43,492 nucleotides of DNA, from positions 1-43,492 of the forward strand of contig JAHECZ010000023.1 in assembly GCA_024641475.1 (NCBI GenBank), given 5' to 3'. This stretch comes from Gammaproteobacteria bacterium (GTDB lineage Bacteria > Pseudomonadota > Gammaproteobacteria > UBA6429 > Thiohalophilaceae). Within the stretch, counting starts at the first letter, position 1. Each line of letters opens with the position of its first letter. The notes under the pieces are model-generated. The model searched no databases. It was not told the DNA's origin and was given only the letters and a program-made list of their open reading frames with translations. This document shows, piece by piece, positions 1 through 43,492 of this stretch. The position numbers and the translations under genes are program-made.

Positions 1-3
1 ACC

Positions 4-201
4 ATGCCCGATGATAATCACGTGTTAATTTTACTGCGACGCCTTCAAGAAGCGATCCGAACGAAGCACCAGCCGATGATTGTAAGTTGCGGCGGCGCTT
101 TGAAGCGTGCCGGGTACGTTGCGCCTGCGACGGTGAAGGAATGCCAGCACATGAGTTTTAACCTTAAGCTATGGCAAGTGGAATCGTCCTCGGTAAATTG
201 A
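4..201 (+). CDS. Hypothetical small ORF (65 aa), doubtful
   Basis: An ATG-to-TGA reading frame at the very edge of the window, with only three bases visible upstream, so neither a ribosome-binding site nor a longer upstream frame can be judged. The product is basic in its first half and matches no family I recognise. It lies beyond the 3' end of tRNA-Glu, where integrated elements usually sit, so it may be the end of an element gene or a chance frame. The function is unknown. Confidence 0.25.
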   Translation: MPDDNHVLILLRRLQEAIRTKHQPMIVSCGGALKRAGYVAPATVKECQHMSFNLKLWQVESSSVN

Positions 202-216
202 TAACCCTCGCCCGAT

Positions 217-242
217 CTCAAACTGCAAATTTGCAGTCTGAG
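217..242. repeat. Palindrome at left edge, next to tRNA-Glu flank
   Basis: A 26-bp inverted repeat with one mismatched pair. Its core ACTGCAAATTTGCAGT (222-237) is a perfect 16-bp palindrome. AAATTTGCAG occurs again at 276-285. It could be a protein-binding site or a hairpin of an integrated element. It has no T-run and so is not an ordinary terminator. Apart from this, the ORF at 4-201 and the TTCCGTAC repeats, I see nothing else in 1-360. Confidence 0.5.
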
Positions 243-299
243 GTTCCCCGCGTTCAGTCAAAAATCAGCATACGAAAATTTGCAGAAACCCGAAATTTT

Positions 300-337
300 T
301 TCCGTACAGGGCAAAATGTTCCGTACGTGTTCCGTAC
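300..337 (+). repeat. Three TTCCGTAC direct repeats beside tRNA-Glu
   Basis: TTCCGTAC occurs at 300-307, 319-326 and 330-337, ending 24 bp from the 3' end of tRNA-Glu. Short direct repeats next to a tRNA 3' end are the usual form of integrase arm-type sites, so these are candidates for such sites. No integrase gene is visible because the window starts at base 1. Confidence 0.45.
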
Positions 338-360
338 GGTTTTTGTAAGTCATTGAAAAA

Positions 361-436
361 TGGTGCTCCCAAGGGGTTTCGAACCCCTGTTACCGGCGTG
401 AGAGGCCAGCGTCCTAGGCCGCTAGACGATGGGAGC
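361..436 (-). tRNA. tRNA-Glu (anticodon CTC)
   Basis: A 76-nt cloverleaf with encoded CCA. The acceptor stem is GCTCCCA at the 5' side, and the T-arm carries GGTTCGAACCCC-type sequence. The anticodon loop is CTCTCAC, giving anticodon CTC (plus-strand bases 400-402). The sequence closely follows E. coli tRNA-Glu except that the wobble base is C. It is the minor Glu isoacceptor, reading GAG only; a TTC species is presumably encoded elsewhere. The gene is divergent from pcnB. Confidence 0.95.
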
Positions 437-462
437 GGTATTCGGCGAACCATGAAGCTGCT

Positions 463-491
463 ATTATACGCCGGATGCATTTACGCTTAAA
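463..491 (-). promoter_or_regulatory. Promoter of tRNA-Glu
   Basis: On the minus strand a perfect -10 TATAAT (463-468) lies 26 bases before the tRNA 5' end. A weak -35 TTTAAG (486-491) is 17 bp further upstream. Confidence 0.55.
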
Positions 492-503
492 TAGCCACGC
501 CTG

Positions 504-1805
504 ATGGATAACAAGGCAACCTCCAGCTCTCCCCGCATTATTCCGCGCCCCGAGCATACGATTTCACGTGCAAATATCAGTGAGCAGGCACGCAAGGTCC
601 TCTATCGTTTGCACGATGCCGGTTACGCGGCGTTTTTAGTTGGTGGCGGGGTAAGAGATATATTATTGGGGTTGCGGCCCAAGGATTTTGATGTTGCCAC
701 CAATGCCACGCCCGAGCAGGTAAAAGATCTGTTTCGCAATTGCCGGTTAATTGGCCGGCGCTTTCGTCTGGCGCATGTATTTTTTGGGCGAGATATTATC
801 GAAGTAGCCACGTTCCGCGGCCATCATTCCCAGGCAGAACATGTTGAAGATGGCTTGATGCACGAAGGCATGTTATTGCGCGATAACGTCTATGGCACGT
901 TGGAAGAAGATGCCTGGCGGCGTGATTTCAGTGTCAACGCCTTATATTATAACATTGCCGACTTTTCTCTGGTGGATTACACCGATGGTATGAGCGATCT
1001 GCAACAACAACGGTTGCGGATGATTGGTGATCCAATGGTTCGTTGTCAGGAAGATCCGGTACGCATGCTACGTGCCATCCGCTTTGCGGCCAAACTTGGT
1101 TTTAGTCTTGACGATTCGGTCGTGCATGCCATCGAACAACATCGCACTCGCTTGCAGGCAGTGCCGCCGGCACGTTTATTTGACGAATTACTCAAGCTGT
1201 TTTTAAAAGGCCATGCCCTGCGTACCTACGAATTGTTGCGACAATATAATTTATTGGCTGTCTTGTTTCCTGCGGTCGATCATCTGCTCAAGCAAGCTGA
1301 CGCCTTCGCGGATCAGTTTATCCGTCAGGCGCTGATTAATACTGACCAGCGAATTGCGCAGGAAAAACCGGTCAACCCGGCATTTTTATTTGCAGCCATG
1401 TTATGGGGGCCGTTATTACATGCCGTTAACGTATTGCGGCAACAAAAAATGTCACCGATTCAGGCCATGCAGGTGGCCAGTGGTGATGTGCTGGAAGAAC
1501 AGGCGCAAGTGATTGCATTGCCGAAACGTTTTCGTTTGCCGATCCGCGAAATCTGGGCTGGCCAGTCACGGCTGGAGAAACGCCAGGGGCGACGTGCGCA
1601 CTGGTTTATGGAGCAGCCACGATTTCGCGCTGCGTATGATTTTTTATTATTACGACAACAGGCAGGTGAAACCGGTCTGGAAGAAATTTGTGAATGGTGG
1701 ACGCATTTCCAGACTGCCAATGAGCATGAACGTAAACAGATGACCCAGACACGACGGCATCCCTCACACAAACCACCCAAACTACCCGATACCAACGAGG
1801 CATAA
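504..1805 (+). CDS. pcnB: Poly(A) polymerase I
   Basis: Adds 3' poly(A) tails to RNA, promoting degradation by the exosome-like degradosome. The 433-aa product has the class II nucleotidyltransferase head: GGGVRD at residues 47-52 and the metal-binding DFD at 61-63. The motif RRFRLAHV (85-92) follows, which I use to separate PcnB from CCA-adding enzymes, and an RNA-binding domain fills roughly 190-300. The N-terminal IIPRPEHTISRANIS stretch and the basic C-terminal tail are also PcnB-like. The ATG at 504 is the only start that keeps the conserved N-terminus. Its stop lies one base before folK, so the two are probably co-transcribed. Confidence 0.95.
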   Translation: MDNKATSSSPRIIPRPEHTISRANISEQARKVLYRLHDAGYAAFLVGGGVRDILLGLRPKDFDVATNATPEQVKDLFRNCRLIGRRFRLAHVFFGRDIIEVATFRGHHSQAEHVEDGLMHEGMLLRDNVYGTLEEDAWRRDFSVNALYYNIADFSLVDYTDGMSDLQQQRLRMIGDPMVRCQEDPVRMLRAIRFAAKLGFSLDDSVVHAIEQHRTRLQAVPPARLFDELLKLFLKGHALRTYELLRQYNLLAVLFPAVDHLLKQADAFADQFIRQALINTDQRIAQEKPVNPAFLFAAMLWGPLLHAVNVLRQQKMSPIQAMQVASGDVLEEQAQVIALPKRFRLPIREIWAGQSRLEKRQGRRAHWFMEQPRFRAAYDFLLLRQQAGETGLEEICEWWTHFQTANEHERKQMTQTRRHPSHKPPKLPDTNEA

Positions 1806-1806
1806 T

Positions 1807-2295
1807 ATGCCGCGTGCATATATCGGTCTGGGCAGTAACTTGCAGGATCCGGTTGCGCAAATTCTCAACGCCAAAGCTGCGCTTATGCAGCTACCCGAAT
1901 CGCGCTTTGTGGCAATTTCACCGCTTTATCGCAATCCTCCTTTCGGATCGGTGCCACAACCGGCTTTCGTTAATGCCGTAGCGGGTCTTGATACAGAATT
2001 ACCTGGTTTTGAGTTATTGGCAGCGTTGCAATTAATCGAAGCAGCACAAGGTCGACAACGAAGTGCGCAGCGCTGGGGACCACGCACGTTGGATCTGGAT
2101 ATCCTGCTCTATGGTGAAATTGTCATCAATCATCCGCAGTTGCAAGTTCCACATCCTGGTCTATCTGAACGCAATTTTGTTCTGTATCCTCTCCATGATA
2201 TTGTCCCGACATTAGTCATACCCGGGTTTGGGCCATTAAGTGAATTGTTGCAACATTGCAGTGCGGAAGGTTTGGAGCGACTCGAGCCGATATGA
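1807..2295 (+). CDS. folK: HPPK, folate pyrophosphokinase
   Basis: 2-Amino-4-hydroxy-6-hydroxymethyldihydropteridine pyrophosphokinase transfers pyrophosphate from ATP to hydroxymethyl-dihydropterin ahead of dihydropteroate synthase in folate synthesis. The 162-aa length is typical. The N-terminal YIGLGSNL (5-12) and the signature RWGPRTLDLDILLYG (89-103) are present, with D96 and D98 as the probable magnesium ligands. The stop overlaps the next start as ATGA, so translation of the kinase behind it is probably coupled. Confidence 0.96.
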   Translation: MPRAYIGLGSNLQDPVAQILNAKAALMQLPESRFVAISPLYRNPPFGSVPQPAFVNAVAGLDTELPGFELLAALQLIEAAQGRQRSAQRWGPRTLDLDILLYGEIVINHPQLQVPHPGLSERNFVLYPLHDIVPTLVIPGFGPLSELLQHCSAEGLERLEPI

Positions 2296-2939
2296 CAAAG
2301 CCCCTGGATTATATTGTGGTGGAAGGCCCGGTGGGTGTCGGCAAAACGACCCTGGCTAAACGCCTGGCGGAAAGTTTTAATTCTGACGTGTTATTAGAAG
2401 GTGCGGAGGAGAATCCATTTCTGGATCGTTTTTATCAGGATCCTCGTTCAGCCGCATTGCAAACGCAGCTATTTTTCCTGTTTCAGCGTGCGCGACAAAT
2501 TCAGGATTTGCGTCAATCTGATTTATTTCGACCAGTGCGGGTTGCGGATTTTATTCTGGAAAAAGATCGTCTGTTTGCAGAACTCACCCTGGATGAACAT
2601 GAATTCAAATTATATCAACAGGTGTATGCACATCTTACTATCGATGCGCCGCGTCCTGATCTCGTGGTGTACTTACAGGCGCCAGTCGATATCCTGTTGC
2701 GCCGTGTGAACAAACGTGGTCGACAGTATGAGCGGAACATAAGTGAGGAATATCTGCAACGGATTGTGGAATCCTATACCCGTTTTTTCTATGATTACAA
2801 TCAATCGCCGTTACTGATAGTCAATGCTGCGGAAATCGATTTTGCCAACAATGATACTGATTATCAGTTATTATTGGAGCAGGTGCGTAAGGCGCGCAGC
2901 GGCCGTCATTATTTCAACCCAACTCCACTGAATCTCTGA
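2292..2939 (+). CDS. Deoxynucleoside kinase (dNK family)
   Basis: A cytosolic nucleotide-salvage kinase of the deoxyadenosine/deoxyguanosine kinase family, 215 aa. The P-loop is EGPVGVGKTT (11-20), the conserved EKDRLFA stretch lies near residue 90, and a lid-like RGRQYERNIS segment near 140. The frame is open upstream to 2256, but the ATG at 2292 overlapping folK's stop gives the conserved N-terminus (DYIVVEGPVG). Which deoxynucleoside it prefers cannot be read from the sequence. A kinase of this family between folK and panB recurs in several gammaproteobacteria (from memory), so the position is ancestral rather than a recent insertion. Confidence 0.85.
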   Translation: MTKPLDYIVVEGPVGVGKTTLAKRLAESFNSDVLLEGAEENPFLDRFYQDPRSAALQTQLFFLFQRARQIQDLRQSDLFRPVRVADFILEKDRLFAELTLDEHEFKLYQQVYAHLTIDAPRPDLVVYLQAPVDILLRRVNKRGRQYERNISEEYLQRIVESYTRFFYDYNQSPLLIVNAAEIDFANNDTDYQLLLEQVRKARSGRHYFNPTPLNL

Positions 2940-2941
2940 AG

Positions 2942-3790
2942 ATGACAACACCACCATATAATTCTACTCAAGCCAAGCCAGCAACAGTCACGTTGCAGAC
3001 ATTACGCAAAATGAAACAGGCGCGAGAAAAGATCGTCATGCTGACTGCGTATGATGCCAGCTTTGCAGCGATGTTAGATCGTGCGGCTGTTGACATTATT
3101 CTGGTTGGTGATTCGCTGGGAATGGTGGTGCAAGGTTATGCAACGACTATTCCGGTAACTATGGATGATATGGTGTATCACACGCGTCTGGTTGCACGCG
3201 CGCAACAACGTGCCATGTTAATGGCGGATATGCCGTTTATGAGTTATAGCGATCCGCAGCGGGCATTGGAAAATGCCGCGCGCTTCATGCAAGAGGCTGG
3301 CGCACAAATTGTGAAACTGGAAGGTGGCGGCGATCTCGCCGCCGTCGTGGAAAAACTGGCCAGTAACAATATTCCCGTATGTGCCCATTTGGGTTTGCAG
3401 CCGCAATCAGTGCACAAACTTGGTGGCTATCGTGTGCAGGGTCGTGATCCCGCCGCCGCCGAGGCGATGTTGCTCGAAGCGCAGGCGATGCAGGCTGCGG
3501 GCGCAGATATGATTTTGCTTGAATGTGTTCCCGCTGCACTGGCACAACGCATCACTGATTCTGTATCCATTCCAACAATTGGCATTGGTGCCGGCCCGCA
3601 TACCGATGGACAAGTATTGGTTAGCTATGATGTGCTGGGTATATCCTGCGGCCGTCCACCGAAATTTGCGAAAAATTTTCTGGCTGATCTCAAAGGGTCG
3701 GAAGAAATCAGCATCGAGGCTGCAGTACGCGCATATGTGACTGCTGTCAGACAGGGACGTTTTCCCGATGCGACTCAGGCGATGGCCTGA
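2942..3790 (+). CDS. panB: Ketopantoate hydroxymethyltransferase
   Basis: 3-Methyl-2-oxobutanoate hydroxymethyltransferase makes ketopantoate from 2-ketoisovalerate and methylene-tetrahydrofolate, the first step to pantothenate. The 282-aa product has VGDSLGMVVQGY (55-66), MADMPFMSY (95-102) and KLEGG (125-129). D57, D96 and E127 are the expected metal ligands. It has about 18 more N-terminal residues than the usual 264-aa enzyme; no better internal start is obvious. It begins two bases after the kinase stop and lies in one operon with panC. Confidence 0.96.
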   Translation: MTTPPYNSTQAKPATVTLQTLRKMKQAREKIVMLTAYDASFAAMLDRAAVDIILVGDSLGMVVQGYATTIPVTMDDMVYHTRLVARAQQRAMLMADMPFMSYSDPQRALENAARFMQEAGAQIVKLEGGGDLAAVVEKLASNNIPVCAHLGLQPQSVHKLGGYRVQGRDPAAAEAMLLEAQAMQAAGADMILLECVPAALAQRITDSVSIPTIGIGAGPHTDGQVLVSYDVLGISCGRPPKFAKNFLADLKGSEEISIEAAVRAYVTAVRQGRFPDATQAMA

Positions 3791-3802
3791 ACCATCACCG
3801 TC

Positions 3803-4654
3803 ATGGATATCATCCGTTCACCCGAACAGATGCAGACACGCGCGGCGGACTATCATCGGCAAGGTCGCACGATTGCATTTGTTCCCACCATGGGTAGCTT
3901 GCACGCCGGGCACGCACAACTGGTAAAACTTGCCAGGCAACATGCCGATGTGGTGGTCGCCAGTATCTTTGTCAATCCGTTGCAATTTGGTGTGAACGAA
4001 GATTTCAGTCGTTATCCACGTGCGCTCGACAGCGACAGTGAATTATTACTGCAGCACAAAGCGGATGTATTGTTTGCGCCAGCAGTTGCTGACATGTATC
4101 CCCATGGCACCGCCCAGACCAGTTTTGTTGAAGTGCCGGAGCTGGCCAATGAACTTGAAGGCGCGCATCGGCCCGGGCATTTTCGCGGCGTGGCCACCGT
4201 AGTGGCCAAATTATTTCATATGACACAACCGCACACGGCGTTATTTGGTGAAAAAGATTATCAACAGTTACTGGTGATCCGTCACATGGTGCGCGATCTG
4301 AATTTTCCCATTCAGGTTATCAGCGTTCCTACTGTTCGTGATGCTGATGGCGTGGCGTTGAGTTCACGCAATGCCTATCTCTCTGCCGCGCTGCGCGCGC
4401 GTGCACCACTTTTGTATCAAACACTGCGGCATGTAAAAGAACAGGTACAGAGTGGTGTGACGGATTTTGCCATGCTCGAAAAACAGGCCAGTAGTGACTT
4501 GCAGGCGGGTGGCTTTGTGCCGGATTACCTGACGATTCGACATGCCCATACACTGGCGGCACCACAATCCCACACGGAAAACTTGGTTATCCTGGCCGCG
4601 GCCCGTCTGGGCGAGACACGGCTGATTGATAATTTACAAATCGGGCCGATATAA
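3803..4654 (+). CDS. panC: Pantothenate synthetase
   Basis: Condenses pantoate and beta-alanine through a pantoyl-adenylate intermediate using ATP. The 283-aa product matches E. coli in length. It shows the nucleotide-binding PTMGSLHAGH (28-37), GEKDYQQL (149-156) and the KMSKS-like LSSRN (186-190). It starts 12 bp behind panB and shares its operon; panD follows after a 65-bp gap, so all three pathway-specific genes are together. Confidence 0.97.
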   Translation: MDIIRSPEQMQTRAADYHRQGRTIAFVPTMGSLHAGHAQLVKLARQHADVVVASIFVNPLQFGVNEDFSRYPRALDSDSELLLQHKADVLFAPAVADMYPHGTAQTSFVEVPELANELEGAHRPGHFRGVATVVAKLFHMTQPHTALFGEKDYQQLLVIRHMVRDLNFPIQVISVPTVRDADGVALSSRNAYLSAALRARAPLLYQTLRHVKEQVQSGVTDFAMLEKQASSDLQAGGFVPDYLTIRHAHTLAAPQSHTENLVILAAARLGETRLIDNLQIGPI

Positions 4655-4680
4655 AAGAGGGTGGTATTGCTGTTTTGGGG

Positions 4681-4689
4681 TGATACAAT
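4681..4689 (+). promoter_or_regulatory. Extended -10 promoter candidate before panD
   Basis: TGATACAAT fits an extended -10 (TGn plus TACAAT) 30 bases before panD. No good -35 hexamer is present at 17 bp. It might give panD expression separate from the folK-panC operon. Confidence 0.35.
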
Positions 4690-4719
4690 TAATCCGGTAT
4701 CAGTCAGAGGATTGCGCAA

Positions 4720-5109
4720 ATGATGGTTACGATGCTCCAGGCCAAATTACACCGTGCCCGGGTTACCCATTCAGAGCTGGAATATGAAGGCTCTTGCGCC
4801 ATTGATGGTACTTTGCTGGATGCTGCGGGCATACATGAGTATCAACAGATTGATATCTATAACATCACCAATGGCGAGCGGTTCACAACCTATGCCATTC
4901 GTGCCGAAGCAGATTCCGGCATTATTTCGATTAATGGTGCGGCGGCACATAAGGCCAAGCCTGACGACATTATCATTATCGCCACTTACACGACATTAGA
5001 TCAGCGCGAATTGGCAAGCTTCAAGCCTGCGCTGGTTTACGTCAATGCACAGAATCGTATTATTCGCACCAGCAGTTCCATTCCAGTACAACTGGTCAAC
5101 GCTAAATAA
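4720..5109 (+). CDS. panD: Aspartate 1-decarboxylase proenzyme
   Basis: Makes beta-alanine from aspartate for panC. The 129-aa proenzyme self-cleaves to create a pyruvoyl cofactor; the cleavage site Gly24-Ser25 is present in YEGSCAID. The start at 4720 reproduces E. coli numbering of that site, which supports it over 4723 or 4732. TNGERF and NGAAAH are further family motifs. The stop is one base from the stop of ppc on the other strand, leaving no room for a terminator between them. Confidence 0.95.
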
Positions 5110-5110
5110 A

Positions 5111-7954
5111 TTAACCGGTATTACGCATTCCCGCTGCAATGGCATTGATGCTACGCAGTAGTGGATCCAGCCATTGATCGCGCTCTGCATCATCCAGATT
5201 ATTATCCCGGAAACGTTTCATCAACAGCAGTTGAATTTGATTCAACGGATCGAGGTAGGGGTTACGCCGCGCCAGTGACACCGCCAATTGCGGTGTTTCC
5301 GCCATCAAATAAGGCAGGCGTGAGATCGACAGTACCTGCATCACCGTCCGTTCGTGTTCTGCTTGAATGGTTTTAAATATACTGGCCGCCTGATCCTGGT
5401 TTTCGCACAGGGTGGCATAGGTTTCTGCAATCCCCATCTCAGCCTTGAACAGCGCCATTTGAGAGTTGCTCAATAAGGAGCGGAAGAACGGCCAGTCATG
5501 GAGCATCGACTGCAACTGTTGCAAACGTTCCGGATTGCCTTGCATCCAATTTTCCAGTGCCGTGCCAATACCATACCAGGCAGGCAAGGTGTGACGTGAT
5601 TGCGACCAGCCGAACACCCAGGGTATCGCACGAATCGACGTTTTGGAGCGACCGGTCTTGCTGCGATGCGCCGGGCGTGAACCGATGTTCATCAGGCGAA
5701 TTTCGGTCACCGGTGTGGCTTCATAGAAATAGTCGATAAAGCCGGGAGTCCTGTCGGTTAAGTCACGATAGCTTTGCTCGCCGGTATTCGCCAGTTCTTC
5801 CATGATCTGCAGATGCTGTGGATTGTCGATTGGCGGCTCGCCGATCAGATTGCTGCTGGCTTTGAGCAAACCGGTCACACCCATCGTAAGTTCATAGAGC
5901 GCGGTTTCGTGATTGCTGTATTTGTAATACAACACTTCACCTTGTTCAGTGAATTTGATTTCGCCTTCTACGGTACCGGGTGGTTGCGCCATGATCGAAT
6001 CATGTGTCGGGCCGCCACCGCGACCAACGGTACCGCCGCGACCGTGGAATAAACGGCAATGGATATTGCGGGCCTTGGTAGCGGCAATGATTTGTTGCTG
6101 CGCCTTATAGAGACTCCACGATGAGGAAAGAATCCCGCCATCTTTGCAGGAGTCCGAATAACCCAGCATCACTTCCTGTTTGTTGCCAGATGCGGAGAGT
6201 AATGCGGCATAGGTCGTGTTATCCAGCAAACGTTCCATTACCGGAACGATGTGGGTCAAATCTTCGATGGTTTCGAATAATGGCGAGACATGTAGCTGGC
6301 AGAACCATTCGGCGTCGCGGCGTCCAACCAGTCCGGTGAGCCAACCCAACAGCATGACTTCCATCACGTGGCTGGCTGCGTGGGTCATGGAAATGACGTA
6401 ATTCCCGATGGCATTACTGCTGACTTCATGATGCATGTCCGCGATGACATCAAAAACTTCGATGGTTTCACGACATTGTTCGGATAATTGTGCTCGATTA
6501 AGAACAGGTTTGGGGTTGATTACCATTTCCGCCAGCAATTGCAGGCGTTGCGTTTCATTGAGACTGTGGTAATCGACCTGGCGTAATTGCTGTACAACTT
6601 CTGCAACCGCATTGGAATGAATCGTGGATTCCTGACGGATATCCAATTGCGCCAGGAAGAAACCAAAGGTTTCCACCAGACGGATCATGTCCTTGAGTTC
6701 ACCATTGGCAACAATACCATCACCGTGGTAGCGCAATGAATCACGAATGACATACAAATCCTGCAAGAAGGCATTTTCGTTGCGATAGCCGTGACCGGCA
6801 TCGACATTACTATTACCTTGCATACGTTGCCGGATAACGTGACTCATACGGCGCAGGCGTTGGCGCATAAAATACAATTTGCGCCGATAGGGTTCACTCT
6901 TGAAACGATCGGGATGCTCAGCAAAGGTCTCCACCATTTCCGTCTCATCACGCGCGAGGCTTTGCAAGAATGGTTTGCTGGGTTTGCACAATTTGATGGA
7001 ATGCGTCAGCAGATGGCTGAGCTGGGTCATGCGCTTGTCGTATTCGTGCAATACTTCCAGGGCTTGCAGGCGCAAAGCCAGCACGGTGGTTTGTGGTTTG
7101 ACGAAAGGATTGCCGTCACGATCGCCACCGATCCAGGAACCAAAGCGGATAAAGCTCGGCACGCTAATGGCACTCTCCTGTTCGGGATTATTACCATAAA
7201 TCGTGGTCAGTGAGCGTTCCATGTTGCGATAGACCTGCGGCACAGCGGAGAACAGGCTTTCATTAAAATGCTGCAAGCCGTTTTTAACTTCATCGATAAC
7301 CTGCATGCGTCGGGTTCGTACTTCATTAGTCTTGTAAAGAATCTGGATGTGTCGTTCAAGTTGTTCGGTCAGGTCTTCGCGTTCGAGACGATTGAGTCGG
7401 GCGTTCATTTGCGAATTGATCACGAAAATTCGCCGCAGCGCCTGCATGATAGTGAGGCGTTTGGATTCAGTGGGGTGCGCCGTGAATACCGGGATGTACA
7501 TCAGCTTGTCGAGCAAGGTTTGCAACTGATCGGCGGTGACACCTTTTTTCTTTAGTTCACGCAAGGTGACTTCAAAGGATCCCATCCAACGTGGGCCATA
7601 ACGATCGACATCACGGCGGCGTTGACGATGACTGTAATCTTCTTCAGCAATATTTACCAAACTGAAATAGGTGCTGAAAGCGCGGATAACCCGCGCCATA
7701 CTTTCGTTGTCGAGGCTTTCAATAAGTTCCAGCAGTCGTTGCCGCTTGGTTTTGTCTTCTTTTTGCCGCAGTGCGATATGGCCCTTGCGCAGGGTTTCCA
7801 CGGCGATGTATACGCGTTGCCCGGCATGTTGTTGCAGAATTTTTCCGAGCAACGAACCCAGCAGCTTCACTTGTTGGCGAAGGGATTTATCCTTGGTATC
7901 TGCCGTGGGCGATTTTGCCTTGCGCACGGGGAACGGTTTTATCTGGGCAGTCAT
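5111..7954 (-). CDS. ppc: Phosphoenolpyruvate carboxylase
   Basis: Carboxylates phosphoenolpyruvate with bicarbonate to oxaloacetate, replenishing the TCA cycle. At 947 aa it is somewhat longer than the 883-aa E. coli enzyme, mostly through a lysine-rich N-terminal extension of about 30 residues. The catalytic FTAHPTE is at 157-163, with H160 matching E. coli His138. WIGGDRDGNPFV, the glycine loop FHGRGGTVGRGGGPTH and the C-terminal AAGMRNTG are intact. No strong ribosome-binding site precedes the ATG. Internal frames on the plus strand across it are shadows. Confidence 0.97.
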   Translation of the reverse strand: MTAQIKPFPVRKAKSPTADTKDKSLRQQVKLLGSLLGKILQQHAGQRVYIAVETLRKGHIALRQKEDKTKRQRLLELIESLDNESMARVIRAFSTYFSLVNIAEEDYSHRQRRRDVDRYGPRWMGSFEVTLRELKKKGVTADQLQTLLDKLMYIPVFTAHPTESKRLTIMQALRRIFVINSQMNARLNRLEREDLTEQLERHIQILYKTNEVRTRRMQVIDEVKNGLQHFNESLFSAVPQVYRNMERSLTTIYGNNPEQESAISVPSFIRFGSWIGGDRDGNPFVKPQTTVLALRLQALEVLHEYDKRMTQLSHLLTHSIKLCKPSKPFLQSLARDETEMVETFAEHPDRFKSEPYRRKLYFMRQRLRRMSHVIRQRMQGNSNVDAGHGYRNENAFLQDLYVIRDSLRYHGDGIVANGELKDMIRLVETFGFFLAQLDIRQESTIHSNAVAEVVQQLRQVDYHSLNETQRLQLLAEMVINPKPVLNRAQLSEQCRETIEVFDVIADMHHEVSSNAIGNYVISMTHAASHVMEVMLLGWLTGLVGRRDAEWFCQLHVSPLFETIEDLTHIVPVMERLLDNTTYAALLSASGNKQEVMLGYSDSCKDGGILSSSWSLYKAQQQIIAATKARNIHCRLFHGRGGTVGRGGGPTHDSIMAQPPGTVEGEIKFTEQGEVLYYKYSNHETALYELTMGVTGLLKASSNLIGEPPIDNPQHLQIMEELANTGEQSYRDLTDRTPGFIDYFYEATPVTEIRLMNIGSRPAHRSKTGRSKTSIRAIPWVFGWSQSRHTLPAWYGIGTALENWMQGNPERLQQLQSMLHDWPFFRSLLSNSQMALFKAEMGIAETYATLCENQDQAASIFKTIQAEHERTVMQVLSISRLPYLMAETPQLAVSLARRNPYLDPLNQIQLLLMKRFRDNNLDDAERDQWLDPLLRSINAIAAGMRNTG

Positions 7955-7988
7955 GTTTTGATTAACAATATTAGTGAAATCCGCGGTT

Positions 7989-8016
7989 ATTATACTGGGT
8001 TTGTGCGTGCTGTCTG
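7989..8016 (-). promoter_or_regulatory. ppc promoter candidate
   Basis: On the minus strand CAGACA (8011-8016) is separated by 16 bp from a perfect TATAAT (7989-7994), 34 bases before the ppc start codon. Confidence 0.5.
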
Positions 8017-8023
8017 CGGATGA

Positions 8024-8040
8024 GATGGAATAATTCCATC
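8024..8040. repeat. Short perfect inverted repeat
   Basis: GATGGAAT and ATTCCATC face each other across a single base, just upstream of the ppc promoter and downstream of tRNA-Leu. It lacks a T-run. It may be part of the tRNA 3' trailer structure or an operator for ppc. Confidence 0.4.
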
Positions 8041-8049
8041 GCTACCATC

Positions 8050-8098
8050 TCGCACTAGTGAACCGGAATAGCATGATAATGCGTCCGTTTTAGTGCGA
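8050..8098 (-). terminator. Long hairpin behind tRNA-Leu
   Basis: The arms TCGCACTA (8050-8057) and TAGTGCGA (8091-8098) pair perfectly around 33 bases, which contain an inner GCAT-GATA-ATGC hairpin. It begins seven bases past the tRNA-Leu 3' end. There is no T-tract, so it may be a processing or Rho-dependent end rather than an intrinsic terminator. Confidence 0.35.
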
Positions 8099-8104
8099 AG
8101 TGGG

Positions 8105-8189
8105 TGGTAGCCGAGGTCGGACTCGAACCGACACGCCCGAAGGCACAGCATTTTGAGTGCTGCGTGTCTACCAATTCCACCACTCGGCC
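8105..8189 (-). tRNA. tRNA-Leu (anticodon CAA)
   Basis: An 85-nt class II tRNA with encoded CCA. The anticodon stem CAGCA/TGCTG carries loop CTCAAAA, giving anticodon CAA. A variable arm GCCTTCGGGC, T-loop GTTCGAGT and discriminator A are present. The first acceptor pair is G-U. It reads UUG codons. Confidence 0.95.
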
Positions 8190-8203
8190 CCGAAAGGGCG
8201 CTC

Positions 8204-8231
8204 ATTATAGACATTTTCCCTTCGCTGGCAA
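8204..8231 (-). promoter_or_regulatory. Promoter of tRNA-Leu, GC-rich discriminator
   Basis: On the minus strand TTGCCA (8226-8231), a 16-bp spacer and TATAAT (8204-8209) precede the tRNA by about 15 bases. The stretch after the -10 is GAGCGCCC, the GC-rich discriminator typical of stringently controlled stable-RNA promoters. Confidence 0.7.
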
Positions 8232-8312
8232 ACGGTATGCACCGAATCAAGCCACGCTGCGCAGATAATTGGCTTAGAATACGCAGCTTGTTCAGTTAAC
8301 CCGCACGCGTCC

Positions 8313-10485
<2,173 letters not shown>

Positions 10486-10535
10486 TACGCGGCCATACGC
10501 TGGCCAATAATCCAAAATTAAAGAGGTAGGACGAG

Positions 10536-10877
10536 ATGAGTTTGCTGATAACGAATGCCTATGCTGATGCTGGTGCCCCTGCCGGCGGCGGTGACCCGAT
10601 AACCATGTTCCTATTCTTCGGTGGCATGATTGCCATATTTTATTTTTTACTGATTCGTCCACAGCAAAAACGCGCCAAGGAACATCGCCAGATGGTTGAT
10701 GCGCTGGGCAAGAATGACGAAATTGTTACCAACGGCGGCATGCTCGGTAAGATCGTCGAAATGGGCGAACAGTACATCACGCTGGAGGTTGCCAATGGCG
10801 TACACGTAAAAGTGCAACGTCAGGCCATCGCTACCGCGTTACCCAAGGGCAGTATCAAGGCCGCCGACAAGGAATAA
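10536..10877 (+). CDS. yajC: Sec translocon accessory subunit YajC
   Basis: A small inner-membrane partner of SecDF-YidC. The 113-aa protein has an N-terminal Ala/Gly-rich stretch, one membrane segment at about 22-40, and immediately behind it the hallmark RPQQKRAKEH, followed by a cytoplasmic beta-rich tail (NDEIVTNGGMLGKI). A good ribosome-binding site (AGAGGTAGGA) precedes the ATG. It is one base from secD. Confidence 0.95.
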   Translation: MSLLITNAYADAGAPAGGGDPITMFLFFGGMIAIFYFLLIRPQQKRAKEHRQMVDALGKNDEIVTNGGMLGKIVEMGEQYITLEVANGVHVKVQRQAIATALPKGSIKAADKE

Positions 10878-10878
10878 C

Positions 10879-12759
10879 ATGAATCAGTATCCATTATGGA
10901 AGTACCTGCTCATTCTGGTGTTGTTAATCATCAGCGTTGTCTATGCCTTACCAAATTTATATGGTGATGAACCGGTACTGCAGATTATTGGATCACATAA
11001 AGCCAAAGTCACACCGGCAACGCTGGAACAGGTCAAGCAGGCTATTGAAACAGGTAACATCAAGCTTAAATCTGCCGAGATACATGATGAATCATTGTTG
11101 ATTCGCTTTAATTCGGTCGCGGATCAATTCAAATCGAAGCAACTGGTCGCTGCAGCGCTCGGCGATGAATATACGGTGGCATTGAATTTGATGCGCGCCA
11201 TTCCCAACTGGCTAAGCGCAATGGGTGCCAAACCCATGTATATGGGCCTGGATTTGCGCGGCGGCCTGCATTTGCTGATCGAAGTCGGCATGAAAACGCC
11301 CTTGCGTCAGGAATATGAAAATCTCAAGGATAGAATGAGTGATGCCTTGCGTGAGGCAGTCAGAAAGAATAAAGACGTTAAGCAGCGCAGCATGTCGTCC
11401 AATGACGATGGCATCGAATTTATTTTTAATAACGCTGACCAACGTGAGCGCGCCAGGGACATTCTAAAAACCCAGGCCGATCTGAATAGGTTGGAATATT
11501 CCGATGAGACGCGTGGTTCTGACGCCGTATTGAAAGGAACGTTTACTGCTGCGGCTCTGAAAGAATTTCAAACGAATACCGTGGTGCAGGTTATCACCGT
11601 TATCAAGAAACGCCTGGATGATAAATATCAGGGGTTGCTGGAGCCGGTAATTGTTCGTCAGGGTGTTGATCGTATTGTTGTCGAGTTACCCGGCGTACAG
11701 AATTCCGCCGAAGTGATGGATACGATCAGTGCGACCGCCAGCCTGGAATTCCGTATGGAAGAAGATCAATATACGCTTGCTGATGCCAAAGCCGGACGAG
11801 CTTTTGGTGCGCGCATCTATAAATTCCGTGATAACGATCGTGAAGTGTTATTGAAAAACAAAGTGGTTGTTACCGGTAAAGAAATCAGCAATGCCTTTGT
11901 CGGCTCGGATGAAAACAACCTGCCTGCCGTGAATGTCCATTTGAGCGGTACTGGTGCATTGAAAATGGGTGAGAACACCAAGGCCAATGTTGGCAAAAGC
12001 ATGGCCGTGGTCTTTATCGAACAAAAACCCAAAGAGGTTGAAATCAACGGTAAAAAGGAAACAGAATACTTGCAGACTGAAGAAGTGATCAGCCTGGCAA
12101 CGATTCGAGGGATTTTTTCCAGCCAATTCCAGATCAGTGGCGGCACGATGGTGTTGGCGGAAGCCAACAAGCTGGCGTTGTTACTGCGTGCAGGTGCCCT
12201 GGCTGCGCCAATCAAGGTAGTCGAGCAACGTACTGTCGGCCCTGCACTTGGCGCGGATAATATCGCGAAAGGCGTTAATTCGGTATTGCTAGGGTTTTTG
12301 TTAGTTGCGGCATTCATGCTGTTCTATTACCGCGGCTTCGGTATGCTGGCCAATACGGCATTGGCGATTAACGTCGTGATGATCGTCGCTGTTCTGTCGA
12401 TGTTTCAGGCGTCACTCAGCTTGCCGGGTATCGCCGGTATTGCGTTAACCGTCGGTATGGCAGTCGATGCCAACGTGCTCATCTATGAACGTATCCGTGA
12501 AGAACTGGCATTAGGCAATACACCGCAAGCGAGTATTGCCGCCGGTTATGAACGTGCTATGGCGACAATTGCCGATTCGAATATCACCACCTTGATTGCC
12601 GCGCTGGCGCTGTTTATTTTTGGCACTGGTCCTATCAAAGGATTTGCCACGACATTAACCATTGGTATTGCTACCTCGATGTTCACTGCAATTATGGGTA
12701 CACGCGCTATCGTGAACCTGATCGTGGGTGGCAAGAAAATTAAATCTCTTTCAATTTAA
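10879..12759 (+). CDS. secD: Protein translocase subunit SecD
   Basis: A proton-driven membrane subunit that helps pull preproteins through SecYEG. The 626-aa product has a first membrane helix at about 7-24, a large periplasmic region with MGLDLRGGLHLLIEV near 114-128, and five more membrane helices from about 465 on. The motif TVGMAVDANVLIYERIREE in the RND-like core carries the conserved aspartate. Length and layout match E. coli SecD (615 aa). Confidence 0.97.
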   Translation: MNQYPLWKYLLILVLLIISVVYALPNLYGDEPVLQIIGSHKAKVTPATLEQVKQAIETGNIKLKSAEIHDESLLIRFNSVADQFKSKQLVAAALGDEYTVALNLMRAIPNWLSAMGAKPMYMGLDLRGGLHLLIEVGMKTPLRQEYENLKDRMSDALREAVRKNKDVKQRSMSSNDDGIEFIFNNADQRERARDILKTQADLNRLEYSDETRGSDAVLKGTFTAAALKEFQTNTVVQVITVIKKRLDDKYQGLLEPVIVRQGVDRIVVELPGVQNSAEVMDTISATASLEFRMEEDQYTLADAKAGRAFGARIYKFRDNDREVLLKNKVVVTGKEISNAFVGSDENNLPAVNVHLSGTGALKMGENTKANVGKSMAVVFIEQKPKEVEINGKKETEYLQTEEVISLATIRGIFSSQFQISGGTMVLAEANKLALLLRAGALAAPIKVVEQRTVGPALGADNIAKGVNSVLLGFLLVAAFMLFYYRGFGMLANTALAINVVMIVAVLSMFQASLSLPGIAGIALTVGMAVDANVLIYERIREELALGNTPQASIAAGYERAMATIADSNITTLIAALALFIFGTGPIKGFATTLTIGIATSMFTAIMGTRAIVNLIVGGKKIKSLSI

Positions 12760-12772
12760 GCAGGATCCCAAC

Positions 12773-13720
12773 ATGAAATTCTTTGGCAAAACTCCCAACT
12801 TTAATTTCATGAATCCGCGCGCGCGGCTGATCAATGCCTCGATATCTGCGGTGTTGGTACTGGGTTCAATTCTGTCATTTGCTACCCAAGGATTTAACCT
12901 TGGTCTGGATTTCAAAGGTGGTATCCAGCTGGAATTAGCCTATAGCAAGCCGGTAGAAATCAGTAAAGTGCGTCAGGTGATATCGGAACTGGGTTTTACC
13001 GAATCCGTGATTCAAAATATGGGATCGGCGCAACTGGTATCGATTCGTTTGCCTATTAAAGATGATACCAGCGATGCCAAAATCACCAATAAAGTCGTGG
13101 CTACGCTCAGAGAAAAAACGGACCCTGATTTGGAAATACGCCAACAGGATTTCGTTGGCGCCAAGATGGGTTCAGAATTGCGTGATGATGGCGGTATTGC
13201 CATGCTGATCGTGTTTGCGGGTATTTTTATTTATGTCTATCTGCGATTTGAATGGCGTTCTTCACTGGCTGCAATCATGGCAACCTTGCACGACGTTATT
13301 ATCACTGCCGGGTTTTTCTCGGTGTTCCAATGGCCGTTTGATTTAACCGTGCTAGCGGCGTTGCTCGCCGTCATTGGTTACTCGCTCAATGATACGGTGG
13401 TTGTTTATGATCGTATCCGGGAAAATTTCCGTAAATTACGCACTGGCACACCTGCCGACGTCGTCAATTCCTCGATGAACCAAACGCTGTCGCGTACCAT
13501 CATTACCTCATTTGTGACTTTACTGGCATTGATCGCCATGTTCTTCTGGGGTGGTGAGGTTTTGCTGCCATTTTCTACCGCGATGATTATTGGTATTGGT
13601 GTCGGTACCTATTCTTCGATCTATGTTGCGAGTAGCGCAGCACTTTGGTTAGGGCTAGAACGCACGCATTTACTACCTGTCACCAAAGAAGGTGACAAGG
13701 TTATCGATGAAATGCCCTAA
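12773..13720 (+). CDS. secF: Protein translocase subunit SecF
   Basis: The partner of SecD, 315 aa with six membrane helices. GLDFKGGIQLEL follows the first helix, and SLNDTVVVYDRIRENFR is the conserved RND-type motif in the fourth. The frame is open upstream into secD; the ATG at 12773 is chosen because AGGA lies eight bases before it and the protein then begins like other SecF proteins. A strong terminator closes the yajC-secD-secF unit. Confidence 0.96.
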   Translation: MKFFGKTPNFNFMNPRARLINASISAVLVLGSILSFATQGFNLGLDFKGGIQLELAYSKPVEISKVRQVISELGFTESVIQNMGSAQLVSIRLPIKDDTSDAKITNKVVATLREKTDPDLEIRQQDFVGAKMGSELRDDGGIAMLIVFAGIFIYVYLRFEWRSSLAAIMATLHDVIITAGFFSVFQWPFDLTVLAALLAVIGYSLNDTVVVYDRIRENFRKLRTGTPADVVNSSMNQTLSRTIITSFVTLLALIAMFFWGGEVLLPFSTAMIIGIGVGTYSSIYVASSAALWLGLERTHLLPVTKEGDKVIDEMP

Positions 13721-13744
13721 ATTCCGCTTGGATTGACTGGTAAT

Positions 13745-13775
13745 AAAAAACGGCAGAGAAATCCTGCCGTTTTTT
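13745..13775. terminator. Bidirectional intrinsic terminator
   Basis: CGGCAG (13751-13756) and CTGCCG (13764-13769) form a stem with a seven-base loop, flanked by six A on the left and six T on the right. It therefore works for secF on the plus strand and for the convergent small gene at 13790-14140. Confidence 0.9.
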
Positions 13776-13789
13776 ATTGGGGATATGTT

Positions 13790-14140
13790 TCAGTAATATT
13801 TTTTAACATCGTCAAGTGGGTTGCTATCGGTCGAGTGCGATCCGAAGGCGGCGCAGAGCGACGGGCGATTCGGCTTGCAGTTAGGATCGTCGATTGTTTT
13901 GATGACGGTTAGCGCCCAGATTGCAGCAAGCACCCACATGCCAACTCCCAGCAGTACCGTAGTCCAGCTGGTAGTGGCAAGATTTGCTGGCCCGCCTAAT
14001 ACGCCATACACAATCGCGCCGATGCCGCTGAGCCAAAACACAGCAATCGGTGCTGCACAACAGCGTGCACAACCGAAGCGACAGACTGCCAGCGGGGGGG
14101 CTAACAAGGTTAAGAAGATACGTTTATACGGACTCGCCAT
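13790..14140 (-). CDS. Small cysteine-rich membrane protein, unknown
   Basis: A 116-aa protein I cannot assign. It has a basic start, a cluster C20-x3-C24-x2-C27-C28, two probable membrane helices at about 31-48 and 61-80, and a hydrophilic tail with two more cysteines (C88, C96). The cysteine cluster just before a membrane helix could bind a metal, but there is no positive evidence for this. GAGGTG seven bases upstream of the ATG is a good ribosome-binding site, and the gene ends at the shared terminator, so it is probably expressed. It may be the last gene of a suhB-led unit. Confidence 0.7.
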   Translation of the reverse strand: MASPYKRIFLTLLAPPLAVCRFGCARCCAAPIAVFWLSGIGAIVYGVLGGPANLATTSWTTVLLGVGMWVLAAIWALTVIKTIDDPNCKPNRPSLCAAFGSHSTDSNPLDDVKKYY

Positions 14141-14208
14141 ACTATTTCACCTCAATGAAAGCGTAGTGGTATCACGAATCAGGGATTAGGGTCAATTGCT
14201 GGACGTAC

Positions 14209-14484
14209 TCACGCTGTAGCAGTGCGGTATGCCAAATTGCTTTCTCGTCGGATCAGATAATCCACGATATTTTGGCTGCGGGCGGCGCTAACCGCTACAA
14301 CCGGGGCGCGGCGTGTTGCTAATGCGTTTTGCTGCGGCGCGGCGAGGGATAGAATTTCCATATTGAGCGTGGCGGAGCTATACGCCATCTGGCATGCTGA
14401 GTCAGCCAGGCCATCCATGACATCACGCATCGTCATTTCCAGTGATTTTCCACCTGGTATTGGTTTTGTCGGTTGTTTCGGCAT
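14209..14484 (-). CDS. Hypothetical protein (91 aa)
   Basis: An unrecognised soluble-looking protein of 91 aa, rich in Ala, Ser and Met, with no membrane segment, cysteine pair or known motif beyond one cysteine at about residue 31. GGAGGAG four bases upstream of the ATG is an unusually strong ribosome-binding site, the main reason to accept the frame. It lies between suhB and the cysteine-rich membrane protein, all on the same strand with gaps of 56 and 68 bp. Confidence 0.6.
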   Translation of the reverse strand: MPKQPTKPIPGGKSLEMTMRDVMDGLADSACQMAYSSATLNMEILSLAAPQQNALATRRAPVVAVSAARSQNIVDYLIRRESNLAYRTATA

Positions 14485-14540
14485 CGCTCCTCCACCATGT
14501 TCTTAGGCAGTAGCGTCCGGGAAATGCATACCTTAATAGC

Positions 14541-15332
14541 TCAGGGCTTGGCCAGACAGGGTTGAATGGCCTGTAACATGGCTTTGAGGATTTTGGGATT
14601 GGCTGTCACGATATTGCCCGACTCAAAATAATCAAACCCACCCTGAAAATCGCTGATAATACCGCCAGCTTCCTCGACTAATAAGATACCGGCCGCCATA
14701 TCCCACGGATTGAGTCCGTATTCCCAAAAGCCATCCATACGACCAGCCGCAACGTAGGCTAAGTCGAGTGCCGCCGAACCGGCACGACGGATACCAGCCG
14801 TGTCGGGTAATAACGCACGCAGCATGGCTAAATAGGTGTCCAGGTTATCGAGATTGCGGAATGGAATGCCAGTGCCCAACAACGCGCCCTTGAGACTGCT
14901 ACGATTGGTGACCCGGATGCGTTTGTCATTCAGATGGGCACCACGACCACGGCTGGCGGTGAACATTTCTTGTTTAATGGGATCATAAACAACAGCCACT
15001 TCCATGCGATTTTTGAGTCGTAAACCGATAGAAACTGCGTATTGCGGGAAACCATGCAAAAAATTGGTCGTCCCATCAAGTGGGTCGATAATCCATTGGT
15101 ATTCACTATCGGCATTATGCCCGCCACTTTCCTCAGCAAGAATGCCGTGGTCCGGGTAAGCTTTGAGAATAATTTGAATAATGGCCTGTTCGGCCAGATG
15201 GTCAACTTCACTGACGAAATCGTTTTCGGCTTTGTTGGATATAGTAAGCGTATCCACCGTATTGGAAAATCGGGCGATAATATCCCCGGCTTTGCGTGCG
15301 GCGCGCACAGCAATATTTAACATCGGATGCAT
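14541..15332 (-). CDS. suhB: Inositol-1-monophosphatase SuhB
   Basis: Magnesium-dependent phosphatase of the IMPase/FIG family; in E. coli it also joins the Nus antitermination complex on rRNA operons. The product is 263 aa when started at 15332, giving the classic MHPMLNIAVRAARKAGDII start; the frame is open 40 codons further upstream without similarity. Metal-site motifs are EES (near 68-70), DPLDGTTNF (near 85-93) and WDMAAG near the C-terminus. It is divergent from trmJ. Confidence 0.95.
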   Translation of the reverse strand: MHPMLNIAVRAARKAGDIIARFSNTVDTLTISNKAENDFVSEVDHLAEQAIIQIILKAYPDHGILAEESGGHNADSEYQWIIDPLDGTTNFLHGFPQYAVSIGLRLKNRMEVAVVYDPIKQEMFTASRGRGAHLNDKRIRVTNRSSLKGALLGTGIPFRNLDNLDTYLAMLRALLPDTAGIRRAGSAALDLAYVAAGRMDGFWEYGLNPWDMAAGILLVEEAGGIISDFQGGFDYFESGNIVTANPKILKAMLQAIQPCLAKP

Positions 15333-15444
15333 GGCCGACCTCGTCGTGACTGTTGTTTGAAAGAACAAGCGACAAACAGGCATAGTATGCCCGCGCGCGG
15401 TGCGGATGTTAGCAGAATTACAGGCAAAACTGGGATAAAAAAAC

Positions 15445-16188
15445 GTGAGCAACAGGGTATATCAAAATATTCAGGTCGTCCTGGTTAATCCATCCCACCC
15501 GGGTAACATGGGTGCGGTGGCACGTGCGATGAAGAACATGGGCTTGACCCAGCTCGTGATCGTCGAGCCCCAGCGCGAGGTTCTGGACAGTGAAGCACGT
15601 GCTCGCGCTGCCGGGGCACTCGATATATTGAGGCAGGCAACTGTTACCCGCAGTTTTGACCAGGCAATCGCTGACTGTGGACTTGTAATTGGCGCCAGTG
15701 CCCGTTTGCGTACCATTCCCTGGCCAACGGTAGATCCGCATCAATGCGCCCAGCTGGTTGTGCAGACAGCAGCTACGCAGAAAATTGCCCTGGTATTTGG
15801 TCGCGAGGATACTGGACTGACAAATGAAGAGCTGGAGAAATGTCACTGGCATGTCCATATTCCTGCTAATCCGGAATATAGCTCACTTAATTTGGGTGCC
15901 GCTGTACAAGTGATTACCTATGAAATCCGCATGGCAGAATTGGCCCAGCAGGGTCAAACAGTGCAGGTCACTGCAGATCATCCGCTTGCTACTGCAGCCG
16001 AACTCGAAGGCCTATTCACACATTTGGAGACAACCTTACAGCAAATTGGTTTCTATGATCCCGAGAATCCGCGACAACTGTTCCGACGCTTACGCCGCCT
16101 GTTTAATCGCGCACAACTGGACAAGATGGAGATGAACATTTTACGAGGAATTCTGGCTGCCGTGGATGATAAAACATCAGCGTCGTAA
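15445..16188 (+). CDS. trmJ: tRNA (Cm/Um32) methyltransferase TrmJ
   Basis: SPOUT-class methyltransferase that 2'-O-methylates position 32 of several tRNAs. The 247-aa product starts at a GTG and shows NPSHPGNMGAVARAMKNMGL (about 15-34), the knot motif LVFGREDTGLTNEEL near 115-129 and IPANPEYSSLNLGAAVQV near 138-155. The position between suhB and cysE is conserved in gammaproteobacteria. Confidence 0.95.
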   Translation: MSNRVYQNIQVVLVNPSHPGNMGAVARAMKNMGLTQLVIVEPQREVLDSEARARAAGALDILRQATVTRSFDQAIADCGLVIGASARLRTIPWPTVDPHQCAQLVVQTAATQKIALVFGREDTGLTNEELEKCHWHVHIPANPEYSSLNLGAAVQVITYEIRMAELAQQGQTVQVTADHPLATAAELEGLFTHLETTLQQIGFYDPENPRQLFRRLRRLFNRAQLDKMEMNILRGILAAVDDKTSAS

Positions 16189-16219
16189 AATTTTCATACA
16201 ACAGTTCTATGGAAACGGA

Positions 16220-16237
16220 GATAGCTCGGTTATCCTT
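16220..16237 (+). repeat. Leader motif copy 1 (before cysE)
   Basis: GATAGCTCGGTTATCCTT, preceded at 16191-16201 by TTTTCATACAA. The same pair of words, with two substitutions in the second, occurs before hisS at 26045-26082. No known element is recognised. Confidence 0.3.
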
Positions 16238-16268
16238 AATCTATCCAATCTAGTTTGGCCCAATTTTT

Positions 16269-17063
16269 ATGTTGCGACGATTTCTTGAAGATATTGATTG
16301 TGTCTTTGCCCGTGATCCGGCGGCGCGTCATCGCTTGGAGATCATCACTACCTATCCGGGGGTACATGCCCTGTTGTTTCATCGTATCAATCATCGTTTA
16401 TGGCGCTGGCATTTCAAGTGGCTGGCGCGTTGGCTGGCTGGCTTGGCGCGTTGGTTTACCGGCATTGAAATTCATCCCGGCGCCATAATCGGCAGACGAT
16501 TTTTTATCGATCACGGCATGGGTGTGGTGATAGGGGAAACAGCGCAGATCGGTGATGATTGCACGCTATACCACGGGGTTACTCTTGGCGGTACTTCCTG
16601 GCAGCAGGGTAAACGGCATCCCACCTTGGCCAATAATGTTGTCATCGGCGCTGGTGCAAAAGTGCTAGGCCCAATCACTCTGGCAGAAGGGGCCAGGGTT
16701 GGTTCCAATGCCGTTGTGGTTAAAGATGTGCCGCCAGGGGCCACTGTAGTTGGGATTCCAGGTCGGGTGATTCGTAACAAAGAGCAGGATGAATCCAATG
16801 CGCGGCGTAAAGCCTTTGCGCAACGAATCGGCTTTGATGCCTACGGTGCGAGTGCAGATATGCCTGACCCGGTTGCGGTCGCAATTGATGCATTGCTAGA
16901 TCACGTCCATGCCATGGATACCCAGATGCAGAACATGTGCAAATCACTTAAGACCTTAGGGATGGAGCTGGAAGTGGTCAAATTGCCGGATTTAGGTGTA
17001 TGTGATGTGTTGACTCCGACCGCAAATGAAGAACATTTAGACTCAAAAGGTGAAGAAAAATAA
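16269..17063 (+). CDS. cysE: Serine O-acetyltransferase
   Basis: Acetylates serine with acetyl-CoA, the committed step to cysteine. The 264-aa product has a short helical N-terminus and then left-handed beta-helix hexapeptide repeats from about 60 to 170, including [18 protein letters not shown] and the [12 protein letters not shown] loop. It is the shorter EpsC/CysE2-like form rather than the longer E. coli-type CysE. It lies just before iscR, as in other gammaproteobacteria, supplying the cysteine that IscS desulfurates. A C-terminal tail of about 80 residues is less conserved. Confidence 0.93.
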
Positions 17064-17105
17064 TAAGTTACGGAAATTAGAAGAGGAAGTAGCGGTTAGG
17101 AAGAA

Positions 17106-17130
17106 ATACTTGACTAAAATACTCGGATAT
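17106..17130 (+). promoter_or_regulatory. IscR type 1 box
   Basis: This 25-bp site fits the published type 1 IscR consensus (recalled as ATASYYGACTRWWWYAGTC followed by RRSTAT) at 23 of 25 positions. It overlaps the -35 of the iscR promoter, so holo-IscR would block transcription when Fe-S clusters are plentiful. Confidence 0.8.
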
Positions 17131-17137
17131 GTATACT
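17110..17137 (+). promoter_or_regulatory. isc operon promoter
   Basis: TTGACT (17110-17115), a 16-bp spacer and TATACT (17132-17137) lie 49 bases upstream of the iscR start codon. Confidence 0.75.
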
Positions 17138-17155
17138 TGTCTACATCGGTAATTA

Positions 17156-17180
17156 ATAGATTACTAAATTAGACAGGATA
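17156..17180 (+). promoter_or_regulatory. Possible second IscR box
   Basis: This site fits the type 1 consensus at about 18 of 25 positions, with the inner ACTAAATTAG core well kept. It lies downstream of the promoter and overlaps the iscR ribosome-binding site (CAGGA). Confidence 0.4.
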
Positions 17181-17185
17181 GTACA

Positions 17186-17683
17186 ATGAGACTGACAACC
17201 AAAGGCCGTTATGCCGTCACTGCAATGCTGGATTTGGCGCTCCATTATAACGAAGGTCCCACCACGTTAGCGGATATTTCTCACCGGCAGGGTATCTCCC
17301 TGTCCTACCTGGAACAACTGTTCGCAAAATTGCGTAAGCAGGGTCTGGTCGATAGCACACGTGGTCCCGGCGGCGGTTATCGCCTGAGCCGTTCTCCTCA
17401 TGAAATTCCAGTCGCTAATGTGATTACTGCCGTTGATGAGAAAGTGGAAACGACGCGCTGCGGTGGTTTATCGAACTGCCAGGATGATCAACAGTGTCTG
17501 ACCCATGAGTTATGGTCAGAACTCAGCAGCCAGATTCATCAATTTCTCTGCGGCATCAGCCTGGGTACCCTGGTGGAAAAAGAAGGGGTAAAACAAGTAG
17601 CTGCACGCCAGGAGCGCCTGCAAAAGAATTCGCAGCCTGTCAATGTGAGTGCTGCAAAACGTGAAGTTGCTACAGCATCCTGA
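17186..17683 (+). CDS. iscR: Fe-S cluster regulator IscR
   Basis: Rrf2-family regulator that binds a [2Fe-2S] cluster and represses its own operon. The 165-aa product has an N-terminal winged helix ([18 protein letters not shown]) and the cluster ligands C92, C98, C104 and H107, in the same positions as in E. coli. It is first in the isc operon, with a type 1 IscR box at its promoter. The gap to iscS is 68 bp. Confidence 0.97.
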
Positions 17684-17751
17684 CATATCAAATATATGCA
17701 CAGGTAATATCTTCATAGAAAACGTTATTGAATAAGTAAAGATTGAGAACC

Positions 17752-18966
17752 ATGAAAACACCCATTTATCTGGATTACTCTGCAACCACACCAGTTGATC
17801 CGCGTGTTGCTGAGACGATGTGTAAACACTTAACGCTGGAAGGTAATTTCGGTAACCCTGCATCGCGTTCGCATATGTATGGCTGGCATGCCGAAGCTGC
17901 AATCGATCAGGCGCGTGCGGATGTAGCCGCGCTGCTCAATGCCGATCCGAAAGAAATCGTTTTCACTTCCGGCGCAACCGAATCGGATAATTTGGCAATT
18001 AAAGGTGTCGCCTATTTCCACAACAAGAAAGGCCGTCACATTGTTACCTGCAAAACCGAGCATAAGGCCGTGCTGGATACCTGCCGGTTTTTGGAAGGAG
18101 AAGGTTTTGAGGTTACTTATCTGGATCCAGAAACCAATGGCTTGATCGATCTGGATAAACTCAAAGCCTCCTTGCGTGACGACACCATTTTAGTATCGAT
18201 CATGCATGTCAATAATGAGATTGGTGTAATCCAGGATATCAGGGCGATCGGTGAATTAACTCGTGCGCGCGGTATTCTTTTGCATGTAGATGGCGCGCAA
18301 AGTGCCGGCAAAGTCCCCATTGATATGGAAGAGTTGAAAGTTGATTTAATGTCGCTGTCAGCGCATAAAATCTACGGTCCAAAAGGTATCGGCGCGTTGT
18401 ATGTGCGGCGCAAACCACGGGTGCGCATCGAAGCACAGATGCATGGTGGTGGTCATGAACGTGGTATGCGATCCGGGACGCTGGCAACACATCAAATCGT
18501 TGGTATGGGTGAGGCATTTCGTTATGCCAAAGAAGACATGGCCAGTGACAACGAACGTGTTCGCATGTTGCGGGATCGTTTGCTTGCAGGCCTGCAGGAT
18601 ATTGAAGAGGTCTACATTAATGGCGATATGGAAGCGCGTATCCCGCATAATCTAAATATCAGTTTCAATTTTATTGAAGGTGAATCGCTGATCATGGCGT
18701 TGAAGGATCTGGCGGTCTCATCCGGTTCTGCCTGTACTTCAGCGAGCCTCGAGCCTTCCTATGTATTGCGTGCTTTGGGTCGCTCGGATGAGTTAGCGCA
18801 TAGCTCCATTCGCTTTACCATGGGCAGATTTACCACCAAGGAAGAAATCGATTTCGCAATTAACCAAATTCGGAGCAAGATCGGCAAATTACGTGAATTA
18901 TCCCCATTATGGGAAATGCACAAAGAAGGTATCGATCTCAGCAACGTCAAATGGGCAGCGCATTGA
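17752..18966 (+). CDS. iscS: Cysteine desulfurase IscS
   Basis: Pyridoxal-phosphate enzyme that takes sulfur from cysteine and passes it as persulfide to IscU and to tRNA thiolation. The product is 404 aa, the E. coli length, when started at the ATG at 17752 (a TTG nine bases upstream is in frame). The PLP lysine lies in [10 protein letters not shown] and the mobile catalytic cysteine in [12 protein letters not shown], the group I arrangement. Confidence 0.97.
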
Positions 18967-19004
18967 TTGCCTATCAGCAATAAATTTTAAAGAGGTAAAC
19001 AGTT

Positions 19005-19388
19005 ATGGCATACAGCAATAAAGTCATCGACCATTATGAAAATCCACGTAACGTAGGAACCCTCAGCAAGGAAGACAAAACGGTTGGTACGGGCATGGTG
19101 GGTGCACCAGCTTGTGGCGACGTGATGCGCTTGCAAATTAAAGTAAATGATAATGGTGTTATTGAAGACGCCAAGTTCAAAACCTATGGATGTGGTTCGG
19201 CTATTGCTTCGAGTTCATTGTTAACCGAATGGGTCAAAGGTAAAACACTCGATGAAGCGGCCCAGATTAAAAATTCTCAAATTGCAGAAGAGCTGGAACT
19301 CCCACCGGTGAAAGTGCACTGTTCTGTATTGGCAGAAGATGCTATCCGTGCAGCAATTGAAGATTATAAAAAGAAAAATGATGCCTGA
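19005..19388 (+). CDS. iscU: Fe-S scaffold protein IscU
   Basis: Scaffold on which [2Fe-2S] clusters are assembled before HscA/HscB release them. The 127-aa product has ligand residues C37, D39, C63 and C106, and the HscA-recognition LPPVKVHCS around 99-107. A strong AGAGGT ribosome-binding site precedes it. It is third in the isc operon. Confidence 0.97.
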
Positions 19389-19411
19389 GTACGAGACTGG
19401 CAGAGGTAATT

Positions 19412-19735
19412 ATGTCGATTACAATGACTGAAAAAGCGGCGGAGCGCGTCAAAAGTTTTTTGACGAATCGTGGCAAGGGTACTGGCCTGCGACTGGGTGT
19501 GAAAACCACCGGTTGTTCAGGCATGGCCTATGTACTGGAGTTTGTCGATGCTGCCGATCCGGCGGATGCTGTGTTTGAAACTCAGGGTGTGAAAATCTTC
19601 ATTGATCCCAAGAGCCTAATCTATCTGGATGGTACGGAACTGGATTTTGCCAAAGAAGGATTAAATGAGGGATTTAAATTTAATAACCCCAACGTCAAGG
19701 CAACCTGCGGCTGCGGCGAAAGTTTTAATGTCTAG
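19412..19735 (+). CDS. iscA: A-type Fe-S carrier IscA
   Basis: Carrier that passes clusters to apo-proteins. The 107-aa product has the three ligands C35, C99 and C101 ([10 protein letters not shown] and CGCGESF). It is fourth in the isc operon, 23 bp behind iscU, with AGAGG upstream of the ATG. Confidence 0.96.
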
Positions 19736-19750
19736 TCGTGTTTGTTGTTC

Positions 19751-20290
19751 ATGACTAACGGAAATTCGCGGAATTATTTTGAGTTGTTTGGAATCCCGGC
19801 ATCTTTTAAACTCGACACCGATGCATTAGCACAGCGGTATCGTGAACTGCAACGGATTTTTCATCCGGATCGCTTTGCCAGCGGCACTGATCGTGAACGG
19901 CGATTGGCGGTGGAGCAGGCCGCCTTGGTGAACGAAGCCTATCAAACTTTACGAATTCCCATGACTCGCGGTCGATATCTGCTGGAGCTGAACGGCGTTG
20001 TCTTTAATGATGAAAGTCAAACAACATCAGACAATGAATTTCTGCTGGAACAAATGGAGTGGCGCGAGGTTCTTGCCGAAGTGCGTGAACAGGCTGATTC
20101 CATGAGTGTGTTAACGAAGTTGCTGCAAACGATCAATGTCCGTCGTGTTGATTTGGAACAAGAGTTGGCTGATACGCTTGGCGCCAACAATTGGCAAGCT
20201 GCGATGGCCGTAGTCAACAAGCTACAGTTCATTACAAAGATTAACCAGGAAGCAGAAGCGATTGAAGGCGAGTTGCTCGATTCCCTATAA
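19751..20290 (+). CDS. hscB: Co-chaperone HscB
   Basis: J-domain protein that brings IscU to HscA and stimulates its ATPase. The 179-aa product starts YFELFGIPASF and has the HPD tripeptide at 38-40, followed by a helical C-terminal IscU-binding domain. A TTG nine bases upstream is in frame, but the ATG at 19751 gives the family's start. It is slightly longer than E. coli HscB (171 aa). Confidence 0.95.
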   Translation: MTNGNSRNYFELFGIPASFKLDTDALAQRYRELQRIFHPDRFASGTDRERRLAVEQAALVNEAYQTLRIPMTRGRYLLELNGVVFNDESQTTSDNEFLLEQMEWREVLAEVREQADSMSVLTKLLQTINVRRVDLEQELADTLGANNWQAAMAVVNKLQFITKINQEAEAIEGELLDSL

Positions 20291-20311
20291 ACATTAACGA
20301 CGTAATTGCAC

Positions 20312-22192
20312 ATGGCACTTTTACAAATTTCAGAACCCGGACAATCTACCAAGCCCCATGAGCGTCGCTTGGCGGTTGGTATTGATTTGGGCACCACGAA
20401 TTCTTTGGTAGCCGCCTTGCGCAGTGGCATTGCTGAAACCTTGCCCGATGAATCTGGCAAGCACTTGCTGCCATCGATCGTGCACTATCGTGCCGCCGCT
20501 GAACCGCTGGTGGGTGAACAGGCCAAACGCCTGGCTGTCAGTGATCCATTGAATACGATTATTTCAGTGAAGCGTTTCATGGGACGTGGTTTGGCGGATG
20601 TTAAACATCTTGGACGACAGTTACCGTACGAATTTACCCAGACTGACACGGCGATGATGCGCATACGTACCGTTGATGGTGAGAAAAGTCCGATTGAAGT
20701 GTCAGCAGAGATCCTGCGGGCGCTGCGGCAACGTGCCGAGGTTACTTTAGGTGGTGAGCTCAATGGTGTGGTGATTACCGTACCGGCTTATTTTGATGAA
20801 GCACAACGTCAGGCTACCAAGGATGCAGGTAAACTCGCTGGATTAAAGGTATTGCGTTTATTGAATGAACCGACTGCGGCGGCTGTGGCATATGGACTTG
20901 ATAAGGCAACCGAAGGTGTCATTGCGGTGTACGATTTGGGCGGCGGTACCTTTGATATTTCCATTCTACGCCTCAATAAAGGCGTGTTTGAAGTCATGGC
21001 CACTGGCGGTGACACCGCCTTGGGGGGCGATGATTTCGATCGGTTAATTGCCGAATGGATTATGCACCAAGCCGGGATTGCAAACGAGTCGGGCCATGCA
21101 CAACTGCGGCAACTATTACAAACAGCTTGTGCAGCAAAAGAAGCACTGAGTCAACAAACATCAGTCGATATTTCGGTGGCCACTGACTCGGGAATTCGTT
21201 GGCAAGGAATGCTGACTCGCGAGCAATTACACACTCTGGTTGATCCGCTTATTCAAAAAACATTGGCAACCTGTCGTCGTACCTTGCGAGATGCACAAAT
21301 AGATACATCAGCAGTCCAGGCGGTGGTCATGGTGGGTGGTTCGACACGCATGGTGCGAGTACGCGAAAAAATTGGAGAATTCTTTGGTGCCAGTCCGATG
21401 GTCGATATCGACCCGGATAAAGTTGTCGCAGTGGGCGCGGCAATTCAGGCCGATATCCTCGTCGGTAATAAACCTGATGACGAAATGTTACTCCTTGATG
21501 TCATTCCATTATCCCTTGGTTTGGAAACAATGGGTGGTTTGGCTGAGAAAATTGTTCCGCGTAATACCACCATTCCGGTAGCGCGTGCCCAGGAGTTTAC
21601 CACCTTTAAAGATGGTCAGACGGCGATGACCATTCATGTCGTGCAAGGTGAGCGCGAACTGGTAAGTGATTGCCGTTCACTCGCACGTTTTTCATTACAC
21701 GGTATTCCCCCGATGGTTGCCGGTGCTGCCCGAATTCGAGTCAGTTTTCAGGTTGATGCCGATGGCTTGTTATCCGTGACGGCCCGCGAGCAAACCACGG
21801 GCGTAGAGAGCCATGTGCAAGTGAAGCCATCCTATGGTTTAACCGATGCTGAAATTGAACAGATGTTGCGGGATTCCATGCAACATGCGCAGGATGATGT
21901 TGCTGCACGCACGCTGCGTGAGGAACAGGTCGAAGCGGATCGTGTGATGGAAGCAGTGAATGCTGCACTTGCGGTCGATGGCGAGCTACTCAGTGTTGAT
22001 GAACGCCGCAATATTGATCAGGCTCTTGGCAATTTACAACAATTGGGGAAGGGTACCAATGCGCGCGCTATCAAAACCGGTATCGAGCAGTTGGATAAAG
22101 CGACGCAACAATTTGCAGCGCGCCGGATGGATCGTAGCGTTAAACAGGCGTTAGCTGGCCATAATCTGAATGAATTTATTAATCCGAAGTAA
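20312..22192 (+). CDS. hscA: Hsp70-type chaperone HscA
   Basis: Specialised Hsp70 that releases clusters from IscU in an ATP-dependent way. The 626-aa product has the actin-like ATPase domain ([13 protein letters not shown] near 24-36, [12 protein letters not shown] near 209-220, [10 protein letters not shown] near 344-353) and a substrate-binding domain with [13 protein letters not shown]. The start at 20312 is preferred over an in-frame TTG at 20306. It is 15-20 bp behind hscB in the same operon. Confidence 0.96.
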
Positions 22193-22198
22193 TCATCC

Positions 22199-22540
22199 AT
22201 GACAAAAATCATATTTTTACCACATGTAGACGCTTGCCCTGAAGGCGCCGTCATTGATGTGCAGCCCGGGATCAGTATTTGTGATGCGGCATTGCAGCAT
22301 GGCATTGAGATCGAACATGCCTGTGAAAAATCATGTGCCTGTACCACTTGTCATGTCTATGTACGCGAAGGCGGTGACTCATTAGCTGAGGCTACTGAAG
22401 TAGAAGAAGATTTACTCGATAAAGCCTGGGGCCTGGACCCCGATTCAAGGCTAAGTTGTCAAACCTTGGTGGGTAAAACCGATCTGGTGGTCGAAATACC
22501 CAAATACACCATCAATATGGTGTCGGAACATCGTAAATAG
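22199..22540 (+). CDS. fdx: [2Fe-2S] ferredoxin Fdx
   Basis: Electron donor for cluster assembly on IscU. The 113-aa adrenodoxin-type ferredoxin has cluster ligands C42, C48, C51 and C87, plus the nearby conserved C46. It starts six bases after hscA. An acidic helix [13 protein letters not shown] precedes the last ligand, as is usual for partner binding. Confidence 0.96.
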
Positions 22541-22553
22541 CAGGAGTATGACC

Positions 22554-22754
22554 ATGGGACTCAAATGGACTGACTCATTAGAACTGGCCATTGCCCTGGA
22601 TGAAGCCCATCCAGAGGTCGATCCACGGTTAGTCCGCTTTACTGACCTGCACCAATGGGTCTGCGGGCTGGCTGAATTTGACGATGTACCTGCGCACTCC
22701 GGTGAGAAGATTTTGGAGGCCATTCAAATGGCCTGGATTGACGAAAGAGCCTAG
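22554..22754 (+). CDS. iscX: Fe-S assembly protein IscX
   Basis: A small acidic protein that binds IscS and modulates cysteine desulfurase activity. The 66-aa product matches the family from MGLKWTDS through [12 protein letters not shown] to AIQMAWIDE. The ATG at 22554 lies seven bases behind GGAG; an in-frame ATG at 22548 is too close to it. It is the last gene of the isc operon. Confidence 0.95.
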
Positions 22755-22873
22755 TAATTCAATTGCTTAGCCCCTTCAGCAGGGCTACAATTCCCACCCC
22801 AATTGTGAAGCAAACCCGCGTGTATACATGGGTTATATGTTATTGTATTTGAATCAAATTTGAGGACTCTTCG

Positions 22874-23305
22874 ATGGCTGTTGAACGTACCATTTCGATT
22901 ATTAAACCTGATGCAGTGGCTAAAAATGTGATTGGGCAAATCTATGCCCGTTTCGAGAAGGCAGGTCTGAAAATCATTGCGGCCAAAATGATGCATATGA
23001 ACAAGGAACTCGCGGGCCAATTCTATGCCGTCCATAAAGATCGGCCGTTCTATGGTGAATTGGTTCAATACATGACTTCTGGTCCGATCATGGTTCAGGT
23101 TCTGGAAGGCGAAGGTGCCATTGCCAAGAATCGCGATGTTATGGGTGCAACCAATCCCAAGAATGCCGCGCCCGGCACGATTCGCGCTGATTTCGCCAAT
23201 GATATTACTGAAAATGCCGTGCACGGTTCGGACGGTCCGGATACCGCCAAGGCAGAAATTCAATTCTTCTTCAAAGATAACGAGCTCTGTCCGCGGACGC
23301 GTTAA
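22874..23305 (+). CDS. ndk: Nucleoside diphosphate kinase
   Basis: Balances nucleoside triphosphates through a phosphohistidine intermediate. The 143-aa product is of standard length; catalytic H117 sits in NAVHGSDG, and [12 protein letters not shown] starts the fold. It is separated from iscX by 119 bp, which contains an AGCCC/GGGCT hairpin (22770-22787 region) without a T-run, and is followed 15 bp later by rlmN. Confidence 0.97.
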
Positions 23306-23320
23306 ACCTTCAGGTTGACT

Positions 23321-24424
23321 GTGAACACAAACGGCAAAATCAATTTATTGGATCTGGATCGCCCTGGCTTACAGGCTTTTTTTGTTGAGCTGGGCGAAAA
23401 GCCGTTTCGTGCTTCACAGGTTATTAAGTGGATTTACCAAGGTGGCGTGGCTGATTTTGATGAGATGACCAATCTCAGTAAAGCTTTACGCGATAAACTC
23501 AAACAGCATGCTGAAGTGCGCGCACCGGAAATTGCAACTGAACAATATTCGAATGACGGTACGATCAAATGGGCTTTGCGCCTTGATAGTGGCAACTGTA
23601 TCGAAAGCGTATTTATCCCGGAAGCGGACCGCGCCACCTTGTGTATTTCCTCGCAAGTGGGTTGTGCACTGGAATGCAGTTTCTGTTCGACGGCACAGCA
23701 AGGATTTAATCGCAATTTGTCAGTTGGCGAGATAATTGGCCAGTTGTGGGTGGCGAATCGTGCACTTAATGTGACGCCGCGTCCGGATCAACGGGTGATA
23801 TCCAATGTTGTATTAATGGGGATGGGCGAACCCTTATTGAACTTTGATAATGTGGTGAAGGCGATGTCATTAATGATGGATGATGACAGTTACGGTCTTT
23901 CCAAACGACGCGTGACACTCAGTACATCCGGGGTCATTCCTGCCATGGATCGACTCAAAGAAGTCAGTGATGTCAGTCTGGCAGTGTCGTTACACGCACC
24001 GAACGATGAATTGCGTAACCAATTAGTGCCTTTAAATCGCAAATATCCGATCAAGGAATTGCTCGCGGCCTGCAGACGTTATGTCATTGATGGTCCACGG
24101 CGTCGGGTGACATTTGAATATGTCATGCTCGATGGTGTGAATGATAGCCTGGAGCAGGCTCGTGCTTTGGTAAGATTGTTGCGTGATGTGCCAGCCAAGG
24201 TAAATCTGATTCCGTTTAATCCATTTCCAGGAACGGGATATCGCACTTCATCCTGGGCACGTATCAATGCCTTCCGCGATATTCTCATGGAAGCGGGTTT
24301 AATGACCATGACCCGTAAAACCCGCGGCGATGATATCGATGCAGCATGTGGACAACTCGCAGGCCAGGTAACGGATCGTACCAAACGTACCTTACGACGT
24401 AACAATGCCCAGGGAGCGACTTAA
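23321..24424 (+). CDS. rlmN: Dual-specificity rRNA/tRNA methyltransferase RlmN
   Basis: Radical-SAM enzyme that methylates C2 of A2503 in 23S rRNA and A37 of some tRNAs. The 367-aa product has the cluster motif C115-x3-C119-x2-C122, and a C-terminal [12 protein letters not shown] carries the methyl-carrying cysteine. I choose GTG at 23321 because AGG lies six bases before it; the in-frame TTG at 23315 would sit directly on that ribosome-binding site. Its TAA overlaps the ATG of pilF by one base. Confidence 0.95.
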
Positions 24425-25182
24425 TGTATCGGTTGATCAGCCTTGCGATAGTACTCATAACTTTAACAGCGTGTACAACTGAACAAGTTGCAGGACCTGT
24501 TGATGCTGAGCGTGCATCGGAAGCCAATACCCAGCTCGGACTTGGCTATATGCAACAAAATCGGCTTGAATTAGCCATGAAGAAGCTCGAGAAAGCGGTA
24601 GCTTTTGATCCAAACAATGCCAAGGCGCACCAATATAAGGCTGAATTGCATCGTCGCTTAAAGCAATTCGATAAAGCTAAAGAACATTTTGAAATTGCCA
24701 TGAGTCTGTCAAAGAATGATCCGATTTTGTTTAACAATTACGGCGTGTTCTTGTGTGAAATTAAGGAATATGATCGGGCCACAAAACATTTCAATAATGC
24801 CATCAACGATCCTCTATATCCGAATAAGGACGAAGCGAATGAAAATCTGGGACTCTGCGCGCTGAGTAAAGGCGATCTCTATCAGGCTGAGGAATCTTTT
24901 CGAAAAGCATTGCAGCTAAATTCAAAGTTACCCAAGAGCCTGGTGAATTTGGCGCAAATTCACTATGACAGACACGATATTAAAACTGCCTACCAATATT
25001 ACGCACGGTTTTTACCATTAGCTCAACAAACCCCCAACACGTTGTGGTTGGGTTATTTACTGGAAAAATCGCGTGGCAATATGTCTGCTGCATCGAGTTA
25101 TGCCATTAATCTCAAAGGTAAATATCCGGACGCTCGGGAAACCGATCTACTAAAAAATCTCGAAGCCAGAAAGGAAAAATAA
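24424..25182 (+). CDS. pilF: Type IV pilus assembly lipoprotein PilF/PilW
   Basis: Outer-membrane pilotin-like lipoprotein that helps PilQ secretin assembly. The 252-aa product has a lipoprotein signal ending in LTAC (C17) and then about six TPR units from residue 35 to 230 (for example AMKKLEKAVAFDPNNAKAHQ). The location between rlmN and rodZ is the conserved one. It is followed by rodZ after three bases. Confidence 0.93.
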   Translation: MYRLISLAIVLITLTACTTEQVAGPVDAERASEANTQLGLGYMQQNRLELAMKKLEKAVAFDPNNAKAHQYKAELHRRLKQFDKAKEHFEIAMSLSKNDPILFNNYGVFLCEIKEYDRATKHFNNAINDPLYPNKDEANENLGLCALSKGDLYQAEESFRKALQLNSKLPKSLVNLAQIHYDRHDIKTAYQYYARFLPLAQQTPNTLWLGYLLEKSRGNMSAASSYAINLKGKYPDARETDLLKNLEARKEK

Positions 25183-25185
25183 AAA

Positions 25186-26040
25186 GTGACTGACGAAAAC
25201 ATCGAGATGCGCGAGATTGATGATAAACCCAAACGGTTATTGCCTGGACGGCGTATGCGCGCTGCGCGTGAGGCGGGACATATTTCGGTTGCTGAAGTCG
25301 CCAGTCATTTACGTCTGGACCCGCAGCTTATTAGCGCTCTGGAAGAGGATAACTATGAGAAGTTGCCTGGCGCTGCGTATGTGTGTGGCTATCTGCGTTC
25401 ATATGCGCGTCTATTGCATCTGCCTGAAAATGAAATTGTGCAGGCCTATACGCAAGGGCAAGTCGTCGAAGCGGCGATCGTTCCTGAGAACATCAACATA
25501 TTGCCGCCACGGCGGAGTAATTCCCGGTGGGTGCGACTTGCCATACTGTTGATTGTCATGCTGGCGGTTGCCGCCGGATTTCTATGGTTTGCCGAACAAC
25601 TGCACTTATTTGAGACTAAACGTACACCGGTAACGCATACTGCACCGTCATCTGAAGTAAACACGGCGCCACCTTCGCAGTCAACACTGCCGCCTGTGGA
25701 TCCGCAGCTACCTAACTTGCCAATCACGCCGCCGGATGAAAGTTCTGCGCCAGAAACTGAGCCAACGGATAGCAGTAAAAAACCACTCGCTAAAAATCTG
25801 AAAGAGCTACGTTTAAAATACCTGGCTGATTCCTGGACTGAAGTTAAGGATGCGCACGGGGAGCGATTAATTTTTCGGTTGGTGGAGAAAAATACCGAAC
25901 TCACACTGCATGGCGAGACGCCTCTCTGGGTTTTATTGGGTTATGCCGGTGGTGTCGAGGTGTATTATCAGGGTAAGCGGTTTGACACTAAAGATTACAC
26001 CCAGAATGATGTAGCAATTTTTATTCTGGGAAAATCATAA
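25186..26040 (+). CDS. rodZ: Cell-shape protein RodZ
   Basis: Membrane protein that links MreB filaments to the elongasome. The 284-aa product has an N-terminal cytoplasmic helix-turn-helix of the HTH_25 type (about 22-90, LPGRRMRAAREAGHISVAEV), one membrane helix at about 111-130, a Pro/Ser/Thr-rich linker and a C-terminal beta domain of the DUF4115 type (SWTEVKDAHGERLIF). The start is GTG with a distant GGAA; an ATG at 25207 is a possible alternative. In most relatives ispG follows; here hisS does. Confidence 0.92.
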   Translation: MTDENIEMREIDDKPKRLLPGRRMRAAREAGHISVAEVASHLRLDPQLISALEEDNYEKLPGAAYVCGYLRSYARLLHLPENEIVQAYTQGQVVEAAIVPENINILPPRRSNSRWVRLAILLIVMLAVAAGFLWFAEQLHLFETKRTPVTHTAPSSEVNTAPPSQSTLPPVDPQLPNLPITPPDESSAPETEPTDSSKKPLAKNLKELRLKYLADSWTEVKDAHGERLIFRLVEKNTELTLHGETPLWVLLGYAGGVEVYYQGKRFDTKDYTQNDVAIFILGKS

Positions 26041-26064
26041 ATAATTTCATACAAACGTGATTTC

Positions 26065-26082
26065 GATAGCTCAGTTAACCTT
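26065..26082 (+). repeat. Leader motif copy 2 (before hisS)
   Basis: GATAGCTCAGTTAACCTT, preceded at 26045-26054 by TTTCATACAA. It matches the copy upstream of cysE at 16 of 18 positions, with the same upstream word. It occupies most of the 56-bp rodZ-hisS gap. Confidence 0.3.
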
Positions 26083-26096
26083 GCAGGATTTCCTCA

Positions 26097-27380
26097 GTGA
26101 GTAAGACCATCCAGGCAATTCGTGGCATGAATGATATTCTGCCAGCGCAGGCGCCAACATGGCGTTTGCTGGAAGATCAATTTCGTGGCCTGATGTCGCA
26201 ATACGGCTATAACGAAATTCGTTTGCCATTGCTTGAAATGACCGAGCTATTCAAACGCTCGATTGGTGAAGTAACTGATATTGTCGAAAAGGAAATGTAT
26301 ACATTCGATGATAGAAATGGAGACAGTCTGACTCTGCGTCCTGAAGGAACAGCCGGTTGTGTCAGGGCTGCTATAGAAAATGGCTTGCTCTATAACCAGA
26401 TTCAGAAATTATGGTATGGCGGCGCGATGTTTCGGCATGAAAGACCGCAGAAAGGTCGCTATCGGCAATTCCATCAATTAGGTGTAGAGGTGTTCGGGTT
26501 AACCGGACCTGATGTTGATGTTGAATTGATTATATTAACGGCGCGCCTGTGGCGTAATTTGGGTTTGCAGCACGAAGTGGAGTTACAGATCAATTCCTTG
26601 GGATCAAGCGAGGCTCGGCAGAATTATCGACAAGTTTTAGTTGAGTATTTTAACGCTCACACCAGTCAACTTGATGAAGATAGCCAGCGGCGTTTACACA
26701 GTAATCCCTTGCGTATTCTGGATAGCAAGAATCCAGCGATGCAGTCTATGATCGAGGCGGCCCCGAAATTAATGGCGCACCTGGACGAGGAATCAAAATT
26801 ACATTTTGAACAGCTGTGTGCGCTTTTACAGCATCTTGGCATCAGTTTTAAAGTAAATCCTCGCCTGGTACGTGGTTTGGATTATTACAATCGAACCGTA
26901 TTTGAATGGGTGACAACCAGGCTGGGTGCGCAAGGTACTGTATGTGCTGGGGGGCGATATGATGGCCTGGTCGCGCAATTAGGCGGTAGTGCGACGCATG
27001 CGGTAGGGTTCGCCATTGGTATTGAACGGATTGTGGCGCTGCTGGAAACATTGTCACCGGCAGAGATATCTCACTGTGATGTCTATGCCATCATGGTCGG
27101 ACCACAGGCAGAACAACAAGGCCTGCTGCTGGCGGAACGATTACGTGATGCACTGCCAACCCTGCGGCTGCAAGGCAATTTGGGTGGCGGCAGTATTAAA
27201 AGTCAGATGAAACGTGCTGACAAAACGGGGGCGATTCTGGCGTTGATTCTGGGTGAGGACGAATGTTCACAACAACAGATTTCGATAAAATTTCTGCGTG
27301 AAGAGCGCCAACAGGAAAAAATTAATCAGTCTGAATTAACCGACTGGTTACAAAATTATTTCATAAATCAACTAAGTTGA
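26097..27380 (+). CDS. hisS: Histidine-tRNA ligase
   Basis: Class II aminoacyl-tRNA synthetase charging tRNA-His. The 427-aa product starts at GTG with AGGA nearby. Motif 2 ([21 protein letters not shown]) and the histidine-specific [15 protein letters not shown] and GGRYDGL are intact, followed by the anticodon-binding domain from about 325. It is followed 9 bp later by yfgM. Confidence 0.97.
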
Positions 27381-27389
27381 GGACAGATC

Positions 27390-28067
27390 ATGACGGATAT
27401 TCACTTGAGCGAAGATGAACAGGTTGAAGCACTCAAGCGCTGGTGGAAAGAAAATGGCACAGCCATTTTGGTAGGCGTGCTGATAGGCATCGCAGGGATT
27501 GCTGGCGTGTGGTACTGGCAGGATCATAAACACGCCAAGGCTGAAAGTGGTTCTGTGGTATTTGCTGAATTCAACGATGCCTTGCAACAAAATCAGGAAG
27601 AAATTATCGGCAGCAAATACCAGAGTTTGCAGAATGATTATCAGCGGACACCTTATGCTGCATTGGCGGCATTAGCAATGGCCAAACACCAGGTTGACAA
27701 GAAAGACTTGCCTGCGGCTGAAACCCAATTACGCTGGGCAATTGATCACGCATCGCATGCAGCCATAACTCATTTGGCACGCTTGCGTCTCACCCGCGTA
27801 CTAATTCAGGAAAAGAAACTGGACGCCGCCTTGGCACTTATAGCTGAACAAAAGGAGCCTGCGTTTATCAGTGAGTATGCAGAGTTGCGCGGTGATATTT
27901 ATTTGCAACAAGGCAAGATTGAACAGGCACGTGCTGCCTATGTCGAAGCATTAGCAGATGCGGCACTACAAGCAACACGTCGTACATACCTGGAAATGAA
28001 ACGAGATGATTTACCCACGGTCGCAACTGCCGCGCCTGCAACACCAGCCAAAGAGACCAAACCCTAA
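27390..28067 (+). CDS. yfgM: Ancillary SecYEG translocon subunit YfgM
   Basis: Inner-membrane protein with a periplasmic TPR-like domain, a partner of PpiD at the translocon and of the Rcs response in E. coli. The 225-aa product has EQVEALKRWWKENGT before a membrane helix at about 24-43, then repeating helices (AETQLRWAIDHASHA, KIEQARAAYVEAL) and a Pro/Ala-rich tail. It sits between hisS and bamB as usual. Confidence 0.93.
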   Translation: MTDIHLSEDEQVEALKRWWKENGTAILVGVLIGIAGIAGVWYWQDHKHAKAESGSVVFAEFNDALQQNQEEIIGSKYQSLQNDYQRTPYAALAALAMAKHQVDKKDLPAAETQLRWAIDHASHAAITHLARLRLTRVLIQEKKLDAALALIAEQKEPAFISEYAELRGDIYLQQGKIEQARAAYVEALADAALQATRRTYLEMKRDDLPTVATAAPATPAKETKP

Positions 28068-28068
28068 T

Positions 28069-29262
28069 ATGCTGCAACGACTCACCTTTATATTGCTTCT
28101 GGCTAATGTGCTGGCGTGTTCTACATCGCCATCACCTGTTTTGCCACCGGTTGCATTACAACCACTGGATAACAGTTTCGCCATACATAAACGTTGGCAA
28201 GCAAAATTTGGTGATGGTGGAAGTGATCAATATTTGCAAATGGCTCCTGTTGTTCAAAATGGCATTGGTTATGTTGCAGATTTGCACGGGTTGGTTACCG
28301 CTTTTACAGTTGATACTGGCAAAGTGCTTTGGCAGGTTAGTACAAGTTACACGTTTGCAAGCGCCCCTGGCATCGATGGACACACTTTATTATTAGGCAC
28401 CAGTCATGGTGAGGTTGTGGCGTTTGATACCACTGCTGGCGAACTACGCTGGCATAGCAATGTATCGAGTGAAGTGTTAGCCGCACCGCAATCATCTCGC
28501 GGCATTGTTGTAGTGCGTTGTGTCGATGGAAATCTCTATGGACTTAGCCTGACCAATGGAACGCAATTGTGGATGACAGATCAACGTACTCCGGCTCTGA
28601 CATTGCGTGGCACCAGCGCACCGGTAATCGCCGGTGATATCGTGTTATCGGGTTACGATACAGGCAGATTGGTCGCTTACACTTTGCAATCGGGAAAGTT
28701 GTTGTGGCAAACCACGGTTGCTGCATCACAAGGACGTACCGATTTGGAAAGAATGATCGATATTGACGGCGATCCCATTGTTATGGATGACATAATTTAT
28801 GTTATCGCCTATCAAGGCCGTCTCGCCGCAGTGCAGTTATCAACCGGGCAAATTATCTGGACGCGGGATCTTGATTCCTATGTGGGCATTTCGGTGGATG
28901 CCTATCGTATTTATGTAACCGCAACCGATGGCATAGTCTGGGCGCTTGACAGAAATAATGGTTCTACTCTGTGGAAGCAGGATGGGTTGCTACGTCGTTC
29001 GTTAACTCGTCCGCAACTACAAAAACAATATGTCATCGTTGGTGACATTAATGGTTATTTACATTGGCTCAAACGTGATACAGGCAAACTTGTGTCACGA
29101 ACACGCTTGTTACAGCAAGTCTCATTTGACGAAAAACCGGATGATGATTTGCTGTTTGCCAAACGCCGTTCCATACTCGCCATGCCGTTGACGACCGAAT
29201 CCGGTGTGATCGCCATGGATCGTCAAGGGCATGTTGAAGCCTTTGATGTGACCTACCCTTAA
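28069..29262 (+). CDS. bamB: Outer-membrane assembly lipoprotein BamB
   Basis: Lipoprotein of the BAM complex that inserts beta-barrel proteins. The product is 397 aa when started at 28069, which gives a lipoprotein signal with VLAC (C17). The body is an eight-bladed propeller with repeating blades of the GxVxAFDxxTGxxxW type. The frame is open into yfgM, but only this ATG gives a signal peptide. Confidence 0.96.
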   Translation: MLQRLTFILLLANVLACSTSPSPVLPPVALQPLDNSFAIHKRWQAKFGDGGSDQYLQMAPVVQNGIGYVADLHGLVTAFTVDTGKVLWQVSTSYTFASAPGIDGHTLLLGTSHGEVVAFDTTAGELRWHSNVSSEVLAAPQSSRGIVVVRCVDGNLYGLSLTNGTQLWMTDQRTPALTLRGTSAPVIAGDIVLSGYDTGRLVAYTLQSGKLLWQTTVAASQGRTDLERMIDIDGDPIVMDDIIYVIAYQGRLAAVQLSTGQIIWTRDLDSYVGISVDAYRIYVTATDGIVWALDRNNGSTLWKQDGLLRRSLTRPQLQKQYVIVGDINGYLHWLKRDTGKLVSRTRLLQQVSFDEKPDDDLLFAKRRSILAMPLTTESGVIAMDRQGHVEAFDVTYP

Positions 29263-29317
29263 ACTTGCACAGTGCATCTGTGTGTAAATGCACGCACAGT
29301 GAGACAAAGACAAAATC

Positions 29318-30706
29318 ATGAAACCGGTCATCGCCTTAGTCGGACGCCCCAATGTGGGTAAGTCCACGCTGTTCAATCGCCTTACGCGCACACGCGATGC
29401 GATTGTCGCTGATGAACCCGGGCTTACGCGTGATCGACAATTTGGTGAAGGAAAAATTGGCGATCGTCCCTATCTGGTAGTCGATACCGGTGGCCTGACA
29501 GATCTGAAAAGCGGGATCGATGCACAGATGGCATTACAGTCCTGGCGTGCAGTTGAACAGGCCGATGTAATCTTGTTTTTGGTCGATGCACGTAGTGGTC
29601 TTTTACCCAGTGATAGTATAATTGCGGATCGATTACGCATTACCGGTAAGCCGATATATATTATCGCTAACAAATCCGAAGGATTGAATCCGGATAACGT
29701 TGCTGCCGAATTTTATCGCCTGGGTTTTGCGAAGGTATTTCCCATCGCTGCTGCACATGGCGAAGGTATACCATCGATGATCGAGCAGGTGCTGATCAAT
29801 CTCCCCATCAGTCCCGATGAAGCTCAGCCTGAAGATGATGCTATTAAAGTCGCGGTGCTTGGTCGGCCAAATGTCGGCAAGTCCACCCTGGTGAATCGAA
29901 TCCTGGGTGAAGAACGGTTGGTTACCTTTGATTTGCCCGGGACAACGCGAGATAGTATCTATCTGCCATTTGTACGTGATGATCAACACTATGTCATGAT
30001 CGATACGGCGGGTGTTCGTCGTCGCGCACGCGTCAAGGAAACAGTTGAAAAATTCAGTATTGTAAAAACCTTGCAATCTATTGAGGATGCGCACGTAGTG
30101 ATCGTGCTGCTCGATGCTCAGGAGGGCATTACCGATCAGGATGCGAATTTACTCGGCATGGTACTGGAGTCAGGCCGTGCCGTGGTAATTGCCGTGAACA
30201 AATGGGATGGATTATCGACAGATCAGCGTACCAAGGTTCAACGCGAACTGGATTTGAAATTATCCTTCATAAATTATGCAAAAATACATTTTATCTCGGC
30301 GTTGCACGGTTCTGGCGTGGGTGATCTGTTTGCCGCAATAACGAAAGCCTATCGTTCCGCCTTCAAGGCAGTAGCAACACCTCAATTAACGAAAATGCTG
30401 ATAACACTGGTTGCTGCCAACCCGCCACCATTGGTGCGTGGGCGACGTATCAAGTTACGCTATGCCCATATGGGTGGCAAGAATCCCCCAGTGATAGTGA
30501 TTCATGGCAACCAGACGCAATCCGTACCAGATAGCTACTCCCGTTACCTGATGAATGGCTTTCGCAAGCTACTGCGCATGGAAGGCACGCCATTGCAGAT
30601 CGTGTATCGTGGTAGTGAGAATCCATTCAAGGATAAAAAAAATACCTTAACTCCACGGCAAGTCGCGAAACGGCAGCGCCTGAAGAAGTTCGTAAAAAGA
30701 AAATAA
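29318..30706 (+). CDS. der: Ribosome-assembly GTPase Der (EngA)
   Basis: A tandem-GTPase for 50S subunit maturation. The 462-aa product has two G domains, each with GRPNVGKST (9-17 and near 185-193), and a KH-like C-terminal domain ending in basic residues. The G4 motif of the first domain is NKSE rather than NKxD, a substitution also known in other proteobacterial Der proteins; the second is NKWD. The stop directly abuts the stop of the convergent anti-sigma gene. Confidence 0.97.
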   Translation: MKPVIALVGRPNVGKSTLFNRLTRTRDAIVADEPGLTRDRQFGEGKIGDRPYLVVDTGGLTDLKSGIDAQMALQSWRAVEQADVILFLVDARSGLLPSDSIIADRLRITGKPIYIIANKSEGLNPDNVAAEFYRLGFAKVFPIAAAHGEGIPSMIEQVLINLPISPDEAQPEDDAIKVAVLGRPNVGKSTLVNRILGEERLVTFDLPGTTRDSIYLPFVRDDQHYVMIDTAGVRRRARVKETVEKFSIVKTLQSIEDAHVVIVLLDAQEGITDQDANLLGMVLESGRAVVIAVNKWDGLSTDQRTKVQRELDLKLSFINYAKIHFISALHGSGVGDLFAAITKAYRSAFKAVATPQLTKMLITLVAANPPPLVRGRRIKLRYAHMGGKNPPVIVIHGNQTQSVPDSYSRYLMNGFRKLLRMEGTPLQIVYRGSENPFKDKKNTLTPRQVAKRQRLKKFVKRK

Positions 30707-31543
30707 TCAGGGCGAAGGACTGCCTGGTTCCAGTTCGGCCAGGAGGCGAATAATTTCCGGGAATCGTTTTGGATCGATAACATGATGTGGGTAGTTTTTA
30801 CGAAATGCCTGCAATTCCACTTTGGCCTGTTTGATCTGTTGGTTCTTTAACCGTGCCGCAATGTCGGTTAACCAGTTATCCGCAGAGCGAACTTTAGTGG
30901 CGACAATTTTGTCTGACAGCCGCGCGGTCTTGCTTTCCTCAATAGCTGCCAATCCTTTTTCCTTGTATTGCTCAGCTTTTTCAGGTTTGCCACGAGCTCC
31001 GGCTGAGGTGTCTGCATACGCATTAGCCGTATCTTGTTGCAATCTATGCATTGGTTCTTTAAGTGGGGCTGGTGATGCAGCTTTGCTAGCTGTGACGGGA
31101 TCAGGTGCTGCGCGAGTTTGGCTATCAACTCGGGCTAATTCCAAAGGCGCTGATGCAGGTTGTGGTTTGCTGGTGCTGACTGATTCATTTAATGCAGTTT
31201 GTCCAACAACTGCAGCAGCGTGATCCTCCGGTGAGGAGGTTGGTGCGCTGGATAAGACTGGAGCAGGTTGTAGTGGGGTTGATGGAAATTGATCATGGAT
31301 AAAAACAGCGGCCAAGGTGAGCATGAATAATGCGGCAATGGATGTCGGCACCATGCGCTGATATCCACCAAAGGGTGAACCGGTGGATGGTTTGTTAACG
31401 GCCGACTTGGCTGCCGCAAGAATACGCGCATCGGTTAATTCGGTGGGTCCACCCGCATCGTTATGCTGATACGTCGTTGATAGCGGGGAGCTACCCTGGA
31501 GGTAGCGGTCGAATTCCTGTTGATCGTGTTTTTGGTTTGCCAT
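30707..31543 (-). CDS. Putative anti-sigma factor (membrane)
   Basis: Encoded two bases behind an ECF sigma factor, so probably its membrane-bound regulator. The 278-aa product has a short cytoplasmic N-terminus (FDRYLQGSSPLSTTYQ, a pattern seen with sigma-linked proteins of other gammaproteobacteria, from memory), one membrane helix at about 64-86, a long Ser/Pro/Ala-rich linker and a charged C-terminal segment (AARLKNQQIKQAKVELQAFR). The zinc anti-sigma motif HxxxCxxC is absent, so any binding of sigma works differently. Confidence 0.65.
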   Translation of the reverse strand: MANQKHDQQEFDRYLQGSSPLSTTYQHNDAGGPTELTDARILAAAKSAVNKPSTGSPFGGYQRMVPTSIAALFMLTLAAVFIHDQFPSTPLQPAPVLSSAPTSSPEDHAAAVVGQTALNESVSTSKPQPASAPLELARVDSQTRAAPDPVTASKAASPAPLKEPMHRLQQDTANAYADTSAGARGKPEKAEQYKEKGLAAIEESKTARLSDKIVATKVRSADNWLTDIAARLKNQQIKQAKVELQAFRKNYPHHVIDPKRFPEIIRLLAELEPGSPSP

Positions 31544-31545
31544 AA

Positions 31546-32103
31546 CTATAAGTCTAGCGTTTTACGCAGTTTGTTGACGGCATAGCGTAACCGGCTTTTG
31601 GCGGTCTCGCTGTTGACGCCGGTAATGCTGGCGATTTCCTCAAGACTTAAACCGGTATTCTCCTTTAGCAAAAAGGCCTCACGTTGCGCTTCCGGCAAGC
31701 TTTCGATGGCCTGTAAAAGTATATGCCACTGTTGCTGGCCTGAAACCGTCTGTTCCGGGCTGATCGGATCGGCAAACTCCCAGGAGTTTTGCAGAATTTC
31801 ATCCTCATGATAGGAGCGGGGAATGCCGTGGCGTTGTTTACGATAGTGATCGATGAGGCGATTATGCGCCATACGGTAAATAAAGGTCTTGAAACTGGCA
31901 GTGACTTCGTAACGCTGTCTTGCCCGGATCAGGTTCATCCATACATCTTGAAACAATTCTTCGGCGGTGGCTTTGTTGCCGCACTGATGTTGTAAATAGC
32001 GGTGCAGAGGTTGTTTGTAGCGTGTATAGAGCTGCTCAAAAGCGCTGGCATCGCCGTCGCGGTAGCGTAACATCAGTTGTTCGTCAGTGAATTGTTGCAG
32101 CAT
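31546..32103 (-). CDS. ECF-type RNA polymerase sigma factor
   Basis: Alternative sigma-70 family factor of 185 aa. Region 2 (about 11-80, with AEELFQDVWMNLIRAR and FKTFIYRMAHNRLIDHYRK) and region 4 (about 125-180, LPEAQREAFLLKENTGLSLEEIASITGVNSETAKSRL read in two parts) are complete. The frame is open to 32190; I prefer the ATG at 32103 because conserved sequence starts there, but no start has a strong ribosome-binding site. The signal and target genes are unknown; the neighbouring M23 peptidase, on the same strand, is a possible target. Confidence 0.85.
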   Translation of the reverse strand: MLQQFTDEQLMLRYRDGDASAFEQLYTRYKQPLHRYLQHQCGNKATAEELFQDVWMNLIRARQRYEVTASFKTFIYRMAHNRLIDHYRKQRHGIPRSYHEDEILQNSWEFADPISPEQTVSGQQQWHILLQAIESLPEAQREAFLLKENTGLSLEEIASITGVNSETAKSRLRYAVNKLRKTLDL

Positions 32104-32299
32104 CGGCTGCCAAGCGTACGCGATTTGCCGCGTTTTGCAAAGCCTGGACATCGGCTCAAGAACATCGCAGTCAAGGTTGGTGAGTAGCATAACGAGATTA
32201 GCTTATGGGTGATTGCGACATAAACGTTTATCAGCACCAATCGGGTCAAGTTGCGAATCCCAGATAAATATAATCAGGTCACGCGCTACCGATTCTTTA

Positions 32300-33181
32300 T
32301 TATGGACGTGCAGGATCAGGCGCAGGACTGTGATTTGCTGGCAGGAATAAGCCTGGTTCGACGCGGGCGTCATTGAGACTCACACTAAAATGCAGGTGCG
32401 GACCGGTGGCGCGGCCGGTCATACCCACTTCGCCAATGTGTTGGCCACGAGTGATAACCTGGCCTTGTTTGACATCAATGCGGCTTAGATGGCAATACAT
32501 CGTAACTAAGCCCTGGCCGTGATCAATAAACAGGGTGTTGCCGTTGTAAAAAAAATTACCCACCGTAGCGACAATTCCTGCCGCTGGCGCAATGACGTCA
32601 GTGCCTGCAGGAGCCGCGATGTCCAGCCCCGAGTGTGGCTGTTTGGGTTTGCCATTAAAAAAACGCCGTAGCCCGAATGGACTGCTTAGACGTCCAGACA
32701 CCGGCATCGCAAACGGCATGTCGATATCGGCGCGTTCGGACCATGTGCGAAAGGTTTGTTGGGACAGTGCCAGTTCCTCTTTAATGCGAATCAAGTCTTC
32801 TGCGCCTGGGGTTACCAGGCGTTCATTATCGAGATGAATATGTTGTGCGGCATATTTTTTGTCTGTGACTTGGAATTTGAGTTGATGAATTTTGCCATCG
32901 GTGGTGCGCACTTTGAGGGTATGTTTACCAACATGAGTAGACAGTGGTAAGCCGACAATAGCGTAATTATCTGTCCCGGCGTGTTTTACCATAACCCGTT
33001 GATTGCCAAAATGAACTAAAGGCGCAGCTGTCGATGCAGGTAGAGCAATTACCGCGACTCCACCCGGGACGGAATTCGATTGAGGTAGACCTGCAGGTGC
33101 AGATGCTGCATCGATGGTACTGAGCCAGCAAGATAAAACGCAAATTAATAAATATCGGGACGGTAAGTTGGGTAATTTCAT
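32300..33181 (-). CDS. M23-family peptidoglycan peptidase
   Basis: An exported LytM-domain protein, 293 aa. It has a signal peptide (about 1-25, cleavage near IDAAS), a beta-rich N-terminal domain and a C-terminal M23 domain. Zinc-ligand motifs are HSGLDIAAP and GPHLHFSVS, with YCHLSR also conserved, so it is expected to be an active metallo-endopeptidase and not an EnvC/NlpD-type degenerate activator. Close relatives often lie beside xseA, whose end is five bases upstream of its start. Confidence 0.9.
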   Translation of the reverse strand: MKLPNLPSRYLLICVLSCWLSTIDAASAPAGLPQSNSVPGGVAVIALPASTAAPLVHFGNQRVMVKHAGTDNYAIVGLPLSTHVGKHTLKVRTTDGKIHQLKFQVTDKKYAAQHIHLDNERLVTPGAEDLIRIKEELALSQQTFRTWSERADIDMPFAMPVSGRLSSPFGLRRFFNGKPKQPHSGLDIAAPAGTDVIAPAAGIVATVGNFFYNGNTLFIDHGQGLVTMYCHLSRIDVKQGQVITRGQHIGEVGMTGRATGPHLHFSVSLNDARVEPGLFLPANHSPAPDPARP

Positions 33182-33186
33182 GGTGA

Positions 33187-34548
33187 TTATTTTAAATTAT
33201 CTGATGAGGTAGATTCAACGCGACAATGTAATTTACCATGCGCCAAGCGTATATCAACCAAGGTGTTTTTGTGGATTTGCGCTGCATCCTGAATCAGACG
33301 ATTATCGTCATTGCGCGTGGCGATCGCATAGCCACGTTGCAAGGTTGCCAATGGGCTGATCGTGTCCAGCGCATGAGCAAGATTGCTCAGTCGTTGCTGT
33401 TTTTGTACTAATTGCTGTGTCATGTTACGCCGTAACCGTTCCGTCTGGTATCCCAGCCGTTGCTGATGTTGTGTCAGCATTTGTTTGGGGCTGACGCTTC
33501 GCAAACGTTGTATAAATTGCTGTAGATGCGAACCATGCTGGCGTAGCGCGAAGCGCATAACAGTTTGTTGGCGTAGCTGTATTTCATCCAGGCGTTGCAT
33601 CCAGTTCTGCAATTGTCGACGTGGTTGTGGTAAGCGCCTTGTTAGCCATTCTATCTGGCGTTGTGATTGGGTTAGCCGATTTTGCAGATATTGGACAAGA
33701 CGGGACTGGATTTGTTGCAAGCGCGAGTCAATTTCAATTTGATTGGGGCTGATTAATTCTGCGGCGGCGGTGGGTGTGGGCGCACGCTGATCGGCGACAA
33801 AGTCTGCAATGGTGAAATCGACTTCGTGACCAATACCCGAGACTATCGGGACTGAACACGCGTAGATGGCACGAGCTACTTGCTCGTCATTAAATGACCA
33901 GAGATCTTCTAATGATCCGCCACCACGTGCGATGATGAGTACATCGCATTCATTACGTAAATCAACGGTGTGAATCATGGCAGCGATCTGCGCAGCACTG
34001 CTTGTGCCCTGCACAAGCACCGGGTAGACAATGACCGATAATAACGGTGAACGACGCTGTAATGTTGACAGAATGTCGTGAATTGCTGCCCCCGTGGGAG
34101 AGGTGATGATACCGACACAACGTGGCCAGGGTGGGAGGGATTTTTTGTGGTCGGGATTGAATAAACCTTCAGCCTGTAAGCGGTGTTTGAGGATTTCATA
34201 CGCACGACGCAGCGCGCCATCGCCTGCTTCTTCCATGTGTTCAGCAATGATTTGAAACTCACCCCGCGCTTCATAGAGACTGATTCGAGCGCGAATAAGT
34301 ACCTGCATGCCATTGTCAGGCTTGAAACCGATATTCATATTACGATTACGAAACATCGCACACCGTACTTGAGCAGCTTCGTCTTTGAGGGAGAAATACC
34401 AGTGCCCGGAGGAGTGACGAGTCAGGTTCGATATTTCGCCTTCGATCCACAGGAGTGGCAAGCTACCTTCCAGCAGTGTGCGAACCTCACGGTTAAGACG
34501 GCTGATGGAGTAAATATCGCGACGGATGGTGGTTGTGTCAGAGGACAT
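33187..34548 (-). CDS. xseA: Exodeoxyribonuclease VII large subunit
   Basis: Catalytic subunit of the single-strand DNA exonuclease. The 453-aa product has an N-terminal OB-fold ([25 protein letters not shown]), the central catalytic domain ([37 protein letters not shown] in part) and a long Gln/Arg-rich coiled coil before the C-terminal RGYAI strand. The small subunit gene xseB is not in the window. Confidence 0.96.
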
Positions 34549-34603
34549 ATTCGCTGAGGTTATCCATGCGTGTTAGCGAAATGGTCAAACGAATTGAATT
34601 ACG

Positions 34604-34639
34604 GAAAATAAAAAGGCCGGGCAGATGCTTGCCCGGCCT
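34604..34639 (-). terminator. Intrinsic terminator of small lipoprotein gene
   Basis: The arms AGGCCGGGCA and TGCCCGGCCT surround a six-base loop, and on the minus strand the stem is followed by TTTTTATTTT. It ends the gene at 34656-34961. Confidence 0.93.
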
Positions 34640-34655
34640 CTCACCTAGACATGTA

Positions 34656-34961
34656 TTAATATTTCGGACCGGCGCCTTTCTGTTCTTGTGCCTGTTCGAT
34701 TGCCATGGTGCCTTGCTCCTTGGCTTTTGAAGCAAGTTTAACCGCTTCGTCAAACTTTCCTTCCTTGTTGGCTTCTTTGGCAGCTTTGACCATTTTATCG
34801 GAATCACGCCATTCAAAACCAAGTTTATTGGCGCGACTTAATTCATGCTCCGCAGCAGCGATTGCACCATCGGCATCACCTTTGCTATGCACGTTCTCCG
34901 GTGCAGAGGCGCACGCGGCAACCATTACAGTCATGGCGGCTAAGGACAGAAATTTCTTCAT
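34656..34961 (-). CDS. Small lipoprotein, SoxK/DUF4398-like
   Basis: A 101-aa lipoprotein with signal and lipobox VAAC (C17). The mature part is a charged helical hairpin with AIAAAEHELSRANKLGFEW and A..A...GKFDEAVKLASKAKEQ. The EWRDSDKM segment and C-terminal GPKY resemble proteins annotated as SoxXA-binding protein SoxK (from memory); the family is broad and no sox genes are present here, so the function remains open. GGAGGAG precedes the ATG, and it has its own terminator, so it is a single-gene unit. Confidence 0.75.
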   Translation of the reverse strand: MKKFLSLAAMTVMVAACASAPENVHSKGDADGAIAAAEHELSRANKLGFEWRDSDKMVKAAKEANKEGKFDEAVKLASKAKEQGTMAIEQAQEQKGAGPKY

Positions 34962-35130
34962 TGGGCTCCTCCAAAGGAATAAAACATATTATCGTTGTAC
35001 CGCGATGCACGTGTGAAACGCTCTAAGCAGGCCACGCGCGCGGTTTATGAGTCGCGATGCCTCGATTATGCTTGTTCGAGGCAGGGATGGCAATGCTGAA
35101 TTAATATCGAAGAAGAGATTACTATCAGCA

Positions 35131-35159
35131 TTTACCCAGTATTAGAATATCTTTATAAT
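35131..35159 (+). promoter_or_regulatory. guaBA promoter
   Basis: TTTACC (35131-35136), a 17-bp spacer and a perfect TATAAT (35154-35159) precede guaB by 36 bases. Further upstream, TGCCTCGA (35058-35065) and TCGAGGCA (35076-35083) form a hairpin of unknown role. Confidence 0.65.
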
Positions 35160-35171
35160 CCGGTACTTTAA

Positions 35172-36668
<1,497 letters not shown>

Positions 36669-36677
36669 TTGCTACAC

Positions 36678-38252
36678 GTGACGCACACGCATACTAAAAA
36701 TATCCATGCGGATCGGATTCTGATCCTCGACTTTGGCGCGCAATACACGCAATTGATCGCCCGGCGTGTGCGAGAAGCAGGCGTTTATTGTGAATTGCAT
36801 GCCTATGACATGAGCGACGAAGCCATTCGCGCTTTCGCACCCAAGGGTATTATTCTCTCCGGCGGACCTGAATCGGTAACCGAGGCGAGCACACCGCGTG
36901 CCGCCAAGGTTGTATTCGAGTTGGGCGTGCCGGTATTGGGAATTTGCTACGGTATGCAAACCATGGCCGCGCAATTAGGCGGCGTGGTGGAAACATCCAA
37001 TCATCGCGAATTTGGTTATGCGCAAGTCCGCGCTCGCGGTCATTCACATTTGTTACGTGATATTGAAGATCACACCAGTCCCGAAGGTTATGGCTTGCTC
37101 GATGTCTGGATGAGTCATGGCGATCGTGTCGCGAAATTACCCAATGGTTTTAACGTTATCGCGGAATCTGCCAACGCGCCAATTGCAGGCATGGCCGATG
37201 AATCCCGGCATTTCTACGCGGTGCAATTTCATCCGGAAGTGACTCACACCCGACAGGGTGCACGGATACTGCAACGCTTTGTCGTTGATATTTGCGGCTG
37301 TCAGTCGTTATGGACACCCGGCAATATCATCGAAGATAGCATTGCGCAGATGCGCGAGCAGATCGGTAAAGAAGAAGTGATTTTAGGGTTATCCGGTGGT
37401 GTGGATTCCTCTGTGGTCGCGGCTTTATTGCATCGTGCCATTGGCGAGCAATTGGTTTGTGTATTTGTTGACACCGGCTTATTGCGTCTGCATGAAGGTG
37501 ATCAGGTAATGGCGACCTTCGCCGAGCATATGGGTGTGAAGGTCATCCGGGTTAATGCCGAAGAGCGTTTCTTAACGGCACTCAAAGGTGAGGCGGATCC
37601 GGAAAAGAAACGTAAGATCATCGGTAATTTGTTCGTCGATGTGTTTGACGAAGAATCCAAAAAACTCAAAGACGCCAGATGGTTGGCGCAAGGCACGATC
37701 TATCCGGATGTGATTGAATCGGCTGGTGCGAAAAGCGGCAAGGCACATGTAATCAAATCGCATCACAACGTTGGTGGTCTGCCGGAAAAAATGCATTTGA
37801 AATTATGTGAGCCACTGCGTGAATTATTTAAAGACGAAGTACGCAAGATCGGTGTCGAGTTAGGTTTGCCATACGATATGGTCTACCGCCATCCTTTCCC
37901 TGGTCCAGGTTTGGGCGTACGCATACTCGGTGCAGTAAAGAAAGAATATGCCGACATTTTGCGTTTGGCCGATGCGATTTTTATTGATGAACTGCGTAAA
38001 AACGATTTATACGATAAGGTGAGTCAGGCCTTCAGTGTATTTTTACCCGTTCGCTCGGTCGGTGTGATGGGTGATGGCCGGCGTTATGATTACGTCGTGG
38101 CCTTGCGCGCCGTGGAAACAATCGATTTCATGACTGCCCGCTGGGCACATTTACCCTATGAATTTTTAGAGAAAGTATCGACGCGCATTATTAATGAAGT
38201 CAAAGGCATCTCGCGTGTTGCATATGATATTTCCAGCAAGCCACCCGCTACC

Positions 38253-38267
<15 letters not shown>
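36678..38267 (+). CDS. guaA: GMP synthase (glutamine-hydrolysing)
   Basis: Aminates XMP to GMP using glutamine. The 529-aa product has an N-terminal class I amidotransferase (nucleophile in GICYGMQ, His/Glu in QFHPEVTHT), an ATP-pyrophosphatase P-loop [13 protein letters not shown] and the C-terminal dimerisation domain ending IEWE. No ATG is available; I take GTG at 36678, though TTG at 36669 is possible. Its last codons form part of the left direct repeat of the hipBA islet, and TGG-GAG there doubles as the ancestral ribosome-binding site of tadA. Confidence 0.96.
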
Positions 38268-38456
<189 letters not shown>

Positions 38457-38506
38457 TATCGCAGAATTCCGGAATTAATCAGAGGTTCCTTAAATATAAT
38501 CGCTTT

Positions 38507-39784
38507 TCATGACTGCGCATCTTCTTCGGTCGAATAGGGGTTTAAAAACTGCCTTCCCCAGAACAGTTTTCTATCTGTCTCGCTTAGCTCAGACTCATCA
38601 CATACTGAATCCCAATTGGACACAATGACTTCTTTCTGCTTTTCAAAAATTGCGTGAGCATCTTTTTCGGAAAGCAGGAAGTTGTGCGCGGCCTCAAGGC
38701 ATGTTTTCAAGTGGCTAAGATTGTCATTTCCATGAATGAGCATGGCCTGAGAAGCTTCATTTCCAGCGCGACTTTGCGGGCATATGTCATAGGCTGGCGT
38801 AAGAGTTAATTCTTTTCCATTCCAGAATGCGGCATGGTTACGCGCATGGTCATCGGTATTGCCGCAAAGAATATTGAAGCTAAGCCGAGAGAATAGCTCT
38901 TTTAGTGTATCTTTCGGATCAGTGAAACGATGCCGGATGATTTCTGCCAGCGCTTCATAACTGGCGTAACGCGCCATCATGTCATCCAGACCAAACATGG
39001 TTAAGGCCGAAACCATGGCTTTGCGTGTCCAGCCATGCGTGGCTTTTTCACGGTCAAAGCGCTCTATAAGCAGAACATCTTTATTAGCTGCTCTGGTCAG
39101 TTTTACAGGCGCAACATTTAGTCCGGCAAGCTTGGCCAGTCTCATGGCAATGAATTCAGCTTTGACGATACCGTAAAGGTCAGTGCTTGAGGAAAACTTG
39201 GCAATATATTTTTTGTCCCGATCTTCGATCAAGGCTTTCGGACGCGCACCGCCAATAGAACTGCCATGGAACAATGCATGATCCAGCTCTGGTGTGAGTG
39301 ATACACCTTTTTCAACACGCTCAGCAGAGTCCATTAATTCTTTAAGCGTGGCATTTGTCGCCGAGCGCGGCACGTATTCGGTTGGTGAGCGCTGAAAATC
39401 CAGCGCGCCAATACGATCAGAACCGGATTCAAGAAGATAGGTCATCTCGCTTAGCTCAGTGGTATCCGTTTTTGCGCCCTTTAATCCAAGCTTTTTATTG
39501 ATAATGACGCGCCGACCCCATGCGTCCGGCGCACCATCACGGATACAACCGGGCATGCTTAGTCCTTCGAGCAGGGGTAATACGCCTGCCTTTAACGGCA
39601 GCTCCGGTTCGTATATCGGAATGGCTGGATGAGTATCATTCACCCGCTCAAGGTAACTTTTACCGTAGTTGAACAGGATGTTGCCATTATCGGTTTCAAG
39701 CTTGCCTGCAACAACAGGCTCAGTTTGTTCCGGCAGCCAAATCCAGACAAAGGCTTCTTTGTAATTTTTGTTAGAAGTCATCAT
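38507..39784 (-). CDS. hipA: HipA-family toxin kinase
   Basis: Serine/threonine kinase toxin of a type II HipBA pair; the best-known HipA phosphorylates glutamyl-tRNA synthetase and stops translation, but the target here cannot be read. The 425-aa product has an N-terminal HipA domain with IRDGAPDAWGRRVI (81-94), a glycine loop SSIGGARPKA (175-184) including likely autophosphorylation serines, the catalytic GNTDDHARNH (308-317; D311 candidate base) and the metal-binding AYDICP (331-336, D333). All appear intact, so an active kinase is expected. The start overlaps the hipB end by 14 bases. It is the main cargo of the guaA-tadA islet. Confidence 0.93.
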   Translation of the reverse strand: MMTSNKNYKEAFVWIWLPEQTEPVVAGKLETDNGNILFNYGKSYLERVNDTHPAIPIYEPELPLKAGVLPLLEGLSMPGCIRDGAPDAWGRRVIINKKLGLKGAKTDTTELSEMTYLLESGSDRIGALDFQRSPTEYVPRSATNATLKELMDSAERVEKGVSLTPELDHALFHGSSIGGARPKALIEDRDKKYIAKFSSSTDLYGIVKAEFIAMRLAKLAGLNVAPVKLTRAANKDVLLIERFDREKATHGWTRKAMVSALTMFGLDDMMARYASYEALAEIIRHRFTDPKDTLKELFSRLSFNILCGNTDDHARNHAAFWNGKELTLTPAYDICPQSRAGNEASQAMLIHGNDNLSHLKTCLEAAHNFLLSEKDAHAIFEKQKEVIVSNWDSVCDESELSETDRKLFWGRQFLNPYSTEEDAQS

Positions 39785-40103
39785 CGACAGCCTTTGTTTT
39801 TACCTGAATACGTTTTGGCAGCACGGCAATCTTGTCCCTTGTTTGCTCAATCTGCTTGGAGAAGGGAAGCTTATCCTGCTCAAAAAGATTAACGCCCACG
39901 AGGGCAGCCACCTCAAAAACGATTCCAATGGCCGGGCTCATTTCGCCGCTTTCAATCTTTTGCAGGGTTGCTCTGGATATACCAGCGCGGTCAGCCAGAT
40001 TATGCTCTGTCCACTTGCGCTGCTTGCGACCGAGCTTTATCTGTTCGCCCAGCAATGTGACTGCATCATGTGCGTATTTTGAATAGGTTCTCTGTTTTGC
40101 CAT
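39771..40103 (-). CDS. hipB: HipB-family antitoxin
   Basis: Antitoxin and probable repressor of the operon. The 110-aa product has an XRE-type helix-turn-helix at about 22-80 (NLADRAGISRATLQKIESGEMSP) with an N-terminal extension and a basic C-terminal tail (about 90-110), the usual degradation-prone part. It is translated ahead of hipA with an overlap, the standard antitoxin-first order. Four matching inverted-repeat operators lie directly upstream. Confidence 0.93.
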   Translation of the reverse strand: MAKQRTYSKYAHDAVTLLGEQIKLGRKQRKWTEHNLADRAGISRATLQKIESGEMSPAIGIVFEVAALVGVNLFEQDKLPFSKQIEQTRDKIAVLPKRIQVKTKAVDDDF

Positions 40104-40121
40104 GTCTACACCAATGATAAA

Positions 40122-40141
40122 ATGACTGACTTAGTGGTCAT
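40122..40141. promoter_or_regulatory. hipBA operator O1
   Basis: Read on the minus strand this is ATGACC-N8-AGTCAT; on the plus strand ATGACT-N8-GGTCAT. It is the copy nearest to hipB, 19 bp before its start codon, and is inverted relative to the other three. Confidence 0.85.
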
Positions 40142-40152
40142 TAAGGCTATGT

Positions 40153-40172
40153 ATGACCATAATTATAGTCAA
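40153..40172. promoter_or_regulatory. hipBA operator O2, covering the -10
   Basis: ATGACC-N8-AGTCAA, one base off the consensus. It contains a perfect minus-strand TATAAT (40162-40167) that is the likely hipB -10 element, so bound HipB would cover the promoter. No good -35 is visible. Confidence 0.85.
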
Positions 40173-40205
40173 AATAGCAGCTAATTATTAAATAATCAAT
40201 AAATA

Positions 40206-40225
40206 ATGACCATAAAAACAGTCAT
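40206..40225. promoter_or_regulatory. hipBA operator O3
   Basis: ATGACC-N8-AGTCAT, a perfect match to the shared half-sites. Its centre is 53 bp from that of O2. Confidence 0.85.
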
Positions 40226-40236
40226 AGGTGTATTTA

Positions 40237-40256
40237 ATGACCAGTATAATAGTCAT
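40237..40256. promoter_or_regulatory. hipBA operator O4
   Basis: ATGACC-N8-AGTCAT, a perfect match to the shared half-sites, 31 bp centre-to-centre from O3 and one base before the stop codon of the integrase remnant. Confidence 0.85.
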
Positions 40257-40257
40257 T

Positions 40258-40497
40258 TTAGAGTAGGCCGGATTCCTTAACCCGCGTTCTCAGCTCATCC
40301 AGAGTAGGGATGTCCTTCGGGCTCGCACAGGTCACGATCTGGTCGAGGATAAATTCCCACACCTGCACGGCACGGTGTTTTTCAAAGTCATAGGAATACT
40401 GGACATATACTGTTCCGGTAACATCGTTGTCCCCATCGCTGTGATTCAATATTAAGCGCGCATAAAGCTTTGGCAGGCCAACTGCTGATCCACACAC
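40258..40497 (-). pseudogene. C-terminal remnant of tyrosine integrase
   Basis: A 79-aa frame, opening at a GTG just inside an upstream stop, that matches the end of a phage-type tyrosine recombinase. LPKLYARLILNHS contains the late conserved histidine, and TGTVYVQYSYDFEKHRAV contains the candidate catalytic tyrosine and the EK-R-A helix that follows it, then WEFILDQI. The arginine and HxxR boxes and the DNA-binding domains are missing, so it cannot recombine DNA by itself. It supports an integrative origin for the islet. Confidence 0.75.
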
Positions 40498-40708
40498 GCG
40501 GTATCATAAAGAATGACTGAAAACTGTTAAGGCAGTGTCAGCATTGTTACTGTAAAATTGTCAGCTTAGAAATTTGGCTTTCTCGCCGATTCGAACTGAG
40601 GAGAGCGGGCACGTTCCTGCAGGATTGGTCGTTTATTAACTCGATCCAGTTGGGTGTCAGCTCAGTTAGTTGGCTTATTTAGTAAAAATATTTAAGAAAT
40701 TTCTGAGC

Positions 40709-40728
40709 ATGGTATTTTTCATGGTATT
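40709..40728 (+). repeat. ATGGTATT direct repeats near the right islet end
   Basis: ATGGTATT occurs at 40709-40716 and 40721-40728. They lie about 60 bp inside the right direct repeat and could be leftover arm-type integrase sites. The second copy includes TGGTATTAT (40722-40730), which also fits an extended -10 promoter reading toward tadA. Otherwise 40498-40785 shows no gene. Confidence 0.4.
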
Positions 40729-40785
40729 ATCAATTGGCAGGAAAATAAGACATTGAAAATAAAAGATAAAAATGGCTTATTTACA

Positions 40786-40835
40786 ATCGAGTGGGAGTGA
40801 ACGCGGTGCCAACCGCAAGCACGGATAGCTCAGAG
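40786..40835 (+). repeat. Right direct repeat of islet (attR-like)
   Basis: Matches 38253-38302 with one mismatch. It starts ATC-GAG-TGG-GAG-TGA, a synonymous version of the guaA C-terminus (IEWE and stop), preceded by ACA where the host has ACC, and it continues into tadA. The silent differences show that these guaA codons came from another guaA allele. Confidence 0.93.
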
Positions 40836-41288
40836 CGCGATTCACTGGATGTCTTTTGGATGCAGCGTGCCCTGGAGCTGGCTGATCGTGCCGCCGCATT
40901 AGGTGAAGTACCGATTGGTGCGGTACTCATTAAAGATGAACAAATTATCGGTGAAGGCTGGAATTCACCCATTGCTTCGCATGATCCCACCGCGCACGCA
41001 GAAATCATGGCAATGCGCGCCGCTGCCCGGCAGTTGGGTAATTACCGGTTACTCGATACGACGTTGTACGTCACGGTAGAACCCTGTGTGATGTGCGCGG
41101 GCGCCTTGATCCATGCACGCGTCAAGGAAGTAATTTTTGGTGCGAGTGAGCCGAAAACCGGTGCGGTGAATAGCGCGTTTAATCTACTAACCTCACCACA
41201 GCACAATCATCAGATACTTGTACGTGGTGGCATTCTGGCCGCTGCGGCAGCGGAGCGACTGCAAGCGTTTTTTCGTTCGCGCCGTTAG
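40806..41288 (+). CDS. tadA: tRNA adenosine deaminase
   Basis: Converts the wobble adenosine of tRNA-Arg(ACG) to inosine; essential in E. coli. The 160-aa product has the zinc/catalytic motif HAEI (with the proton-shuttling glutamate), EVPIGAVLI and the PCVMCAGA zinc site. The GTG at 40806 is chosen because GGAG lies eight bases before it, a ribosome-binding site formed by guaA's terminal codons in the repeat. Ancestrally it followed guaA directly; the islet now separates it from the guaBA promoter. Confidence 0.95.
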   Translation: MPTASTDSSERDSLDVFWMQRALELADRAAALGEVPIGAVLIKDEQIIGEGWNSPIASHDPTAHAEIMAMRAAARQLGNYRLLDTTLYVTVEPCVMCAGALIHARVKEVIFGASEPKTGAVNSAFNLLTSPQHNHQILVRGGILAAAAAERLQAFFRSRR

Positions 41289-41300
41289 TCGCGTACTGCG

Positions 41301-42707
41301 TTAGAGGAGATGGAAATTAAATCCACTCACCGGTGATTTGAAACGTTCGGGATCTTCGCGTTCCAGATACCAGGACAGGATGTCATAGTAACTACGAATA
41401 TTATCGACATAACGCACGGGTTCATAACCACGGGCATAACCAAAGCGCGTTTTCTTATACCATTTACGTTTACTCAATAAAGGCAGATTGTTTTTTACAT
41501 CGAGCCATTTATCCGGATCGCCACCGGCTTTCTGTGTGAGGATACGCGCATCTTCGACGTGGCCATAACCAACGTTATAGGCGGCCAGAGCAAACCAGGT
41601 ACGATCAGGTTCAGGAACACGATCCGGAATGCGATCCGTGAGGGCACGCAGATAGCGTGCACCACCGGCAATACTTGCTTCCGCATCGGTACGCGTATCA
41701 ACCCCAAGAGAGTCCGCTGTAGCTTTGGTCAGCATCATCATGCCACGCACACCGGTAGGCGAAATGGCGTCGGGCTTCCAGTGCGACTCCTGGTAAGCAA
41801 CGGCGGCCAACAAGCGCCAATCAATGCCATATTCTTTGGCGGTATCTTCAAACTGACCACGATATTGCGGCAGACGCTGGCGAATTTGCGCCAGGAAAGT
41901 ATGTGAACCACGGTAATCATAGTTATCAACGTGTTGATAATTATGCGCCAGTAGCTTTTCCATATCACCGTTGTTGTTGAGCTGTTTGAAAAAGGCAACG
42001 GCTTCATTATAAATGCTGTCATCGCCACTTTTTGGAAATGCCCAGGCCAGTGATTCAGGATCACTGATATCCATCGCCACCTGTAATTCAGGATAATAAC
42101 GGCGGTAATACGCGAATTCGTTCGAATCGACCACGGTGTAATCCAGCAGGCCATCCGCGACATGAGTTAATAACTCAGCCGTATCCGTCTCGGGATTTTC
42201 AATCCAGTCGATATCGGTTCCTTGAGCTTTTAATTTTTGCAGACGCTCACTGTGACTGCTTTTGGCGATGACTTCAAAAATACCACCCAGACCATTGAGG
42301 TTCTTGGGACGGTATTTGTAGGCTGAGTTATAGATCAGTTGTTGGGTGATCTGCTGATAGGCCGGTGTGAAGCGCAGCGTATCCTGACGGTCTTCGGTAA
42401 TAGTGAGACCGGCTGCGGCAAATTGGGCATCGCCATTATTGAGCATGTCGAAAGTGTCGCCAAAACTGTCCGGGACAATAAACTTCACCTCAACGCCAAG
42501 GTGTTCGGCAAAGCGTTTTACTAATTCATACTCAAGGCCAGCCGGGCCATGGTTGCCATCATAATAGGTCGTTGGACCCTGGCGGGTCAGTACACGCAAT
42601 TCACCTCGATGAATGACTTGCTCGAGGTTGCTGGTAGCAGGAGTACAGGCATTGAGGAGGGTGATAATTAAGGCAAAACCCACTATGGAAATACCCATTA
42701 AGCGCAT
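41301..42707 (-). CDS. mltF: Membrane-bound lytic transglycosylase F
   Basis: Lipoprotein that cleaves peptidoglycan glycan strands. The 468-aa product starts at 42707, which gives a signal with LLNAC lipobox (about residue 21) and GAGG seven bases upstream; the frame is open to 42803 without purpose. An SBP_bac_3-like sensor domain (about 30-265) precedes an SLT domain with catalytic Glu in AYQESHW and the GVRGMMMLT and ALAAYNVGYGHV motifs. It converges with tadA, 12 bp apart. Confidence 0.96.
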   Translation of the reverse strand: MRLMGISIVGFALIITLLNACTPATSNLEQVIHRGELRVLTRQGPTTYYDGNHGPAGLEYELVKRFAEHLGVEVKFIVPDSFGDTFDMLNNGDAQFAAAGLTITEDRQDTLRFTPAYQQITQQLIYNSAYKYRPKNLNGLGGIFEVIAKSSHSERLQKLKAQGTDIDWIENPETDTAELLTHVADGLLDYTVVDSNEFAYYRRYYPELQVAMDISDPESLAWAFPKSGDDSIYNEAVAFFKQLNNNGDMEKLLAHNYQHVDNYDYRGSHTFLAQIRQRLPQYRGQFEDTAKEYGIDWRLLAAVAYQESHWKPDAISPTGVRGMMMLTKATADSLGVDTRTDAEASIAGGARYLRALTDRIPDRVPEPDRTWFALAAYNVGYGHVEDARILTQKAGGDPDKWLDVKNNLPLLSKRKWYKKTRFGYARGYEPVRYVDNIRSYYDILSWYLEREDPERFKSPVSGFNFHLL

Positions 42708-42926
42708 TGGCAGCCTCAAAATGTGAAGTGTTTCACATATATCGGTCACCCGGCTAAAAAGCTGAGACATGTAACTTATTGATTTATATGCCATCCTTCG
42801 CAAATACCCATCTGGTCTTCAAATGTAAGAGAATTCTAACATACTGAAGTTGCTTAAACACTGGGCAAAATACCGTATCCGCTGGGCTTTGTGCACTCAA
42901 TTATTGGTAATCAAGAACAGAATCGC

Positions 42927-42956
42927 TTGAGAGTTGGTTTGCACGTGAATTATAAG
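42927..42956 (+). promoter_or_regulatory. Weak promoter candidate before tRNA-Ser genes
   Basis: TTGAGA, an 18-bp spacer and TATAAG, 111 bp before the first tRNA-Ser. The 360-bp gap from 42708 to 43067 holds no gene that I can support; this is the only promoter-like signal I see in the tRNA direction. Confidence 0.3.
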
Positions 42957-43067
42957 TTGAATTTACCAAGGCATTTGGGGATCATACGCGGCCCTTCTGT
43001 ATCCGAACCTCGGTTTTTGATTTACAGAGCACCAGCCTGATCAATTTTTGAGGTGAAGGGGATGATG

Positions 43068-43159
43068 GGAGAGGTGTCAGAGTGGTCGAATGAGCTTGAC
43101 TCGAAATCAAGTGTCTCCTTTAGTGGGGACCGTGGGTTCGAATCCCACCTTCTCCGCCA
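43068..43159 (+). tRNA. tRNA-Ser (anticodon CGA)
   Basis: A 92-nt class II tRNA with encoded CCA. The acceptor stem GGAGAGG pairs with CTTCTCC (one G-U). The anticodon stem CTTGA/TCAAG carries loop CTCGAAA, anticodon CGA. A long variable arm and GGGTTCGAATCCC T-arm are present. It reads UCG. Confidence 0.96.
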
Positions 43160-43182
43160 AATTATAGTGTCGAGAATATTAA

Positions 43183-43218
43183 GAGTAATAAGAGTAATAA
43201 GAGTAATAAGAGTAATAA
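43183..43218 (+). repeat. Four 9-bp tandem repeats between tRNA-Ser genes
   Basis: GAGTAATAA is repeated four times without error, filling half of the 67-bp spacer between the two tRNA-Ser genes. It is a simple variable-number type repeat. Confidence 0.95.
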
Positions 43219-43226
43219 AGATATTT

Positions 43227-43314
43227 GGAGAGATGGCCGAGTGGTCGAAGGCGCACGCCTGGAAAGTGTGTATACGGCAACGTATCGAGGGTTCGAACCC
43301 CTCTCTCTCCGCCA
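43227..43314 (+). tRNA. tRNA-Ser (anticodon GGA)
   Basis: An 88-nt class II tRNA, nearly identical to E. coli tRNA-Ser(GGA) through the anticodon and variable arms. The loop CTGGAAA gives anticodon GGA, and CCA is encoded. It reads UCC and UCU. Its last 19 bases are the beginning of a repeat that recurs at 43462. Confidence 0.97.
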
Positions 43315-43326
43315 ATATTGATAAAT
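43296..43326 (+). repeat. tRNA-Ser tail repeat, copy 1
   Basis: A 31-bp sequence made of the last 19 bases of tRNA-Ser(GGA) plus 12 bases of flank. It recurs exactly at 43462-43492, 166 bp further on. Confidence 0.95.
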
Positions 43327-43393
43327 CTACATGAAAGATAATTAGCCATAAAACATGCCATACGAACCCTCGATATAAATAAAAGTGGTTCGA

Positions 43394-43456
43394 CCGGCGC
43401 ATTATGCGCCGGAATAGCACCATGATGTGGTGCTGCCCGCAGGGCGAGGCGCAGCC
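43394..43456 (+). repeat. Run of four hairpins after tRNA-Ser(GGA)
   Basis: Stems CCGGCGCA/TGCGCCGG (43394-43412), AGCACCA/TGGTGCT (43416-43434), GCCC/GGGC (43435-43445) and GGC/GCC (43448-43456) follow one another. They lack a T-tract; they could be a stable RNA or a processing and termination structure. Confidence 0.7.
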
Positions 43457-43461
43457 GAGTT

Positions 43462-43492
43462 AACCCCTCTCTCTCCGCCAATATTGATAAAT
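43462..43492 (+). repeat. tRNA-Ser tail repeat, copy 2 (runs off window)
   Basis: Exact copy of 43296-43326 without the rest of a tRNA in front of it. The match is still perfect at the last base of the window, so the full repeat length is unknown. Confidence 0.95.

Follow-up and report, generated by a model that had tools for sequence, protein, structure and literature searches.

A repeat unit at the end of a gammaproteobacterial contig is probably a tyrT-type tRNA-linked repeat with a core from a family of small mobile repeats

The DNA analysed here, a stretch of 43,492 nt referred to as the window, ends in what we take, with a probability of roughly two in three, to be a tRNA-linked repeat (TLR) of the tyrT/rtT type whose core belongs to a family of small mobile repeats. 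E. coli TLRs, first seen at tyrT, have been on record since 1978 with neither a function nor an origin assigned to them. Roughly one in five of the phylum's sampled genomes carries the core, which turns an E. coli curiosity into a testable family; its members are seen behind many tRNA species, tmRNA and 5S rRNA, and also as mirrored, reversed and ERIC-like-borne copies.

Results

The host stable-RNA gene, tRNA-Ser(GGA), lies at 43227–43314 on the plus strand (ARAGORN; 57.3 bits with the Rfam tRNA model). Its 5' neighbour, tRNA-Ser(CGA) (43068–43159, plus strand, ARAGORN), has no unit of its own, and its last 14 nt are not repeated downstream. The initial annotation had reported that 19 bp of the tRNA end together with 12 bp of flank reappear exactly 166 bp further on, and this holds at 100% identity. 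Copy 1 of this direct repeat of 31 bp (43296–43326, plus strand) comprises tRNA positions 58–76 (19 nt) and the 12-nt 3' flank. Copy 2 (43462–43492), as delimited by repeat search on the plus strand, consists of the tail AACCCCTCTCTCTCCGCCA (43462–43480), which repeats tRNA positions 58–76 and agrees with the 3' end of tRNA-Ser(GGA) at 19/19 positions, and of the second 12-nt flank (43481–43492), with which a further spacer begins before the contig breaks off. A chance origin of the repeat was ruled out by an expectation of about 2e-10 such 31-mer repeats in 43 kb of uniform random sequence. The window comprises all of contig G000:C13, and copy 2 ends on its final base. Probing the genome's own assembly with 18 nt from the repeat end (at most 2 mismatches) detected no other site. 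One tandem unit is thus read before the contig stops, and a repeat terminating with its contig is the pattern that an unresolved tandem array would be expected to give. Elsewhere in the window, the 9-bp sequence AAGAGTAAT occurs in tandem between the two tRNA-Ser genes (43178–43213), and a HipA-like kinase gene (HipA_C, Couple_hipA) adjoins a small HTH gene in a HipAB-type toxin–antitoxin layout (38507–40103, minus strand).

Between the two copies of the repeat lie an inverted 13-nt copy of the T-arm, CGAACCCTCGATA (43363–43375, minus strand; exact against 43283–43295), absent from the initial annotation, and the structured core, GGTTCGAC...GCCGAGT (43387–43460, plus strand), which begins 73 nt past the tRNA gene on the same strand. 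The core was recognised with two covariance models, R1 and R2. At 43387–43459 it scores 44.9 bits with R2, which contains no rows from the own genome (E 3e-10; the next best match in the window reaches 10.4 bits), and 49.6 bits with R1, whose training set includes the window core. The four hairpins claimed for the unit are likewise predicted by the fold of 43359–43480 (−48.9 kcal/mol, z −3.93, with 0/200 shuffles equally good). All are on the plus strand: H1 (CGAACC/GGTTCG, 43363–43392) and H3 (43416–43434) are backed by the fold and a three-locus alignment, H2 (43394–43412) by the fold and family covariation, and H4 (GCCC GCA GGGC, 43435–43445) by the fold and the family alignment, in which its CCC/GGG is nearly invariant. 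The adjoining H5 region, GAGGCGCAGCCGAGT (43446–43460, plus strand), forms a short stem flanked by two GA dinucleotides that is backed by the family alignment, while the single-sequence fold of the window unit favours a different pairing there. Two minus-strand ORFs (100 and 133 aa) cross the unit; both extend through the tRNA gene and were judged mechanical.

A BLAST search of the window unit against its own genome revealed related DNA on two further contigs, directly behind tRNA-Ser(GCU) on C53 and behind tRNA-Glu(UUC) on C127, each unit closing with a copy of the 3' end of the tRNA that it follows; the core is also present behind tRNA-Gln. R1 finds 15 matches in this genome (E<=0.1), and all of the tRNA-linked ones (6/6) carry a tail identical to the tRNA at 18 or 19 of 19 positions. 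Two tandem units each occur at C71 and C127, both C71 units scoring 55.8 bits with R2, and tandem spacings of 184 and 253 bp are seen at two loci of the genome besides that of the window. The Rfam model RtT aligns over its full length at the window, C53 and C127 loci, with 16.3, 19.9 and 18.5 bits against a gathering score of 45, and a search of the whole own genome with RtT at E<=0.01 gave no match. The genome's single csrA match closely precedes tRNA-Ser(GCU) and the TLR behind it (L005, C53 19269–19822, minus strand).

These copies bear on the alternative raised in the initial annotation, namely the duplication of an attachment site around a very small integrase-dependent element. The T-loop and 3' end, where the 19-bp repeat lies, are often used by tyrosine integrases, and in Marinobacterium jannaschii (L016, 1089–7130) a segment with a Phage_integrase gene (PF00589) separates tRNA-Arg(CCG) from a displaced tRNA 3' part. 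For the window we nevertheless consider this explanation very improbable, because the insert of only 135 bp between the repeats is too small to hold an integrase, with the crossing ORFs being mechanical, and because the core recurs behind tRNA-Ser(GCU), tRNA-Glu and tRNA-Gln. The same core further occurs in ERIC-like repeats and at rrn operons, with differing flanking repeats, and the TLR of L016 is located outside the integrated element. In L016 the displaced tRNA 3' part is followed by this TLR, the two kinds of element using the same tRNA region.

Since RtT includes part of the tail, any link between RtT matches and tRNAs is partly built in, and R1 was therefore constructed from cores only, free of the tail (39 rows, 23 pairs). 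It derives from 45 units, from which we dropped C127 unit 2, L013b and L017 (without GGTTCG), L032 and L039 (misplaced start) and one E. coli unit; L021 was excluded because of Ns. Because the training rows of R1 included the window core, we avoided circularity by building R2 without own-genome rows, from 36 rows of other genomes, two being E. coli tyrT. In the R1 alignment, 83.5% of the pair cells hold standard pairs, compared with 67.6% after shuffling, and 126 cells are changed on both sides, compared with 45.0 (0/500 shuffles reach either value); structures slid along the sequence pair in 31–45%. The pair flanking H5 reads C-G in 35 cores, T-A in 15, T-G in 3 and C-A in 0 (Fisher 1.3e-10, kinship not removed), the table covering 53 classifiable of 71 distinct cores, with 18 outside it. 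An arm-swap test gave a clear signal for H2 (6.93 vs 3.79) and H5 (3.69 vs 2.60) and a weak one for H3 (4.75 vs 4.06). In the strand test, G-T mismatches outnumber A-C mismatches by 73 to 54 over all stems and by 24 to 3 in H4/H5 alone.

R1 matches were found in 83/398 genomes of the phylum, the own genome included (E<=1e-4), and RtT matches at E<=0.01 in 32/143 genomes of the window's class, with the Rfam cut-off reached in only 7 genomes. Scanning species genomes with the strictest core pattern yielded 8 loci, five in Marinobacterium, one in Amphritea and one in Balneatrix (tRNA-Arg(CCG) or its 3' end), and one in Hafnia (tRNA-Lys); at one of the strict-pattern loci (L015) ARAGORN finds no tRNA, and at another (L016) the tRNA is 6 kb away. 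When R1 loci were sampled once per genome, 27 of 30 lay behind a tRNA or tmRNA, or the visible 3' end of one, 2 did not, and 1 was at a contig edge. Of a further 40 regions, hand-chosen from genomes rich in copies, half (20) stand behind a tRNA; ERIC-like repeats account for 10 and the interval between rrn terminators for 2, and the remaining 8 adjoin no tRNA, ERIC-like repeat or rrn. One 1.9-Mb genome (G251) holds 27 core matches, compared with 1 to 13 in eight relatives of the same family to which an identical search was applied; this recent expansion of the core is worth a look as a candidate place for the mobilising enzyme.

The tails follow the local tRNA. Among all 71 RtT matches of 32 genomes, with each tandem unit counted singly, 64 follow, on the same strand, a tRNA called by ARAGORN at most 873 nt away (Ser 34, Gln 20, Tyr 4, Arg 2, and Val, Glu, Pro and Thr 1 each); the other seven are one behind a tmRNA (L026), one at a contig edge (L078) and five mirror cases. 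On average 17.4 of the 19 tail positions are identical to the last 19 nt of the local tRNA, compared with 11.4 for tRNAs of other amino acids. Tails identical at 17/19 positions or more occur in 52/64 comparisons with the own tRNA, a figure favoured by selection because RtT holds part of the tail, and in 2/2516 with tRNAs of other amino acids. With the tail-free model in other genomes, full tails (>=17/19) were present in 16/40 tRNA-linked matches, made up of 9/20 ARAGORN-linked matches from the one-per-genome loci and 7/20 from the chosen regions; in the other 24/40 the tail is incomplete, several of these tails beginning at the same seam (AATCC...) before diverging. The units also contain inverted copies of the local tRNA end, the longest exact match averaging 9.2 nt against 5.9 nt for other tRNAs (61 units), and reaching at least 10 nt in 20/61 units with the own tRNA against 102/2212 with other tRNAs. 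Directly 5' of GGTTCGA in the common form, agreement with the local tRNA is only slightly above that with others (1.69 vs 1.21 of 5).

Such locally matched tails could also be expected of a resident family of small-RNA genes under selection, whose tail would copy the tRNA or 5S 3' end for the same nucleases (RNase E and others), with template switching between inverted and direct copies keeping the tails matched to their surroundings. The covariation of the hairpins agrees with this explanation, as do the inverted copies that follow the local tRNA, which quasi-palindrome template switching would yield, and RrB of E. coli, which is transcribed and processed and ends next to its repeat, a position for which its authors propose an RNase E explanation (PMC8144298). 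The incomplete tails in 24/40 tRNA-linked matches speak against it, as does the patchy presence of the core at the same tRNA within genus and family. Moreover, the ERIC-like copies, the reversed copies beside tRNA-Met and tRNA-Leu and the copies 5' of a tRNA, all described below, need no 3' processing signal, so that we regard a resident RNA gene as unlikely, although worth keeping in mind, and favour a mobile core.

At the orthologous site beside an MltF-type gene, R1 detects the core in 7/17 loci having a tRNA-Ser on the same strand (own genome, L054, L056, L060, L063, L065 and L066), with 10 lacking it. A relative of the same genus (G143, L049) has both tRNA-Ser genes without the core, a terminator-like hairpin standing directly behind them, and R2 gave no match at E<=1 on this empty site. 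By eye, other or decayed hairpins are visible in L050, L051 and the second tail copy of L066. In two relatives (L056 and L060, both behind tRNA-Ser(GGA)) a further hairpin pair (GACTCTCTGTTCC...GTAGGCG) splits the 19-nt TLR tail; it is a putative second hairpin element that is nested inside the first.

Core similarity was compared among 77 cores (71 matches minus one skipped, plus 7 added). Within one genome (G015), the cores at tRNA-Gln(UUG) and tRNA-Val(GAC) are 95% alike, and their tails fit their own tRNAs at 19/19 and 18/19 positions; between genomes, the best pair reaches 89% and the best pair with the same anticodon 88% (348 pairs). Gene conversion could produce near-identical cores within one genome. 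A pair with a similarity of 0.99 in G055 was not counted as mobility, because it is probably one array split over two contigs.

Further copies depart from the common form. In three mirror cases, L083 (three tandem units), L104 and L081, the unit is located 5' of an intact tRNA and runs from the tRNA 5' part, up to TTCGA, through the core to the start of the tRNA 3' part; the mirror copy of the tRNA in L081 is diverged. In the own genome, the core is reversed beside tRNA-Met and tRNA-Leu(GAG) (C107, C114), where the tRNA is split after CGA, and on C66 it follows CAGA of a tRNA-Ser 5' copy. One D-loop case was found among the core copies. In G380 and G491 the core stands after GGGTGA within interspersed repeats that we take to be ERIC. 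The continuous 18-nt repeat pattern (<=1 mismatch) has 61 sites in G380 and 42 in G491; six of these sites were retrieved, and the core is absent from four of them and occupies a second position, after GAGGA, in L193 and L196. Filled and empty ERIC-like repeats occur within a single genome. Across tRNA, 5S and ERIC-like targets alike, the core starts directly after GA. Taken together, the mirrored and reversed units and those at non-tRNA sites point to a mobile hairpin whose insertion would follow 'GA', with the T-loop seam (position 58) as the typical place. A search of the own genome, which is 97.4% complete, gave 0 matches to the Y1 transposase family (PF01797), so mobilisation by Y1/RAYT is unsupported here; the copies could still be non-autonomous relics.

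The loops of the core open a further reading, a mobile decoy of CsrA/RsmA, in which the core would be kept since GGA in two hairpin loops titrates CsrA and in which coupling to stable-RNA transcription would tie CsrA activity to growth. We treat this as a minority reading and rate it as quite unlikely. Aligned matches (149, from 99 hand-chosen sources) gave 139 distinct cores. Of these, 80 have GGA in the H2 loop and 73 have it in the H5 loop, compared with means of 24.1 and 23.7 and maxima of 40 and 36 in 500 loop shuffles, and 66/139 cores have it in both; in the remaining loops the counts are 13 vs 4.4 shuffled (H4) and 6 vs 12.1 (H3). Such paired GGA loops resemble CsrA ligands and accord with the in vitro binding of RrB given in PMC8144298, and CsrA is present in 78/83 core-bearing genomes compared with 220/398 overall, kinship not being removed. 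However, the window's own unit is without a GGA loop, a 100% complete genome with no CsrA hit (G013) carries both GGA loops, and in the CsrA-bearing G294 and G196 both loops are found in 0/5 and 0/4 cores. Furthermore, the 19 tRNA-operon TLRs of E. coli score below 0.01 for CsrA in PMC8144298. Both loops are present in 13/32 cores of CsrA-less genomes, two of these five genomes being 69–74% complete, compared with 33/54 otherwise.

Discussion

Based on the insertion sites and the variant copies, we propose that the core is a hairpin-rich segment of about 70–85 bp from a small mobile repeat family that would insert directly after GA. Its commonest target would be the T-loop seam (TTCGA^A) of a tRNA or tmRNA sequence, with the 3' end of 5S RNA, ERIC-like repeats and sites elsewhere as further ones. 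An intact stable-RNA gene would persist beside the interrupted partial copy, presumably since the tRNA stays functional in events of this kind alone. If the break lies at position 58, a 19-nt tail (58–76) is left downstream, and the hallmark tail of TLRs would thereby be explained as a simple outcome of the insertion position. This is only part of the picture: because the common form carries an inverted and hardly a direct tRNA copy, the scheme additionally needs fold-back copying or template switching at a later stage. A simple insertion into a full direct tRNA duplicate was considered as well; it fits the mirror, reversed, 5S and ERIC-like cases but fails for the common form. Arrays would grow by tandem duplication of unit plus spacer, as the identity of the spacers suggests. 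The unit would be co-transcribed as a trailer of the tRNA and trimmed near its CCA; the E. coli rttR annotation places trimming near the CCA of the unit. The comparisons support this picture, in which movement itself, its enzyme and transcription at the window locus are inferred.

In E. coli K-12, TLRs comprise 22 genes at ten loci, and their 3' 18–19 bp equal the 3' end of the upstream stable RNA; PMC8144298 gives their function as not known, traces an early starvation phenotype to a nearby reading frame and, in its conservation analysis, finds Enterobacteriales only. The analogy with E. coli tyrT drawn in the initial annotation is borne out: tyrT/V (L009) has the same layout, with GGTTCGAC, hairpins, CCCGnAGGGCGA..GC.GAGTAATCC and the tRNA 3' end in this order, and its class is the one that R2 recognises in the window core. 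Judged by its sequence, the window unit is a TLR and hence a member of a published class without an explained function, as it stands behind a stable-RNA gene, ends in a 19/19 tail and has a core related to known TLRs, while remaining below the gathering score of Rfam RF00391 RtT. Like the E. coli TLRs, it follows a tRNA, has the core motif and hairpins and ends in the 18–19-nt tail that equals the tRNA 3' end, and tandem units, of which a TLR locus has one to five, are known from E. coli tyrT (178 bp) as from two other loci of the window genome; unlike them, it has tRNA-Ser(GGA) of a gammaproteobacterium that, judged by its kin, is non-enteric as its host, and its inverted copy spans the T-arm instead of the acceptor strand. 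The expectation that such a unit would be new was right only in part: the class as such had been published (PMC8144298), whereas we found no report of TLRs beyond Enterobacterales or of their mobility in the literature covered, subscription papers being outside its scope.

REP/MITE-type repeats resemble the core in being short, non-coding, hairpin-forming and repeated, some within palindromes (cf. PMC3733652); unlike REPs, the core resides in a genome from which the Y1 family that mobilises them is absent. The ERIC-like insertions share the core and its start after GA (GGGTGA^, GAGGA^); unlike the window unit, they have an interspersed palindrome as their target, with no tRNA and no duplicated tail. 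ERIC is reportedly known to carry a '70-bp insertion'.

Counterparts outside tRNA operons are RrA, RrB and RrF, between the E. coli rrn terminators T1 and T2, which have the same core with a stable-RNA 3' end repeated behind it, the host gene being 5S rRNA in contrast to the window unit. The rrB of E. coli K-12 rrnB, which was not in the training set, scores 51.8 bits with R1 and 58.0 bits with R2, and a BLAST search found the rrB stretch in 3951/5426 E. coli genomes. Behind rrB, the 5S 3' end is repeated over 30 nt at 93% identity, 168 bp apart (E. coli strain B379), with the seam GTAGGGA^ACTGCC. As described in PMC8144298, the repeat left by 5S counts 18 nt, the RrB 3' end was mapped 3 nt beyond it, and RrB binds Hfq and CsrA in vitro, the latter through GGA motifs. 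In an E. coli rrn operon (L198, 533–562 and 701–730), the repeated 5S end continues into the start of the terminator region, so that the origin of the second rrn terminator may lie in this duplication of the 5S end. The rrnB T1–T2 stretch is a standard vector terminator, and our comparison suggests that it holds a mobile-element relic. In its widest form, the comparison would unite tyrT/rtT repeats, rrn inter-terminator RNAs, ERIC insertions and tRNA/tmRNA hairpin arrays in one mobile hairpin family that inserts after GA with a preference for the T-loop, many members having paired-GGA loops as CsrA decoys and the 18–19 bp being the insertion footprint; we put this forward tentatively, as a possibility that we hold at somewhat less than even odds.
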